From: Solirubrobacteraceae bacterium
GTDB taxonomy: Bacteria > Actinomycetota > Thermoleophilia > Solirubrobacterales > Solirubrobacteraceae
DNA length: 64,000 nt
Reading direction: 5' to 3'
Assembly (NCBI GenBank): GCA_017882455.1
Contig: JADGPL010000008.1
Location: 1-64,000, forward strand
The notes beneath the pieces were generated by a model. That model was not told the DNA's origin, did no database searches, and saw only the letters and a list, made by a program, of their open reading frames with translations. Made by a program: the position numbers and the translations under genes. Shown here in pieces: positions 1 to 64,000 of this stretch. Each line of letters starts with the position of its first letter. The first letter of the stretch is position 1.

Positions 1-578
1 CCAGAGGCGCTCATCGCCCTCGCCAAGCTCAGACTCTCCGGCCTCTGCCCACCACTCCCCGGACGCATCACATGACCCACGGAAACGTCAGGAGAGTCCG
101 AAAAGCGCACCGGAGTCCCGTTCTCGGGTAGCTCTCGACTCATTGATGGTCTCAACTGTCTGAAAGGGGAGGCGCAGGCGCTCCAGGTGCTCGGACTTGC
201 CGTCCCACTCAAGGCGGACGGTCATCGCGAGCACCGTCGGCCGGAAGCAAATGGCGAGGTGTGCGGTGGCGTCGACATGGAGCGACATCATGACCAGTCG
301 TCCGGTCGTCGCGGCCGGTCGCCATCGTTCGGTCATCTGGAAGAAGCGCCCCCGGCCACGAGCGCGCTCGGTGCACCTCGCTGCCAGCCGGGAGGGCAGA
401 CCACGGAGCCCGCGGCAGGTGACGTAATCGGTGGCGAACCGCGGCTCATCCGCTTGTCGATTTCCGGCGGCACCCCACCGCGAAGCACGTGCCTTACGAG
501 CGCGCGGATGACGCCAGTTGGTACCCACGAGTGGTACCCACGGGATGCCTTACGATCTGTGGCTGGGTCCGGAAATAA
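1..578. other. No confident gene; possible degenerate accessory DNA next to a tRNA
   Basis: I see no intact gene here. A + reading frame enters from the left edge and stops at TGA 73-75; only its last 24 codons are visible and I do not recognise them. On the minus strand an open frame over 88-528 contains a stretch with LEWDGK and LPFQTVETINESR. This resembles, from memory only, the short N-terminal leader of some adenine-specific DNA methyltransferases, but the catalytic part is missing and the frame closes at 88. A direct repeat TGGTACCCACG sits at 519-529 and 532-542. The stretch lies on the 3' side of tRNA-Gly, the usual place for integrated elements and their remains. Confidence 0.3.
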
Positions 579-606
579 CAAAACCCCCGGAAATCCGGGG
601 GTTTTG
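579..606 (-). terminator. Rho-independent terminator after tRNA-Gly
   Basis: An inverted repeat with arms CAAAACCCCCGGA and its near complement encloses a very short loop. Read on the minus strand, the hairpin is followed by TTTTGTTATTT, a good U-tract. It starts 7 nt downstream of the tRNA 3' end. Confidence 0.85.
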
Positions 607-612
607 CCTGAA

Positions 613-685
613 GCGGATGAAGGGATTCGAACCCTCGACCTTCGCCATGGCAAGGCGACGCTCTAGCCAGCTGAGCTACATCCGC
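613..685 (-). tRNA. tRNA-Gly, anticodon GCC
   Basis: A 73-nt cloverleaf on the minus strand. The acceptor arms are GCGGATG and CATCCGC, the D arm has GCTC/GAGC, the anticodon stem TCGCC/GGCGA holds loop TTGCCAT (anticodon GCC), and the T arm is GAGGG-TTCGAAT-CCCTT. The CCA end is not encoded. The D-loop and T-loop consensus residues are intact. The 3' end faces the gene-poor stretch at the left edge. Confidence 0.96.
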
Positions 686-743
686 AAGGCTCGGTCATTC
701 TAGCCCTCGCCGCGGGAAAGCGTCCAGGCGCGCAACCAGGTGT

Positions 744-1958
<1,215 letters not shown>

Positions 1959-1975
1959 GCGCCCACCATCGCAGA

Positions 1976-2000
1976 TGAGCGCTGAGGCTTTAAGCGCTCA
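1976..2000 (-). terminator. Hairpin at the end of the enoyl-CoA hydratase gene
   Basis: Perfect 8-bp arms TGAGCGCT (1976-1983) and AGCGCTCA (1993-2000) with a 9-nt loop. The right arm contains the TGA stop of the upstream gene. There is no U-tract, so it may be a processing or pausing hairpin, not a strong terminator. Confidence 0.4.
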
Positions 2001-2921
2001 ACCCTTGAAGGTCGAGCGGCCCGCATCCCCGAACGGCTCGTCGCGCTCGCGCACGGCCTCACGGAAGCCCACCTCGGCGGCGCACTGCTGAAAGCCGTAC
2101 CCCTCGGCCGTGTGGCGCGTGATCCCGTCGAAGACCGTCCCCAGCACCTGGGTTGCGTGCAGGCCCTGGGCGTAGAGCGTCTGGTTGACGAGCAGCTTCA
2201 TCAGCATCAGCTGGTTGACGGGCATGCGCGCGATCCGCTCCACGAGCACCTCCGTGCGCTCCACCAGCCGCTCGGCCGGCGGAGCCTCGATCGCGAGGCC
2301 CCAATCGAGCGCCTCGCTGCCCGACAGCGAGTCGCCGGTGAAGAGCAGCCGCTTGGCCCGCTGCGCTCCGATCCGGTGCGCCCACAGGGCCGTCGTCGGC
2401 GAGCCCCACACACGCGCCGGCGGATAGCCGATCTTGGCCTCCGCGGCGATAACCAGCAGATCAGAGCAGAGCGCCATGTCGGTGCCGCCCGCCACGCAGA
2501 ACCCGTGCACCATGCACACCACCGGCTTGCCGCAGTGAAACAGGCTCATGAACGCCCTGACGTTGCGGCTCATCATCGCGTAGTCGATCGTCGGATCCCA
2601 GGGGCCGCGGGGATCGTGGTTGGCGGCGATCACCGCGGGGTCCAACGGCGAGCCCGCGGGCGGCCGCTGTCGCTGCTCAGCACCCGCCGCCACGCCCATC
2701 CCCTCGGCGCTCTCCACCAGGTCATAGCCACCGCAGAATCCCGGACCCGCACCGGCCAGCAGCAGCACGTGCACGGCCGGATCGAGGTCCGCCCGCTCCA
2801 CACAGGCCACCAGCTCGCTCAGCAGCTGGGGCGTGATCCCATTGCCCCGCTCTGGACGATCGAGCGTGATCCGCGCCACCCTGTCGGCAACCTCGTAGCG
2901 AACCACCGCGCGCTCGCTCAT
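1998..2921 (-). CDS. Enoyl-CoA hydratase/isomerase family protein
   Basis: A 307-residue crotonase-fold protein, probably acting on an acyl-CoA thioester in fatty-acid or aromatic-acid degradation. Oxyanion-hole signatures are visible: LLLAGAGPGFCGGYDL near residue 55 and VCMVHGFCVAGGTDMALCSDL further on, then the usual IGYPPARVWG segment. An insertion of about 40 residues between the two signatures carries a proline- and glutamine-rich stretch. I chose ATG 2921 (MSERAVVRYEV) because the ORF upstream of it reads as non-coding and would run into the divergent neighbour. Substrate unknown. Confidence 0.85.
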   Translation of the reverse strand: MSERAVVRYEVADRVARITLDRPERGNGITPQLLSELVACVERADLDPAVHVLLLAGAGPGFCGGYDLVESAEGMGVAAGAEQRQRPPAGSPLDPAVIAANHDPRGPWDPTIDYAMMSRNVRAFMSLFHCGKPVVCMVHGFCVAGGTDMALCSDLLVIAAEAKIGYPPARVWGSPTTALWAHRIGAQRAKRLLFTGDSLSGSEALDWGLAIEAPPAERLVERTEVLVERIARMPVNQLMLMKLLVNQTLYAQGLHATQVLGTVFDGITRHTAEGYGFQQCAAEVGFREAVRERDEPFGDAGRSTFKG

Positions 2922-2974
2922 CGCGGCCACTCTACAGCCGTGTGGGCAGCCCGCGTCGGTGACATACTCCGCCG

Positions 2975-3433
2975 ATGCCAAGCGATCACGCCCTCTCGCG
3001 CCTGTCGATGTCGATGCCCGCCGGGATGCTGCGCACGCTCGGCAAGCTCAACGTTCCGATCTACCGCCTCACCCGCGGACGCCTGATGGGCACGGTGGGC
3101 AAAGCCCCCGTGCTGCTGCTCACCTCCACCGGTCGGCGCTCGGGCCAGCCACGCACGGCTCCCGTCCTGTTCCTGGCCGACGGCGAGCGCGTGATCGTGA
3201 TCGGCTCGAACGCCGGCAACGCCAAAGCGCCGGCCTGGTCGCACAACCTCAAGGCCAACCCCGATGCCGAGGTGCAGATCCGCGGCGAGCGCCGCCCGGT
3301 GCGCGCCCGCGTCGCCGAGGGGGACGAGCGCGCGCAGCTCTGGCGCAAGATGAACGAGCAGTACGCCGGCTTCGACGCCTACGACGAGCGCACCTCGCGC
3401 GACATCGCCGTGTTCGTGCTCGAGCGCCGTTAG
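2975..3433 (+). CDS. Deazaflavin (F420)-dependent nitroreductase/oxidoreductase, Ddn type
   Basis: A 152-residue split-barrel protein of the Ddn / TIGR00026 family, which uses reduced cofactor F420 to reduce quinones, nitro compounds or similar acceptors. Typical features are the hydrophobic N-terminus (PAGMLRTLGKLNVPIYRLTRGR), LLLTSTGRRSG for the F420 phosphate region, and VIVIGSNAGNAKAPAWSHNLKANPDAEV. The length is normal. It is transcribed away from the enoyl-CoA hydratase with only 53 bp between the starts, so the two promoters overlap. It implies that the host makes F420, which fits an actinobacterium. Substrate not predictable. Confidence 0.88.
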   Translation: MPSDHALSRLSMSMPAGMLRTLGKLNVPIYRLTRGRLMGTVGKAPVLLLTSTGRRSGQPRTAPVLFLADGERVIVIGSNAGNAKAPAWSHNLKANPDAEVQIRGERRPVRARVAEGDERAQLWRKMNEQYAGFDAYDERTSRDIAVFVLERR

Positions 3434-3436
3434 CTG

Positions 3437-3715
3437 CTAGAGGCGCTCGCGCCGTCGCCGCCTGCGCCGTCCGATCACGACGGAGGCGACGCACCCGAGC
3501 AGAAGCAGAACGGCGATGACGGCGGCGATGGCAAGGCCGGGGGTGGCGATCAGCAGCACGATCGCAGCGAACACTCCCACCCCCACATCGAGCCGAAACA
3601 GGCGCCGCCGGCGGTTGGCCGCGCGGCGGCGAGCCTGCAGGCGGGAGATGTCACGCGGCGGCCGCGGCGCCCTGGGCTCGGAGGGGCGACGCTGGGAGGG
3701 GCGGGTGGCGCTCAT
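3437..3715 (-). CDS. Small basic membrane protein, last gene of the DPA operon
   Basis: A 92-residue protein with an Arg/Pro-rich N-terminal half (about residues 1-45), two hydrophobic segments (about 45-82) and an Arg-rich tail (RRRRRRRE). Start ATG 3715 overlaps the stop of the SDR gene (ATGA), so the two are likely translationally coupled. I do not recognise the family. The position at the end of the arabinose-donor operon suggests a link to the cell envelope, but this is inference only. Confidence 0.65.
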   Translation of the reverse strand: MSATRPSQRRPSEPRAPRPPRDISRLQARRRAANRRRRLFRLDVGVGVFAAIVLLIATPGLAIAAVIAVLLLLGCVASVVIGRRRRRRRERL

Positions 3716-4479
3716 TGCTTTATCCGGCGAAAGATCGGGCGGGGAAGCATCCTCATGAACAGCATAGGCAGGCGCAGTGCGCGCGGAGCCCACACCGTGT
3801 GCGCACCGCTCTCGAGACCCCCGCGCACCACCTCCGCCACAGCCTCCGGCGTCGTCGCAAGCGGCGCCGGCGCGAGGCCGCTGGTCATCCGTGTGCGCAC
3901 GAACCCGGGACGCACCACCAGCACACGCACGCCCGTCCCCTGCAGATCGTCCCCAAGGCCCTGGGCGAGCGAGTCCAGGGCGGCCTTGGAGGCTCCATAG
4001 ACGGCATTGGCGCGCCGGGGGCGCTCTGCGGCCACGGAGGAGAGCACGACCAGAGCTCCCCCGCCGCCCTCGCGAAGGCGCCGGGCAGCGTGCATCAGCA
4101 GCGAGCCGGCGCCCACCACGTTCACCTGCAACAGCTCCACCGCCGCCGCGACGTCGCTGGGCAGACCGCCCCGCTCGCCCAGCATGCCAACCGCGAGGAT
4201 CACGATCTCGCCTCCCCCCAGCTCCTCGAACGCCCGCCCGATCACCTCCTCGTGACGTTGCGTGTCGAGCGCGTCGAGCTCCAGCTCGATCACTCGCCCC
4301 ACGCCCTGAGCGCGCAGCTTCTCGCCTGCAAGGCCCAGGGCCTCCCGATCGCGGCCGAGGAGGGCTACCTCACGCGGTTCCCGTGACTGCAGCTCGCGCA
4401 CGCACGCCAGCGCGATCTCCGAGGTTCCGCCGAGCACGATCACACGCCGCCCGGCCGATCCCGCGCTGGAGCCGCTCAT
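3712..4479 (-). CDS. dprE2: Decaprenylphospho-ribose epimerase subunit DprE2-like (SDR)
   Basis: A 255-residue short-chain dehydrogenase. DprE2 reduces the 2-keto intermediate made by DprE1, giving decaprenylphosphoryl-D-arabinose, the arabinofuranose donor for cell-wall polymers. Visible features are the NAD(P) motif VIVLGGTSEIALA close to the N-terminus, the catalytic Ser in VVLSSVAAERPR, the YGASK pair, and a hydrophobic C-terminus (MLFMRMLPRPIFRRIKQ) suited to membrane association. ATG 4479 overlaps the stop of dprE1. Assignment rests on the GGTSEIA motif and on sitting directly behind dprE1; without that context it would be a generic SDR. Confidence 0.85.
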   Translation of the reverse strand: MSGSSAGSAGRRVIVLGGTSEIALACVRELQSREPREVALLGRDREALGLAGEKLRAQGVGRVIELELDALDTQRHEEVIGRAFEELGGGEIVILAVGMLGERGGLPSDVAAAVELLQVNVVGAGSLLMHAARRLREGGGGALVVLSSVAAERPRRANAVYGASKAALDSLAQGLGDDLQGTGVRVLVVRPGFVRTRMTSGLAPAPLATTPEAVAEVVRGGLESGAHTVWAPRALRLPMLFMRMLPRPIFRRIKQ

Positions 4480-5906
4480 TCGCCTGCCCCGCACAGTCCG
4501 AGGCGTCGCGCCAGGTCGGAGCGCAGCAGGCCCTCGGGGTCGATTTGAGCCTGCTGCTCGCGAAAGCGATCGAGCTGCGGATACATGGCCTCTATCGCGT
4601 CCCCGCGCATGCGGCTGTCCTTGGTCAGGTAGACGCGCCCGCCGCTGCCCGCCACGATCTCGTCGAGATCCCGCAACGCCGCTCCCAGCCCCGGCGCCGA
4701 GGCCGGGATGTCGATCGCGAGCGTCCAGCCCTCGAGCGGGAACGACAGCGCTCCGCCGAATGCCGCGCCGAAGCGCTTGAAGACCGCCAGGTACACCGGC
4801 ACCTTCCGCTCGGCAATGAGCGCGAAGCAGCGCTCCAGCGCCCCCTCCCGACCGGATGGGATCACGAACTGGTACTGCACCAGCCCGGACGCTCCGTAGA
4901 GGCGATTCCACTCACCGAGGACGTCCAGCGGAAAGAAGTACGGGGCGAGCGCCAGTGGGCGCCCGCGCTCGCGCCTGGGCGCCGCCCACCAGTGCAGCGC
5001 GTTGAACATGCGCACGCTCGAGGGCCGCAGCAGCGCTCCTGGAAATGCGCGCGGAACATCGGCCAGCGGCGGTCGCGACAGCGCCCCTGGGTAGGACCCC
5101 GCGACGCCCCGTCGTCCCCGTGCAGGCCGTGGGGCGTCGCCTGGCGCCAGCGGGTCTGCGCGACTGACGATCGCCCGGCCCATCTTCGCGCCCGGGGCGA
5201 GCAGGTCGAGCCAAGCCACCGAGTAGCGATGGCGCTCGTGTCCGCTCAACAGCTCGAGCGTCTCGACCAGGCCGTTGGTCCGGTCGAGATCGCCGGTCAC
5301 CCAGGGGCTGGACAGCGGCTCGGCGCGGACCGTCGCCTCGACCACGACGCCCGTGAGCCCCATGCCGCCGAGCGTCCCATAGAAGAGATCCGCGTCGCTC
5401 TCGGGGGTCAGCTCGAGGATCTCACCGCCGGGGGTGCAGAGCGTGAGCGCCGTCACGTGGCGCGCGAAGGCGCCGTCGCAGTGATGGTTCTTGCCGTGGA
5501 TGTCGCTCGCGATCGCCCCCCCCAGGGTCACGTGGCGCGTTCCCGGAACCACCGGCAGGGTAAGCCCGTGGGCGGACAGGCGCGCCATCAGCTGCCCCAC
5601 CGTCGCGCCGGCCTCGGCTGTGACGAGCATCCGCTGCGGATCGATCGAGAGGACCCGGTTCAGACCCGTCATGTCGAGCACGTCCCCCCCCTGGCTCTGG
5701 GCTGCGTCGCCATAGCTGCGACCGGCGCCCCGCGCGATCGCGTGCCTACCCGAGCGGGCGCTCGAAGCCAGAGCGTCCACGACCTCCGCCGCCCCGCGCG
5801 GGCGCCTCACCGCGCAGCGGCTCCACGAGCTTCTCCCCCATCCCGACAGCGAGCGCTCGACCGCGGGCGCGATCGCGGGCGGGGCGCTCAGCTCAGTGAC
5901 CGACAT
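4476..5906 (-). CDS. dprE1: Decaprenylphospho-beta-D-ribofuranose 2-oxidase DprE1-like
   Basis: A 476-residue FAD oxidase of the VAO/ALO fold. DprE1 oxidises C2 of decaprenylphosphoryl-ribose, the first half of its epimerisation to the arabinose donor. Seen here: GAGRSYGD at residues 60-67 and IHGKNHH at 136-142 (both FAD-site motifs found in mycobacterial DprE1), and a C-terminal TKDSR whose Lys429 matches the catalytic lysine of the mycobacterial enzyme (Lys418). About residues 255-285 form a Pro/Arg-rich low-complexity insertion. The start overlaps the end of the upstream ubiA-type gene by 14 bp. Confidence 0.92.
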   Translation of the reverse strand: MSVTELSAPPAIAPAVERSLSGWGRSSWSRCAVRRPRGAAEVVDALASSARSGRHAIARGAGRSYGDAAQSQGGDVLDMTGLNRVLSIDPQRMLVTAEAGATVGQLMARLSAHGLTLPVVPGTRHVTLGGAIASDIHGKNHHCDGAFARHVTALTLCTPGGEILELTPESDADLFYGTLGGMGLTGVVVEATVRAEPLSSPWVTGDLDRTNGLVETLELLSGHERHRYSVAWLDLLAPGAKMGRAIVSRADPLAPGDAPRPARGRRGVAGSYPGALSRPPLADVPRAFPGALLRPSSVRMFNALHWWAAPRRERGRPLALAPYFFPLDVLGEWNRLYGASGLVQYQFVIPSGREGALERCFALIAERKVPVYLAVFKRFGAAFGGALSFPLEGWTLAIDIPASAPGLGAALRDLDEIVAGSGGRVYLTKDSRMRGDAIEAMYPQLDRFREQQAQIDPEGLLRSDLARRLGLCGAGE

Positions 5907-6978
5907 AGACGCCGCCGAGGAACAGGACGCCCCACGTCACGCTGAGCGCCAGCAGCGTGCGATCGCGGAGGATCAGCTCCTCCGGCGCCTGACCGGCCCC
6001 CGCCGCGATCAAGGACGCGTAGCGGCCGAGCCACAGCAGAAACGGGAGGATCGAGAGTCCGTACCAGAGGAGATGCGACGGACGCGTGAACGCCCAGCCC
6101 GTGTACGCCACTCCCGCCGTGGCAGCGGTGACGAGCAACACCAGGCGCAGGCCCGGGAGCGAGTAGCGGCGGAGCGTCGCGCGGATCGGCGCCGTCCCGG
6201 CGTGCTCGCGCAGCTCCGCGTAGCGCTTGGCGGCGACCAGATATACGGCACAGCACGCAGTCACGATGACAAACCAGCGAGACAGATAGATGTCAGTGGC
6301 CACGCCGCCGGCGAATGCCCGCAACACGAAGCCCGCCGCGATCGCAAGGATGTCGAGGATGAACACCCTTCGCAGCAGCAGCGAGTAGCTGGCGGTCAGC
6401 GCCAGATAGCCGCACGCGATCGCCCCGAGCGCCGGCCTGATCGCGCTCGCCGCGCCGATGCCCACCAATGCCAGCCCTCCCGCCCACGCGAGCGCCGCCC
6501 GGGGAGTGAGCTGGCCCGCGGCGACCGGGCGCAGACGCTTGCGCGGGTGCACCCTGTCCTGCTCGCGGTCGCGTACGTCGTTGACCAGGTAGGTGGCGCT
6601 CGACAGCAGGCACAGGATCACGAAGGCTCCAGCGACCTGGGCGGCCACCAGCGGCCTGTCGATCAAACCGGCGGCGCAGGGGGCCGCGAGCACGAGCAGG
6701 TTCTTGCTCCACTGCCGCGGACGGCACGCGCGCAGCAGCACAGCTGCCCGCGCATCCGACACGCGCGGGGAAGGGGGAACCTCATGCGCAGCGCCCAGCT
6801 GGGGATGCGCCACGCGACGCAGGGCGAGCTGCTCGTCGTTTGCTACTGCCTCGAGTGGGCTGATGTTGAACCTCCGAGCGGTGAGTCGATGAGGAGTTGA
6901 CGATACTGTGAGGCCCCCCCGACTCACGCGAGGCAGGATTCCACACCGGCGTCCATTCTCATGTCGGTCAGGCCGCAT
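5893..6978 (-). CDS. Decaprenyl-phosphate phosphoribosyltransferase (UbiA family)
   Basis: An integral membrane prenyltransferase that joins decaprenyl phosphate and PRPP, the step before DprE1/DprE2. The first Asp-rich motif reads NDVRDREQDRVHPRKR-RPVAAG, closely matching the mycobacterial Rv3806c type, and AAKRYAELRE is the second conserved site. About eight to nine hydrophobic segments follow residue 80. The start is uncertain: ATG 6978 gives 361 residues, but the first 70 or so look non-conserved. GTG 6813 and GTG 6762 are alternatives, and the latter begins just before RACRPRQWSKN where homology starts. It is the first gene of the operon, which continues with dprE1, dprE2 and a small membrane protein. 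Confidence 0.88.
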   Translation of the reverse strand: MRPDRHENGRRCGILPRVSRGGLTVSSTPHRLTARRFNISPLEAVANDEQLALRRVAHPQLGAAHEVPPSPRVSDARAAVLLRACRPRQWSKNLLVLAAPCAAGLIDRPLVAAQVAGAFVILCLLSSATYLVNDVRDREQDRVHPRKRLRPVAAGQLTPRAALAWAGGLALVGIGAASAIRPALGAIACGYLALTASYSLLLRRVFILDILAIAAGFVLRAFAGGVATDIYLSRWFVIVTACCAVYLVAAKRYAELREHAGTAPIRATLRRYSLPGLRLVLLVTAATAGVAYTGWAFTRPSHLLWYGLSILPFLLWLGRYASLIAAGAGQAPEELILRDRTLLALSVTWGVLFLGGVYVGH

Positions 6979-7064
6979 AACCGGTGAGAGTGTTCTTAGT
7001 GAGAATACGCTCAGTCTCCTCCTCTGACGCCGTGAGCCGGCGAGCGGCTGCCTAGGCTATAGAC

Positions 7065-8237
7065 ATGGAGCTCGGCGCCGCGACACGCCCGCAGCTCGGT
7101 CACCGCAGCCGACGCCCCGATCGCCACCGCCCCGTCAGCGGGGCCGCTCGCGTGCGCCGCATCGCCGCGGTCGCCGCGGTCGTGCTCCTGATCCCCTCCG
7201 CGCTCTCCTACATCGGCGCGATGACCCAGGCGTCGAACTCCAGCATGGGGATCCGCACGGTCGAGTGGCTGCGCGACAACGGCGCCGCCGGACTGGTCGC
7301 GAGCGTGGAGTCCATCTACTACAGCTTGACCGCCCCGAGCAAGGGCGGCCCCACCCTGCGCGCGCTGCCCAAAGTGGGATACGGGGGCACGGGCTCGGGC
7401 GCTGGGAAGCTGGCCCGCGAATATCGCCCGTCCCGGGTGCCCGCGCTGCTCCAACCCGCTCTTCCGGGCGAGGGGGTCTGGCATGCGACCCGGCCCGGAC
7501 TCGAAGCCAACCCTCCGGTCCTGCTCACCACCATCCGCAACCAGCCCGAATACCCGCGCGTGCTGGCCGGGCTGGCGTGGATCGACACCAAGCGCACGCT
7601 CGTCTCGCTGCACCCTGGTCGTCTCGAGCCCAACGTCAGCCTCCCCCGCGGCACGATGGACGTTCCCAGCGAAGCCCGTTCGAAGCTGCTCGCCACGTTC
7701 AACAGCGGCTTCAAGCTGAGCGACGCCAAAGGCGGCTTCGCGGTCAAAGGCCACACCTACGCGACGATGCGCAACGGCCAGGGCACGCTCGTCGGATATG
7801 CCAACGGAAGCGTGGACGTCCTCGACTGGAACAACGGCACGACCGTGCCCGCCGGGGTCAGCTTCGCTCGCCAGAACCTGCCGCTGATCGTGGACGAAGG
7901 CAAGCTCAACCCCAACCTCTCAAACGGCGCCGAATGGGGCGCCACCGTCGGCAACGCCATCCTCGTGTGGCGCTCGGGGATCGGCGTGGACAGCCGCGGC
8001 AACCTGATCTATGCGGCCGGTGAAGATCAGACCGTCACGAGCCTCGCGCGAACCCTGATCCGGGCCGGAGCCGTGCGCGCGATGGAGCTCGACATCAACT
8101 CCTACTGGGTCAGCTTCATCACCTACGGCGCGCCAGGAGCGCTCGAACCGAAGAACCTGCTGCCGGGAATGGAACGCTCGGACCTGCGCTACCTGGAACC
8201 GGACGATCGCGACTTCCTGACCGTCTACTCGCGCTGA
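7065..8237 (+). CDS. Membrane-anchored phosphodiester glycosidase (NAGPA) domain protein
   Basis: A 390-residue protein with a basic N-terminus and one hydrophobic anchor (about residues 31-52), then an extracytoplasmic part. The C-terminal half carries signatures of the NAGPA/DUF2233 fold: ATFNSGFKL near residue 210, a GAEWGATVGN segment, and AMELDINSYW near the end. The family includes enzymes that remove sugars from phosphodiesters; the substrate here is unknown. It is divergent from the arabinose-donor operon, with 86 bp between the annotated starts, so a role on phosphate-linked cell-envelope sugars is a reasonable inference. Confidence 0.75.
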   Translation: MELGAATRPQLGHRSRRPDRHRPVSGAARVRRIAAVAAVVLLIPSALSYIGAMTQASNSSMGIRTVEWLRDNGAAGLVASVESIYYSLTAPSKGGPTLRALPKVGYGGTGSGAGKLAREYRPSRVPALLQPALPGEGVWHATRPGLEANPPVLLTTIRNQPEYPRVLAGLAWIDTKRTLVSLHPGRLEPNVSLPRGTMDVPSEARSKLLATFNSGFKLSDAKGGFAVKGHTYATMRNGQGTLVGYANGSVDVLDWNNGTTVPAGVSFARQNLPLIVDEGKLNPNLSNGAEWGATVGNAILVWRSGIGVDSRGNLIYAAGEDQTVTSLARTLIRAGAVRAMELDINSYWVSFITYGAPGALEPKNLLPGMERSDLRYLEPDDRDFLTVYSR

Positions 8238-8272
8238 GCCGAAGCGGGCCGCCCATCGGCTAGCCTGGACTC

Positions 8273-8932
8273 ATGCGCTTCTTCGCCAGGGACAAGATGG
8301 CGATGGTCGAGCCGGACACCGCGCTTCCAGGGAGATCTGAGGAGCTTCGCGTCCCCGAGCGCCACGAGGTGCTCGGCACGCCGCTGAGGGGGCCCTTCCC
8401 CCCCGGCGTGGAGACGGCGATCTTCGGGATGGGCTGCTTCTGGGGCGCCGAGCGGATCTTCTGGCAGGCAGACGGGGTCTACACGACCGCGGTCGGCTAT
8501 GCCGGCGGCGTGACCCCGAACCCGACCTACGAGGAGACCTGCAGCGGGATGACCGGACACTCCGAGGTCGTGCTCGTCGCATTCGACACCGCCAAGACCA
8601 GCTACCAGGAGATGCTGAGGCTCTTCTGGGAGGGGCACGACCCCACGCAGGGCATGCGCCAGGGCAACGACGCCGGCACCCAGTACCGCTCGCTGCTGAT
8701 GTGGAACGGCGAGTCCCAGCGCGCCGCCGCCGAGGCCTCACGCGAGGCCTACCAGCAGATGCTCACGGCGGCCGGACACGGGACGATCACGACCGAGTTC
8801 GTCGAGCAGACCCCAGAGCGTCCGTTCTACTACGCCGAGGACTACCACCAGCAGTACCTGGCCAAGAGTCCGGGTGGCTACTGCGGCCTCGGCGGCACCG
8901 GCGTCGCCTGCCCCATCGGCGTCGCGCTCTAG
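8273..8932 (+). CDS. msrA: Peptide methionine sulfoxide reductase MsrA
   Basis: A 219-residue reductase of S-form methionine sulfoxide in proteins. The catalytic motif GMGCFWGAE is near residue 53, followed by [14 protein letters not shown] and [19 protein letters not shown], all standard. Later Cys residues in GGYCGLGG and VACPIG can act as resolving cysteines. About 45 extra residues precede the core. A TAGCCT box about 8 bp before the ATG could be a -10 for a nearly leaderless message (inference). MsrB, with the opposite stereospecificity, is encoded about 2 kb away. Confidence 0.95.
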
Positions 8933-8995
8933 CTGCGCCAACCCCGGGCCCCGCCTCACCCACCGCGTAGCCGCGCGGCCCGTACACGACAACGA

Positions 8996-9082
8996 CCCCG
9001 CCTGAGCGGGGCCGCAGCCGATCGACCTGTCCAAGGTCTTCCTCCAGGCCCGGGCGCGTCCGTGGGGAGGTCGCGCCCGGGC
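8996..9082. terminator. Two hairpins between convergent msrA and amt
   Basis: The convergent gap holds a small hairpin, CCCCGC-CTGA-GCGGGG (8996-9011), and a larger one with 11-bp arms GCCCGGGCGCG (9048-9058) and CGCGCCCGGGC (9072-9082) extended by CC/GG. Neither has a strong U-tract; the minus-strand tail of the first (TCGTTGTCGTG) is the better one. They probably end both genes. Confidence 0.5.
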
Positions 9083-9107
9083 TGGAAGTCGTGCAGGTGC
9101 GCCTTGC

Positions 9108-10517
9108 CTACGCCCCTGCCCCCGCCGGAACCGCCCCGCCACCGCCTGGCTGCCAGGCGGGCGCGTGCGGCCCTCCGAGTGTCGGCACATCCGAGGGGTA
9201 GACCTCGTTGCCGTGGATCGCGTGATCGCCGATCTCCAGCTCCTCGTCGGAGAGACGAAGCGGCACGAAGATCCCGACCAGCTTCAGCAGGATGAACGTC
9301 ATCACGCCCGAGAAGACGATCACCCACGCACCGGCCTCGGCCTGCCAGCGCAACAGCGTCCAGCTGCCGTGGATCACGCCCTGTTTGCCGGGCAGGTTGC
9401 CCGCGCCGCCGCCAGCGCCGATGTACTCGATCACCTTGGCGTTGGCGAACACCCCGACCAGCAGACCGCCCACAAGGCCTGCAAGCCCGTGCGTATAGAT
9501 CACCCCCAGCGTGTCATCCACGCTTCGGAACACCGGCGCCCGACTGAGGAACCTGATGCCCATCCACACGAGCGTGGACGCGATGATGCCGACCGCGATC
9601 GCCGACCAGCCGGTGATGAAGCCGGCGGAGGGAGTGATCGCGACCAGCCCGGTGATCATTCCGTTGACCGAGCCGATCAGTGATGGCTTGTCCCGGAAGA
9701 TGTAGTCCCACGCGATCCACACGAGCATCGCCACCGCGGTGCAGACGTTCGTGTTGACCACCGCAGCCGAAGCGTTGGCGCCCGCGTAGTAGGAGTCTCC
9801 ACCGTTGAAGCCGTTCCAACCGAGCCACAGAAGCCCAGCTCCCGCCGCGACCATCAGCAGGTTGTTCGGAGCGTCTATCTCGCGATCTCGTTGCAGCCTC
9901 GGTCCGATCACCGCCGCCGCCACGAAGCCGGAGATGCCGGCCGCGAGATGGATGACGTACCCACCCGAGTAGTCCAGCGCGCCGTGGAAGGCGAAGTAGC
10001 CGCCACCCCACAGCAGGAAGGCGTTGACCGTGTAGACGAACGTGATCCACAGGAGCACGAACGGGATCCAGGCCTTGAAGTTGATTCGGCCCAGCACCGA
10101 TCCGAGCATCAGGATCGGCGTGATCCCGGCGAACACGAACTGGAAGTACACCAGCGAGGCCTCCGGGAAGTGGAACGGCGGTCCTTCCGTGATCGACGGG
10201 ATGATCGCCTGGCCCTCCTCGGCCCCCTGCGAGAGCACCGTGCCCGACTTGCCCCACATGCTGGCGAAGAAGCCGTGTCCGCTGCCTATCGGGCTGCCGA
10301 AGCCCATCTTGAACGCCCACAGCACCCAAGCAACCAGGACGAGGGAGAATGCAACGAAAGTGAGCATCATGCTGTTGACCGACCAGCGCTTCTGCATGAC
10401 GCCGCCGTACAGGACCGCAAGGCCCGGCAGGCTCATCAGCCCGACGAAGGTCGCAGCGGTCATCTGCCACGCGTTGTCACCTGCGTTAAGCCAACTTGGA
10501 TATGCCAGCCAGGACAT
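9108..10517 (-). CDS. amt: Ammonium transporter Amt
   Basis: A 469-residue polytopic ammonium channel. The family pattern is clear: AGDNAWQMTAATFVGLM then LPGLAVLYGG at the N-terminus, DYSGGYVIHLAAG with the conserved Asp and first pore His, WLGWNGFNGG, and YTHGLAGLVGG with the second pore His. ATG 10517 is chosen because MSWLAYPSWLNAGD begins the family N-terminus and GGAGG lies directly upstream. No PII (glnK) gene is adjacent, although amt and glnK are often paired. The C-terminal tail is Gly/Ala-rich. Confidence 0.95.
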   Translation of the reverse strand: MSWLAYPSWLNAGDNAWQMTAATFVGLMSLPGLAVLYGGVMQKRWSVNSMMLTFVAFSLVLVAWVLWAFKMGFGSPIGSGHGFFASMWGKSGTVLSQGAEEGQAIIPSITEGPPFHFPEASLVYFQFVFAGITPILMLGSVLGRINFKAWIPFVLLWITFVYTVNAFLLWGGGYFAFHGALDYSGGYVIHLAAGISGFVAAAVIGPRLQRDREIDAPNNLLMVAAGAGLLWLGWNGFNGGDSYYAGANASAAVVNTNVCTAVAMLVWIAWDYIFRDKPSLIGSVNGMITGLVAITPSAGFITGWSAIAVGIIASTLVWMGIRFLSRAPVFRSVDDTLGVIYTHGLAGLVGGLLVGVFANAKVIEYIGAGGGAGNLPGKQGVIHGSWTLLRWQAEAGAWVIVFSGVMTFILLKLVGIFVPLRLSDEELEIGDHAIHGNEVYPSDVPTLGGPHAPAWQPGGGGAVPAGAGA

Positions 10518-10691
10518 GGGCCTCCATTTCCTACGATCGGGAAGGTGGACGGCCACCCCGTGAGGGCGGTCGCCGCGCACCAATGACAGTCCGCGTATGA
10601 AATCCGCCATGCAGGAAGCGGGGTAGGGCCATCCTGGCCAACACTTGCGCCAGGGGTTTCGACATTTGTCTAGACGCTCAGCTGGGGACGC

Positions 10692-11009
10692 TCAGCTGGG
10701 CGGGCGATACGGGAAGCCCGCGCGCTCGCAGGCGGGCCGAAGCTGCTCGCCGAGATGGGGGAATCGCCCCGAGGCACAGATGCGCCTGGCCTGCGCCCCG
10801 CACCCGTGCAGCTCCGCGCCACCGAGAGTGCTGGCGAAGGTGACGCTGACGCAGTCCGCCCGCGCGGGCGAGCCGCTCGTGAGCGCATAGGCCCCGAGCC
10901 CGACGAGCGCCAGCACGAGGCAGCCGATGACCACCGCCACCGCGGTCTTCTCGCGTCGCCCCCAGCGCAGCGGTTCGGACAGCCGCCGAGACTGTTCCTG
11001 CATCACCAT
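10692..11009 (-). CDS. Small single-pass membrane protein
   Basis: A 105-residue protein with a short basic cytoplasmic N-terminus, one membrane segment (about 24-47) and an outside tail with four Cys (in ADCVSV, HGCGAQ, RRICAS, RPACERAG). Family not recognised. It starts 11 bp after msrB on the same strand and is probably co-transcribed. An extracytoplasmic Cys-bearing partner in an msr operon could be redox related, but this is a guess. The stop lies inside a perfect 14-bp tandem repeat (10673-10700). Confidence 0.6.
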   Translation of the reverse strand: MVMQEQSRRLSEPLRWGRREKTAVAVVIGCLVLALVGLGAYALTSGSPARADCVSVTFASTLGGAELHGCGAQARRICASGRFPHLGEQLRPACERAGFPYRPPS

Positions 11010-11020
11010 GCCTGCAGAGG

Positions 11021-11530
11021 CTACTGCGAAGCTGCGGGGGCGGCGTCGCCCGAGACCGTCTCAGGCGAGTCGGCCCCGTCGCCACCGGCCGAGCCCGACG
11101 GCGCGGCCGGCTGCGAGCCCGCAGGCGCGGCCGGCTCGAAGGCGAGCGCGGCCGAGTTGATGCAGTAGCGCTGGCCGTCCGGACCGGGCCCGTCGTCGAA
11201 GACGTGTCCCAGGTGCCCGCCGCAGGTGCGGCACAGCACCTCCGTGCGGCGCATGAAAAGGCTGTTGTCCGGACGCAGCTCGACCGCCTCGGCGACCGCC
11301 GGCTCGGTGAAGCTCGGCCAGCCCGTGCCCGAGTCGAACTTGGTGTCCGCGCTGAACAGGACCGCCGTGCAGGCCGCGCAGCGGTAGTCCCCGGAGTCCT
11401 TGTTGTAGACGTAGTCCCCCGTGAAGGGCGGCTCGGTTCCAGCCTTGCGCAAGACGTCGTATTGAGCCGGGGTGAGCTGCTCGCGCCACTCCTGCTCGGA
11501 CTTGAGCACCTTGGGCTCGTTCGCGGACAT
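11021..11530 (-). CDS. msrB: Peptide methionine (R)-S-oxide reductase MsrB
   Basis: A 169-residue reductase of R-form methionine sulfoxide. The zinc-binding pairs CAAC and CRTC, the motif GTGWPSF, the segment GGHLGHVFDDGP and the catalytic Cys in RYCINSAAL are all present. The core ends near residue 130; the last 40 residues are an Ala/Pro/Ser/Gly tail unusual for the family. ATG 11530 (MSANEPK) is preferred over TTG 11536. It is divergent from the MFS operon, with 161 bp between the starts. Confidence 0.95.
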   Translation of the reverse strand: MSANEPKVLKSEQEWREQLTPAQYDVLRKAGTEPPFTGDYVYNKDSGDYRCAACTAVLFSADTKFDSGTGWPSFTEPAVAEAVELRPDNSLFMRRTEVLCRTCGGHLGHVFDDGPGPDGQRYCINSAALAFEPAAPAGSQPAAPSGSAGGDGADSPETVSGDAAPAASQ

Positions 11531-11648
11531 GCACAAGTTCTAGCAGCGCGTCGCGATCCCCAGGAGCCGGGACCTCGGCGCTCTTCACGCCGCGCCGGCA
11601 GGCCGGGCGCAGGCCGGGCGCTCACTGCGAACGCTGCTATTTTCATCC

Positions 11649-11664
11649 TTACGTTCACGTCAGT
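11649..11664 (+). promoter_or_regulatory. Candidate MerR-type operator before the MFS operon
   Basis: The imperfect palindrome CTTACGTTCACGTCAG lies 28 bp before the first MFS start, just behind a TATTTT box. It resembles the TTACGT-N2-ACGTAA type of site described for some MerR regulators (LiuR type). The operon encodes a MerR protein as its second gene, so autoregulation is likely; this is inference. Confidence 0.45.
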
Positions 11665-11691
11665 TTCGAGCACCACGCACCTGGGAGCACG

Positions 11692-13281
11692 ATGAGCATC
11701 ACGGCCCGTACTCAGAGCACACCCGACGAGCGCTCCAGCGGACGCTTCGGGGTGGCCGCCGGACACGAGCACTACAAGTGGTGGGCGCTGTCATGCACGA
11801 GCCTGGGGATGCTGCTCGCGGCCACCAACTCCGGGACGCTGATCATCGCGCTGCCCGATCTCGAGCGCTCGCTGCACACGAGCCTGCTCGCGCTCGTGTG
11901 GGTGATCCTCGCCTACCTGATCGCCGCCACGGTGCTCGTGCTGATGGCCGGGCGCCTCAGCGATCTGTTCGGGCGAAAGCGCGCCTACGTGGGCGGCTTC
12001 ATCGTCTTTGCGCTGGCCTCGCTCGGCGCCGGCTTCTCCTCGGGCTCGACCGTCCTGATCGTCTGGCGGGTCCTGCAGGGGACCGGCTCGGCCTTCCTGT
12101 TCGCCAACGCGGCCGCGCTCGTCACCGACGCCTTCCCACGTGAGCAGCTCGGTCTCGCGATGGGCGCCAACACGATGGTCGCCGCGATCGGCCTGGTGCT
12201 CGGACCGGTCCTCGGCGGCGCCCTCGTGGCGATCTCCTGGCACTGGGTCTTCTGGTTCAACGTGCCCTTCGCCCTCGCCGGTGCCGCCTGGGGCGCGCTG
12301 GTCCTGCGCGAGCTCGCCAAACCGGACTCCGTTCGCGGCTATGACGTCCTCGGGACGAGCACCTTCGTGGTGGGCCTGACCGGGTTGGTGCTCGGCGTCT
12401 CCCGCGGCGGGCTGAGCGGCTGGAACGACTCGATCGTGATCGCCGGCCTGGCGGCGGCCGCCGTGCTGCTGCCCCTGTGGGTCCTGATCGAGCGCCGCTC
12501 ACGCGCCCCCATGCTCGATCTCGGCCTCTTCCGCAACCGCCTGTTCGCGGCTGCCAGCGCCGCCGCCTTCATCAACGGCCTCGCCCGCTTCGCGCTGATG
12601 TTCCTGTTCGTCTTCTACTACCAGGGCGCCCAGGGCAACTCGCCGATCACGGCCGGCATCAAGCTGATCCCGCTCGCCCTCGGCATGCTCATCGCCTCCC
12701 CCATCGCCGGCGTCTACGCGGACCGTCACGGCTCGCGCGCGCTGGCCGCCATCGGCATGCTCGTGAGCGCCGTCGGCCTCGCTGCCATGACGACGCTCCA
12801 GGTCCACACCGCCTACTGGCAGAGCGCGCTGTGGCTGCTGTTCGTGGGGGTCGGCTCGGGCATGTTCAACAGCCCCAACACCGCCGCGATGATGGGCGTC
12901 GTGCCCGCCCACCGGCGCGGGATCGCCGCCGGAGCGAGAACCCTGCTGCAGAACACCGGAGCCGTGCTGTCGATCGCCTTCGTGATGGCCGTCGTGACCT
13001 CGGCGGTCCCGCAGGCGACCCTCTTCGCGATCTTCTCGGGCGTGACCGCGGGCCTCTCCCCGGAGAAGCTGGCGCCGTTCATCGCCAACATGCACGTGGC
13101 CCTGTGGGTGCTCGCCGCCGTCTCCTTCCTGGGAATGTTCGTGTGCATGCTGCGTCCCGCCCATGTCCATGCCGGGGACGCCGCCGAGGAGCCCGAGCCG
13201 GGAGGCTCGAGCCCGCAGATTCGCGCGCACGCGCAGCGCAACGGCTCCACACCCGCCTCGATCCCCGCGAGCACGCGGTGA
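11692..13281 (+). CDS. MFS drug/H+ antiporter, 14-TM (DHA2/EmrB-QacA type)
   Basis: A 529-residue exporter of the major facilitator superfamily. Motif A (GRLSDLFGRKRAYVGG) follows the second helix and the hydrophobic pattern fits about 14 membrane segments. VLQGTGSAFLFANAAALVTDAFP and GLVLGPVLGGAL are DHA2-type motifs. The soluble C-terminal tail is Pro/Ser-rich. The stop overlaps the GTG start of the MerR gene (GTGA). Substrate unknown; the downstream hydrolase suggests a hydrophobic ester or aromatic compound (inference). Confidence 0.88.
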   Translation: MSITARTQSTPDERSSGRFGVAAGHEHYKWWALSCTSLGMLLAATNSGTLIIALPDLERSLHTSLLALVWVILAYLIAATVLVLMAGRLSDLFGRKRAYVGGFIVFALASLGAGFSSGSTVLIVWRVLQGTGSAFLFANAAALVTDAFPREQLGLAMGANTMVAAIGLVLGPVLGGALVAISWHWVFWFNVPFALAGAAWGALVLRELAKPDSVRGYDVLGTSTFVVGLTGLVLGVSRGGLSGWNDSIVIAGLAAAAVLLPLWVLIERRSRAPMLDLGLFRNRLFAAASAAAFINGLARFALMFLFVFYYQGAQGNSPITAGIKLIPLALGMLIASPIAGVYADRHGSRALAAIGMLVSAVGLAAMTTLQVHTAYWQSALWLLFVGVGSGMFNSPNTAAMMGVVPAHRRGIAAGARTLLQNTGAVLSIAFVMAVVTSAVPQATLFAIFSGVTAGLSPEKLAPFIANMHVALWVLAAVSFLGMFVCMLRPAHVHAGDAAEEPEPGGSSPQIRAHAQRNGSTPASIPASTR

Positions 13282-13802
13282 GCGCCCCCGCCCCCACCGG
13301 CTCCCCGACGCGCTCACGGCGCACCAAGCCCGACGGGGGCGACCCGCACGCGCAGAGCCTGCGCATAGGCGATGTCGCGCGCCTAGTGCAGACGACCCCG
13401 AGGACGATCCGCTACTACGAGGAGATCGGCCTGCTGCCCGAGGCGCCCGCACGCCCGTCCGGGCGTCACCGCCTCTACACGCCCGCGGAGGTCGAGCGGC
13501 TGCGCGAGGTCATGCGCCTGAAGAACCTGCTGGGCGTCTCGCTCGAGGAGCTGAAGACGCTGCTCACCGCCGAGGAGGCCCGCGCGGAGGTTCGCGCCCA
13601 GCTGAGTCGCGAGGACGTGGTGGGCGAGCGCCGCCTCGAGCTCCTGCACGAGGCCCTCGGCCACATCGATCGCCAGCTCGAGCTCGTACGCCACCGCGCC
13701 GCCGAGCTGACCAAGCTCGAGCACGAGCTGTGCGAGACGCGCAAGCGCGTGCGCCGCAAGATCCGCGAGTACCACGACGCAGAGGAGCGGGCAGCGAGAT
13801 GA
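13278..13802 (+). CDS. MerR family transcriptional regulator
   Basis: A 174-residue regulator. The winged-helix MerR head runs from about residue 34: LRIGDVARLVQTTPRTIRYYEEIGLLPEA, then RPSGRHRLYTPAEVERLR, followed by a long coiled-coil region (about 100-170) for dimerisation. There is no metal-binding Cys pattern, so it is more likely an organic-ligand or acyl-CoA sensor than a metal sensor. GTG 13278 overlaps the stop of the exporter, and its own stop overlaps the start of the next gene. It probably controls this four-gene operon through the palindrome at 11649-11664. Confidence 0.88.
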   Translation: MSAPAPTGSPTRSRRTKPDGGDPHAQSLRIGDVARLVQTTPRTIRYYEEIGLLPEAPARPSGRHRLYTPAEVERLREVMRLKNLLGVSLEELKTLLTAEEARAEVRAQLSREDVVGERRLELLHEALGHIDRQLELVRHRAAELTKLEHELCETRKRVRRKIREYHDAEERAAR

Positions 13803-14614
13803 CCAGAACCGAGGTCGAGCCGAGCCCCGAGGGCGTGCCGGGAGCGTTGAGCGACCCCACGAGCGTCCTCGCCGAAGAGCTCACCTACGCCGGCGCCGAC
13901 GGCGTCCAGGTCAACGGCTATCTCGCCCGTCCCGCCGCGTCCGAGGGGGCGCTGCCGGGGATGATCGTGATCCACGAGGCCGGCGGGTGCAACGATCACA
14001 TCCGCGACGTGAGCAACCGCTTCGCGGCCCTCGGCTATGTGACGCTCGGCGTCGATCTCTACACCCGCGAAGGCGGTCCTCCGCCGATGGACGACCTGCA
14101 GGCGATGATGGCGCGGCTGTTCTCGATGTCAGACGCGGTCGTGCTCGGAGACCTGGAGGGCGCGGCCGACCATCTGCGCTCGCGCGCAGACGTGAGCGGC
14201 AAGGTGGGCTGCATCGGCTTCTGCATGGGCGGGCGCTACACGCTGCTCCTCGCCACGGCCAGCGACCGCCTGGACGCGGCCGTGGACTGCTGGGGAGGCT
14301 TCATCGACCGCGCCACCCCCGACGAGCGCTCCACCCCCCCGCGCCCCACCCCTCCGCTCGAGCTCGCCGAGAAGCTGCACTGCCCGCTGCTCGCGGCCGT
14401 CGGCGCCGAGGACACCAATCCCTCGCCCGAGCTCGGCGCGCAGCTGCGCGAGCGCGCGCGGGCCAGCGGGCAGGAGGTCGAGGTCGACGTCTACGAGGAC
14501 GCCGGCCACGCCTTCTTCGCCGACTACCGCCCGACCTACCGCCCCGCCGCCGCCGCCAGGCTGTGGGAGCGGATCGTCCCGTTCCTGGCAGGTCACCTGC
14601 AAAGCGAGGCGTGA
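13799..14614 (+). CDS. Dienelactone hydrolase family protein
   Basis: A 271-residue alpha/beta hydrolase. The nucleophile elbow IGFCMGGRY has Cys where most hydrolases have Ser, as in true dienelactone hydrolases. The acid is in VGAEDTNPSPEL and the His in DAGHAFFADYRP. The family hydrolyses cyclic or unsaturated esters in aromatic degradation, but many members have other substrates. It is flanked on both sides by MFS exporters in the same overlapping operon (ATGA before, GTGA after), which suggests detoxification. Confidence 0.88.
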   Translation: MTRTEVEPSPEGVPGALSDPTSVLAEELTYAGADGVQVNGYLARPAASEGALPGMIVIHEAGGCNDHIRDVSNRFAALGYVTLGVDLYTREGGPPPMDDLQAMMARLFSMSDAVVLGDLEGAADHLRSRADVSGKVGCIGFCMGGRYTLLLATASDRLDAAVDCWGGFIDRATPDERSTPPRPTPPLELAEKLHCPLLAAVGAEDTNPSPELGAQLRERARASGQEVEVDVYEDAGHAFFADYRPTYRPAAAARLWERIVPFLAGHLQSEA

Positions 14615-16185
14615 GCGTGGAGAGCAAGTGGTGGACCCTGATCGCCGTCTCGGTGGCGATCTTCATGCTGCTCCTCGACATCACCGTGGTGAACGTGGCG
14701 CTGCCCGACATCCAGCGGGCGCTCCACTCCTCCTTCTCGGACCTGCAGTGGGTGGTCAACGCCTATGCCCTGACGCTCGCCGCCTTCCTGCTCACCTCGG
14801 GCGCGATCTCGGATCTGGTCGGGCGCAAGCGCGTGTTCATCGCCGGGCTGTTCGTGTTCACGGGCGCCTCGGCCGTGTGCGGCCTGTCGAGCTCTCCGCT
14901 GATGCTGAACCTCGCGCGCGCCGTGCAGGGCACCGGCGGCGCGATGATGTTCGCGACCTCCCTGGCGCTGATCGCCCAGGCCTTCCATGGCAGAGAGCGC
15001 GGCACCGCCTTCGGCGTCTTCGGCGCCGTCACCGGGGCGGCCGTCGCGGTGGGGCCGGTGCTCGGCGGGATCATCACCTCGGGGATCGGCTGGAAGTGGA
15101 TCTTCTTCGTCAACGTCCCGATCGGCGCAGCGGCCGTGTTCATCGCCTTCACCCAGGTCGCCGACTCGCGCGACCCGAACGCCACCGGCGTCGACTGGGC
15201 GGGCCTCGTGACCTTCTCGGGTTCCCTGTTCCTGCTCGTCTACGCGCTCGTGCAGGGCAACGAAAAGGGCTGGGGCTCGACCGAGATCCTCGCCTTCCTG
15301 ATCGCCTCGGTGGTTCTGCTGGTCGCGTTCGTGGCGGTCGAGCACCTGCAGGAGCGCCCGATGCTCGACCTGGCCCTCTTCCGTCGTCCGGCGTTCACCG
15401 GCGCGAACATCGTCGCCTTCGCCCTCTCCGGCTCGTTCTTCGCGATGTTCCTGTATCTGACCCTCTACCTCCAGGACGTGCTCGGCTACAGCCCGCTGCA
15501 GGCCGGCCTGCGCTTCCTGCCCACCACCCTGCTGTCCTTCGCCGTGGCGCCCGTGGCGGGCAGGCTGAGCGTGCGCGTGCCCGTGCGCCTGCTGCTCGGC
15601 TCGGGCCTCCTGCTGGTGGGCATCGGGCTGCTGGCGATGACCACGCTCGACGCCAGCTCTCACTGGACGGTGCTGATACCGGCCTTCGTGCTGGCCGGCG
15701 CCGGCGTCGGCCTGGTGAACCCGCCGCTGGCCTCGACCGCGATCGGCGTGGTCCCACACGAGCGCAGCGGCATGGCCTCGGGGATCAACTCGACCTTCCG
15801 CCAGGTCGGGATCGCCACCGGGATCGCCGGCCTGGGAGCGGTCTTCCAGCACAGCGTCACCCACGGCACGACCGCCGCCCTCGCCGCCAGCGGGCACGCA
15901 CGCGAGGTGCTCGCCGTCGCCCACGGCCAGCTGGGCACGCTGCTCGAGTCCGGCGAAGTCACGCGCATCGCCGGCTCGCTCTCCCCGGCGGCCAGCCGCG
16001 CCCTGGATCACTCCTACCGCGTCGGCTTCACCGGAGCCTTCACCACGATCGCGACCATCGCGGCGGTGCTCGCCCTCACCGGCGCCGCGCTCGCGTTCCT
16101 GCTCGTGCACAGCCGCGACTTCGTCGGCTCAGGTCTCTCCACCTCCGCGCCGGAGACCGGGCCGGTCGGCGTGGCCGCAGGTTGA
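14611..16185 (+). CDS. MFS drug/H+ antiporter, 14-TM (second in operon)
   Basis: A 524-residue DHA2-type exporter, paralogous in type to the first gene of the operon. It carries LLDITVVNVALPDIQ in helix 1 (a DHA2 motif), SDLVGRKRVFIAG as motif A and AVQGTGGAMMFATSLALI. GTG 14611 overlaps the hydrolase stop; GTG 14617 is an alternative start. Two exporters of one subfamily in one operon could serve different substrates or form a redundant pair. Confidence 0.88.
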   Translation: MSVESKWWTLIAVSVAIFMLLLDITVVNVALPDIQRALHSSFSDLQWVVNAYALTLAAFLLTSGAISDLVGRKRVFIAGLFVFTGASAVCGLSSSPLMLNLARAVQGTGGAMMFATSLALIAQAFHGRERGTAFGVFGAVTGAAVAVGPVLGGIITSGIGWKWIFFVNVPIGAAAVFIAFTQVADSRDPNATGVDWAGLVTFSGSLFLLVYALVQGNEKGWGSTEILAFLIASVVLLVAFVAVEHLQERPMLDLALFRRPAFTGANIVAFALSGSFFAMFLYLTLYLQDVLGYSPLQAGLRFLPTTLLSFAVAPVAGRLSVRVPVRLLLGSGLLLVGIGLLAMTTLDASSHWTVLIPAFVLAGAGVGLVNPPLASTAIGVVPHERSGMASGINSTFRQVGIATGIAGLGAVFQHSVTHGTTAALAASGHAREVLAVAHGQLGTLLESGEVTRIAGSLSPAASRALDHSYRVGFTGAFTTIATIAAVLALTGAALAFLLVHSRDFVGSGLSTSAPETGPVGVAAG

Positions 16186-16191
16186 CGGCGC

Positions 16192-16392
16192 TCAGGGCTC
16201 GCGCGGCTCGTATCCGGGACAGGCGAGCACGGGCAGGCGCGGGTAGCGCGGATAGGCTGGGTCCTCACGCGAGAGCCCGCAGAGAGAGAAGCTCGACCCT
16301 CGGGTGTTGCGCACCTCCTGCTGGTGCACGCAGGCGCCGCACAGTCCGGCTCGCCCGCCTGGTCTCGGGGCGGGGACGGATGGTTCGGACAC
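16192..16392 (-). CDS. Small four-Cys (zinc-ribbon-like) conserved protein
   Basis: A 66-residue protein read from GTG 16392. Cys are arranged C-x2-C-x16-C-x19-C: CGACVH, SFSLC and LACPGYEP, with a Pro/Tyr-rich PRYPRLPVL between the last two. This looks like a small metal-binding fold; I recall similar short actinobacterial hypotheticals but cannot name a family. The GTG start is chosen because the upstream extension overlaps the promoter region of the divergent ABC exporter. Function unknown. Confidence 0.6.
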   Translation of the reverse strand: MSEPSVPAPRPGGRAGLCGACVHQQEVRNTRGSSFSLCGLSREDPAYPRYPRLPVLACPGYEPREP

Positions 16393-16463
16393 GAGACCAA
16401 GCTTAGGAGCGCCGCGCCCGCCGCGGGGCACATGCTCATGCGATAATCGTTGACCGCACAACT

Positions 16464-18344
16464 ATGACCACCTTCTCCAGACTCCTAGGATTCCTCCGGC
16501 CCTACAAGCGCGGCCTGATCGCCTCATGGGCGCTGGCGAGCCTCGCGATGGTCATGACCGTCCTCTTGCCCTACCTCACGGGCCTGGCCGTGGAAGCGAT
16601 CAGGCGGGGCACCTCTCACGGCCAGCATCATCAGCTCGCACAGCGCGCCCACGACCGGCACACGCTGCTGGTGCTGGCGCTCGTGATCGTCGCGGCCGTG
16701 ATCGCTCGCTGGGCGCTCACCTACATGCGAAGGATGATCGCCGGGCAGATCTCCCTGGGCATCGAATTCGACCTGCGCCAGATGCTCTACGGGCACCTGC
16801 AACGGCTCGAGCTGAGCTTCTTCGACCGCCAGCAGACCGGGCAACTGATGTCCCGCGCGACCGTGGATCTGCAGGCGGTGCGCTTCTTCCTCGGCTACGG
16901 CCTCGTGTTCATCCTGCAGTCCGCGCTCACGCTCCTGCTGGCCGGCGCGGCGATGATCGCGATCAACCCCGGGCTCGGGCTGATCGCGATGGCGCCCGTC
17001 CCCTTCGTGGTGGTCATCTCCCAGCGCTACGGGCGCAGCGCACGTCCCGCCATCCAGGAGGTTCAGCAGCGGATCGCCGAGCTCACGGCAGACGCCGAGG
17101 AGAACATCTCGGGCGTGCGCGTGGTGAAGTCCTTCGCCCGCGAGCCCCACCAGCTCGAGCGCTTTCGCCACAGCGTGGCGCGTGTCTTCGACCAGTCGAT
17201 GGTGGCCACGCGCCTGGAGGCGCGCTTCAACCCGATCATCGGCTTCCTGCCCCAGCTCGGTCTCGCCGCAGTCCTGCTGATAGGGGGGCGCAGCGTGATC
17301 CACGCGCACCTCACGCTCGGGCAGTTCAGCCAGTTCTACCTCTACCTCAACATGCTCATCGGCCCGATGCGCTCGCTCGGGGTGACACTCGGCCTGGCCC
17401 AGCGCGCGACCGCCTCGGGAGCCCGGATCTTCCAGGTCCTCGACCGCGGGCCGCGCATCCTCGAGCCGCCCGGCGCGCCCGAGCTGCCAGCCGGCAACGG
17501 GCACGTGCAGCTGCGCGGCGTGACGCTGCGCTATGACGAAGCAGACGACTTCGGCGCGGTCTACGCGGGCCCCCGCGAGGTCTCGCTCGACGGCGGCGCG
17601 AAGGCCCGGCCGCCACGCGCCGTGCTCAGCCACGTCGACCTCGACGTCCCGGCGGGAAGCACCGTGGCGCTCGTGGGCGCCACGGGCTCGGGCAAGACGA
17701 GCCTCGTCTCGCTGATCCCCCGCCTGTATGACGCGAGCGAGGGCCAGATCCTGCTCGACGGCGCCGACGTGCGCACCGTCAGCCTGCGCTCCTTGCGCGC
17801 AGCCGTGGCGGTGGTCAGCGACGACCCCTTCCTGTTCTCGGCCTCCGTGGCCGAGAACATCGCCTACGGGCGCCCCTCGGCGTCGATGGCAGAGGTCGAA
17901 GAGGCCGCCCGGCGGGCGCAGGCCCACGACTTCGTCATGCGCCTGCCCCAGGGCTTCGACACGCGCGTGGGCGAGCGCGGGCTCTCGCTGTCCGGCGGGC
18001 AGCGCCAGCGCATCGCTATCGCGCGCGCGCTGCTGGCCGACCCGCGCGTGCTGATCCTCGACGACGCCACCTCCGCGGTGGACGCCTCGACAGAGCAGAG
18101 CATCAAGCTCGCCCTCGACGAGGTCATGGAGGGGCGCACCACGTTCGTGATCGCCCACCGGCTCTCCACGATCTCCCTGGCCGATGAGATCGTCGTGCTC
18201 GACCACGGTCGCATCGTCGCCGACGGCGACCACGACGAGCTGCTGCTCACCTCAGAGCTCTACCGCGAGATCGTCGAGAAGGGACTCCCGGACCAGGTCT
18301 TTCTGACGCGCAAGCCTCGCGAGCGCGAGGTGAGCGGCCTGTGA
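16464..18344 (+). CDS. Heterodimeric ABC exporter, subunit with degenerate catalytic site
   Basis: A 626-residue half-transporter: six membrane segments (about 1-320) and one nucleotide-binding domain. Walker A is VGATGSGKTS, the signature is the consensus LSGGQRQR and the switch His is in VIAHRLST. Walker B ends ILDDATS, with Asp where the catalytic Glu normally sits, which is typical of the non-canonical half of heterodimeric exporters such as TM287/288 or BmrCD. About 30 extra residues lie between strand 1 of the NBD (LRYDEADD) and VLSHVDLDVPAG. Its GTGA end overlaps the partner gene. Probable drug or lipid exporter. Confidence 0.9.
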   Translation: MTTFSRLLGFLRPYKRGLIASWALASLAMVMTVLLPYLTGLAVEAIRRGTSHGQHHQLAQRAHDRHTLLVLALVIVAAVIARWALTYMRRMIAGQISLGIEFDLRQMLYGHLQRLELSFFDRQQTGQLMSRATVDLQAVRFFLGYGLVFILQSALTLLLAGAAMIAINPGLGLIAMAPVPFVVVISQRYGRSARPAIQEVQQRIAELTADAEENISGVRVVKSFAREPHQLERFRHSVARVFDQSMVATRLEARFNPIIGFLPQLGLAAVLLIGGRSVIHAHLTLGQFSQFYLYLNMLIGPMRSLGVTLGLAQRATASGARIFQVLDRGPRILEPPGAPELPAGNGHVQLRGVTLRYDEADDFGAVYAGPREVSLDGGAKARPPRAVLSHVDLDVPAGSTVALVGATGSGKTSLVSLIPRLYDASEGQILLDGADVRTVSLRSLRAAVAVVSDDPFLFSASVAENIAYGRPSASMAEVEEAARRAQAHDFVMRLPQGFDTRVGERGLSLSGGQRQRIAIARALLADPRVLILDDATSAVDASTEQSIKLALDEVMEGRTTFVIAHRLSTISLADEIVVLDHGRIVADGDHDELLLTSELYREIVEKGLPDQVFLTRKPREREVSGL

Positions 18345-20248
18345 GCCCGGCCATGGGCAGGGGCCCCGGAGGCCCGCAGTGGACCGGCGAGCGCGCCAGC
18401 CGCGGGACCCGCGGGCGCAACCTGCGTGGGCTGCTCGCCCTGCTGCGCCCCTACCGGGCGCGCGCCGCGGTGATGCTCGTGGCACTCGTCCTCGGCACCG
18501 GCGCCACGCTGGCGCCTCCGCTACTGGCCAGGGAGGCGATCGACAAGGGCATCGACCGCCACGACACCTCCACGCTCGTGATCGTCGTGATCGCCTTCCT
18601 CTTCTCGGCGGTGCTCGTGTGGGCGATGACCTACGTGCAGACCTATCTCGTCGGCTGGGTCGGCCAGCGCGCGCTGGCAGACCTGCGCATCCGCATCTTC
18701 ACCCACCTGCAGACGCTGCCGATCGGCTTCTACGAGAGCCGCCCGGCGGGCGTCCTGATCTCGCGCATGACCAACGACATCGAGGCCCTTGACAGCCTCG
18801 TGACCGACTCGGTGGTGACCCTGTTCCAGGCGGGCCTCACGCTGCTCGGCACGGTCGGGATCCTGCTCTACCTCGACGTCAAGCTCGCGCTGATCACCTT
18901 CTGCGTGCTGCCGCTGCTGCTCGCCGGCTCGCTGTGGTTCAGGATCGTCTCGGCCGGGGCCTTTCGCCGTACGCGAGAGACGATCGGCTCGATCACGGCC
19001 TACCTGCAGGAGACGCTGTCGGGGATCCGCGTGGTGCGCAGCTTCGCTCAGGAGCCGGTCCACGCGGAGCAGTTCACGGAGCTGAACGCCGACAACCGCG
19101 AGGCCAACATGACCACGGTGCGCCTCAACGCCGCCTACTTCCCGACCGTGGAAATGCTCTCCGGCGTGGCCGTCGCCGTGATCGTCCTCTACGGCGGCCT
19201 GCAGGCGATCAACGGCCACATCACCGTCGGCACCGTGGTCGCCTTCGTGGCCGCCCTCTCGAACCTGTTCGAACCGATCCAACAGCTCTCCCAGCTGTAT
19301 GCCACCTACCAGTCCGGCATGGCCGCGCTGGAGAAGATCTTCCAGCTGCTCGACGTGCGCCCCGACCTCGAGGACCGCAAGGGCGCCCTCGAGCTCGGGC
19401 GCATCCGCGGCGAGGTCAGCTTCGAGGACGTCTCCTTCGCCTACACCCGCCCACCGGACCGGCGGGTCGCGGCGAACGGCTCCGGGCCAGCGCGGAACGG
19501 CTCCGGGCCCGCCGGGAACGGCTCCCGGCCGGCGGCGGCCGAGGCCGAGGCCGAGAAGGTGCTGGCGCTCGACCACGTGAGCCTCGAGATACCCCCCGGC
19601 CAGACGGTCGCGCTCGTGGGGGCCACGGGCGCGGGCAAGTCGACGATGGCCAAGCTGATCGCCCGCTTCTACGATCCCACCTCGGGTGCCGTGCTCGTGG
19701 ACGGCCACGATCTGCGCGAAGTCTCGAGCGCCTCGCTGCGCTCGCAGATGGGGATCGTCCCGCAGGAGGCCTTCCTCTTCTCGGGCACCGTGGCCGAGAA
19801 CATCGCCTTCGGGCGCCCCGACGCCGATGAGGCCCAGATCCGCGCCGCGGCGGCGGCCGTCGGCGCGGAGGAGTTCATCTCCGAGCTGCCCCACGGCTAT
19901 GACACCGAAGTCGGCGAGCGTGGCGCGCAGCTCTCGGCCGGACAACGTCAGCTGATCGCTTTCGCGCGGGCGCTGATCGCCGATCCGCGCATCCTCGTGC
20001 TCGACGAGGCCACCTCCAACGTCGACCTGCACTCCGAGGCTAGGATCGAGCAGGGCCTGCGCCGCCTGCTGGCCGGGCGCACCTCGATCGTGATCGCCCA
20101 CCGGCTCTCGACCATCCGCCAGGCCGGGCGGATCGTGGTGCTCGAGCACGGGCACATCGCCGAGCAGGGCACCCACGAGGAGCTGATCGAGGCCGAGGGG
20201 CGCTACTACGAGCTCTATCGCGACTGGGCCACGCAGGCCGCGGCGTAG
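18341..20248 (+). CDS. Heterodimeric ABC exporter, catalytically complete subunit
   Basis: A 635-residue partner of the preceding half-transporter. Membrane domain at about 25-340, Walker A VGATGAGKST, Walker B with the catalytic Glu (VLDEATSNVD) and H-loop VIAHRLST. Its signature is LSAGQRQL, deviating from LSGGQ, so by the TM287/288 model one ATP site of the dimer is canonical and one degenerate. A repetitive NGSGP-type insertion (about residues 376-405; DNA 19472-19533) sits at the start of the NBD, where the partner also has an insertion. GTG 18341 overlaps the upstream stop. Confidence 0.9.
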   Translation: MSPAMGRGPGGPQWTGERASRGTRGRNLRGLLALLRPYRARAAVMLVALVLGTGATLAPPLLAREAIDKGIDRHDTSTLVIVVIAFLFSAVLVWAMTYVQTYLVGWVGQRALADLRIRIFTHLQTLPIGFYESRPAGVLISRMTNDIEALDSLVTDSVVTLFQAGLTLLGTVGILLYLDVKLALITFCVLPLLLAGSLWFRIVSAGAFRRTRETIGSITAYLQETLSGIRVVRSFAQEPVHAEQFTELNADNREANMTTVRLNAAYFPTVEMLSGVAVAVIVLYGGLQAINGHITVGTVVAFVAALSNLFEPIQQLSQLYATYQSGMAALEKIFQLLDVRPDLEDRKGALELGRIRGEVSFEDVSFAYTRPPDRRVAANGSGPARNGSGPAGNGSRPAAAEAEAEKVLALDHVSLEIPPGQTVALVGATGAGKSTMAKLIARFYDPTSGAVLVDGHDLREVSSASLRSQMGIVPQEAFLFSGTVAENIAFGRPDADEAQIRAAAAAVGAEEFISELPHGYDTEVGERGAQLSAGQRQLIAFARALIADPRILVLDEATSNVDLHSEARIEQGLRRLLAGRTSIVIAHRLSTIRQAGRIVVLEHGHIAEQGTHEELIEAEGRYYELYRDWATQAAA

Positions 20249-20270
20249 CGCCGCGCGGCGCGGCGCTACG
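20244..20270. terminator. Bidirectional hairpin containing the ABC gene stop codon
   Basis: Perfect 12-bp arms CGTAGCGCCGCG (20244-20255) and CGCGGCGCTACG (20259-20270) with a 3-nt loop. The left arm contains the TAG stop of the exporter gene. It sits between convergent genes and is very stable, but lacks U-tracts. Confidence 0.55.
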
Positions 20271-20281
20271 GCCCGGGGTCC

Positions 20282-20476
20282 TCAGAAGCCCTGGCGCGGC
20301 CGGCGCTCGAGCTCGCGCCTCACGATCTCCCCGACGATCTCCTGCGTGCCCGTGCCCTCCTGGGCGGCCCACAGGCGCAGCTTGCGCCACTCATCCGGGG
20401 TCAGGCTCAGACGCACCGTCTTGACGTTGGGGTCTCCCCCCTTCGGCTCGGGAGCGCGTCCTTCTGGAGGTGCCAT
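20282..20476 (-). CDS. Small ribbon-helix-helix-like protein
   Basis: A 64-residue protein. A charged N-terminal arm is followed by VKTVRLSLTPDEWRKLRLWAAQEGTGTQEIVGEIVRREL, which has the strand-helix-helix shape of Arc/CopG-type DNA-binding proteins. No toxin gene is adjacent, so it is more likely a lone regulator than an antitoxin. It is convergent with the ABC exporter. Confidence 0.6.
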   Translation of the reverse strand: MAPPEGRAPEPKGGDPNVKTVRLSLTPDEWRKLRLWAAQEGTGTQEIVGEIVRRELERRPRQGF

Positions 20477-20556
20477 GCAGCGCAGCTAATCACGACCGGC
20501 AGCGCGAGGACCCGGGCAGGCGAGCCCTCGCGCTCCAACGACCCCGGCCCTGCGGT

Positions 20557-20946
20557 TCAGCCGCCCTGCCCCGCGTACTGGATCTTTGCCCCCGGCTTCG
20601 TGCAGACCTGGGGCACGGTGCCGACCGGGACTTTGAAATGTCCGGTCGTGCATTTGTAGTGCTCCGGGATGGTGCTCGTTGTGTTGCTCTTGTACTGCAG
20701 GGCCAGGAACTTGTAGGCGGCGGCGCAGGAGACCCCCTGGGTGGAGATCGCCTTGATCGTCACCTTGTATTTCCGCGGCGCTTCGCCCGGGCCGCCCTGG
20801 ATTTCGATCACCTCCGTCTTGTTCGCGCACTTGTGCACCGGTCCCGCGGCGGCCATTGCCCCCGGCGTGAGCGCCGCGACGCCGCCGGCCAGCGCCAGCA
20901 GCCCCCCGAGTGCGGCCAATCGCTTGCTCCCCAGTCGAGCTTCCAT
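20557..20946 (-). CDS. Secreted small protein with four cysteines
   Basis: A 129-residue protein with a signal peptide: basic start, hydrophobic core LAALGGLLALAGGVAAL, and cleavage probably after GAMA near residue 32. The mature part of about 97 residues is strand-rich and has four Cys (in HKCANK, VSCAAA, YKCTTG, QVCTKPG), enough for two disulfides. No family recognised. It stands alone between the RHH-like gene and tRNA-Gln. Confidence 0.65.
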   Translation of the reverse strand: MEARLGSKRLAALGGLLALAGGVAALTPGAMAAAGPVHKCANKTEVIEIQGGPGEAPRKYKVTIKAISTQGVSCAAAYKFLALQYKSNTTSTIPEHYKCTTGHFKVPVGTVPQVCTKPGAKIQYAGQGG

Positions 20947-21023
20947 TCAGGCCTCCGTTTCCAGCGGCGCCAACCGGCGCCGATCCCGGCGAAGAATACG
21001 GCCTTGCCCTCCTGCGCGAAACG

Positions 21024-21060
21024 ACGAATGCCCCGCATATACGGGGCCAGCGCGTACTCC
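21024..21060 (-). repeat. Second copy of the tRNA-Gln terminator segment
   Basis: A 37-nt segment matching 21133-21169 at 32 of 37 positions, in the same orientation and 109 bp away. Like that segment it contains a GCCCCG / CGGGGC hairpin (21030-21047). The second segment includes the 3' end of tRNA-Gln, so this copy may be left over from a duplication that once included the tRNA end; no tRNA body is visible beside it. Confidence 0.6.
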
Positions 21061-21137
21061 AAAGGGAGAGACCTGAGGACGTCGGCTCATGCGGGCCCTG
21101 CCGCACAGGTGGCACGAATGGCCACTCACACCACGAA

Positions 21138-21157
21138 GGCCCCGTATATGCGGGGCC
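21138..21157 (-). terminator. Terminator hairpin after tRNA-Gln
   Basis: Arms GGCCCCG and CGGGGCC with a TATATG loop, starting 10 nt beyond the tRNA 3' end and followed by TTCGT on the minus strand. The U-tract is short. Confidence 0.6.
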
Positions 21158-21166
21158 AACGCCTAC

Positions 21167-21238
21167 TCCGGGACAGGGACTCGAACCCCAATCTCCCGGA
21201 CCAGAACCGGGCGTCACTGCCAATTGGACTATCCCGGA
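21167..21238 (-). tRNA. tRNA-Gln, anticodon CTG
   Basis: A 72-nt cloverleaf on the minus strand: acceptor arms TCCGGGA and TCCCGGA, anticodon stem CCCGG/CCGGG around loop TTCTGGT (anticodon CTG), and T arm GGGG-TTCGAGT-CCCT. CCA is not encoded. It reads CAG, the dominant Gln codon in this GC-rich DNA. Confidence 0.95.
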
Positions 21239-21283
21239 CAGTGCCTTCGGAGCCAAGAATAGCCAATCGCCCGGCGAGCCCGC

Positions 21284-21961
21284 CTAGATGCTCGCCGGGT
21301 GCCCGTTGGGGGCGAAGAAGCCGGTGATGGCCTCCTCGAGGCCCTGGTCGAGCACCAGCAGCACCTCGTCGCCGGCTTCGATGACGGTGTCGGCTTTTGG
21401 CACGAAACCGGTGCCGCCGCGCAGCACCGAGATGATCAGGCTGCCCTCGGGGAGCTCGATGTCGGAGACCTTCATCCCGAGCGTGGGCGCGTCGGAGGCC
21501 ACCTCGAGCTCGATGATCTCCAGACGCTCCTCTTCGAGGGCGAGCAGGTGCACGAGGCCGTAGCGGGGCACCTCGTGCTCGATCAGGCGCAGGATCAGGT
21601 CGGTGGCGGAGACCGCCGGCTGGATGCCGAGCAGCCTGAAGTGGTCGTGGTTGCGGGGGTTGTTGACCCGCGCGATGATCCGGTCGCAGAGGTACTTCTC
21701 CTTGGCGACCTGGCAGACGAGGATGTTGTCCTCGTCATCGCCCGTGACCGCGATCACGAGATCGGCGCGCTGGATGCCCGCTCGCTCGAGCACCCACAGC
21801 TCGGTCGCGTCCCCGTATTGGACGGCGTGCTCGAACTCCTCCTCGAGGGTCAGGTAGCGGGGCCGGAAGGACTCGATCAGCGTGACCTCGTGGTCCTTGG
21901 AGATCAGCTCCCGGGCGAGGTTGCGCCCGACCTTGCCGGCGCCGGCGATGATCGCGTACAT
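21284..21961 (-). CDS. TrkA/CeoC-type K+ uptake regulator (RCK_N + RCK_C)
   Basis: A 225-residue cytoplasmic regulator of K+ transport. The NAD-binding RCK_N domain starts IIAGAGKVGRNLARELI and includes VIAVTGDDEDNILVCQVAKE; the RCK_C domain (about 140-220) has EGSLIISVLRGG and GDEVLLVL. It starts 4 bp after the ceoB-like gene and is the last gene of the operon. The membrane Trk/Ktr pore protein is not in the window. Confidence 0.9.
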   Translation of the reverse strand: MYAIIAGAGKVGRNLARELISKDHEVTLIESFRPRYLTLEEEFEHAVQYGDATELWVLERAGIQRADLVIAVTGDDEDNILVCQVAKEKYLCDRIIARVNNPRNHDHFRLLGIQPAVSATDLILRLIEHEVPRYGLVHLLALEEERLEIIELEVASDAPTLGMKVSDIELPEGSLIISVLRGGTGFVPKADTVIEAGDEVLLVLDQGLEEAITGFFAPNGHPASI

Positions 21962-21965
21962 GCCT

Positions 21966-22394
21966 CTACTCTCCGTCGGGTGCGAGCGCGCGCTCGAAGC
22001 CCTCGATCGCGTGCTTGGTCGGGGAGATCGTATGCAGCCCCTGCTCGCCGTACCAGTCGGCGCGGGCCGGATCCATCACGCGCACGATCGCCTTCTGCAC
22101 GCCGAAGCGCTTCTGGGCGATCTGGGCGATCACGAGGTTGGTGTTGTCTCCGGCGGTGGAGGCGATGAACACGTCTGCGCGCTCGATGCCCGCCTGGATC
22201 AACGCGTCGGTCTCGAGCGCCGTGCCGACCGTGAACTGTCCCTTGGCGTCCTCCCAGCTCTCGCTCTGGCCGGCGTCGAGGCGCTCGTGGGAGAGCGGGT
22301 CGGCGTCGAGGACCGAGACTTCGTGGCCGGCCGCCAGAGCAGACTTGGCGACGGCCGAGCCGACGCGCCCCGCGCCGACGATCAGGACGAACAT
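21966..22394 (-). CDS. TrkA/CeoB-type protein, RCK_N domain only
   Basis: A 142-residue NAD-binding RCK_N domain with FVLIVGAGRVGSAVAKSAL at the start and IASTAGDNTNLVIAQIAQKRF in the middle; the RCK_C half is absent. A short TrkA partner next to a full-length one matches the CeoB/CeoC arrangement in actinobacteria. It probably forms a mixed gating ring with the next gene product. Confidence 0.88.
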   Translation of the reverse strand: MFVLIVGAGRVGSAVAKSALAAGHEVSVLDADPLSHERLDAGQSESWEDAKGQFTVGTALETDALIQAGIERADVFIASTAGDNTNLVIAQIAQKRFGVQKAIVRVMDPARADWYGEQGLHTISPTKHAIEGFERALAPDGE

Positions 22395-22439
22395 CGCGTG
22401 GCGGTGAATGGCGTGGTGCTGAATGGCATAGCGGGCAGG

Positions 22440-24446
22440 TTAGACGATGGAGGCGCTGTCCCGGTTGGCCCGTCGCGCCTGCTCGGCCGGTGAGTCGCGG
22501 GCCGCGGGGGCGGTGACGATCACGCGGCATGCGGCCTTGCGCACCACGTACTTGCTCACCTCTCCCACGTAGCCCTCCAGCGGTCCCCCGCGGCCTCCCA
22601 GGCGAGCCCCGCCGCGGATCAGCGACGGCTCCTCGGCCCCGAGCACGATCGCCTCCACCCCACGCCTGCGGGCCTCGTCGACGATCGCGTAGCCGGCACG
22701 GCGGGTGCGCACGGTGGCCGTGGCCACCTGCACGCCCGTGTACTCCTCCCCCACGGCCTTGGCCCTGGCGAGCACCTGGCGGGCGTGCTTGATCTGGGCT
22801 TCGGGAAGGCTCGCGTCGAGCGGCAGGGACATCGGGATCACGAAGATCCACAGCGCCTCGATGGTGGCGGTGTCGATCGCCGCCTCGTCGGTCTGCTCGC
22901 CCGATACGAGCAGGGCCGCGGTCTGCACGATGTCGTCGTCGAGATCGGCGCCGAACAGGGGCACGAGCACCGAGCCGTAGTCGCGCTCGGGCGCCTGCTC
23001 GGCGCGCAGAACCTGGGGCGAGACGGTCACGCGTTTGAGCAGCGAGGTTTCATCGGCCCGGCGGTAGACCACATACAGGGCGACGCCGGCCGCCATCCAG
23101 CCCAGGCCCACATAGCGGGCGGGCTGGTGCACGATCATCACAGCCACCCACCCGAGGCCGGAGACCAGCGCCCCGAAGGCGGCCGGCAGCGGCAGCTCGC
23201 CGCCGCCGATCCGGATCGACAGGGGCACCCGATAGGGCCTGTCGCGGTCGGCCTCGGAGTAGCGCAGGCGGCAGATGGAGAGGTGGGCGATGGTGAAGGC
23301 GAGCATCGCCCCGAAGGCGTAGCTGCCGACCAGGAAGTCGAGGTTCTCGGGGACCACCAGTCCCGCGGCGATGACGCCGGCGAGGATGATCAGCACGTAG
23401 GGGGTGGAGCGCTCCGGATGCAGGCGTCCCAGCCCACTGGGGATCTGGCGGTTGGTGGAGAGCGAGTAGGCCAGGCGGGAGAGGCCGAGCATGGCCGAGT
23501 TGGCGGCCGCCACGAGCGTCACGGCGGCGAGGGCCGCCACCAGGTACCTCAGCCCCTGCTCCAGCCAGTGGGGGTGCACGTGGGTGACGATCCCGATCAT
23601 CGGGGCGTTCAGGTAGCGGGAGGCCAGGGCGGTGTGCCCGCCACGGACGGGCAGGGCGGTGACGGCGACGAGGGCGATCCCGACGTAGAGGAAGACCACG
23701 GTGGCCGTGCCGCTGGCGATCATCCGCTTGAGCCCCCCGCGGCTGATCCGCACCTCCCCCGCGAGGCCGGAGGCGGACTCGAGGCTCGTGAAGGAGATCA
23801 CCGCCACGGTCAGGGCGAAGACGAGATCCGACCATTTGGGGGCGCTGCCCAGGTGGATGGGATCGAGCAGGGTGTGGGGGTTGAAGAAGAGGGCGAGACC
23901 GAGCACCACGATGAAGGCCTGCAGGGCCAGGTCGCCGGCCACGATGATCCCCACCCGCCGCGCCCGCTTGCCGCCGAAGCCGCGGATGTTGCTCAGCACG
24001 ACCAGGGCGATGAAGGCGAAGGACAGCAGCAGGGCCTCGTCGTGGTCGCCCAGGGGACTCCAGAAGATCCGCAGGTACTGGGTGGCCGAGAAGGCCGTGA
24101 CGGCGACCAGGATCACGTAGTCGAGCAGGATCGCCCAGCCGGCGATGAAGCTCACGAGCTCGTTGAAGGCGTAGCGCGCGAACACCGTGGCGCCGCCGCG
24201 GTCCTGGTGCATGGAGGCGCCCTCCACGTAGGTCATGGCCGTCAGCGTGAAGAGCAGGGCGGCGATCAGGAAGACCACCGGAGTCAACCCGAGGGCGTGT
24301 CCCGCGATGACCCCGAGGGAGAAGTAGATGGCGCTCGCCAGCGAGGAGTAGACGATCGTGAAGAGGATCGGCGAGCCGATGCTGCGGCGGACGATCACGC
24401 GCGAGCGCGCTGCGAGCTCCGAGGGGCCGCTCTCTCCCTCGCTCAT
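22440..24446 (-). CDS. APC-superfamily permease fused to a universal-stress-protein domain
   Basis: A 668-residue protein. About 12 membrane segments (residues 25-465) of the amino acid-polyamine-organocation superfamily carry SSLASAIYFSLG in helix 1 and NIRGFGGKRARR. The C-terminal 180 residues (from RDYGSVLVPLFG) form a UspA-like Rossmann domain ending KAACRVIVTAP. The fusion suggests transport gated by nucleotide or stress signals. It overlaps the small membrane protein upstream (ATGA) and precedes ceoB/ceoC, so K+ or amine transport is plausible. A paralogue is at 59280-61205. Confidence 0.85.
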   Translation of the reverse strand: MSEGESGPSELAARSRVIVRRSIGSPILFTIVYSSLASAIYFSLGVIAGHALGLTPVVFLIAALLFTLTAMTYVEGASMHQDRGGATVFARYAFNELVSFIAGWAILLDYVILVAVTAFSATQYLRIFWSPLGDHDEALLLSFAFIALVVLSNIRGFGGKRARRVGIIVAGDLALQAFIVVLGLALFFNPHTLLDPIHLGSAPKWSDLVFALTVAVISFTSLESASGLAGEVRISRGGLKRMIASGTATVVFLYVGIALVAVTALPVRGGHTALASRYLNAPMIGIVTHVHPHWLEQGLRYLVAALAAVTLVAAANSAMLGLSRLAYSLSTNRQIPSGLGRLHPERSTPYVLIILAGVIAAGLVVPENLDFLVGSYAFGAMLAFTIAHLSICRLRYSEADRDRPYRVPLSIRIGGGELPLPAAFGALVSGLGWVAVMIVHQPARYVGLGWMAAGVALYVVYRRADETSLLKRVTVSPQVLRAEQAPERDYGSVLVPLFGADLDDDIVQTAALLVSGEQTDEAAIDTATIEALWIFVIPMSLPLDASLPEAQIKHARQVLARAKAVGEEYTGVQVATATVRTRRAGYAIVDEARRRGVEAIVLGAEEPSLIRGGARLGGRGGPLEGYVGEVSKYVVRKAACRVIVTAPAARDSPAEQARRANRDSASIV

Positions 24447-24640
24447 CGATCCCGCCCCCTGCGCACCTCGATGTAGGTGCGCCCGATGCCGGCGGCGAGG
24501 AACAGGATGCCGAGCAGCAGGCGCGGCGATATGACGCTGCCCGTCCCTCCGACGATCTGGCCGATCAGCGCCAGCCCGATGACGATCATCGCCAGCGAGA
24601 AGAAGAGCGTTCCCGTTCGGTGCGCCTGTCGACCGTTCAT
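24443..24640 (-). CDS. Small two-TM membrane protein, first gene of the permease/CeoBC operon
   Basis: A 65-residue protein with two hydrophobic segments (about 12-30 and 38-55) and a basic C-terminus. AGGATGAG precedes ATG 24640. The stop overlaps the permease start, so it may be a small accessory subunit. Family not recognised. The triple palindrome (24658-24730) ends 17 bp before its start. Confidence 0.65.
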   Translation of the reverse strand: MNGRQAHRTGTLFFSLAMIVIGLALIGQIVGGTGSVISPRLLLGILFLAAGIGRTYIEVRRGRDR

Positions 24641-24657
24641 CTCATCCTGAGCTTATT

Positions 24658-24753
24658 CCGGGTGGCGCATGCGCCACCCGGCGGGACGGTGCATGCACCG
24701 TCCCGGAGCAGGGTCGCATGCGACCCTGCTGGCTCATGCCGCCCTGCGGTATG
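24658..24753. repeat. Three abutting perfect 24-bp palindromes plus a fourth hairpin
   Basis: Perfect palindromes span 24658-24681 (half-site CCGGGTGGCGCA), 24682-24705 (half-site CGGGACGGTGCA) and 24707-24730 (half-site AGCAGGGTCGCA). Each is centred on GCATGC while the outer arms differ, so pairing is kept and sequence is not. A weaker hairpin, CATGCCGC-CCT-GCGGTATG, follows at 24735-24753. The block fills most of the gap between the end of hppA and the ribosome binding site of the next gene on the same strand. It could be tandem 3'-end hairpins of hppA, a cis-acting RNA of the downstream operon, or a protein-binding array. Confidence 0.9.
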
Positions 24754-24798
24754 GCCTCCCGGATCAGCTTGGAGCGAGCCTGCGGCGCGACGAGCCAA

Positions 24799-26883
24799 TC
24801 AGGTGATCAGCGGGATGATCAGGATGGCCACGATGTTGGCGACCTTGATCATCGGGTTGATCGCCGGACCGGCGGTGTCCTTGAAGGGATCGCCGACCGT
24901 GTCGCCGGTGACCGAGGCCGCGTGGGCGTCGGAGCCCTTGCCGCCGAAGGCGCCGTCCTCGATGAGCTTCTTCGCGTTGTCCCAGGCGCCCCCTCCGGCC
25001 GTCATCATCACGGCGAAGAAGAAGCCCACCACGATCACGCCGATCAACAGGCCGCCGAGCGCCTGCTGGTCGATCAGCCCGACGATCAGCGTCAGCAGGA
25101 TCGGCAGCAGCGAGGGCAGGATCATCTCGCGCTGGGCGGTCTTCGTGACGATGTCCACGCAGGTCGCGTAGTCGGGCTCTTCGGTGTAGTCCATGATCCC
25201 GGGGTGCTCGCGGAACTGGCGGCGAACCTCCTCGACGACCGCACCGCCGGCACGACCGACGGCCTCGATCGACAGCGACGCGAACAGGCAGACCATCAGC
25301 CCGCCGAGCAGCAGCCCGATCAGCACCGGCGGTTCGTTGATCCCGAAGGAGATCGCGTGACCGACCTTGGCCTCGATTTCTTTCTGGAAGCCCGCGAACA
25401 GCACGACCGCGGCTAGCACCGCCGAGCCGATCGCGTAACCCTTGGTGACGGCCTTGGTCGTGTTCCCGACCGCGTCGAGGCGGTCGGTCACCTTGCGCAC
25501 GTCCTCCGGCAGGTCGGCCATCTCGGCGATGCCTCCCGCGTTGTCGGTGATCGGGCCGAAGGCGTCAAGCGCGACGATCAGCCCGGTCAGCGACAGCAGC
25601 CCCATCACGGCGACGCCGATCCCGTAGATCCCGGTGACCCCGCCGCCGGCGAGCTTCCACGCGCCGAGGATGCCGACCACGATCACGATCGCCGGCAGCG
25701 CCGTCGCCTGCAGGCCCGAGGAGAAGCCCTGGATGATGTTCGTCGCGTGTCCCGTTATCGACGCCTTGGCGGTCTTCTTCACCGGCGAGAAACGGGTCGA
25801 TGTGTAGTATTCGGTCAGTCCGAACAGCAGCGCCGTGACGGCGATCCCGATCAGCGAGCACAGGTACAGGTGCCACCATTTCGGGGTGTTGACGGCGCCG
25901 CCGACGATCGGGGCGGCCTTGAAGGTGAGGTTGCGCATCAGCCAGTAGGTGACCGGCGCGAAGGCCGCCGCGGCGAGCACTCCCGAGACGAGCAGGCCCT
26001 GCAGCAGCGCGCGCTCGACGTTGTCCGTTTTCGTGCGCACCGCGTAGGTGCCGATGATCGATGCGATGATCGCCACGCCGCCGATCACGAGCGGGAACAG
26101 CGCCACGCGCGTGGCCTCGTGGAAGGTCAGCACCCCGAGCAGGATCACCGCGACGGCGGTCACCGCGTAGGTCTCGAACAGGTCGGCCGCCATGCCGGCG
26201 CAGTCGCCGACGTTGTCGCCGACGTTGTCCGCGATCGTGGCCGGGTTGCGGGGGTCGTCCTCGGGGATGCCCGCCTCGACCTTGCCCACGAGGTCGGCCC
26301 CGACGTCTGCCGCCTTCGTGAAGATGCCTCCGCCGAGTCGCGCGAACACCGAGATCAGCGAGCCGCCGAAGCCGAGGCCGATCAGCGCGTCCACGGCCGT
26401 CTTGGGGCTGTCGCCGAAGAACGACGTGAGCGCGCCGTAGTAGCCGGCCACTCCGATCAGCGCGAGACCGACGACCAGCAGGCCCGTGGTCGCGCCGCCG
26501 CGGAAGGCCACCCGCAGCGCCGGTGTGACACCACTGCGCGCCGCCTCGGCCACGCGGGCGTTGGAGCGCACCGAGACGTTCATGCCGATGTAGCCCGTCG
26601 AGCCCGAGAGCAGACCGCCGATCGCGAAGCCGCCCGCCACCGCGATGTTCTGGATGAAGATCAGAGCGACGAACAGGACCGCGCCCACCACCGCGATCGT
26701 CGCGTACTGGCGGTTGAGGTATGCCCGGGCGCCCTGCTGGACGGCGAGCGAGATGCTCTGCATCTTCTCGTTGCCCGGCGAGAGCGCCAGCAGTGAGCGC
26801 GTGGTCAACAGGCCGTAGACCACGGCACAGGCCGCGCAAACAAGGGCGACGACGACCCCATGGTTCGTCAGAAAGCTGCTCAA
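24799..26883 (-). CDS. hppA: Membrane-bound proton-translocating pyrophosphatase
   Basis: A 694-residue membrane pyrophosphatase that pumps H+ on hydrolysing PPi. The family signature [23 protein letters not shown] is followed by [24 protein letters not shown] has Lys where K+-dependent enzymes have Ala, so by the Belogurov-Lahti rule this should be the K+-independent H+ pump. I chose TTG 26883 ([12 protein letters not shown]) because GGAGGA lies 7 nt upstream, while the longer ATG form adds 18 non-conserved residues. Confidence 0.95.
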
Positions 26884-27001
26884 CAGAAATCCTCCGCGGT
26901 CTAGGTTGCGTGCCGCGCGAGGATGTGTCGCGCGCACATTTGACTCCCGGATCGCTCAGGACGAGCTCCTATCCGGTGCAAACGCGGGCCGAGTCTATCG
27001 T

Positions 27002-27037
27002 GCCGGCCGGCAGAGTGCCGGCCAGCGTTCGGCCGGC
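27002..27037 (-). terminator. GC-rich hairpin cluster after the DUF1844-like gene
   Basis: Nested copies of GCCGGCC/GGCCGGC (27002-27009, 27016-27023, 27030-27037) can form alternative hairpins just beyond the stop of the last gene of the tsa-to-DUF1844 run. There is no clear U-tract. Confidence 0.4.
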
Positions 27038-27047
27038 TCGCGCAGCC

Positions 27048-27584
27048 TCACCTGCCCGGGACCCACAGCCTGCCGCTCGCCTCAGCCGGTCCGGGACCCG
27101 GCCCGCGCTCGGCGTCCTCCGGCGGCTGGCCGGCGGGCGTGGCCGGCTTGGCACCCGGCGCCGGCGAGCCCTGTGGCGGCGCCTGCCCACCCGCGGGCGC
27201 AGTCTGGGTGGGAGCCTGCTGGATCTCGCGCGCGTAGGCCATCTGCAGGCGTGAGAGCGCGTCTCGCAGCGGTCCGAGCTCCTGGGGGATCCTGCGCTCG
27301 AGGATCTCGAGCAGCGCCCTGGCCCCGTCGATGGCGTCGCGCGCCTGCTCGAGGTCTCGCTGAGGGTCCGCCGCCGGCGAGCCGCCCGCCTCGCTGGGAG
27401 CACCGAGCCGTCGCGCCCCGATGTTCAAGAGCGAGACGGCCGCCTGGCCCATCATGTCGGTGCTGGTGATACGGCTCAGTTCCGCCTCGTAGGCTTCCCG
27501 CAGCTGCTGCTCGGTCGGCTCGCCCGGTCCCGCGCCCGCGGTCGCCGATTGCGCGTCCGGCCCTGCCGTGGCATCTGTGCTCAC
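27048..27584 (-). CDS. DUF1844-like acidic/Pro-rich protein
   Basis: A 178-residue protein. The core (about 20-110) reads LSRITSTDMMGQAAVSLLNIGARRLG then DLEQARDAIDGARALLEILE, the two-helix pattern I associate with DUF1844. The C-terminal 60 residues are Pro/Ala/Gly-rich and probably disordered. GTG 27584 overlaps the stop of the upstream ligase gene. Function unknown. Confidence 0.6.
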   Translation of the reverse strand: MSTDATAGPDAQSATAGAGPGEPTEQQLREAYEAELSRITSTDMMGQAAVSLLNIGARRLGAPSEAGGSPAADPQRDLEQARDAIDGARALLEILERRIPQELGPLRDALSRLQMAYAREIQQAPTQTAPAGGQAPPQGSPAPGAKPATPAGQPPEDAERGPGPGPAEASGRLWVPGR

Positions 27585-28729
27585 ACCGCCACCTCCTCGG
27601 AGTAGGTCTGTCTGGTCTCGTGCACCGACGCCGCGAAGACCTCCTCGCGGGTCGCGCCCGACTCGATCATTCGCCGCTGGCGCTGAGCGCCGTTGCGCTC
27701 GGGAAAGCTCAGGTCGATCCCGAGCTCGCCGCGCACCGGCGCGGTCCAGGCTCCCAGTCGATCGATCGCGCCCCGCGCCGGGTACTCCTCGCCGCGCTCC
27801 AGGTCGATCAGGCGGCCATCCATCCCGAAGCGGATCGCTCGCCACATGTTCTCCTCGATCAGGCGTCCGGGGAGATCGGCGTAAGGGACGCCCTCGTCGA
27901 CGTCACGGGCGGCCTGCGCCACACAGGCCACCATCAGCGCGGCCAGCGCATCGGACTCCTGCGCGGTGGCCTGGGCATCGCAGATGCGCACCTCCACCGT
28001 GCCGAAGCTGAAGTGCGGCCTGACCGACCACCAGACCTGGGTGAACTCGACGATCGAGTTGGTTCGCACCAGGAACTCGATGTACTCGCGGTAGGCCCGC
28101 CAGCCGCCGAACGTGTCCGGGACGCCGCAGCGGGGAAAGCTCTTGGTGAAGCTCTGGGTGCGCGCCGAGTGCAGGCCGCTGTCGCGACCGTCCAGATATG
28201 GCGAGTTGGCCGAGATCGCGAGCAGCAGCGGCAGCACCGGGCGCAGCCGGTCGCAGACGCGCACGGCGCGGTCGATGTCGCGCACGCCGAGGTGGACGTG
28301 GAGGCTGAAGGTGTTGTTGCGCCAGGCCACGTATTTGAGCCCCTCCTCGACGCGCCGGTAGTGCTCGGTGTCGATGATCGGCTGCTCGCGATAGTCGGCC
28401 CACGGGTGCGTTCCCGTCGCCCCCAGCGCCACGTCCTGGGAGTCGGCGAGCGCGAAGAAGGCGCGGCGACGCTCGCGCTGGCGAGCCAGGGCGTCCTCGA
28501 GATTGGCGCCGGTGCCGGAGATGATCTCGATCTCCGAGGAGATCAGCTCGCCTGCGATCGCCCCGTCGAGCCCCGGCCTGGTGGCGGCCAGGTCGCGGAG
28601 CTGCTCGAAGCGCGGCGCGAGTTCGAGCGTGTCCGGGCTCAGGATCGAGAACTCCTCCTCCACGCCGACCGTCAGGTCGGGTGCCTCGGCGAACGTCGCG
28701 GCAACTTGGTCTAGGTCCAGGCTGGTCAT
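27581..28729 (-). CDS. YbdK-type carboxylate-amine ligase (GCS2 family)
   Basis: A 382-residue ATP-dependent ligase of the glutamate-cysteine ligase 2 family. It begins LTVGVEEEFSILSPDT with the conserved EEE, continues with ELISSEIEIISGT and NNTFSLHVHLGVRD, and ends YSEEVAV. Members make gamma-glutamyl or related amide bonds; true GCL activity is not certain. It lies 67 bp downstream of rex, and the shared context with glutaredoxin and Rex fits a low-molecular-weight thiol role (inference). Confidence 0.88.
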   Translation of the reverse strand: MTSLDLDQVAATFAEAPDLTVGVEEEFSILSPDTLELAPRFEQLRDLAATRPGLDGAIAGELISSEIEIISGTGANLEDALARQRERRRAFFALADSQDVALGATGTHPWADYREQPIIDTEHYRRVEEGLKYVAWRNNTFSLHVHLGVRDIDRAVRVCDRLRPVLPLLLAISANSPYLDGRDSGLHSARTQSFTKSFPRCGVPDTFGGWRAYREYIEFLVRTNSIVEFTQVWWSVRPHFSFGTVEVRICDAQATAQESDALAALMVACVAQAARDVDEGVPYADLPGRLIEENMWRAIRFGMDGRLIDLERGEEYPARGAIDRLGAWTAPVRGELGIDLSFPERNGAQRQRRMIESGATREEVFAASVHETRQTYSEEVAV

Positions 28730-28796
28730 CTCGTGCGGGTGTGCGCTGCCGGTGTGCCGTGTCCAGTTTGACGCGCGTGCTGGCGTCCGGGGACCC

Positions 28797-29477
28797 TCAG
28801 GTCAGATAGAAGTACAGCGCGTAGAGCAGATCGACCGCGGGGCTCGAGGTGTGGACGGTCACCTCGGGGGGGACGTCGAGCAGGGACTCGGAGTAGTTGA
28901 AGATGATCTTCACGCCAGCCTCCACCAGCTCGTTGGCGAGACCCTGGGCGGCCAGCGTGGGCACCGCCAGCACGCCCACCACGATGTCCTCGTCCTCGAC
29001 CACCTGACGCAGCTCGGCGATGTGGCGGACCGCCTGGTTGCCGACCTGGGTGCCGACCTTCTCGGCGTCCGAGTCGAAGATCGCCACCACCCTGAAGCCG
29101 TGGTCGGCGAAGATTTCCGAGGAGGCGATCGCCTTGCCGAGATGGCCCGCGCCGATCAGGGCGATGTTGTGCTGGCCGGCGGTGCGCAGGATCTTGCGGA
29201 TCTGCGAGACGAGCGCCTCGACGTTGTAGCCGACGCCGCGCTTGCCGAACTTCCCGAAGCCCGAGAGATCGCGGCGGATCTGCGTCGAGTTGACATGGGT
29301 GTAGTCGGAGAGCTCCTGCGAGGAGATCGTCTCCTTACCCATCTTCTTGGCCTGGGTGAGGACCTGCAGGTAGCGCGACAGGCGCGCGGCCACGCCGAGG
29401 GACAGGCGCTCGCTGGAGGGCCCGGCCCCGTCGCGGTCGGCCTCCATGGCGCTCGACGTCGGTTCTCCGTAGCTCAC
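28797..29477 (-). CDS. rex: Redox-sensing transcriptional repressor Rex
   Basis: A 226-residue repressor that senses NADH/NAD+ and controls respiratory and fermentation genes. The winged helix (about 25-90) holds ISSQELSDYTHVNSTQIRRDLSGFGKFGKRGVGY. The Rossmann domain begins NIALIGAGHLGKAIA and ends LLYALYFYLT. GTG 29477 overlaps the glutaredoxin stop; ATG at residue 11 is a possible alternative. No obvious Rex operator (TTGTGAA-type) is visible directly upstream. Confidence 0.94.
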   Translation of the reverse strand: MSYGEPTSSAMEADRDGAGPSSERLSLGVAARLSRYLQVLTQAKKMGKETISSQELSDYTHVNSTQIRRDLSGFGKFGKRGVGYNVEALVSQIRKILRTAGQHNIALIGAGHLGKAIASSEIFADHGFRVVAIFDSDAEKVGTQVGNQAVRHIAELRQVVEDEDIVVGVLAVPTLAAQGLANELVEAGVKIIFNYSESLLDVPPEVTVHTSSPAVDLLYALYFYLT

Positions 29478-29716
29478 CGTCGTGACTCTAGACGCTCGCG
29501 CACGAGCGCCTCCTCGACGAAGTACTCACAGAGCTCCTCCCCATCCAGGTCAACCACCGGAATTCGCTCGAAATAAGCGCGATGGAGCGCCTCGTCATCG
29601 GATATGTCCCGCTCTACGAGCTCGAAGGCGAACTCGCCCTGCAAAGCCTGCAACACCACGAGCGCCTCCTCGCACAGGTGGCATCCGGGCTTTGAGTACA
29701 CGGTGACCTGGCTCAT
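29474..29716 (-). CDS. Glutaredoxin-like protein (DUF836 type)
   Basis: An 80-residue thioredoxin-fold protein: VTVYSKPGCHLCEEALVVL with a C-x2-C active site (CHLC), then IPVVDLDG with the cis-Pro. The start ATG 29716 overlaps the tsaD stop and its own stop overlaps rex. A thiol exchange protein translated together with the NADH sensor Rex is a suggestive arrangement. Confidence 0.85.
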   Translation of the reverse strand: MSQVTVYSKPGCHLCEEALVVLQALQGEFAFELVERDISDDEALHRAYFERIPVVDLDGEELCEYFVEEALVRERLESRR

Positions 29717-30777
29717 CGGCGCGATTCGCCCGTCGCGTAGGCATCGAGCGCGAGGTAGTCGGGGTAGGGCAGGCGCTCGCCGAAGCGCGCGGCGCTCGCG
29801 ATCATCGCGGCATTGTCGGTGCACAGCCGCCGGGCGGGCACGTGCAGCGCCACCCCGAGCTCGCCCAGACGCCGGCGCAGCTCGCCGTTGGCGGCAACGC
29901 CTCCACCGACCGCCAGGCGCGTGATCCCGGTGCGCTCGAGCGCCCGCTCGGCGCGCAGGATCAGGCTGTCCACGATCGCTGCCTGGTAGGAGGCCGCCAG
30001 ATCGCTGGCCCGGGCCCCCGCCTGCGCCTCGGGGAGGTCTCGCAACGTGTAGAGCAGCGCGGTCTTCAGGCCGGCGAAGGAGAAGTCCAGGCTCTGGGCG
30101 AAGGCCTTGCGACGCGCTCCGCGCCCTCCACGCGCCGTCTCGGCGGCGGATCCCGGGAAGGCGAAGGCCCTGGGGTCGCCATCGGCCGCCAGACGCTCGA
30201 GCGCGGCGCCGCCCGGATAGCCCAGGCCGAGCATGCGCGCCCCCTTGTCGAACGCCTCGCCGGCGGCATCGTCGAGTGTGCGTCCGAGCACCTCGAAGCC
30301 GTCGTGCCCGGTGACGTGCCCGAGCAGCGTGTGCCCGCCGCTGGCGATCAGGCAGAGGAACGGCGGCTCGAACGGCTCCGCGCCCACCGAGCCGTTCGAG
30401 CCCCCATCGGCCACCCTCAGGAAGTTGGCGGCCACGTGTCCCTGCAGGTGATCGACGGGCGCGAATGGAAGCTCGCGAGCGGCCGCCAGCGCCTTGGCGG
30501 TGGAGAGCCCGACGAGCAGCGCCCCCACGAGCCCGGGCCCCTGGGTGGCCGCGACGAGCTCCACCTCCTCGAGCGTCGCACCGGCGTCCTCGAGCGCGCG
30601 CTCGACCACCAGGTTCACGATCTCCAGGTGCTGGCGCGAGGCGATCTCGGGCACCACCCCGCCGAAGCGCCCATGGGCCTCCTGGGAGGAGATCACGTTC
30701 GAGCGCATGCGCCCGTCGAAGTCCACCACCGCCGCGCACGTGTCGTCGCAGCTGCTCTCCAGGGCCAGGACCGTCAT
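29713..30777 (-). CDS. tsaD: tRNA N6-adenosine threonylcarbamoyltransferase TsaD
   Basis: A 354-residue ASKHA-fold enzyme that transfers threonylcarbamoyl to A37 of ANN-decoding tRNAs, working with TsaB and TsaE. Visible: LALESSCDDTCAAVV at the N-terminus, HGRFGGVVPEIASRQH, the metal-binding HLQGHVAANF, and GGGVAANGELRRRL. An extra GGSNGS loop follows the metal site. ATG 30777 is chosen because MTVLALESSCDD is the family start and it overlaps the rimI stop. Confidence 0.96.
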   Translation of the reverse strand: MTVLALESSCDDTCAAVVDFDGRMRSNVISSQEAHGRFGGVVPEIASRQHLEIVNLVVERALEDAGATLEEVELVAATQGPGLVGALLVGLSTAKALAAARELPFAPVDHLQGHVAANFLRVADGGSNGSVGAEPFEPPFLCLIASGGHTLLGHVTGHDGFEVLGRTLDDAAGEAFDKGARMLGLGYPGGAALERLAADGDPRAFAFPGSAAETARGGRGARRKAFAQSLDFSFAGLKTALLYTLRDLPEAQAGARASDLAASYQAAIVDSLILRAERALERTGITRLAVGGGVAANGELRRRLGELGVALHVPARRLCTDNAAMIASAARFGERLPYPDYLALDAYATGESRR

Positions 30778-31301
30778 ACCGGGCCGGGGTTCGGCACGTC
30801 GTCGAGCGACCCCGCAAGCGTCGCCGGGGTCCGCCACATCACGAGCGCGTCCTCACCGTTGTCCTGGTAGTAGCGGCGGCGCATGCCCGCGGCGCGAAAG
30901 CCCTCGCGCTCATACAGGTGGACGGCCACGTGGTTGGATGGACGCACCTCGAGCGTGAAGCGAGCACGGGGGTCGCCGACCTGACGGTAGAGCTCGGCCA
31001 GCATCGCCGAGGCAAGCCCCCTGCGCTGCTGATCGACGTCCACGGCCACGTTCATCACGTGCCAGACCGTGTCGTAGCGCGAGCAGATCAGGTAGCCGAC
31101 GAGGCGCTCCCCCGAGACCGCGGCCAGGCAGATGCCCGACTGCTTGGAGAGCTCGAGCACGAACATCGCAAGCGACCACGGCGTCGGGAAGACCCGGCGC
31201 TCGATCGCGGTCACCTGCGGCAGGTCGGGATAGCTCAGCCGGCGAATGGTCGGGGCGGGCGAGCGCTCCACTCCCTCCTGGGCGGCTCCTCGCTCGCTCA
31301 T
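30774..31301 (-). CDS. rimI: Ribosomal protein S18 alanine N-acetyltransferase RimI
   Basis: A 175-residue GNAT acetyltransferase. The acetyl-CoA loop reads DQQRRGLASAMLAEL, preceded by VWHVMNVAVDVD and followed by FTLEVRPSNHVAVHLYEREGF and the C-terminal YYQDNGEDALVMW, as in RimI. It sits between tsaB and tsaD with ATGA overlaps on both sides, the common bacterial order. Confidence 0.93.
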   Translation of the reverse strand: MSERGAAQEGVERSPAPTIRRLSYPDLPQVTAIERRVFPTPWSLAMFVLELSKQSGICLAAVSGERLVGYLICSRYDTVWHVMNVAVDVDQQRRGLASAMLAELYRQVGDPRARFTLEVRPSNHVAVHLYEREGFRAAGMRRRYYQDNGEDALVMWRTPATLAGSLDDVPNPGPV

Positions 31302-32068
31302 CTCGGAGGATCCTCGCCCGCTCCGACGCCCCGCAGGGCCAGCTCGGCATCGGGGCGACGGCGGTAGTCGGGCAGAACCGACTGATAGCCCCCGCCAGCC
31401 GGCGCATCGGCTCCCAGCGCGCAGACGGCCGCGGCGCTCACACGGTGGAGGGGCGAGTCCTCGCTCGGCACGTGGACGTCGCCGGCGTCGAGCTCGGCGC
31501 GGTAACGGATGGCTCCGTCGCCCACCGCGAGCCAGTCCGGCACCCGCACGCCGATCTCCTCCTGCGCTCGCGCGAGCAGCTCCGGCAGGAGCGCGGGCGC
31601 CACGGCCACCGGCGCGAGCACCTCGCGGAGCGAGCCGGGCTCGCGGGCTCGATAGGCGGCCGCGAACACCTCGCCACGGCGAGCGTCGATAACCGCCAGG
31701 ATCCACTCGCCCGCCGAGGTGTCCGTGCCAGCCTCAGCTGCGACGAGCGCACCGTGCGCGAGCGCCCGCAGGCTCGAGACGCTCACGAGCTCCACACCGA
31801 GCGACTGCGCGAGGCCACGCGCGGTCGCGATCCCCACGCGCAGGCCCGTGAAGGTCCCAGGGCCCGCGCCCACGGCGATCCGCTCGATCTCGCGCCAGCC
31901 GACGCCCTCCTCGTCGAGCAGCTCGCGGGCGAGTCCCAACAGCCTGGTCGCATGCCCGGGGTGCTCTCCCGGGCGGGGGTCGTCGCGAGCTTCGCTCGTG
32001 CGCCCGTCGGCCAGGCGCAGGGCGGCCGCGCTCGACGGGGTGGCGGTGTCGAGGCCGAGGACGATCAT
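31298..32068 (-). CDS. tsaB: tRNA threonylcarbamoyladenosine biosynthesis protein TsaB
   Basis: A 256-residue non-catalytic partner of TsaD. It begins VLGLDTATPSSAAALR and carries the hallmark GAGPGTFTGLRVGIATARGLAQ near residue 70 and VIDARRGEVFAA. The C-terminal third is longer than in E. coli and ends in an Arg/Asp-rich stretch (LPDYRRRPDAE), as often seen in actinobacteria. Overlaps both neighbours by 4 bp. Confidence 0.94.
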   Translation of the reverse strand: MIVLGLDTATPSSAAALRLADGRTSEARDDPRPGEHPGHATRLLGLARELLDEEGVGWREIERIAVGAGPGTFTGLRVGIATARGLAQSLGVELVSVSSLRALAHGALVAAEAGTDTSAGEWILAVIDARRGEVFAAAYRAREPGSLREVLAPVAVAPALLPELLARAQEEIGVRVPDWLAVGDGAIRYRAELDAGDVHVPSEDSPLHRVSAAAVCALGADAPAGGGYQSVLPDYRRRPDAELALRGVGAGEDPPR

Positions 32069-32520
32069 CGGGTGCCTGCTCCCGGGAGGCTCGCGACGAG
32101 CTCCTCGACCTCGATCAGTCGGCGGTCTGCGCCGCGGTGGCTGAGGGTGACCCGCAAGCGGGCGCCGGCCAGCTCGGGTGCGCCCTCCTGCGGCCACTCC
32201 ACGAACGCGATGCGACCCGGCCCGATGTAGTCGTCCAACAGCTCCGGCTGCTCGTGCTCGAGGCCGGCGAGACGGTAGAGGTCCAGGTGCGAGACACCCA
32301 GGCCGGCGGTCCGGTAGCGGTGACCCAAGCTGAAGGTCGGACTGGTCACCGGGTCGCTGACCCCGAGCGCGCGGGCGGCACCGCGCACCAGCGTGGTCTT
32401 GCCCGACCCTAGCTCGCCGCACACGAGAACCACGTCACCACCGCCGAGAATCCCGGCCAACTCCGCGCCGAGCGATTCCGTCTCGGCGGGACCGGCGGTC
32501 TCGACGCTGCGCAGGGCCAC
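32065..32520 (-). CDS. tsaE: tRNA threonylcarbamoyladenosine biosynthesis ATPase TsaE
   Basis: A 151-residue P-loop ATPase driving the TsaB-TsaD complex. Walker A is [14 protein letters not shown], followed by [16 protein letters not shown] and FVEWPQ, all family landmarks. GTG 32520 is the start. It is the first gene of a run (tsaE-tsaB-rimI-tsaD-grx-rex) that continues to the ligase and DUF1844-like genes. Confidence 0.95.
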
Positions 32521-32577
32521 CCCGAGACTCTAAAGCCTGCCCGTCCGCTTGCCGGGAACGACCCGAGTCATTAAAGA

Positions 32578-32612
32578 GACCGGCCCGCGGGAGAATGGAA
32601 CGCGGGCCGGTC
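32578..32612. terminator. Bidirectional terminator between udg and tsaE
   Basis: Perfect 12-bp arms GACCGGCCCGCG (32578-32589) and CGCGGGCCGGTC (32601-32612) with an 11-nt loop. The minus-strand transcript continues TCTTTAATG, the plus strand GTTTACTC. It ends the UDG transcript 155 bp beyond its stop. The gap 32613-32766 holds an interrupted repeat TGGACA-CT-TGTCCA but no gene I can support. Confidence 0.75.
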
Positions 32613-32766
32613 GTTTACTCCTGGAGGGATGGAGACAGGACCTGTATCGGCAGCGCCTTCAGCCGACTTTAGGGCCTGGACTCGAGTATTTCGACCTTTC
32701 TCGAGAAAGTCCCCCTTTGCAGGGATTTCAGGCGTGGACACTTGTCCAGAATGCGTCCAGAGGCGG

Positions 32767-33492
32767 CTAGAAGAGGCCGAGCTGGTCGGCCTCGGCGGAC
32801 TCCTGCGCGGCCTGCGGCGAGGGCTCGGCCAGGGCCGGTGGCGGCTCTGCGAAGTCCTGCACGGGCGGCTGCTCGGGCGCCCCCATCGCGAGCAGCTCTG
32901 GCAGCCGAGAGAAGTCCTCGCGCAGGGTCTCGAGCATCCGCGGCGTGTACAGCGCCGCCGCCGGATGGTAGATCGGATACAGGCGCACCGCGCGTGCTCC
33001 CAGCACCAGCACCTCGGGCTGGCCGTGCAGGCGCGTGATCCCGGTGGGGTCGCCCCGCAGGAGCTTGGTCGAGAAGTTGCCGAGAGTGCAGATCACGCTC
33101 GGCTCGATCAGCTCGACCTGGCGCAGCAGGTACTCGTGGCAGTTCTCGATCTCCACCGGCAGGGGATCGCGGTTGCCGGGAGGGCGGCACTTCAAAGTAT
33201 TCGCAATAAACACCTGTGTACGCTGAAGCCCAATCTCTTCGAGGAGCTTCTCGAGCAGTTTCCCCGCCCGCCCTACGAACGGGATCCCCTGCTCGTCCTC
33301 GCTCGCACCGGGCGCCTCGCCGATGAACATCAGATCCGCGTCCGCATTGCCGGCGCCGAAGACCACCGTCCTGCGCGTGGCCGCGAGCTCCGGGCAGCGA
33401 ACGCAGCCGCGCGCCTGGGTGAGCACCTCCTTCAGCGCCTCGCGCCGCGCCGGGGCCGATCGCTCGCTCTGCTCTGCAGCCACGTCGCGCAT
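32767..33492 (-). CDS. udg: Uracil-DNA glycosylase, family 4 (Fe-S)
   Basis: A 241-residue base-excision repair enzyme. Iron-sulfur ligands are C-x2-C (GCVRCPEL) and C-x16-C ([10 protein letters not shown] to ENCHEY). Catalytic motifs are [14 protein letters not shown] and YPIYHPAA. The C-terminus is acidic and Pro-rich and ends QLGLF, matching the QLxLF beta-clamp binding motif, so recruitment to the replication clamp is likely. Confidence 0.93.
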
Positions 33493-33546
33493 GCTAGTTC
33501 CCCTGGCCCGTGGGCGCAGACGGCGTCGGTGAGCGATGATCCGGCG

Positions 33547-35367
33547 ATGACATCCTCATCTGAGATCCCGGTGCTGGCCCCGTTCGCGGGCGTGGTCGTG
33601 GCAATCCCCCACGCCGGCGATCAGGCGGTGCCGGCCGGGACCGCGCTCGTCGTGCTCGAGGCCATGAAGATGGAGCACGAGGTGCTGGCCGAGACCGACG
33701 GCGTGGTGGGAGAGCTTGCGATCGCCGTCGGTGAGGCGGTCGAGGAGGGCCAGCTGCTGCTGACCATGCACCCGGGAGAGGCAGCGCAGACTCCGGCCGG
33801 AGCGCAGGGAGATGCAGCGCAAGGTGGCGAGCGGGCAGACCTGCAAGCGGTGCGCGAACGCCACGAGATCGGCCTCGACGCGGCACGCGGCGAGGCCGTC
33901 GCGCGGCGTCACGATCATGGGCGTCGCACGGCCCGGGAGAACCTCGCCGAGCTCCTCGATCCGGGCTCCTTCGTCGAGTACGGCCCACTGCTGTTCGCCG
34001 CCCAGGAGCAGCGGCGCTCGCGCGAGGAGCTGATCGCCCGCACCCCCGCCGACGGGTTGGTGGGCGGGCTCGGCGAGGTCGACGGCCGTCCCTGCGTGGC
34101 CATGTCCTACGACTACACCGTCCTCGCGGGCACCCAGGGGATGCGCAACCACCTCAAGAAGGACCGCCTGTTCGAGATCGCCGAGCGGCGCAGGCTGCCC
34201 GTGGTGCTGTTCGCCGAGGGCGGCGGTGGGCGCCCGGGCGATGTGGACATGCCGATCGTCGCCGGACTCGACTGCCGCGCCTTCGCGCTGTTCGCCTCGC
34301 TCAGCGGCCTGGTCCCGCTCGTGGGCATAGCCTCGGGCTACTGCTTCGCCGGCAACGCTGCGCTGCTCGGGTGCTGCGACGTCGTGATCGCCACCGAGGA
34401 CTCGAGCATCGGGATGGGCGGCCCGGCGATGATCGAGGGGGGCGGTCTGGGCGTCCACCACCCCTCAGAGGTCGGCCCGATCGACATCCAGCACGCAAAC
34501 GGGGTGGTCGACCTGCGCGTCGCGGACGAACGCGAGGCGGTGGCGGCGGCCAAGCGCTACCTCTCCTACTTCCGCGGCCCGAGCGAGCCCGGTCCGGTGC
34601 CGGACCAGGCGCTCCTGCGCGATCTCATCCCTCAGGAGCGCAAGCGCATCTATGACGTCCACGCGGTCGTGCAGGGGCTGTTCGACGAGGACTCGGTGCT
34701 GGAGCTGCGCGACGGCTTCGGCGCGGGCATGCTGACGGCCCTGGCCCGCGTGGATGGACGCCCGCTCGGCGTCGTGGCCAACGACCCCAGGCACCTCGGA
34801 GGCGCGATCGACGCAGACAGCGCCGACAAGGCCGCGCGCTTCCTGCAGCTGTGCGACGCCTTCGAGCTGCCGGTGCTGTTCCTGTGCGACACCCCGGGGT
34901 TCATGGTCGGCCCGGCCGCCGAGCGCACGGCCACCGTCCGCCACTTCGCGCGCCTGTTCCTCGCGGGCGCCAACCTGACGGTGCCGACCGGCACGATCGT
35001 GCTGCGCAAGGGCTATGGGCTCGGGGCACAGGCGATGGCCGGGGGCGGCTTCAAGGCGGGCCAGTTCACGGTGGCGTGGCCCACATCGGAGTTCGGCGCG
35101 ATGGGCCTGGAGGGAGCCGTGCGCCTGGGCATGCGCCGGGAGCTCGACGCGATCGAGGACGAGGAGGAGCGTGAGCGCGTCTTCCAGGCCACGGTCGCCG
35201 CGGCCTACGAGCGCGGCCGCGGCCTCAACATGGCCGCCTACGGGGAGATCGACGACGTGATCGACCCGGCCGACTCGCGGCGCTGGATCGCCACGCTGTT
35301 CGAGCAGAGCAGTGGGCGCTGGTGGGAGCGGGCCGGCAAGAAGCGGCCGAACGTCGATGCCTGGTAG
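33547..35367 (+). CDS. Biotinyl domain-carboxyltransferase fusion (acyl-CoA carboxylase type)
   Basis: A 606-residue protein. An N-terminal biotinyl domain (about 1-75) has EAMKMEHEV with the biotin acceptor Lys41. A carboxyltransferase of the PccB/MccB class follows: ELLDPGSFVEYGP, EGGGGRPGD, GYCFAGNAALLG, then LCDTPGFMVGP and MAGGGFKAGQF. It moves carboxyl from biotin to an acyl-CoA. The order (biotin carrier before carboxyltransferase on one chain, no biotin carboxylase attached or adjacent) is unusual. ATG 33547; in-frame GTG 33529 is an alternative. Substrate unknown. Confidence 0.9.
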   Translation: MTSSSEIPVLAPFAGVVVAIPHAGDQAVPAGTALVVLEAMKMEHEVLAETDGVVGELAIAVGEAVEEGQLLLTMHPGEAAQTPAGAQGDAAQGGERADLQAVRERHEIGLDAARGEAVARRHDHGRRTARENLAELLDPGSFVEYGPLLFAAQEQRRSREELIARTPADGLVGGLGEVDGRPCVAMSYDYTVLAGTQGMRNHLKKDRLFEIAERRRLPVVLFAEGGGGRPGDVDMPIVAGLDCRAFALFASLSGLVPLVGIASGYCFAGNAALLGCCDVVIATEDSSIGMGGPAMIEGGGLGVHHPSEVGPIDIQHANGVVDLRVADEREAVAAAKRYLSYFRGPSEPGPVPDQALLRDLIPQERKRIYDVHAVVQGLFDEDSVLELRDGFGAGMLTALARVDGRPLGVVANDPRHLGGAIDADSADKAARFLQLCDAFELPVLFLCDTPGFMVGPAAERTATVRHFARLFLAGANLTVPTGTIVLRKGYGLGAQAMAGGGFKAGQFTVAWPTSEFGAMGLEGAVRLGMRRELDAIEDEEERERVFQATVAAAYERGRGLNMAAYGEIDDVIDPADSRRWIATLFEQSSGRWWERAGKKRPNVDAW

Positions 35368-35415
35368 GGCGCGAACGCGGCCTGTGTGACACTGCGCACA
35401 TATGGGTCAGCCCGT

Positions 35416-35443
35416 TTGACGGAGCCGGGAAGCGCTGTATCAT
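35416..35443 (+). promoter_or_regulatory. Sigma-70-type promoter for panCDB
   Basis: TTGACG at 35416-35421 and TATCAT at 35438-35443, with 16 bp between them. Transcription should begin near 35450, leaving a leader of about 130 nt before panC. Confidence 0.7.
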
Positions 35444-35545
35444 CGAGCACAGGCCGTCACCGAGCTGGCTCGGGATGGACCTCGTGAACACTCCGCCTGA
35501 CATCTGAAGTCGCGCCGGTATCCGAAGGGAACTGGACCGAGAACG

Positions 35546-35581
35546 ATGAGCCCGACACCACCGACCCGCTGCGGCGCATGA
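35546..35581 (+). CDS. Possible 11-codon leader ORF overlapping panC
   Basis: ATG 35546 opens [11 protein letters not shown] and ends TGA 35579-35581, overlapping the panC ATG (ATGA). Another mini-ORF, MDLVNTPPDI (35475-35507), lies upstream in the same leader. Either could couple or attenuate translation. Too short to separate from chance. Confidence 0.25.
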
Positions 35582-36483
35582 GGACCGTACGCACCGTGCA
35601 AGGGCTGCGCGCCGTGCTCGAGCCGGCTCGCCACGATGGCCTGGCGATCGGCCTGGTGCCGACGATGGGCGCTCTGCACGAGGGGCACCTGTCGCTGATC
35701 CGCCACGCCCGCCGCCAGTGCGACCGCGTGGTGGTCTCCCTGTTCGTCAACCCCTCGCAGTTCAACGAGCGCGCGGACCTCGAGCGCTATCCGCGCAGCG
35801 AGCACCGCGACGCCGAGCTGGCCGAGCAGGCCGGCGCCGACATCCTCTTCGCCCCGACGGTCGAGGAGGTCTACCCCTCGGGCTTCGCCACGGCGGTGGA
35901 GGTGCTGGGGGTGACCGAGCGCCTCGAGGGCGCCGCCCGCGGGAGCGAGCACTTCCGCGGCGTGGCCACGGTGGTGACCAAGCTGCTGTGCATGGCGCTT
36001 CCCGACGTGGCCTACTTCGGCCAGAAGGACGCCCAGCAGGTGGTCGTGATCCGCCGGCTCGTGGCCGACCTCAACCTCCCGGTCCAGATCGAGGCGCTGC
36101 CGACCGTCCGCGAGCCGGATGGGCTGGCGATGTCCTCTCGCAACGCGCTGCTCGATCCCCACGAGCGCTCACGCGCCCTGGCGCTGCCCGCGGCCCTCGA
36201 GGCCGCCGTCGGACTGACCGCCGCCGGCGAGAGCTCGGCGCAGGCGATCCTGACCGCCGCCCGCGAGGCGATGCGCCCCTTCGCTGTCGAGGCCGAGTAT
36301 CTGGCGCTCGTGGACCCCGAAACGCTCGAGCCGCTCGAGGTCCTCTCAGGCGCCGGTCTGCTGGCGCTCGCCGCACGAATCGGTGCGGTCCGACTGATCG
36401 ACAACGTCCTCCTGCAAGCCGTCTCCCCCACCCACCCCGCTCCACAGTCCCAAGGAAAGGCGATCTCCACATGCAGCGTGTGA
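35578..36483 (+). CDS. panC: Pantoate-beta-alanine ligase
   Basis: A 301-residue enzyme of pantothenate (vitamin B5) synthesis that joins pantoate and beta-alanine using ATP. Visible: [19 protein letters not shown] (HxGH nucleotide site), [26 protein letters not shown], and [11 protein letters not shown]. The C-terminus runs 13 bp into panD. First gene of panC-panD-panB. Confidence 0.96.
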
Positions 36484-36854
36484 TGCTCAAGTCGAAGATC
36501 CACCGGGCCACGGTGAGCGACTGCGACCTGCACTACGTCGGCTCGATCACGATCGACCCGGACCTGCTCGAGGCCGCCGACATCCTCGAGCACGAGCAGG
36601 TGCACGTGGTGGACGTCGACAACGGCGCGCGCTTCGAGACCTACACGATCGCGGGCGAGAGAGGTTCGGGCGACATGCGCGTCAACGGCGCAGCCGCCCG
36701 CCTGGTCCACCGCGGGGACACGATCATCGTCATCTCCTACGGCCAGTACGCCGAGGCCGAGATGGAGGAATACGAGCCTCGCGTGGTCCACGTCGAGGCG
36801 CAGACCAACCGCATCATCACCATCGACGACGCGGTGGCGACCCTGCTGGCTTGA
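36471..36854 (+). CDS. panD: Aspartate 1-decarboxylase (pyruvoyl)
   Basis: A 127-residue proenzyme that makes beta-alanine from aspartate. It self-cleaves at Gly-Ser in HYVGSITID to form the pyruvoyl group; [17 protein letters not shown] and [11 protein letters not shown] follow as in the family. AAGGAAAGG lies about 10 nt before ATG 36471, inside the end of panC. Confidence 0.96.
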
Positions 36855-36910
36855 TCGGATCCCACCCACCCGCCCCCCGCCATCGTCAACCGCTGTCAGA
36901 GAGGAACCCC

Positions 36911-37813
36911 ATGTCATCCCACCCCAGCGACCCCAACGTCCGAACCCCCTCCGATCCCGGTCGCCTGCCCATGACCCTGCCGCTGCTGATGGAGAAGAAG
37001 CGACTGGGCGAACCGATCGTGATGGTCACCGCATACGACTATCCGAGCGCCCGTGCAGCCGAGGCCGGTGGCGTGGATCTGGTGCTCGTCGGCGACTCGG
37101 CCGCCACCACGGTACTCGGCTACAGCGCCACCACGCCGGTGGTGCTCGAGGACATGCTCGTGCTCGCCCGGGCGGTGCGTCGCGGCCTGCACACCCCGCT
37201 GTTGATCGGCGATCTGCCCTTCGGCTCCTATGAGGTCTCCGACGAGCAGGCCATCACGACCGCGATGCGGATGGTCAAGGAGGCGGGCTGCGAGGCCGTC
37301 AAGCTCGAGGGCGGCGGCGCCTCCTCCGTCAGTCGCGCCAGGGCGATCGTGGGGGCCGGCATTCCCGTGATGGGCCACGTGGGGCTCACCCCCCAGACCT
37401 CGACGGCTCTCGGTGGATGGAAGGCGCAGGGTCGCTCGGCGGCCGCCGCCGCCAAGATCGCCGCGGAGGCGCTCGCCCTGCAGGAGGCCGGCTGCTTCGC
37501 GCTCGTGTTCGAGGCGATCCCAAGCGCGGTGACCGACGAGCTGATGGGACTGCTCGAGATCCCCGTGATCGGGATCGGCGCCGGGGCGGGCACCGATGGG
37601 CAGGTGCTCGTGTTCCACGACCTGCTCGGCATCCGTGACGGCCTGGGAGCCCGGTTCGTCAAGCGCTACGCCAACCTCCAGCAGGAGATGAACGACGGCG
37701 TGGCCGCCTATGCCGAGGACGTGCGGGGACGACGCTACCCGGGGCCCGAGCACACCTACTCGATCGACGCGGGCGAGCTCGCCGAGCTGCACGAGTTGCT
37801 GCATCTGGCCTGA
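36911..37813 (+). CDS. panB: 3-methyl-2-oxobutanoate hydroxymethyltransferase
   Basis: A 300-residue TIM-barrel enzyme making ketopantoate. Motifs: VTAYDYPSARAAEAGGVDLVLVGDS, MGHVGLTPQTS, VIGIGAGAGTDGQVLV. ATG 36911 with GAGAGG upstream is preferred over the earlier ATG 36851, which overlaps the panD stop and would add 20 non-conserved residues. Completes the panCDB operon; panE/ketopantoate reductase is not here. Confidence 0.95.
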   Translation: MSSHPSDPNVRTPSDPGRLPMTLPLLMEKKRLGEPIVMVTAYDYPSARAAEAGGVDLVLVGDSAATTVLGYSATTPVVLEDMLVLARAVRRGLHTPLLIGDLPFGSYEVSDEQAITTAMRMVKEAGCEAVKLEGGGASSVSRARAIVGAGIPVMGHVGLTPQTSTALGGWKAQGRSAAAAAKIAAEALALQEAGCFALVFEAIPSAVTDELMGLLEIPVIGIGAGAGTDGQVLVFHDLLGIRDGLGARFVKRYANLQQEMNDGVAAYAEDVRGRRYPGPEHTYSIDAGELAELHELLHLA

Positions 37814-37815
37814 GC

Positions 37816-38244
37816 CTAGAGCGAGGCGTCGTAACGCAGCCGGAAGTGGGTGATCGTCGACGGCTGGCAGATGGGCGACGAGTCAGTTCCCGTGACCGCG
37901 ATCGTCCCGCGCTGGAAGCGCCCTCTGATCGTGAAGGTCGTCGTGAAGGTCTGCTCGGTTTGGGAGTCTTCGGGCGTCAGCGTGACCGGACCGGAGAACA
38001 AGAAGCTGCCGCTGTGGCTGATCGCCAACGGGTGCGGAATGTGGATCGTGACCTCGTCGTTCGCGGGGAGACCCCCACTGGGCGTGGAACCCGTGTAGCA
38101 GGCGACGCCTCCGCTGGTGATCGTCTTGCGGCTCTTGCCGACGATCAGGTCAACGCCTCCGTTCGAATAGCCTTCGACCGTGGTTTCGCTGGCGCGGGGC
38201 GCGTACCCGCCCGCTCGGACGAGCGACAGGCGCTCTACGTATAT
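37816..38244 (-). pseudogene. Secreted-type beta-domain gene lacking a normal start (probably 5'-truncated)
   Basis: A minus-strand frame that is clearly protein-like: it contains GGYAPRASETTVEGYSNGG, DLIVGKSRKTITSGG and TFTIRGRFQRGTIAVTG, with strand-rich repeats, one Cys in ACYTGS and one in PICQPS. It resembles the secreted beta-sandwich domains common in Thermoleophilia. From 38244 down to 38029 there is no ATG, GTG or TTG in frame and no signal peptide; only CTG codons or the internal TTG 38028 could start it. It begins where the acetyltransferase gene ends, so the 5' part was probably lost. Confidence 0.5.
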
Positions 38245-38822
38245 TCGACGCGGCGGAGCACCCGCGCGGGCGCGCCGGCCGCGATCGAGAACGCCTCCAC
38301 GTCCTTGGTCACCACGCTGTTGGCGCCGATCACGCAGCGCTCCCCGATCGTCACACCGCTCGTCACCACCACGTTGGCGCCGAGCCAGCAGTTCTCGCCG
38401 ATCCGCGTCGGCCCCCTGCTCTCGAACCCCTGCCAGGTGATGGGCTTGTCGGGATCGTCGAAGCGGTGGCTGGCGTCCGAGACGAAGCAGCCGTTGGCCA
38501 GCATGCAGTTATCGCCGATCTCCACGAGGTCCTGGGCGGCGAGCATCACGCCTTTGTTCAGGAACGTCCCGGCGCCAATCCGCACGCGCGCGGCGCCGGG
38601 CGCGGTGATCCACACGCCCGGCTCCAGGAGCGTCCCCGCTCCGATCTCCAGGCGCCCCTCTCGCAGAGCCTCGAGCACGTTGCCGTGCACGGGCCAGCGC
38701 ACGAAGGCCTCACGCCGCAGGAACTCCCAGTGGATGCGCCCGCGGTTCCATGGCAGTGAGCTCTGCTCATACCAGCGCCACTTCTGCGCCCACAGCCGGG
38801 CCTGGCGCGCGGTCTCCCCCAT
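38235..38822 (-). CDS. Acyltransferase with left-handed beta-helix (hexapeptide repeats)
   Basis: A 195-residue trimeric-type acetyltransferase. Hexapeptide turns run from LEIGAGTLLEPGV through VRIGAGTFLNKGV, VEIGDNCMLANG and RIGENCWLGANVVVTSGVTIGERCVIGANSVV, with the catalytic-type His in VSDASHRFDDP and the closing AGAPARVLRRVEY. It resembles maltose/sugar O-acetyltransferases. It starts 4 bp after the uvrA stop. The acceptor sugar is unknown. Confidence 0.85.
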   Translation of the reverse strand: MGETARQARLWAQKWRWYEQSSLPWNRGRIHWEFLRREAFVRWPVHGNVLEALREGRLEIGAGTLLEPGVWITAPGAARVRIGAGTFLNKGVMLAAQDLVEIGDNCMLANGCFVSDASHRFDDPDKPITWQGFESRGPTRIGENCWLGANVVVTSGVTIGERCVIGANSVVTKDVEAFSIAAGAPARVLRRVEYT

Positions 38823-38826
38823 GCCC

Positions 38827-41814
<2,988 letters not shown>

Positions 41815-41822
41815 GCCCGGTC

Positions 41823-41848
41823 ATTCTATGACGGCGAACAGACGTTCG
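41823..41848 (-). promoter_or_regulatory. uvrA promoter with SOS (LexA) box
   Basis: CGAACAGACGTTCG at 41835-41848 matches the GAAC-N4-GTTC LexA box of Gram-positive bacteria and is extended by G/C on both sides. On the minus strand TAGAAT (41823-41828) is a plausible -10, so LexA would cover the space around the -35. The uvrA start follows within 10 bp, which implies a very short leader. Confidence 0.85.
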
Positions 41849-41956
41849 CGTGGAGACAGGCGCGAGCCCTTACGCCAGCACCAACCGAGAGAACGATCAA
41901 AGCAGCCCTGATTCCAAAGATCACATCGCCCGGGCATGTGGACATAGGCTGTGCGC

Positions 41957-42625
41957 ATGCGCTACGTGCAGCGAATGGCGGGAGGCGTGTTCGCCTTGGC
42001 CGCCGCGGCTCTCATCCTCTTCGGGACCGTGAAAGGCACAACACCCTCAGGGGTTGCCGTTCCGTACATTCTCGCTGGCGTCTTGGCTTGCGCGGGCGCC
42101 GTGTGGCTCACGACGCTACCGCTCGGACGAATGGAGGAGCACATCAAGAGGCTGCGGGACGAGCGGGACAAGGCGCATGGCGAGCGGGACACCCTACGAG
42201 GCGAACGTGACACGCTCAAAGAAACGAACGAGACCGTCCGCACCGAACGGGATCAGGCACGGGGCGAACTGAAGCACCTGACCGAGCAGGCAGAGGTCGC
42301 GGGTAAGCCTCGTTTGCCCGCGGTCATTCGCGATCGCGTCATAGAGCTTTCGGACCTGCCTCCCTGGGTGGTGAAGCGGACCTTTGAGAAATGTGAACTT
42401 GTGGGTCCAGGACCTGCGCTGATCGCGCCGTCTGAGCGCGAACACTGCAGACTGCTGGGGCCGGACGAGACCTCATTCCTCGTGGTGGACGACTTTTCTC
42501 AGCTTCCACCAGGAACGGTTCGCTTTGTCAGCTGCAAGCTCATCGACTGCGACTTGCAGTCGTTTGTGATGGCTGGGAACCAAGAGCAGATTGCAACGCT
42601 GCGCGAGGACTTCCGCGAAAAGTAG
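41957..42625 (+). CDS. Two-TM protein with heptad coiled coil and Cys-strand C-terminal domain
   Basis: A 222-residue hypothetical. Two membrane segments (about 7-26 and 36-56) precede a charged coiled coil (about 60-115) built of repeats such as ERDTLRG and ERDTLKE. The C-terminal domain carries FEKCELVGPGPALIAP, HCRLLGPDET and SCKLIDCDLQSFVMAG, a spaced Cys-strand pattern also seen in other bacterial hypotheticals. Codon use is less GC-biased than its neighbours, suggesting transfer. ATG 41957 is preferred over GTG 41951. Confidence 0.65.
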   Translation: MRYVQRMAGGVFALAAAALILFGTVKGTTPSGVAVPYILAGVLACAGAVWLTTLPLGRMEEHIKRLRDERDKAHGERDTLRGERDTLKETNETVRTERDQARGELKHLTEQAEVAGKPRLPAVIRDRVIELSDLPPWVVKRTFEKCELVGPGPALIAPSEREHCRLLGPDETSFLVVDDFSQLPPGTVRFVSCKLIDCDLQSFVMAGNQEQIATLREDFREK

Positions 42626-42648
42626 ACACCCACGCTAGCGTGACGGGA

Positions 42649-42876
42649 ATGCACGGAACTAGATCTGAGGGCGACCAGAGTGCCGGTCCAAGGCCGCCGA
42701 TCGACCAACTCGAAGACAGCGAGGATAGCTCGGATTTGACGGAGAAAGATGGTGCGCCACTCGCCGAGATCTCCGCGACGAGCGATCCGGTAGGCGCCGT
42801 CTACGGCAGTCTCGGTCTGAAGGAGAGCACCGACGCCATTATCCGCGCGCTGCGTGGACCGCCTGACACCGTGTGA
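42649..42876 (+). CDS. Small acidic hypothetical protein
   Basis: A 75-residue product (ATG 42649; GTG 42640 also possible). The first half is Asp/Glu/Ser-rich and likely disordered; the end, VGAVYGSLGLKESTDAIIRALRGPP, could form a short helix pair. It follows the coiled-coil gene by 23 bp and shares its lower GC. Not recognised; reality not certain. Confidence 0.4.
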   Translation: MHGTRSEGDQSAGPRPPIDQLEDSEDSSDLTEKDGAPLAEISATSDPVGAVYGSLGLKESTDAIIRALRGPPDTV

Positions 42877-42949
42877 TCGCTACTGCGATCGAAGCTCCTC
42901 GACCCGACAATGACTCCTCAGAAAGAGACCTAGGCCCGCACGACGCCGT

Positions 42950-43050
42950 TAGGGCGCCACTGGCCAAGCGAGGCAAGGACGCAGGGAGCGTGGCGTGCTC
43001 GGCACGCGAGCGACCGAGGACGCCGCCTCGCGCCGGCCAGCGGTGTCCTA
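42950..43050 (+). repeat. Structured intergenic element, copy A
   Basis: About 100 nt between convergent genes, matching 61848-61982. Identical blocks are 42966-42996 (31 nt) and 43003-43036 (34 nt). Predicted + strand helices are AGGGCGCC with GGTGTCCT (two G-U pairs), GCGAGGC (42968-42974) with GCCTCGC (43025-43031), and hairpin GCGTGC-TCG-GCACGC (42993-43007). A left flank GACCTAGGCC (42927-42936) is also shared. Its last three bases are the TAG stop of the leftward DivIVA-like gene. Confidence 0.85.
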
Positions 43051-43839
43051 CCCCTCGATCGCCGCGTAGACCTCGTCGATGAGCTTCAGGCGGTCGGGCA
43101 GCTGGAAGTTCTCGGCCAGGTAGCGCTCGGTCTCGGCGCGCGACTCGCCGTTGAGCGCCATGTTCAGGGCGATCAGGCGAGCGCCGTCGAGATCGCCGGG
43201 GGCCGGCGCCTGCTGGGGCGGCTCGGGTTCGAGCGCTCCCAAGGACGTCTGCTGCAGGGCGAGGGCGGGCGCTGCGAGGGCGTCGTCGAGCTCGGCCTCG
43301 AATGCGAATGCGTTGCTCGGCTGCGGCTCGGGCAGGTTGCGCCCGGCGGCGGTGTCGTAGAGCTCACCCATGCCAGCCTCCACGGCTGCGAGATCGGCCG
43401 CCAGGCGGCTCGCCCCCGAGCGCAGGCTCTCGACCAGGCCGCTGACCTCGCCGTCCATCGAGCTGACCCGCTCCAGCAGCGTGGCGGCCACCTGTGCGAC
43501 TCCTGCGACGTGGGCACCCGCCTTCTCGACGGCCTCTTCGCGGGTGCGCTCGGCGTCGCGATCGGCCGCCTCGCGCACCTGGCGTGCGTTTTCGAGGGCG
43601 TGGCGCTCGATCTCCGCCGCGGCCGTCTCGGCCGCCTCGATGATGCCCTGCACGTGGTTGCCGGCCGTCGAGGCGAGCGACACGTCAGCGGCGCCTCCGA
43701 TCGCGGCGCGCTGGAGCTCGTCGAACTCCGCCGCCAGCGTACGTAGGTGGGCATCCACCGCCGAGGGATCGTAACCCCGCCGCCCGATCGGGAAGTCCCT
43801 ACGTTCGATGGCCTGGCGATCGAACTCCACGGCGCGCAT
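43048..43839 (-). CDS. DivIVA-domain coiled-coil protein
   Basis: A 263-residue protein. The N-terminus FDRQAIERRDFPIGRRGYDPSAVDAHLRTLAAEFDEL is the DivIVA membrane-binding and coiled-coil start (FPIGRRGYD-x2-VD). A long Ala/Glu coiled coil (about 60-170) and a Pro-rich linker lead to a C-terminal helical part (LDGARLIALNMALNGESRAETERYLAENF). A role in polar growth or septum placement is likely. It begins 1 bp after the uvrB stop. Its TAG stop comes from the structured element. Confidence 0.82.
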   Translation of the reverse strand: MRAVEFDRQAIERRDFPIGRRGYDPSAVDAHLRTLAAEFDELQRAAIGGAADVSLASTAGNHVQGIIEAAETAAAEIERHALENARQVREAADRDAERTREEAVEKAGAHVAGVAQVAATLLERVSSMDGEVSGLVESLRSGASRLAADLAAVEAGMGELYDTAAGRNLPEPQPSNAFAFEAELDDALAAPALALQQTSLGALEPEPPQQAPAPGDLDGARLIALNMALNGESRAETERYLAENFQLPDRLKLIDEVYAAIEG

Positions 43840-43840
43840 C

Positions 43841-45904
43841 CTAGGCGATGTCGCCCGTCGGGGTCTCGCCAGTCGAAACGGAGCTCGCGGGAGCCTCCTC
43901 TGCGCGTATCTCCTGGAGATCTCGACGAAGCTCGCGCAGCTCGTCCCGCAGCTGCGCGGCGTACTCGAAGCGCAGATCGTCAGCGGCCGCGATCATCTCC
44001 TCCTCGAGCTCGACGACCATCCGCTCGAGCTCATGCTGAGGCATCTCCTTGGCCGCGCCGCGCTTGGCAGTGCGCCGTTTGCGCCCGCGCGGGACCTTGG
44101 ACTCGGCCTGCAGGAACTCGGCGATGTCCGAGATGCCCTTGACGATCGTGGCGGCCGTGATGCCGTGCTCGACGTTGTATGCCAGCTGGATCTCGCGCCG
44201 CCTGTCCGTCTCGGAGATCGCGGCGCGCATCGCCCTGGTCTCCTTGTCGGCGTACATCAGGACCTTCCCGTCCACGTTGCGCGCGGCACGGCCGATGGTC
44301 TGGATCAGCGAGGTCTCGCCGCGCAGGAAGCCCTCCTTGTCGGCATCGAGGATCGCCACAAGCGAGACCTCGGGCAGGTCCAGGCCCTCGCGCAGCAGGT
44401 TCACGCCGACGAGCACGTCGTACTCCCCCAGGCGCAGGTCGCGGATGATCTGGATGCGTTCGAGCGTGTCGATCTCGGAGTGCAGGTAGCGCGTCTTGAA
44501 GCCCATCTCGAGCAGGTACTGCGAGAGGTCCTCACTCATCTTCTTGGTGAGCGTGGTCACGAGCACGCGCTCGTTGCGATCGACCCGCACCCGCACCTCG
44601 TTCATCAGGTCGTCGATCTGGTTCTTGGTCTCGCGCACCTCCACCAGGGGGTCCACGATCCCGGTCGGACGGACGATCTGCTCGACGATCCGCGTGGCGT
44701 TCGTGCGCTCGTATTCGCCCGGGGTGGCCGAGACGAACAGCAGCTGCGGCGTGATCGAGAGGAACTCTTGAAACGTCTGGGGGCGGTTGTCCATCGCGCT
44801 CGGCAGCCTGAAGCCATAGTCCACGAGCGTCTGCTTGCGGGAGCGGTCGCCCTCGTACATGCCGCCGATCTGGGGGACGGTCTGGTGGGACTCGTCGCAG
44901 AAGCACACGAAGTCCTTGGGGAAGTAGTCGATCAGGCAGTAGGGCCGTGAGCCGGGTGCGCGCCCGTCGAGGATGCGCGAGTAGTTCTCGATGCCCGAGC
45001 AGAAGCCCACCTCCCTGAGCATCTCCATGTCGTACTGGGTGCGCTGGCGCAGGCGGTGGGACTCGAGCTGCTTGCCTTCGGACTCGAGCTGCTCGCAGCG
45101 CTCGTTCAGCTCCCGCCCGATCTCGGCCACGCCCGCCTCGATCGTGCCCTCCTTGACGTTGTAGTGCGTCGCCGGCCAGATCGCCACGTGCTCGAGGTCG
45201 TCCGCGATCAGCTCGCCGGTGAGCGGGTCGAACTGCTGCAGGCGTTCCACCTCATCGCCGAACATGGTCGCGCGGAAGGCCGCCTGGGCATACGCTGGGA
45301 AGACCTCGAGGGTGTCACCGCGCACACGGAACGTGCCGCGCGAGAGCACGCTGTCGTTGCGCGTGTACTGGATCGAGACGAGTTTGCGAAGCAGCGTGTC
45401 GCGATCGATCTCCTCGCCGCGCCTGAGGATCTGCATGTTCATCTCATACGTCTCAGGCGAGCCCAGGCCATAGATGCAGGACACCGAGGCGACCACGATC
45501 ACGTCGCGCCGGGCGAACACGGCGGCCGTGGCCGCGTGCCGCAGCCGGTCGACCTCCTGGTTGATCGCCGAGTCCTTCTCGATGTAGAGGTCCCGGCTCG
45601 GGACATAGGCCTCGGGCTGGTAGTAGTCGTAGTAGGACACGAAGTACTCGACGGCGTTGTCCGGGAAGAAGGTGCGGAACTCGTTGCACAGCTGCGCCGC
45701 CAGCGTCTTGTTGTGGGCGATCACGAGCGTCGGGCGCTGCACGGCCTCGATCACGCCGGCCATCGTCATGGTCTTGCCGGTTCCAGTGGCGCCGAGCAGC
45801 GTCTGGAAGCGCTCCCCCGCGAGAATTCCCTCGGCGATCGATTCGATCGCCTTGGGCTGATCGGCCGTCGGCGTGAAGACCGAGTCGAGCTTGAAGTCGG
45901 GCAT
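43841..45904 (-). CDS. uvrB: Excinuclease ABC subunit B
   Basis: A 687-residue helicase-like subunit of nucleotide excision repair. Helicase motif I is [14 protein letters not shown], the damage-probing beta-hairpin [22 protein letters not shown], motif [17 protein letters not shown], and motif [11 protein letters not shown]. The C-terminal UVR motif ([23 protein letters not shown]) binds UvrC. ATG 45904 (MPDFKLDS) is preferred over GTG 45910. No LexA box is seen directly upstream. Confidence 0.97.
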
Positions 45905-45967
45905 GCCCACTACCGTAGCGAGCCGACCGGAGGCGGACGCGGGCCCCGCGAGCTCGGGGTGGAAGCG

Positions 45968-46546
45968 CTAGGAGATGCCGAGCTCGCGCGGGTAGGTGGC
46001 GCGGTAGGCGCGCTGGGCGCCGAGCACGCGCTGGACGTATTCGCGGGTCTCGGGGAAGGGAATCGCCTGGGCGGTCAGGCTCCGCCCGGCCCCGTTGGCC
46101 TGCGCCACCCAGCGGTCCACGTTGGCCAGCCCGCCGTTGTAGGCGGCCACCGCGAGCATCTCGTTGCCGCTGTAGTGGTCGAGCAGATATCGCAGGTAGT
46201 AGCTGCCGTAGGCGACGTTGACGCGCGGGGTCGCCAGATCGCCGGCGGTGAAGCGACTGCCGCCCGAGAGGTGCGCCAGGTAGTAGGCCGTGGCCGGCAG
46301 TATCTGCATCAGGCCCTGGGCTCCGGCCGAGGACGGCCTCGGTTCGAATTTCGTCTCGGCGTAGATCACGGCGGCGATCAGCGCCGGATCGAGGTGCTTT
46401 GCGGCCGCCTGTTCGCGGATGATGCTCGCGTCGCTCAGCGGCAGCCCCGAGCGGTTCGCCGCCTGCTTGAGCCCGGAGATCACCACCGCCGCGCATAGGA
46501 GAATCGCCGCGATCGCCACACCGGTTCCGAGCGTGCGCTGCCTCAT
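45968..46546 (-). CDS. Lytic transglycosylase, SLT domain
   Basis: A 192-residue envelope enzyme with an N-terminal signal anchor (about 8-27). The SLT domain has the catalytic Glu in AVIYAETKFEPRPSSAGAQGLMQILPATA and the AAYNGG motif. It cleaves peptidoglycan glycan strands. It overlaps coaE by 4 bp and precedes uvrB by about 60 bp. Confidence 0.92.
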   Translation of the reverse strand: MRQRTLGTGVAIAAILLCAAVVISGLKQAANRSGLPLSDASIIREQAAAKHLDPALIAAVIYAETKFEPRPSSAGAQGLMQILPATAYYLAHLSGGSRFTAGDLATPRVNVAYGSYYLRYLLDHYSGNEMLAVAAYNGGLANVDRWVAQANGAGRSLTAQAIPFPETREYVQRVLGAQRAYRATYPRELGIS

Positions 46547-47139
46547 CCTCCAAGCTTGTCAAGCACCGCCGACAGCTCCCGTTCGAGATCCGCCTCGGTG
46601 CCGTCGTTGTGCACCACGAATGTCGCACGCTGCGCCTTCTCCCGCTGGGAGAGCTGGCGAGCGGCGCGCTCCTCCACGAGCGCGTGCCCGCGCGAGGCGG
46701 CGCGCTCACGGCGAAGCGGCTCCTCGGCGACGACCGCGATCGTGGCGTCGTAGAGATCCTGAAGGCCCGCCTCGAACAGCAGCGGCACCTCCACCACGGC
46801 CGCACGCGGGGCCGGAGAACGAGCCCGCGCGCGCTCCAGCCAACCCGCGACACGAGCGCCGACGAGCGGCCATACGACACCCTCGAGCCAGGCGCGGTCC
46901 CCGGGCGTCGCGAACGCGCGCTGTGCCACAGCAGAACGATCCACCACCCCACCCGGCGCCACCTCGGCGCCGAAGCGCTCGACCACGGCCTCGCGCAGCT
47001 GATCGCCCTCGTAGAGCTCGTGGACGACCGCGTCGCTCGAGAGCGTCTCTGCGCCCAGGCGCGCGAGCGCCGCCAGCGCCGTGGACTTGCCGGCGCCGAG
47101 ACCGCCGGTCAGCCCGACGAAGGGCACCGCAGCCCTCAC
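46543..47139 (-). CDS. coaE: Dephospho-CoA kinase
   Basis: A 198-residue kinase for the last step of CoA synthesis. P-loop GLTGGLGAGKST, DAVVHELY, and VVEVPLLFEAGLQDLYD are all family landmarks. GTG 47139 is 23 bp after the rpsA stop. Together with panC, panD and panB at 35.6-37.8 kb, four CoA-pathway genes are in this window in two places. Confidence 0.95.
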   Translation of the reverse strand: MRAAVPFVGLTGGLGAGKSTALAALARLGAETLSSDAVVHELYEGDQLREAVVERFGAEVAPGGVVDRSAVAQRAFATPGDRAWLEGVVWPLVGARVAGWLERARARSPAPRAAVVEVPLLFEAGLQDLYDATIAVVAEEPLRRERAASRGHALVEERAARQLSQREKAQRATFVVHNDGTEADLERELSAVLDKLGG

Positions 47140-47162
47140 CGCCCCGAACCGCCCAGTCCGCG

Positions 47163-48635
47163 TCAGTCCTGCTGCGCGGGCTCGGAGGCGAGCGCGGGCT
47201 CGCCCTCCTGCGCAGCAGCGGGCTCGGCCGGTGCGGCCTCGGCGGTGTCAACCGCCCGCAGAGCACTGTCGTCGTCGGCCTCGCCGTCTGTCGCGGGCGC
47301 AGCGGGAGCCTCGACCGCAGCCTCGGCCACCGGCGCAGGAGCCTCCTCGGCCACCGCCGGCTCGGCGGTCTCGGACGCGGGGGCCTCGATGTCGGTCACC
47401 GCTGCGCTGGCCTCGGCCTCCGGCGCAAGCTCGGCGGTGCCTGCGTCCTCGACGCCGTCCTGCTCGCCGGGCTCGGCGGGTGGGGCCGCCGGGCGCTCGG
47501 GCTCGCCGGGACGCGACACCGGCAGGATCTGATCCTCCACGCGCTTGGCCGACAGCGACAGGCGCCTGCGCTCAGAGTCGATCTCGAGGATCTTGACCCT
47601 GATCTCATCGCCAGGGTGGACGATCTCCCGCGGGCTCTCCACATGGTGGGGCGCAAGCTCGGAGATGTGCACGAGGCCCTCGACGCCATCGAGGATCTCG
47701 ACGAAGGCGCCGAAGGTCACGACCTTGGTCACCTTGCCCTCGAGCTCGTCGCCGACGTTGTAGGTGTCCACGATCCGCTGCCACGGGTCCTCCTGGGTCT
47801 GCTTGAGACCCAGCGAGATGCGCTGACGGTCGCGGTCGATGTCGAGCACCTTGACCTTGACGGTGTCGCCGATCGAGAGGATCTCGCTCGGGTGGTTGAC
47901 GTGCGACCACGAGAGCTCGGAGATGTGGATCAGGCCGTCGATGCCGTCGAGGTCGACGAACGCGCCGAAGTCGACGATGTTGGAGATCTGTCCCTCCACG
48001 ACCAGGCCGGGCTGGAGGCGGTCGAGGATCTGCTGGCGGACCTCCTTGCGCTCCTCCTCGAGGACCGCTCGACGGGAGAGCACCACGTTGTTGCGCGAGC
48101 GGTTGAGCTCGATGACCTTGGTCTCGATCTTGGTGCCCATGTACTCGTCGAGGTTGGGTACGCGGCGAATGTCCACCAGCGAGGCGGGCAGGAAGCCACG
48201 CACGCCGAGGTCGATGATCAGCCCGCCCTTGACGACCTCGATGACCGTGCCCTCGACCGGCTCGCCCGACTCGGCGGCCGTTTCGATGCGGCGCCAGGCC
48301 TTCTCGAAGCGGGCGCGCTTCTTGGACATGATCAGGCGGCCGTCCTGATCCTCCTTCGTCATGACGATCGCGTCGACCTCCTCGCCGAGGTGGACCTCCT
48401 CGTTCGGATCGACGGCCTTGCGGATCGAAAGCTCGTTGGCCGGGATGACGCCCTCGGACTTGTAGCCGATGTCGACGAGGACCTCGTCCTTGTCGATCCG
48501 GACGACGTGGCCGGTGACGACCTCGCCCTCCTCTATGGCCCTGAAGGTGGCGTCGTAGTTGGGGACGATCTGGCCGTCCACTTCGAGCAGAAGGCCATTC
48601 GACCCGTCAACGACCCGTGCCCCGGGATTCTCCAT
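47163..48635 (-). CDS. rpsA: 30S ribosomal protein S1
   Basis: About 490 residues with four S1 (OB-fold) repeats: GEVVTGHVVRIDKDEVLVDIGYKSEG, GEPVEGTVIEVVKGGLIIDLGVRGFLPAS, GLVVEGQISNIVDFGAFVDL, and GDELEGKVTKVVTFGAFVEI. The last 110 residues are an Ala/Glu/Pro low-complexity tail. ATG 48635 gives the family start MENPGARVV; GTG 48647 is an alternative. No clear Shine-Dalgarno precedes either. First gene of rpsA-coaE-slt-uvrB-divIVA. Confidence 0.94.
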   Translation of the reverse strand: MENPGARVVDGSNGLLLEVDGQIVPNYDATFRAIEEGEVVTGHVVRIDKDEVLVDIGYKSEGVIPANELSIRKAVDPNEEVHLGEEVDAIVMTKEDQDGRLIMSKKRARFEKAWRRIETAAESGEPVEGTVIEVVKGGLIIDLGVRGFLPASLVDIRRVPNLDEYMGTKIETKVIELNRSRNNVVLSRRAVLEEERKEVRQQILDRLQPGLVVEGQISNIVDFGAFVDLDGIDGLIHISELSWSHVNHPSEILSIGDTVKVKVLDIDRDRQRISLGLKQTQEDPWQRIVDTYNVGDELEGKVTKVVTFGAFVEILDGVEGLVHISELAPHHVESPREIVHPGDEIRVKILEIDSERRRLSLSAKRVEDQILPVSRPGEPERPAAPPAEPGEQDGVEDAGTAELAPEAEASAAVTDIEAPASETAEPAVAEEAPAPVAEAAVEAPAAPATDGEADDDSALRAVDTAEAAPAEPAAAQEGEPALASEPAQQD

Positions 48636-48685
48636 CAGTGTTTGCACCGGCCGAAGCGTAGCGCAGCCGTATCATTGCCGGGCAC

Positions 48686-49840
48686 ATGCCTGTTCGAGCG
48701 ACGAAGCGGGGAGAGCAGCGCACCCGCTTGGAGCGCGATTGCGACGTGCTCGTCTGCGGGGCGAGCTTCGCGGGATTGGCGGTCGCGCGGGAGCTCGCCG
48801 GCAGCGGCGCGCGGGTGCTCGTGATCGACCGCTATGAGATCGGCGAGCGCCAGACCTCGGCCTGCGGGATCCCCACGCTGTGGCTGCAGGCGCTCGATCT
48901 GATGGGCTCTCTGCGCCAGAGCTTCGACGAGCTCGTCGTGCACACGCCCTTTCGGACCGCTCGCTGGCAGCTGCCGTGGTCCTTCTCCACGTTCGACTAC
49001 CGCGAGCTGTGCGCCCTGCTGTGGGCGCAGGCCGACTCCCCGGAGATCGAGTTCGAGACCGCAACCGTCACCGCTCGGAAGGGCTTCACGGTCGCGACCG
49101 ACCGCGGCGAGCTGCGCGCCCCGCTGATCGTCGACGCCCTCGGCTGGCGACGCTCGCTCTCCAACGCCACCCCCATCCAACCACCCAAGGCCCGCCTCTC
49201 GCGCGGCCTGGAGGTCCACCCGCCCGGCACGGGCGATGAGATGGAGCTGTGGATCGACCCGACCTACATCCGGGCCGGATACGGGTGGAGCTTTCCGGCC
49301 GCGGACGAGCTCCGCGTCGGGGTGGGCTCGTTCTGGCCCTCCCATCACGTCAAGGAGCCCACCGTCAGGCTCGCGCACGATCTGGGCCTGCCCCCCGAGG
49401 GCTATCAGGGCAACTGGATACCCCACCAGCTGCGCCGCGCGGTCGAGGACGATGTGTTCTTCGCAGGCGACTCGGCCGGGCACTGTCTCCCACTCACCGC
49501 CGAGGGCATTCGCACCGCCTTGTACTTCGGCCTGGCCTGCGGGCGCGAGCTGAGAGGCGTGATTGAAGGCCGCGCCAGCCGCGAGCAGGCGTTGGAGCGA
49601 TACGCGGCCTTCTCCGATGCCCACGCGCGGAAATTCCGCTGGCTGCTGGGGGTCCAGCGCGCGATCGGCCAGCTGACGCCCAGCCGCGCCACGACGGCCA
49701 TCATCCACGCCTTCGAGAGTCCGAGGCTCTCGAAGTGGGCGTTCAGGCACTACCTCGACATCGCGCCCCCGTCGTTCGTGGGCGCGGGCTCGAAGCGCGG
49801 GATCGCCTCGGCCCGCGTCCCGCTCGACGCGGCCGCCTGA
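48686..49840 (+). CDS. FAD-dependent oxidoreductase (geranylgeranyl-reductase-like)
   Basis: A 384-residue flavoprotein. The FAD Rossmann start is CDVLVCGASFAGLAVARELAGSGARVLVIDR; the second FAD motif is DVFFAGDSAGHCLPLTAEGIRTALYFG, typical of geranylgeranyl reductase/halogenase-type monooxygenases. Substrate unknown. It is divergent from rpsA with 50 bp between the starts and convergent with another flavoprotein. Confidence 0.82.
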   Translation: MPVRATKRGEQRTRLERDCDVLVCGASFAGLAVARELAGSGARVLVIDRYEIGERQTSACGIPTLWLQALDLMGSLRQSFDELVVHTPFRTARWQLPWSFSTFDYRELCALLWAQADSPEIEFETATVTARKGFTVATDRGELRAPLIVDALGWRRSLSNATPIQPPKARLSRGLEVHPPGTGDEMELWIDPTYIRAGYGWSFPAADELRVGVGSFWPSHHVKEPTVRLAHDLGLPPEGYQGNWIPHQLRRAVEDDVFFAGDSAGHCLPLTAEGIRTALYFGLACGRELRGVIEGRASREQALERYAAFSDAHARKFRWLLGVQRAIGQLTPSRATTAIIHAFESPRLSKWAFRHYLDIAPPSFVGAGSKRGIASARVPLDAAA

Positions 49841-49855
49841 AGCGAAGCCGGCTGC

Positions 49856-51046
49856 CTACGCGACCCGCCTGAGCTGCGGCACGCCGACCTTCGCCGCCGC
49901 CAGGGCCAGTCGGGCGGCCTCGACCGCGCTGGCCTGGGAGACCTCGGAGAGCAGGCCTGGGGCGGCGAGCATGTCCCCCGCCAGGAACACGCCTGCCCCC
50001 CGGTCGACCGCCGGGCGGTCCTGCCAGCTCGTGCCGGGCATGTCCACGGCCCCCGAGCGCGATTCCATGAGCTGGCGCCGGCGCCAGGTCTCGCGCTCTC
50101 GCCATGCCGGGATCAACGCATCCAGCAAGCGCTCGAGCCTCGCCTGCGCCTGATCTGCGCTCTCGCCCGGGCGAATCGGCATGTGCGCCTGCAGCAGCTC
50201 CTCGCCCTTCGGCGCCAGCGACGGGTCGGGGGCGCTGAAGCGCTCGATCCAGCCCGCCTCGTCGAGGTCTGAGACCACGAACGGGTCCCCGCGGCGATGT
50301 TGCAGGCCCAGATCGAGACATAGCGTGTGCGCCCCGGTCCAGTGCAGCGAGTCGTCGGCGAGCAGCTCGCGCGCCTGGGCCAGCTCGGTCGCCACTATCA
50401 CCGGCAGCTCGGGCAGCTCCGTGACCCGGCAGCCGGTCTCGATCGTCACACCCAGCTCCCGAGCGCGGGCAACGAGCGAGCCCACCAGCGCGCCCCAGCC
50501 ACCGATGAGGTATCTGGCCGTGGGAGGGGGGCTGAGCAGTGTCCTCACGGTCCGCGGCCAGATGAAGGCGGCGGACAGCGAGCCGGGATCGTGGTGGAAC
50601 GTGTAGACACCGGCGCCGAGCGAGAGCATCGCGGCCGTCCGCTCGTCGGTGTGGCTCTCGGCCCAGGAGCGGAAGTCCTGGTCCACGGGCGCGCTGCGTC
50701 CCCGCAGGCGCAGCACCGAGGGGAGCGCCCCGAGCGGCGGCGTGCGACGGATCTGGCCTTCCCAGCGCAGCCTGAAGCCGGCCAGCGGTATCCCCGCATA
50801 GGGCGGAATCAGATTGCGCTCGTCGAGCCACCGCCACAGCGAGCCGCCCTTGTAGATGACATGGGGCCCGAAGTTGGCCTTGTAGGGACCGTCGCTGCTG
50901 CGGGCGCGACCACCCAGCGATTCGTGTGCCTCGAGCAGGACCACTCGGGCGCCGCCCTCGGCACATGCGATCGACGCGATGAGCCCGGCGAGCCCCCCTC
51001 CCACGACCGTGATCTGGCTTGAAGTCGTTCCGTTCGAAGCACTCAT
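49856..51046 (-). CDS. FAD/NAD(P)-binding amine-oxidase-fold protein (phytoene-desaturase-like)
   Basis: A 396-residue flavoprotein with ITVVGGGLAGLIASIACAEGGARVVLLEAHESLGGRARS, the dinucleotide and GG-doublet motif of the amine oxidase/phytoene desaturase group, and a C-terminal GAGVFLAGDMLAAPGLLSEVSQASAVEAA. The two flavoproteins are convergent and need not act together. It is divergent from the MocR-type regulator with 72 bp between starts, so it is a candidate target of that regulator. Confidence 0.8.
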   Translation of the reverse strand: MSASNGTTSSQITVVGGGLAGLIASIACAEGGARVVLLEAHESLGGRARSSDGPYKANFGPHVIYKGGSLWRWLDERNLIPPYAGIPLAGFRLRWEGQIRRTPPLGALPSVLRLRGRSAPVDQDFRSWAESHTDERTAAMLSLGAGVYTFHHDPGSLSAAFIWPRTVRTLLSPPPTARYLIGGWGALVGSLVARARELGVTIETGCRVTELPELPVIVATELAQARELLADDSLHWTGAHTLCLDLGLQHRRGDPFVVSDLDEAGWIERFSAPDPSLAPKGEELLQAHMPIRPGESADQAQARLERLLDALIPAWRERETWRRRQLMESRSGAVDMPGTSWQDRPAVDRGAGVFLAGDMLAAPGLLSEVSQASAVEAARLALAAAKVGVPQLRRVA

Positions 51047-51063
51047 GGGTCCTCCTTGGGATT

Positions 51064-51171
51064 GCTGGTCGAGATCGACCCTACGCCGATACTGGTCCGG
51101 TATACAGTTCCAGTAATCGTGACTTCAGAAGGACCAGTTTTCGGACCGGAGCTGCTGGTCGAGATCGACCC
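51064..51171. promoter_or_regulatory. Repeat-rich operator region of the MocR-type gene
   Basis: An 18-bp direct repeat GCTGGTCGAGATCGACCC occurs at 51064-51081 and again, inside the coding start, at 51154-51171; each contains GGTCGA-GA-TCGACC. Between them are TACTGG (51090-51095) / CCAGTA (51110-51115) and ACTGGTCC (51091-51098) / GGACCAGT (51131-51138). Such nested direct and inverted repeats around the start fit autoregulation by a dimeric MocR protein. Confidence 0.6.
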
Positions 51172-52576
51172 GCAGCGGGAGCTGTCACTGCACGAACAGC
51201 TCGAGCGCTCGCTGCGCGAGAACATCCGCAGCGGCCGCCTGCGTGCAGGGATGAGGCTGCCCTCGACGCGCGCGCTCGCGGCCGAGCTCGGCATCTCCCG
51301 GGGCGTCGTCACCGAGGCCTACGGCCAGCTCGGCGCCGAGGGATATCTGGAAACCCGCCAGGGAGCCGCCGCCCAGGTCGCCAAGGCGGTACGCGCCACG
51401 GTCGCCCACGCCCCTGCGCGCTCGCTGTTGCCCACCTTCGCCTACCACTTCCATCCGGGCCTGCCCGACCTCGCCGGCTTTCCCCGCGACCGCTGGCTGC
51501 GCTCGCTGCGCTCGGCCTGGCGCGAGTCGCCGCTGGCAGCCGTCGGCTACGGCGATCCCCGCGGCGTGCCCCAGCTGCGCGAACAGCTCGCCGACTATCT
51601 GGGACGCGTGCGCGGCGCGGCGGCCGAGCCGGAGAACATGCTGATGTGCACGGGCTTTATGCAGGGCTTCTCGCTGCTGTGCCGCTGGCTGCAGAGCCAC
51701 GGAATCGAGGCGATCGCGGTGGAGGACCCCGGCTGGCACGTGCATCGCCTGATCGCCGAGCAGGCCGGCCTGCGGACGATTCCCGTGCCAGTCGACGCGG
51801 ACGGCCTGTGCGTCGAGGCGCTGCACGAGAGCGGAGCGGCGGCCGTGCTCGTGACGCCCGCTCACCAGTTCCCCACCGGCTGCGTGCTCAGCCGCGAGCG
51901 ACGCACGGCGCTGATCGAGTGGGCGGAGAGCGGGGAGCGCCTGATCGTCGAGGACGACTTCGACGCCGAGTACCGCTACGACCGCGTCGCCGTCGGCGCC
52001 CTCCAGGGCCTTGCGCCGGAGCGGGTGCTCTACATCGGCTCCGCCAGCAAGCGCCTGGCCCCCGGCATGCGCCTTGGCTGGATGCTGATGCCGTCGTGGC
52101 TCGCCTGGGATCTGATCACGGCGAAGGCGATCGAGGATGGCGGCTCGGAGGTCGTGGGACAGCTCGCCCTGTGCGACTTCATCGCCCGCGGTGAGCTCGA
52201 CCGGCACATGCGCCGCATGCGCCTGCGCTACCAGCAGCGGCGCGAGTCGCTGCTCGCGGCGCTCGCTCGCTGGCTTCCGCAGGGACGGCCCAGCGGCACG
52301 GCCGCGGGGTTGTTCGAGCTCGTCGAGCTGCCCGAGGAGGTCAGCGAGTCGGGGCTGCTGGCCAGCGCCGCGGCGCGCGGCGTGGGCATGGAGGGGCTCG
52401 CCTGGCACCGCTGCTCGACCGGCGGCGCACCGGGCGTGCTGCTCGGCTTCGGGAACCTCTCAGAGCCCGCTATCGAGCAGGGCGTGCGACTGATCGCCGA
52501 GGCGCTGGAGGAGACGCTGAGGACACCCGCCACACCCGCCGAGCAGGCCGAATTGGTACCCGCACAACTCGCCTGA
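51119..52576 (+). CDS. MocR/PdxR family regulator (GntR helix-turn-helix + aminotransferase fold)
   Basis: About 485 residues. The GntR-type winged helix (about 15-85) has LHEQLERSLRENIRSGRLRAGMRLPSTRALAAELGISRGVV. A class-I aminotransferase domain follows with EDPGWHVHR, EDDFDAEYRYD and the PLP Lys in YIGSASKRLAPGMRLGWM. Such proteins sense PLP or an amino compound. GTG 51119 is chosen because the longer ATG 51056 form would translate the operator repeats; this start is not certain. Confidence 0.85.
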   Translation: MTSEGPVFGPELLVEIDPQRELSLHEQLERSLRENIRSGRLRAGMRLPSTRALAAELGISRGVVTEAYGQLGAEGYLETRQGAAAQVAKAVRATVAHAPARSLLPTFAYHFHPGLPDLAGFPRDRWLRSLRSAWRESPLAAVGYGDPRGVPQLREQLADYLGRVRGAAAEPENMLMCTGFMQGFSLLCRWLQSHGIEAIAVEDPGWHVHRLIAEQAGLRTIPVPVDADGLCVEALHESGAAAVLVTPAHQFPTGCVLSRERRTALIEWAESGERLIVEDDFDAEYRYDRVAVGALQGLAPERVLYIGSASKRLAPGMRLGWMLMPSWLAWDLITAKAIEDGGSEVVGQLALCDFIARGELDRHMRRMRLRYQQRRESLLAALARWLPQGRPSGTAAGLFELVELPEEVSESGLLASAAARGVGMEGLAWHRCSTGGAPGVLLGFGNLSEPAIEQGVRLIAEALEETLRTPATPAEQAELVPAQLA

Positions 52577-52619
52577 CTGGACCTCCCCGGGAGAGCAGCG
52601 CGACCGTATGGTGGGAAGC

Positions 52620-53054
52620 ATGACCGCCGCCCATCAACACGCCGACGCGCCGGCGCTCGCGTCGCGCCAGGCGCCGTCGACCCTCCTCGCCGGACTCCTC
52701 GCCTTTGCGCTGGTGCAGCTCGCCCTGGCGCTGTTCATGGCCTCTGCCCCGCACGGCTTCTTCACGGCCGTCGGCCCCTACGGCACCTACAACGGCCACT
52801 ACATCCGCGACGTCTCGACCTTCTATGCGGCGATCGGCGCCTGCCTGCTCGTGGCCGTCCGCGTGCCCTCGTGGCGTGCGCCGGTGCTGGCGGTCACGAC
52901 CATCCAGTACGCCCTGCACAGCCTCAACCACCTGCTCGACATCGCCAGGGCCCATCCCGCCTGGACGGGCTACTTCAACTTCTTCTCGCTGGCCGCCGCG
53001 ACCGTGCTGCTCGGTTGGCTGTGGCAGGCAGCCGCGAGCGAGGGGTCCCCATGA
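52620..53054 (+). CDS. Four-TM membrane protein
   Basis: A 144-residue protein with about four membrane segments, containing FYAAIGACLLVAVRVPSWRAPVLAVTTIQYALHSLNHLLDI. No family named with confidence. ATG 52620 is preferred over ATG 52608. It overlaps the next gene by ATGA and follows the regulator by 43 bp, so it is a likely target of it. Confidence 0.7.
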   Translation: MTAAHQHADAPALASRQAPSTLLAGLLAFALVQLALALFMASAPHGFFTAVGPYGTYNGHYIRDVSTFYAAIGACLLVAVRVPSWRAPVLAVTTIQYALHSLNHLLDIARAHPAWTGYFNFFSLAAATVLLGWLWQAAASEGSP

Positions 53055-53971
53055 GGGTGTTCGTGGCTGGCGCGACGGGGGTGATCGGCCGCGGGCTGGT
53101 GCCAGCGCTGATCGAGGCCGGACACGATCCGATCGCGATGACGCGCTCGCCAGAGAAGGCCGCGGCGCTCGCGGCGAAGGGGATCGAGACGGCTGTCTGC
53201 GACGCCTACGACGCGCCGGGGCTGACACGGGCGCTGGAGAAGGCACGCCCCGACCAGGTCGTCCACCTGCTCACCGACCTGCCCGAGGACATCGACATAC
53301 GCCACTTCGAGCGCGACGTGCAGAGCACCGGGCGCCTACGTAGTGAGGGAACGCGCAACCTCGTGGCCGCAGCCCGCACAACGGGTGTGCAGCGGACCAT
53401 CGGCGAGAGCATCGCCTTCGCCTACGAGCCCACGGGCGGGTGGATCAAGGACGAGGACGCCCCGCTGGCGAGCGCGACGCTGCCATTCGTCGCAGAGCCG
53501 CTACTCGCGCTCGAGGAGCAGGTGCTCGAGGCCGGCGGGACGGTGCTCCGCTACGGCCAGCTCTATGGCCCGGGGACAGGATTCAGGCGCGAAGGTCCGT
53601 GGGCCGCGCGCCTGCGCCGCCGCCAGCTGCCGATCGTGGGCTCAGGCGCCGGGATCTTCTCGTTCCTGCACGTCGCAGACGCCGTCGGCGCAACGATGGC
53701 GGCGCTCGAGCGCCCGGCGCCGGCGATCTACAACGTGGTCGACGACGAGCCCGCTGCGATACGCGAGTGGCTGCCCGTGTATGCCCGCACGATCGGGGCG
53801 CCAAGCCCCTGGCGAGTGCCCGCGTGGATCGGTCGCCTGGCCGCGGGCGCCACGGCTGTGGCGATGATGACCGGCCTTCGCGGGGCGAGCAACGAGCGCA
53901 TCAAGGCCGAGCTCGGCTGGCGGCCGCGGTATTCGAGCTGGCGCAAGGGCTTCGCGAGCGACCTCGGCTGA
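53051..53971 (+). CDS. NAD-dependent epimerase/dehydratase (extended SDR)
   Basis: A 306-residue protein with the NAD motif VFVAGATGVIGRGLVPALIEAGH, then ESIAFAYEPTGGWIKDEDAP and LRYGQLYGPGTGF. The YxxxK pair is not obvious, so it may be an atypical SDR binding NAD(P)H in another role. Last gene of the MocR-membrane protein-epimerase run and convergent with polA. Confidence 0.82.
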   Translation: MRVFVAGATGVIGRGLVPALIEAGHDPIAMTRSPEKAAALAAKGIETAVCDAYDAPGLTRALEKARPDQVVHLLTDLPEDIDIRHFERDVQSTGRLRSEGTRNLVAAARTTGVQRTIGESIAFAYEPTGGWIKDEDAPLASATLPFVAEPLLALEEQVLEAGGTVLRYGQLYGPGTGFRREGPWAARLRRRQLPIVGSGAGIFSFLHVADAVGATMAALERPAPAIYNVVDDEPAAIREWLPVYARTIGAPSPWRVPAWIGRLAAGATAVAMMTGLRGASNERIKAELGWRPRYSSWRKGFASDLG

Positions 53972-53989
53972 GCTCGCCTCAGCGGGCGC

Positions 53990-56596
53990 TCACTTCGCCT
54001 CCAGCCAATTGCGCCCGGCGCCGATGTCGACTGCCAGCGGCGGCTCGCGCTCGCCCCAGACGCCGACCATCTCGCGCTCGACCAGCTCCTTCGCAGCGTC
54101 GCTCTCCTGCGGCGGCCCTTCGAACAGGAGCTCGTCGTGGATCGTGAGCAGCAGCCGCGTCTGCAGCCCCGACTCGGCAAGCGCGCGGTGGCAGCGGACC
54201 ATCGCGAGCTTGATGATGTCGGCGGCCGTGCCCTGGATGACGGTGTTGACGGCGAGTCGCTCGCCGAGCGTTCGCACCTGGTAGTTGCGGGCGCGCAGCT
54301 CGGGGATCTGGCGCCGGCGGCCCCACAGCGTCTGCACGTCTCCGGCCTCCCTGGCGCGCTCGATCGTCTCGGCCATGAAGGCGGCGACCTTGGGGAAGCG
54401 CTCGAGGTAGGCGTCGATGAACTCCTTGGCCTCGGCCCGCGGGATGTTCAGGCGGTCGGCTAGGCCGTAGTCGGAGAGCCCGTAGACGATGCCGTAGTTG
54501 ATCATCTTCGCCTTCGAGCGCATCCCCGGGTCGATCGCGTCCGGCTCGACGCCGAAGACGCGCGACGCGGTCGCCGTGTGGACGTCCTCGCCGCGGGCGA
54601 AGATCTCCATCAGGACGTCCTCCTCGGCCGCGTGCGCCAGCACGCGCAGCTCGATCTGGGAGTAGTCGGCCGAGATCAGGAGGTTGCCCTCCTCGGCCTC
54701 GAAGCAGCCGCGGATCTCGCGCCCCAGCGGCGTGCGGATCGGGACGTTCTGCATGTTGGGGTTGGTGCTCGACAGGCGCCCCGTCTGCGCCACGGCCTGC
54801 AGGAAGGTGGTGTGGATCCGCGAGCGCTCGTCCACGAGCGCCGGGAGCACGTCGAGGTAGGTCTTGATCAGCGTCGAGAGCTCGCGCCAGCGCTCGATCC
54901 TGGGGATGATCTCGTGCTCGGAGCGGATCGCCTGCAGCACCCGGGCGTCGGTTGAGAAGCCGGTCTTGCCGCGGCGCTTGCGCGAGAGCCCGAGCTTCTC
55001 GAACAGGATCTCCCCCAGCTGCTGGGGCGAGGCGATCAGGAACTCGGTGCCGGCGAGCATGAAGATGTCGCGTTCGAGCCCGTCGATCTCCTCGCGCACG
55101 CGCGCGGTGATCTCGGCCAGGCGGTCGAGGTCGAGCCGCACCCCGAGCAGCTCCATCTCGCGCAGCACGGCCACGAGCGGCAGCTCGATCTCGCGCATCA
55201 GCGCCTCCAACCCACGCTCTGCGATCTGCTCGCGCTGCCAGTCGGCCAGCGCGCCCAGCAGGACGGCTTCGCCGGCGAGGAGGTCGTCGAGATCGGTGGC
55301 GAAGCCGCGCTCCTCGCAGAGCTCGGCGAACGGGTAGCCGCGGCGCGCCGGCTCGAGCAGGTAGGCGCCGAGCAGCGTGTCGTGGACGAGCCCCGGAGGC
55401 ACCACGCCGAGTCCCTTCGCATCATGGGCCACGACCGGGCGATCTGCGCAGGCGCCGGCCACCTCCTCCGGCCCGGCGCAGTCACCGGCGATCACATCAC
55501 CGTCGGCGGCGACCGCGAAGCGCCATGGCGGACCGTCGGCGAACAGCTCGCCCTCGGGCGCCTCGCTCTCGCGCACGACCACGTGGAGCTCGGTCTCGGC
55601 GTTGCCGAGCTTGGGGATCTCGCGCGGCGAGCCGGCCCGTACGCGCGCGGTCAGCGTGACCTGGGCGGACGGCGCGGGGGCGGCCACCTCGGGGTCGCCG
55701 AGCGCCTCCTCCAGGCGACGCAGCGGGTCGCGCAGCTCGTACTCGCGGAAGACCTCGCGGACCCGCGAGCGGTCGGGCTCGCGGGCGGCCTCGACGGCGA
55801 TGTCGAAGTCGACCGCCACGTCGCGCTGCACGGTGGCCAGCTGCTTGGAGACGCGCGCGTCCTCGGCGTGCTCGATCAGGTTCTGTTTGCGCTTGGCGCC
55901 TTTGATGTCATCGACGTGGGCGAGCACCTGCTCGAGCGAGCCATACGCCTGGATCAGATCGCTCGCGGTCTTGTCGCCGATCCCGGGAATCCCGGGGATG
56001 TTGTCTGAGGTGTCGCCCTTCAGGCCGTAGAAGTCCGGGATCAGCTCGGGCGGGATGCCGTAGCGGTCGATCACCGCCTGGCGGTCATAGGTCTTGGTGT
56101 CGGTGATGCCCCGCGAGGTGGCCATCACCGACACCAGGCCATCGGGGTCGATCAGCTGAAAGACGTCGCGATCGCCGGTCACGATCATCACCGGCACCGG
56201 CGGGCTCGCCCTCAGCGCACGCTCGGCGAGCGATGCGATCACGTCGTCGGCCTCATAGCCCTCGACGCGCACGTTGCGATAGCCGAACGCCTCCACCAGC
56301 GGTTCCATCGCCGGCCACTGCTGCTTGAGCAGATCCGGGCGCGAGCGCCGCTGCGCCTTGTACTCGGCGAACAGCTCGCTGCGTCCCGAGGTACCGGCGT
56401 CCCAGGCGACCACCGTCGGGCAGACGCCGTGCTCGGTCACGATCTTCACGAGCATCGAGGCGAACCCGAAGATCGCGTTGGTGGGAATGCCCGTGGAGGT
56501 GGCGATCGACTCGGGCAGGGCGTAGAAGGCGCGATAGACGAGGCTCGGGCCGTCTATTAGGAACAAACGCCTCTCGCTGGGGGCCTGCGCGCTCAT
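53990..56596 (-). CDS. polA: DNA polymerase I with inactive proofreading domain
   Basis: An 868-residue polymerase. The 5' nuclease (about 1-290) has GYEADDVIASLA and GLKGDTSDNIPGIPGIGDKTA. The middle domain (about 310-480) lacks the DxE metal motif, so 3'-5' proofreading is lost. The polymerase domain has motif A SADYSQIELRV, motif B MINYGIVYGLSDYG and motif C IHDELLFE. In motif B a Tyr stands where E. coli has Phe762, as in mycobacterial PolA, which favours acceptance of dideoxynucleotides. Confidence 0.96.
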   Translation of the reverse strand: MSAQAPSERRLFLIDGPSLVYRAFYALPESIATSTGIPTNAIFGFASMLVKIVTEHGVCPTVVAWDAGTSGRSELFAEYKAQRRSRPDLLKQQWPAMEPLVEAFGYRNVRVEGYEADDVIASLAERALRASPPVPVMIVTGDRDVFQLIDPDGLVSVMATSRGITDTKTYDRQAVIDRYGIPPELIPDFYGLKGDTSDNIPGIPGIGDKTASDLIQAYGSLEQVLAHVDDIKGAKRKQNLIEHAEDARVSKQLATVQRDVAVDFDIAVEAAREPDRSRVREVFREYELRDPLRRLEEALGDPEVAAPAPSAQVTLTARVRAGSPREIPKLGNAETELHVVVRESEAPEGELFADGPPWRFAVAADGDVIAGDCAGPEEVAGACADRPVVAHDAKGLGVVPPGLVHDTLLGAYLLEPARRGYPFAELCEERGFATDLDDLLAGEAVLLGALADWQREQIAERGLEALMREIELPLVAVLREMELLGVRLDLDRLAEITARVREEIDGLERDIFMLAGTEFLIASPQQLGEILFEKLGLSRKRRGKTGFSTDARVLQAIRSEHEIIPRIERWRELSTLIKTYLDVLPALVDERSRIHTTFLQAVAQTGRLSSTNPNMQNVPIRTPLGREIRGCFEAEEGNLLISADYSQIELRVLAHAAEEDVLMEIFARGEDVHTATASRVFGVEPDAIDPGMRSKAKMINYGIVYGLSDYGLADRLNIPRAEAKEFIDAYLERFPKVAAFMAETIERAREAGDVQTLWGRRRQIPELRARNYQVRTLGERLAVNTVIQGTAADIIKLAMVRCHRALAESGLQTRLLLTIHDELLFEGPPQESDAAKELVEREMVGVWGEREPPLAVDIGAGRNWLEAK

Positions 56597-56814
56597 GCCT
56601 GATCACTCCGAACGAGACGACCCGCGCGCCCGCGCGCGCCCGCGCGGGCGGCCCCGTCGGGACCCGTATCGGGTGTGGAGCTCCTCGGCATCGTCTGAGC
56701 ACTCTACGAGCACCACCGGAGCGGCGGGGAGCAGAGCTCCGCAAACACGAAGGAGTGCTCGGGACGCATACCTCCTAACATCCCGTCCCGCCAAACGACC
56801 TAGGAGCACACCCC

Positions 56815-58307
<1,493 letters not shown>

Positions 58308-58311
<4 letters not shown>

Positions 58312-59225
58312 GCGCCACGCGCGTCGCGCTCACAGGGGCGACCGGCCTGATCGGTCCGCAGCTGCTCGAAGCGTTGCGCGCCGGCGGCGCCGAGGTGACC
58401 GTTCTCACGCGCGATCCCAAGCGCGCCCGCGAGCAGCTGGGCGAGGTGGAGGCGGTGCACTGGGATCTGATGAGCGAAGCGGCGCCGCGCGAGGCGCTCG
58501 CCGGCCGCGATGCCGTGGTGCACCTGGCGGGCGAGCCCGTGGCCCAGCGCTGGAGCGCGAAGGTCAAGCAGGCGATCCACCAGAGCCGCGTGGTGGGAAC
58601 GCGCAACCTCCTCGAGGGCATTCGCGCGGCCGACCCCCGTCCCGGATTCCTCCTCAGCTCATCGGCGATCGGCTACTACGGCGCCCATGGCGAGGAGCCC
58701 CTCGACGAGGACGCCCCGCCGGGAGGAGACTTCCTGGCACGGGTCTGCGTCGACTGGGAGGCCGAGGCCGCTCGCGCCGGCGAGCTGGGGCTGCGCGTCG
58801 CCCAGGTGCGCACGGGCGTCGTGCTCGATCGCTCCGGCGGCGCGCTCGCCAAGATGCTCCGCCCGTTCCAACTCGGCGTCGGCGGCCCGGTGGCGGGCGG
58901 GCGCCAGTACATCTCATGGATCCACACCGAGGATCTCGTGGGGATCATGGCGAGCTCGCTGGAGGACGAGCGTTGGAGCGGTCCGATCAACGCCACCGCA
59001 CCGGAACCGGTGCGCAACCGGGATTTCTCGCGGGTGCTCGGGCGAGTGTTGAAACGCCCGTCGCTGCTGCCCGTGCCGGGGCTGGCGCTGGCGCTCCTGT
59101 ACGGCGAGATGGCCGAGATCGTGACCACGGGCGCGCGCGTGGTCCCGGCCAAGTCGCTGGTGCTCGGATATCAGTTCCGCCACCCGCAGCTGGAGGCCGC
59201 GCTGCGCTCGGCACTCGGCTCCTGA
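58308..59225 (+). CDS. TIGR01777 family epimerase (YfcH-like)
   Basis: A 305-residue SDR: VALTGATGLIGPQLLEALRAGG, HLAGEPVAQRWSAKVKQAIHQSR, SSSAIGYYG and YISWIHTEDLVG are the family landmarks, and the C-terminal hydrophobic part (VPGLALALLYGEMAEIV) is typical. GTG 58308 overlaps the malic enzyme stop (GTGA). Function of the family is poorly known. Confidence 0.9.
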
Positions 59226-59279
59226 GCCGCGGCTGCCGGCGCCGTCGCCCCATCGATCGAGGCGGCACACCCGGCAGGA

Positions 59280-61205
59280 CTACGCCGGCACCGGCTCGGG
59301 ACGCTTGGCGACGCGGTTCTCGGTCTCGATGATCACCCGGCAGGGGCGCTTGTTCAACAGGTAGGCCGCGGTGGGGCCGATTCGCTGCTCGCCCGCGGGC
59401 GCATGGATGGTCGACCAGTAGATGACGTCGCAGCGCACGCGTTCGGCTTCCTCGACCAGCGCCGAGCCGGGGTTGCGCGTGCGGATCAGGCCGGTGTGGA
59501 TCTTGATCCCCGCACGGCGGGCCTGGATGCGCGCGCTCTCGAGCACCGAGCGACCGTGCGCCTCCTCCTCCTCCAGTCCCGACTCCAGCGACAGCTGGCT
59601 CGGCACGGGCAGCACGTAGATCGCATACACGATGCCTTCCTCGCCGATCAGCTTGGCGGCGCTGCGCAGCGCCGTGGCGCTCACGTCGTCGCCGAAGATC
59701 GGCACCAGCGCGGTCTTGTACTCGAGCTCCTCGAAATCTGGCGGGCGCTCCGGGCGCGGGATCTTGTAGGAACGCCTGGGATCCAGTCCCTGGCGCTTGC
59801 GATAGAGGAAGTAGCCGCCCATGCCCAGGACCATCCAGGGAACGCCGATCGTGCGCGCCTCGCCGTGAAGCGCCACGACCGCGCACCACGCCGCAAACGT
59901 GCCGATCGCGCCCAGCACCGCCGTCATCGGGATCGGCATGCCACGGATCGGCACGTTCCAGGGCATCCGGTAGGGGCGCTCTCGCTTTGGATCCTTGAAG
60001 CGCAGCACCACCACCGATACGTGCGCTGTGGTGAAGGAGAGCATCGCGCCGAACGAGTAGAGGTTGCCGAGCAGCGTCGTTTCCCCGGGCAGGATCAGCA
60101 GGCCGGCGAGGATCGAGAAGAACACGATCGTGAACCACGGGGTGCGGAACTTGGGATGCAGCTGCGAGAAGATGCTCGGCAGCTGGCGGTGCTCGGCCAG
60201 CGACCACGACAGACGCGAGATCCCGATCAGCCCGGCGTTGGTGGCGATGAACAGGATCGTCGCCGCGAGGATGCCGACGTAGTCTTTGGCGATCGTCAGG
60301 ACGATGCCGTGCAGACCCAGGCGCGAGACGATCCCGAGCACGGGGTCGTTTTCGAAGTGGCCGCCGAGCGCCGTCGCATACCCGGCGTGCTTGTAGGTTT
60401 CCCCGAGCGCCGCGCTGTAGCCGGCCGCGTGGTGCAGGACGGGCAGCGCCGAGAGCGCCACCACGGAGATGCCCGCGTAGACGCCGAGCACCGCGATCAG
60501 CACCAGGTTGACCGCCTTCGGGATGTCGTGGCCGGGGTCCTTGGACTCCTCGGCCATGTTCGAGACTGTCTCGATGCCCGTGTAGGCCACCATCGCAACC
60601 GACAGCGCGAAGATCAGCTGCGTCCAGCTCGGGGCCGTCCCCAGGTGCACCTGGTTGACGAGCAGGCTCGGGTTGAGCACCAGCACGATCCCGAGCCCCA
60701 CGAGCAGTACCTGGGTGCAGAGGTCTGCGACGGCGAGGAACAGGTTGAGCTTGGCGGACTCGCCGAGGCCGCGGATGTTGAGCCCGGCCAGCAGGACGAT
60801 CGTGATCAGGCCCCCGATGATGTCGCCGGGGTTGTGCGTCAGGGCGGGGAAGAACGCACCCAGGTAGTGGGGCACGAAGAACGCCGAGATGGCGATCGTG
60901 ATGATGTAGTCGAGGCTGAGGGCCCATCCGGCGAAGAACGAGACGACGTCGTTGAAGGCGTGGCGAGCGAACGAGGAGGAGCCGCCCGCTTCGGGGAACA
61001 TCGAGGCGCCCTCGGCGTAGGTCTTGGCGGTGAGCACGAACAGCCCGCCCGCGAACATGAAGACGACCGGCGTCAGGCCCAGCGCATGGGCGGCGACGAG
61101 GCCGAGCGCGTAGTAGATGGAGGAGCCGACGTTGCCGTAGGCGGTCGCGAACAGCCCCGGCACGCCCACCGAACGACGCAGTCCATGCTCTGAGAGGCGC
61201 GCCAT
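59280..61205 (-). CDS. APC-superfamily permease fused to a universal-stress-protein domain (second copy)
   Basis: A 641-residue paralogue of the protein at 22440-24446. Twelve or so membrane segments include NVGSSIYYALGLVAAHALGLTPVVFMFAGG, LNIRGLGESAKLNLF and AYTGIETVSNMAEESKDP. The C-terminal UspA-like domain starts YKTALVPIFGDDVSATALRSAAKLIGEEG. ATG 61205 is chosen because the upstream extension is not conserved and crosses the divergent promoter. Unlike the first copy it has no ceoB/ceoC partner. Confidence 0.86.
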   Translation of the reverse strand: MARLSEHGLRRSVGVPGLFATAYGNVGSSIYYALGLVAAHALGLTPVVFMFAGGLFVLTAKTYAEGASMFPEAGGSSSFARHAFNDVVSFFAGWALSLDYIITIAISAFFVPHYLGAFFPALTHNPGDIIGGLITIVLLAGLNIRGLGESAKLNLFLAVADLCTQVLLVGLGIVLVLNPSLLVNQVHLGTAPSWTQLIFALSVAMVAYTGIETVSNMAEESKDPGHDIPKAVNLVLIAVLGVYAGISVVALSALPVLHHAAGYSAALGETYKHAGYATALGGHFENDPVLGIVSRLGLHGIVLTIAKDYVGILAATILFIATNAGLIGISRLSWSLAEHRQLPSIFSQLHPKFRTPWFTIVFFSILAGLLILPGETTLLGNLYSFGAMLSFTTAHVSVVVLRFKDPKRERPYRMPWNVPIRGMPIPMTAVLGAIGTFAAWCAVVALHGEARTIGVPWMVLGMGGYFLYRKRQGLDPRRSYKIPRPERPPDFEELEYKTALVPIFGDDVSATALRSAAKLIGEEGIVYAIYVLPVPSQLSLESGLEEEEAHGRSVLESARIQARRAGIKIHTGLIRTRNPGSALVEEAERVRCDVIYWSTIHAPAGEQRIGPTAAYLLNKRPCRVIIETENRVAKRPEPVPA

Positions 61206-61289
61206 CGGAGGTGAGCGTACATGGGCGCCACGCGGCAGGGCGCGTGCAAAATCCCATGCACCACCGCAGCCAATAGAGGAACCCCACGT

Positions 61290-61817
61290 ATGATCCCGAC
61301 GATCCGGGACGGTGGGCTCCCGGTCACCCCCGTACTGGTCATGGAAACAGCGCGACGCGAAAACTACGACTCCGGCGAGCACTTCGTGCTCGAATACGGC
61401 GAGCTGCGCTTCACGTTCAACGAGACCGACTTCTCAGAGCGCTGCGAGCAGGCGGCGCTCAAGCTCGGCTTCGTCGGCGGGCGCCTCGGCGAGGAGGAGC
61501 TCGAAGACCTCGTCAACCTGGCCGTCAACGGGGAGATCCTCGAGCCCGCCTCAGGCCTCGGCGAGCACGTCAACGACTGCTGGCCCGAGCTCGTGGGCCC
61601 GGCCGAGCGTTCGCTGGTGCACTGGCTGCGCCGCCTGGTCTTCCGCGGCGCGTGGCTGGACCAGCGCGTCAAGGAGGGCGAGCTCAGCGTCAGCTACGAC
61701 GAGCAGAGCGGGACCTTCGCCTACGTGCAGCCCGCAGACCCCGCCTCACCGGGCAGCGGCGAGCCGATCGAGCTCGCACCCGAGCCCTCCTGGGGCCGGG
61801 TCGCCTACCGCCGCTAA
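61290..61817 (+). CDS. Hypothetical acidic protein
   Basis: A 175-residue soluble protein with no signal peptide. It reads MIPTIRDGG then a charged domain containing YGELRFTFNETDFSERCEQAALKLGF and LVGPAERSLVHWLRRLVFRGAWLDQRV. AGAGGA lies 10 nt before ATG 61290. A start at ATG 61341 (METARREN) is also possible. Family not recognised. Convergent with the Rho-like gene, with the structured element between. Confidence 0.65.
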   Translation: MIPTIRDGGLPVTPVLVMETARRENYDSGEHFVLEYGELRFTFNETDFSERCEQAALKLGFVGGRLGEEELEDLVNLAVNGEILEPASGLGEHVNDCWPELVGPAERSLVHWLRRLVFRGAWLDQRVKEGELSVSYDEQSGTFAYVQPADPASPGSGEPIELAPEPSWGRVAYRR

Positions 61818-61847
61818 CGACGGTAATTGCGACGACCCGGACCTAGG

Positions 61848-61982
61848 CCTAGGGCGCCGCTCGTCAAGCGAGGCAAGGACGCAGGGAGCGTGGCGTACCG
61901 ATCGGAGATCGGAGCGACCTCCGATCGGCCAGCACGCGAGCGACCGAGGACGCCGCCTCGCGCCGGCTAGCGGTGTCCTAGG
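61848..61982 (+). repeat. Structured intergenic element, copy B
   Basis: A 135-nt element matching 42950-43050. The outer helix pairs 61849-61861 with 61969-61981 (13 positions, two of them G-U on the + strand). An inner helix is GCGAGGC with GCCTCGC. Here the apical arm is a longer hairpin, CCGATCGGAG (61898-61907) with CTCCGATCGG (61919-61928), replacing the short one of copy A. Conserved blocks are 61866-61896 and 61933-61966. The left flank GACCTAGGCC (61840-61849) is shared. CTA 61978-61980 is the stop of the leftward gene. Confidence 0.88.
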
Positions 61983-63342
61983 AAGCGGCCTCGACTGCCG
62001 CCGCGCGTGCCTCGGTGACGGCCTTGGCGCCGTCCTCGCCCACGAGCAGCTCGGGCTTCAAGGTGGCGCTGTTGACGAGGTCGAGGATCGGCTCGCGCCC
62101 GGTTGAGGCCAGCGTGGCGTCGAGCGCGATCACGGTGGTCTCGCCGCCGAAGGCGTGAGATGCGGTCGCGAGGACGGTCAGCGAACCCCCCTCGCGGAGG
62201 TTGCGGGCGGCGGCGAGCGCCTTGCGCGCGGCATGCGGGTTGAGCGCGTCGAGGGTGTCGATCAGCACGAGCGCATGCCCACCGCGTGTGGCCACGCGCT
62301 TGGCGGCGTCGATGGCACGCTCGACCGCCTGCCCCTGCGAGTCGACCGAGGCGGCGAAGCTGAGCGCGGCCGCGGGCGCGACGGGGCCCTCCTGCCAGTC
62401 CTGGATCTCCTCGGGCCTGGCACCGGCGAGCACGAGGCTGACCTCGAGGTCCTCGCGGGCGCTGACCGCGTCGAGTACGCGGCGCAGCGTCTCGGTCTTG
62501 CCGGAGTGCCTGGAACCGACGATCACCGCGCGCGAGCCGCGCCCGAGCGGCGTCAGCCACTCGATCGCCTCGAGCGTCGGGTCCTTGGAGTCGAGCGCCA
62601 GGCGCTCGCTCGGCCAGGCCACCGGAAGGTCCTCGTAGCGGGCGCCCTCGGACACGGCGTCCGCCGAGGCGCCGTTGATCGTGTCGATCCGGACCAGCGA
62701 GGGGTAGCGCTCGGAGCGACGGGGCGTGCGCACGGGCCCGGTGACGCGATCGCCGGAGACGAGCTCGCAGCGGCGCACCTGAGCGGCGGAGATGTAGACG
62801 TCGTCGTCGGAGGGCTCGGGCGGGTCGACGCGCAGGAAGGCGGAGCCGTTGCCGAGAACCTCGACCACGCCCGCTGCGATACGCGCCGCGGCCTCCGCGC
62901 CAGGCTCCTCTGAGCGCTCATCGCCCTTACGGGAGCTGTCCCTGCGGGAGCTGTCGCTCGCGGGCGACCCCGCTCGCGAGCCCCTGCCTCTCCCCCGCCT
63001 GGCGCGCCCGGAGGATGCTTCGTCGCTCTCCTCGCTGTCGCTGCTCGCCTCGGCCTCGCTGCCGTCCTCTGCCCCACCCTCGTCCTTCGCGGCGGTGCTC
63101 GAGGCGCGACGCGAGCGCGGCGAGCGGCGCCTGCGAGTGCGTGCCGGGCGCTCCTCCTCGTCCTCGTCGACCCCATCCGTGGAGTCCGTTGCGTCCTTGG
63201 GCTCGCCGGGCTCGCCGAGGATCGCGTCGATCAGCTCGGCCTTGCGCAGTCGCCTGAACCCGTCGAGGCCTACCTCGTCGGCGATCGCATGGAGGTCGGA
63301 GAGAGGGCTTGCCTCCAGCTCGGAGCGCTCGAGTACTGCCAT
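61978..63342 (-). CDS. Rho-like protein with degenerate motor motifs
   Basis: A 454-residue protein with the Rho layout: N-terminal Rho_N helix bundle (SPLSDLHAIADEVGLDGFRRLRKAELIDAIL), a long Arg/Ser/Glu disordered insert (about 45-140), a cold-shock-like RNA domain (VEVLGNGSAFLRVDPPEPSDDDVYIS), then a RecA-type core. The P-loop is GSRHSGKTE, not the usual APPKAGKT. RPEEIQDWQ and AARNLREGGSLTVLATA match Rho, but EEFKGTGN (R-loop) and FPAID-SGTR (arginine finger) are absent. ATG 63342. It may be a Rho paralogue or regulator instead of an active terminator. Confidence 0.7.
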   Translation of the reverse strand: MAVLERSELEASPLSDLHAIADEVGLDGFRRLRKAELIDAILGEPGEPKDATDSTDGVDEDEEERPARTRRRRSPRSRRASSTAAKDEGGAEDGSEAEASSDSEESDEASSGRARRGRGRGSRAGSPASDSSRRDSSRKGDERSEEPGAEAAARIAAGVVEVLGNGSAFLRVDPPEPSDDDVYISAAQVRRCELVSGDRVTGPVRTPRRSERYPSLVRIDTINGASADAVSEGARYEDLPVAWPSERLALDSKDPTLEAIEWLTPLGRGSRAVIVGSRHSGKTETLRRVLDAVSAREDLEVSLVLAGARPEEIQDWQEGPVAPAAALSFAASVDSQGQAVERAIDAAKRVATRGGHALVLIDTLDALNPHAARKALAAARNLREGGSLTVLATASHAFGGETTVIALDATLASTGREPILDLVNSATLKPELLVGEDGAKAVTEARAAAVEAAS

Positions 63343-63422
63343 GGTGTTCCTTCTTTCGTCGGGGGGGGCGGTTGGCGTCCGGCCGCGTTGGACAGCGGTC
63401 GGCACCCGTGTTGACCTTCAGC

Positions 63423-64000
63423 CTAGCGTCTCGCCGGGGGAGCCGAGGCGCGCGCTGCGCCCGGCTCCAGCCGGTCGTAGCGGATTTCCTCGCCCAGGGC
63501 CAGATCCCTGCTCGGCTCGAGCTCGCCCGCGAGCGCCGCCCGTACCGCGAGGAAGTCCGCCGCGGCGGCAACGTCGTGCACGCGGAAGATGTGCGCGCCG
63601 TGCTCGACGCCGTGGGCGAGCGCGGCCAGCGTGCCGGCCAGCCGCTCCCGCGGCGCGCGTCCGGTGAGCGCGCCGATGAAGTCCTTGCGCGATACGGCCA
63701 TCAGCAGCGGCCTGTCGAGCTCGTGCAGTCGCTCGATCTCGCCGAGCAGGCGAATCGTCTGGGCGGGCGTCTTGGCGAAGTCGGGGCCGGGATCGACGAT
63801 CAGCTGCTCCCGGCTCACCCCGCGGGCCAGCGCGATCTCGATGCGCTCGCCCAGGAAGGCGAGCACCTCGCCGGTTACGTCGTCGTAGAGGTCTGGGTCC
63901 TGCAGCCGTTCGCGGGGCGTGGCGCGCGTGTGCATCACGACGAGCGCGGCGCCGCTGCTCGCGCACACCTCGGCCAGGCCCTCGTCGCGCAGCCCGCTGA
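63423..64000 (-). CDS. folP: Dihydropteroate synthase, C-terminal part (cut by window edge)
   Basis: The last 192 codons of a folate-pathway enzyme that joins pABA to the pterin. Visible: LVVMHTRATPRE, LIVDPGPDFAKT, PLLMAVSRKDFIGAL and FRVHDV, the standard order of the DHPS barrel. The frame is open to the right edge. The tail after the barrel is about 25 residues longer than minimal. The gap to the Rho-like gene (63343-63422) shows nothing notable. Confidence 0.93.
   Translation of the reverse strand, partial: SGLRDEGLAEVCASSGAALVVMHTRATPRERLQDPDLYDDVTGEVLAFLGERIEIALARGVSREQLIVDPGPDFAKTPAQTIRLLGEIERLHELDRPLLMAVSRKDFIGALTGRAPRERLAGTLAALAHGVEHGAHIFRVHDVAAAADFLAVRAALAGELEPSRDLALGEEIRYDRLEPGAARASAPPARR

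What the first reader, a model, noticed from the sequence alone, without database searches (positions are those of the whole stretch)
24658..24753. Three back-to-back perfect 24-bp palindromes, all centred on GCATGC
Palindromes at 24658-24681, 24682-24705 and 24707-24730 are each perfect over 24 bp. They share the core but have different arms, so every change in one arm is matched in the other. A fourth, weaker hairpin follows at 24735-24753. Chance cannot give this. The block sits between the hppA stop and the Shine-Dalgarno of the small protein/permease/CeoBC operon, so it may be a cis-acting RNA, a tandem processing/terminator array or a site for a cooperative dimeric protein. Keeping pairing but not sequence argues for a hairpin role.
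Basis: seen in the sequence. Interest (0 to 1): 0.75.

Follow-up and report, generated by a model that had tools for sequence, protein, structure and literature searches.

The report
Dispersed tandem perfect palindromes, REP-like family
The three back-to-back mirror-image DNA blocks are one copy of an apparently undescribed short repeat family scattered through a group of uncultured soil actinobacteria, and its stems stay perfectly paired while their sequence keeps changing, which makes it a striking natural case of hairpin DNA being preserved by shape.

Summary
In detail: three abutting, perfect 24-bp palindromes (24658-24681, 24682-24705, 24707-24730). They are not a private regulator of this operon. 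They are one array of a dispersed family: about 60 units in about 22 arrays in this genome, and 86 distinct arrays (283 units) read from relatives. True arrays were found only in Solirubrobacterales records, and model hits fall in five genera of one family (apart from one isolated palindrome in another family). Unit design: ten freely varying but almost perfectly paired arm positions around an invariant CATG core; usually three units at 24-bp pitch; one end often flanked by AACAGC. Arrays sit just after stop codons, rarely between divergent genes, and in-frame inside leuS and an ABC-F gene in two clades. At the hppA locus only 2 of 22 relatives have an array. Identical triplets or dimers at unrelated loci show past mobility; clade-restricted in-ORF arrays show long vertical retention with changes in both arms (72 paired vs 11 single) and no G-U excess. 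Constraint is on DNA palindromy or hairpin shape, not RNA alone. Best filing: a new REP-like family lacking the GTAG/CGTC tag and, where tested, a Y1 (RAYT) transposase. Mobiliser and host function are unknown; an intrinsic-terminator role is unlikely.

The parts
24658..24681 (.). Palindrome 1 (A type) CCGGGTGGCG-CATG-CGCCACCCGG; the unit next to the flank AATAAGC
   Evidence: family alignment
24682..24705 (.). Palindrome 2 (B type) CGGGACGGTG-CATG-CACCGTCCCG
24707..24730 (.). Palindrome 3 (C type) AGCAGGGTCG-CATG-CGACCCTGCT; an identical unit lies in the pheS-pheT gap of the same genome
24652..24657 (-). Outer flank of the A-type unit, AATAAG on the minus strand, in the place where many arrays carry AACAGC
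24735..24753 (.). Weaker 8-bp-stem hairpin; likely half-unit relic (CATGCCGCCCTGC repeats CATGCGACCCTGC at 24717-24729); not a full family unit
24443..24640 (-). 65-aa small protein starting 17 bp beyond the array; no Pfam match

Best explanation
The block is one array of a dispersed, REP-like palindromic repeat family of Solirubrobacteraceae. Each unit is a 24-bp palindrome that folds, on either strand, into the same kind of hairpin: 10 bp of stem closed by a CATG loop. Arrays of two to five units (mostly three) settled mostly just downstream of stop codons. SHOWN: dispersal, design, placement, clean presence/absence at orthologous sites, identical copies at unrelated loci in two genomes, vertical retention in two clades, paired arm changes, invariant core, absence of the RAYT-type transposase family in nearly all carriers tested. 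INFERRED: the element once moved through an unidentified factor that reads hairpin shape plus CATG rather than arm sequence. After insertion, single-arm mutations are restored to perfect pairing at the DNA level, most likely by intrastrand template switching at the hairpin together with selection for the hairpin and its CATG core. Any host role (3'-end structure, supercoil or topoisomerase site, as proposed for E. coli REPs) is secondary and untested.
For: Dispersed copies in the own genome. True arrays only in Solirubrobacterales records in the capped scan; model hits in five genera of family f1, apart from one isolated palindrome elsewhere. 221 of 283 units perfect over all ten pairs, 3 units in 53 of 86 arrays, AACAGC-like end in 45 of 84 (null mean 6.6, max 15). 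Arms of different units differ at 49.5% of positions, the two arms of one unit at 2.5% (inner eight pairs 1.0%). Core: 212 CATG vs 2 real variants among perfect-stem hairpins. Context: 41 codirectional, 25 convergent, 5 divergent, against 87/9/51 for other gaps; 38 of 66 within 15 bp of a stop. In-frame arrays in an ABC-F gene (six species) and leuS (three species), clade-restricted. Orthologous units: 72 paired vs 11 single changes, 40 transversions vs 32 transitions. Sense-strand G-U 5 and A-C 8 of 1670 pairs. Identical triplet at two loci in G159 and identical dimer at three loci in G181. PF01797 found in 1 of 31 genomes searched.
Against: No mobiliser was identified and no target-site duplication was established. 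Invariant CATG in old copies implies site-by-site selection, more than a passive relic needs. Template switching is inferred from the pattern of change, not observed. Within-unit mismatch is somewhat underestimated because detection required a CATG core and at most three mismatches. All named carrier records are MAGs.
Confidence: 0.66

Rival explanations
1. 3'-end RNA hairpins (bidirectional terminators or mRNA stabilisers): the arrays are kept because their transcripts end in, or are protected by, three strong hairpins, and perfect complementarity serves convergent genes on both strands.
For: Placement just after stops, convergent enrichment and divergent avoidance; very stable RNA fold, z -4.7; neighbours are mostly housekeeping genes.
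Against: No T-run; read through in-frame in leuS and ABC-F; G-U not favoured on the sense strand although GT pairs are often seen in known REPs (PMC3733652); paired transversions as common as transitions; absent at 20 of 22 hppA orthologues.
Confidence: 0.17
2. Host DNA-structure sites: cruciform or palindrome sites bound by a nucleoid, gyrase-like or other structure-specific protein that requires the CATG core and a symmetric 24-bp duplex, placed behind genes where transcription builds up supercoils.
For: Core and symmetry are both conserved in old copies while arm sequence is free; strand-agnostic design; placement downstream of genes; very stable DNA hairpin fold, z -8.2.
Against: No binding protein known; sporadic presence among species of one genus, 0 to about 56 units; a GC-rich centre is unfavourable for cruciform extrusion (general knowledge).
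Confidence: 0.12
3. Dimeric protein operator of the hppA locus (cooperative tandem sites).
For: Symmetric sites at near-constant 24-25 bp pitch.
Against: Arm sequence is free while symmetry is kept; array absent in most orthologous hppA loci; genes next to other arrays are unrelated.
Confidence: 0.02
4. Purely mutational relics: palindromes kept perfect only by template switching, with no function or recognition.
For: Paired changes without G-U intermediates; template switching is known to correct quasi-palindromes and restore stems (PMC8794818; PMC3820800).
Against: It cannot keep CATG invariant (212 vs 2) nor, I infer, the fixed 10-bp arm length.
Confidence: 0.03

Closest known systems
REP / BIME / REPIN elements (GTAG and CGTC super-families, Di Nocera et al. 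2013, PMC3733652)
   Same: 20-40 bp palindromes, tens of copies, mostly between codirectional or convergent genes close to stops, sometimes in-frame inside genes including tRNA synthetases, in small clusters, with complementary stem changes.
   Different: No GTAG or CGTC tag (AACAGC-like flank instead); tandem abutting units at fixed 24-bp pitch; perfect palindrome through an invariant CATG core; no Y1/RAYT gene in 30 of 31 genomes searched; almost no G-T pairs; nearly every copy in the own genome has different arms.
Group 3 REPs with perfect palindromes recognised by TnpA-REP (Stenotrophomonas, Marinomonas; PMC8266576)
   Same: Short perfectly paired stems.
   Different: Those are interrupted by 3-4 nt and preceded by GTAG; no TnpA-REP family was found here.
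Rickettsia palindromic elements (RPE; via PMC3733652)
   Same: Palindromic units inserted in-frame in protein genes, including essential ones.
   Different: Different lineage; here tandem 24-bp CATG units, mostly intergenic; sequences not compared.
Template-switch-maintained stems (PMC8794818)
   Same: Paired changes without intermediates.
   Different: Described there for RNA genes; here in a dispersed DNA repeat, with a conserved core as well.

Membership tests
REP (repetitive extragenic palindrome), broad class | Short palindrome in high copy, mainly extragenic and behind genes | tested here: met
REP, GTAG or CGTC super-families | Terminal unpaired GTAG or CGTC tag | tested here: not met
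   flank consensus is AACAGC-like at one end, TCC-like at the other
REP mobilised by RAYT | RAYT / Y1 transposase (PF01797) in the genome | tested here: not met
   absent in G000, in 23 of 24 genus genomes, and in 7 further carriers; controls ring
REP, as transcribed RNA element | G-T pairs tolerated in stems | tested here: not met
   sense-strand G-U 5 vs A-C 8 of 1670 pairs; contrast PMC3733652
Intrinsic (Rho-independent) terminator | G+C hairpin followed by a T-run | tested here: not met
   flank composition
Known structured RNA family (Rfam) | Match at gathering score | tested here: not met
   only two tRNAs in the window
MITE / IS-derived element | Terminal inverted repeats and target-site duplication | tested here: inconclusive
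   identical copies at unrelated loci; flanks share GCTGTT/AAA motifs but no duplication was established
Rickettsia palindromic element | In-frame insertion in genes | tested here: met
   leuS and ABC-F arrays; RPE sequence identity not tested, so no membership is claimed
Operator of a dimeric regulator | Conserved half-site sequence | tested here: not met
   arms differ at 49.5% of positions between units

The most novel reading that the evidence does not exclude
A new class of DNA element recognised by hairpin shape and a CATG core instead of arm sequence, whose palindromes are actively kept perfect at the DNA level (template-switch correction or an element-specific process) over the span of genera, even inside essential coding genes, with a mobiliser unrelated to RAYT.
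Probability: 0.3. Interest if true: 0.8.

Novelty: new variant of a known kind. Interest (0 to 1): 0.62.

Why it matters
Compensatory change in stems is usually read as RNA function through G-U intermediates. This family offers many orthologous natural replicates in which both arms change together with no G-U excess, partly inside coding frames where insertion, retention and loss can be dated. It makes testable whether DNA-level template switching maintains hairpins in nature, and it points to an unidentified factor that moves or reads hairpins by shape.

Tried and rejected
Rfam scan: only tRNAs. Simple GCATGC enrichment: none. RAYT/Y1 transposase: absent except in G006. Phage vehicle: no palindromic array among 32 pattern hits in viral contigs. 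Most pattern hits in other phyla lacked palindromes. Terminator scan: none. Recent burst or concerted evolution within genus g1: rejected, since paralogous units in one genome are no more alike than non-orthologous units of other genomes. One apparent in-ORF array (L256) lies behind a VapC-like ORF rather than inside a real gene. Literature searches for this repeat found nothing in the held library (one query failed).

Full report
WHAT IS THERE. The window holds three perfect 24-bp palindromes at 24658-24681, 24682-24705 and 24707-24730, exactly as reported. They are the only perfect palindromes longer than 18 bp in the 64 kb. Composition predicts 0.02 per window at this length. As single strands they fold into three 10-bp hairpins with CATG loops (RNA z -4.7; DNA z -8.2). 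The fourth hairpin (24735-24753) is weaker and looks like a half-unit relic.

IT IS A DISPERSED FAMILY. A search of the own genome with 201 bp around the block found many partial matches. Each one read proved to be an array of the same design with different arms. A covariance model of the single unit finds about 60 units in about 22 arrays. The relatives and order searches place the family in five genera of one family, with 0 to about 56 units per genome inside one genus, plus one isolated palindrome in another family. Reading the arrays gave 86 distinct arrays and 283 units. Of these, 53 arrays have three units; pitch is 24 in 145 of 197 steps; 221 units are perfect over all ten pairs; and an AACAGC-like flank marks one end in 45 of 84. 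Unit types follow an order, A next to AACAGC, then B, then C.

THE CONSTRAINT. Two random units differ at half of their arm positions, but the two arms of one unit differ at 2.5% (1.0% for the inner eight pairs). The CATG core is essentially invariant: 212 perfect-stem hairpins with CATG against two genuine variants, both at one locus. In a first set of 44 unique units all ten pairs covary. At orthologous loci, for example upstream of lepA in G000 and G022, whole base pairs are exchanged while non-palindromic flank is kept. Along minimum spanning trees there are 72 paired and 11 single changes, 40 transversions and 32 transitions. On the sense strand G-U pairs (5 of 1670) are no commoner than A-C (8). 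Known REPs often show GT pairs (PMC3733652). I conclude that the requirement is a perfect DNA palindrome or hairpin, not an RNA stem alone. Caveats: detection required a CATG core and at most three mismatches, which lowers the mismatch rate somewhat, and pairwise comparisons are not independent.

PLACEMENT AND HISTORY. Arrays lie behind genes: 41 codirectional, 25 convergent, 5 divergent, against 87, 9 and 51 for other gaps in the same loci; 38 of 66 lie within 15 bp of a stop (genes were called with a simple codon-usage script, so individual boundaries are approximate). Neighbours in the own genome are mostly housekeeping genes (lepA, ftsZ, rpsF, rpsG, lysS, glyA, murJ, sigma factors) with no transposase among those tested. 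At the hppA locus only G000 and G023 of 22 relatives have an array. In six species an array lies in-frame in the linker of an ABC-F gene, and in three species in-frame in leuS. On a tree of HppA, ABC-F and LeuRS these two presences fall in single clades (ABC-F with one loss, in G022). So they were most simply gained once each and then inherited, still palindromic, while the surrounding linker diverged. Within genus g1 paralogous units are no more alike than units of other genomes, so there is no recent burst there. In contrast G159 has an identical triplet at two unrelated loci and G181 an identical dimer at three. The family has therefore moved.

MECHANISM. Shown: dispersal, past mobility, long retention, paired change, conserved core. 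Inferred: recognition by shape plus CATG; restoration of pairing by intrastrand template switching, a process documented for stems and quasi-palindromes (PMC8794818; PMC3820800); and selection for the core. The RAYT/Y1 transposase family that is thought to move known REPs is absent from 30 of 31 genomes searched, so the mobiliser is unknown. Transcription termination is unlikely as the general role: there is no T-run, and arrays are read through inside leuS and the ABC-F gene. A host role in supercoil or 3'-end structure remains open.

COMPARISON AND NOVELTY. It works like, and is placed like, REP elements. By the tests made it is not a member of the GTAG or CGTC super-families, nor RAYT-mobilised. 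I file it as a new REP-like family with unusual properties. I found no description of it in the papers searched, which cover open-licence papers only.

Noticed in passing
L214, L223, L241, L249, L261, L267 (ABC-F gene) and L242, L255, L284 (leuS): Palindrome arrays read in-frame inside an ABC-F ATPase linker and inside leucyl-tRNA synthetase, each in one clade.
   Followed up: yes
window 24640-24655, and hppA-downstream loci L165-L178: Conserved TAAGCTCAG just before the ATG of the 65-aa small protein in most relatives; looks like a promoter -10 of a leaderless transcript, and the array sits directly upstream of it.
   Followed up: no
L227 and L257, next to the arrays behind groEL: Inverted repeats TTGGCACTC...GAGTGCCAA resembling the CIRCE heat-shock operator lie close to the arrays.
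   Followed up: no
L218 around the array (offsets -23 and +71): The only core variants seen, CGTG and CTTG, in otherwise perfectly paired units of the own genome.
   Followed up: partly
L215:615-638: A lone perfect palindrome CGCCCGCGCGCATGCGCGCGGGCG inside a predicted ORF, outside any array.
   Followed up: no
L181, L182, L196, L179: In some relatives hppA is followed directly by the TrkA/CeoB-like gene; the small protein and permease are missing from that position.
   Followed up: no
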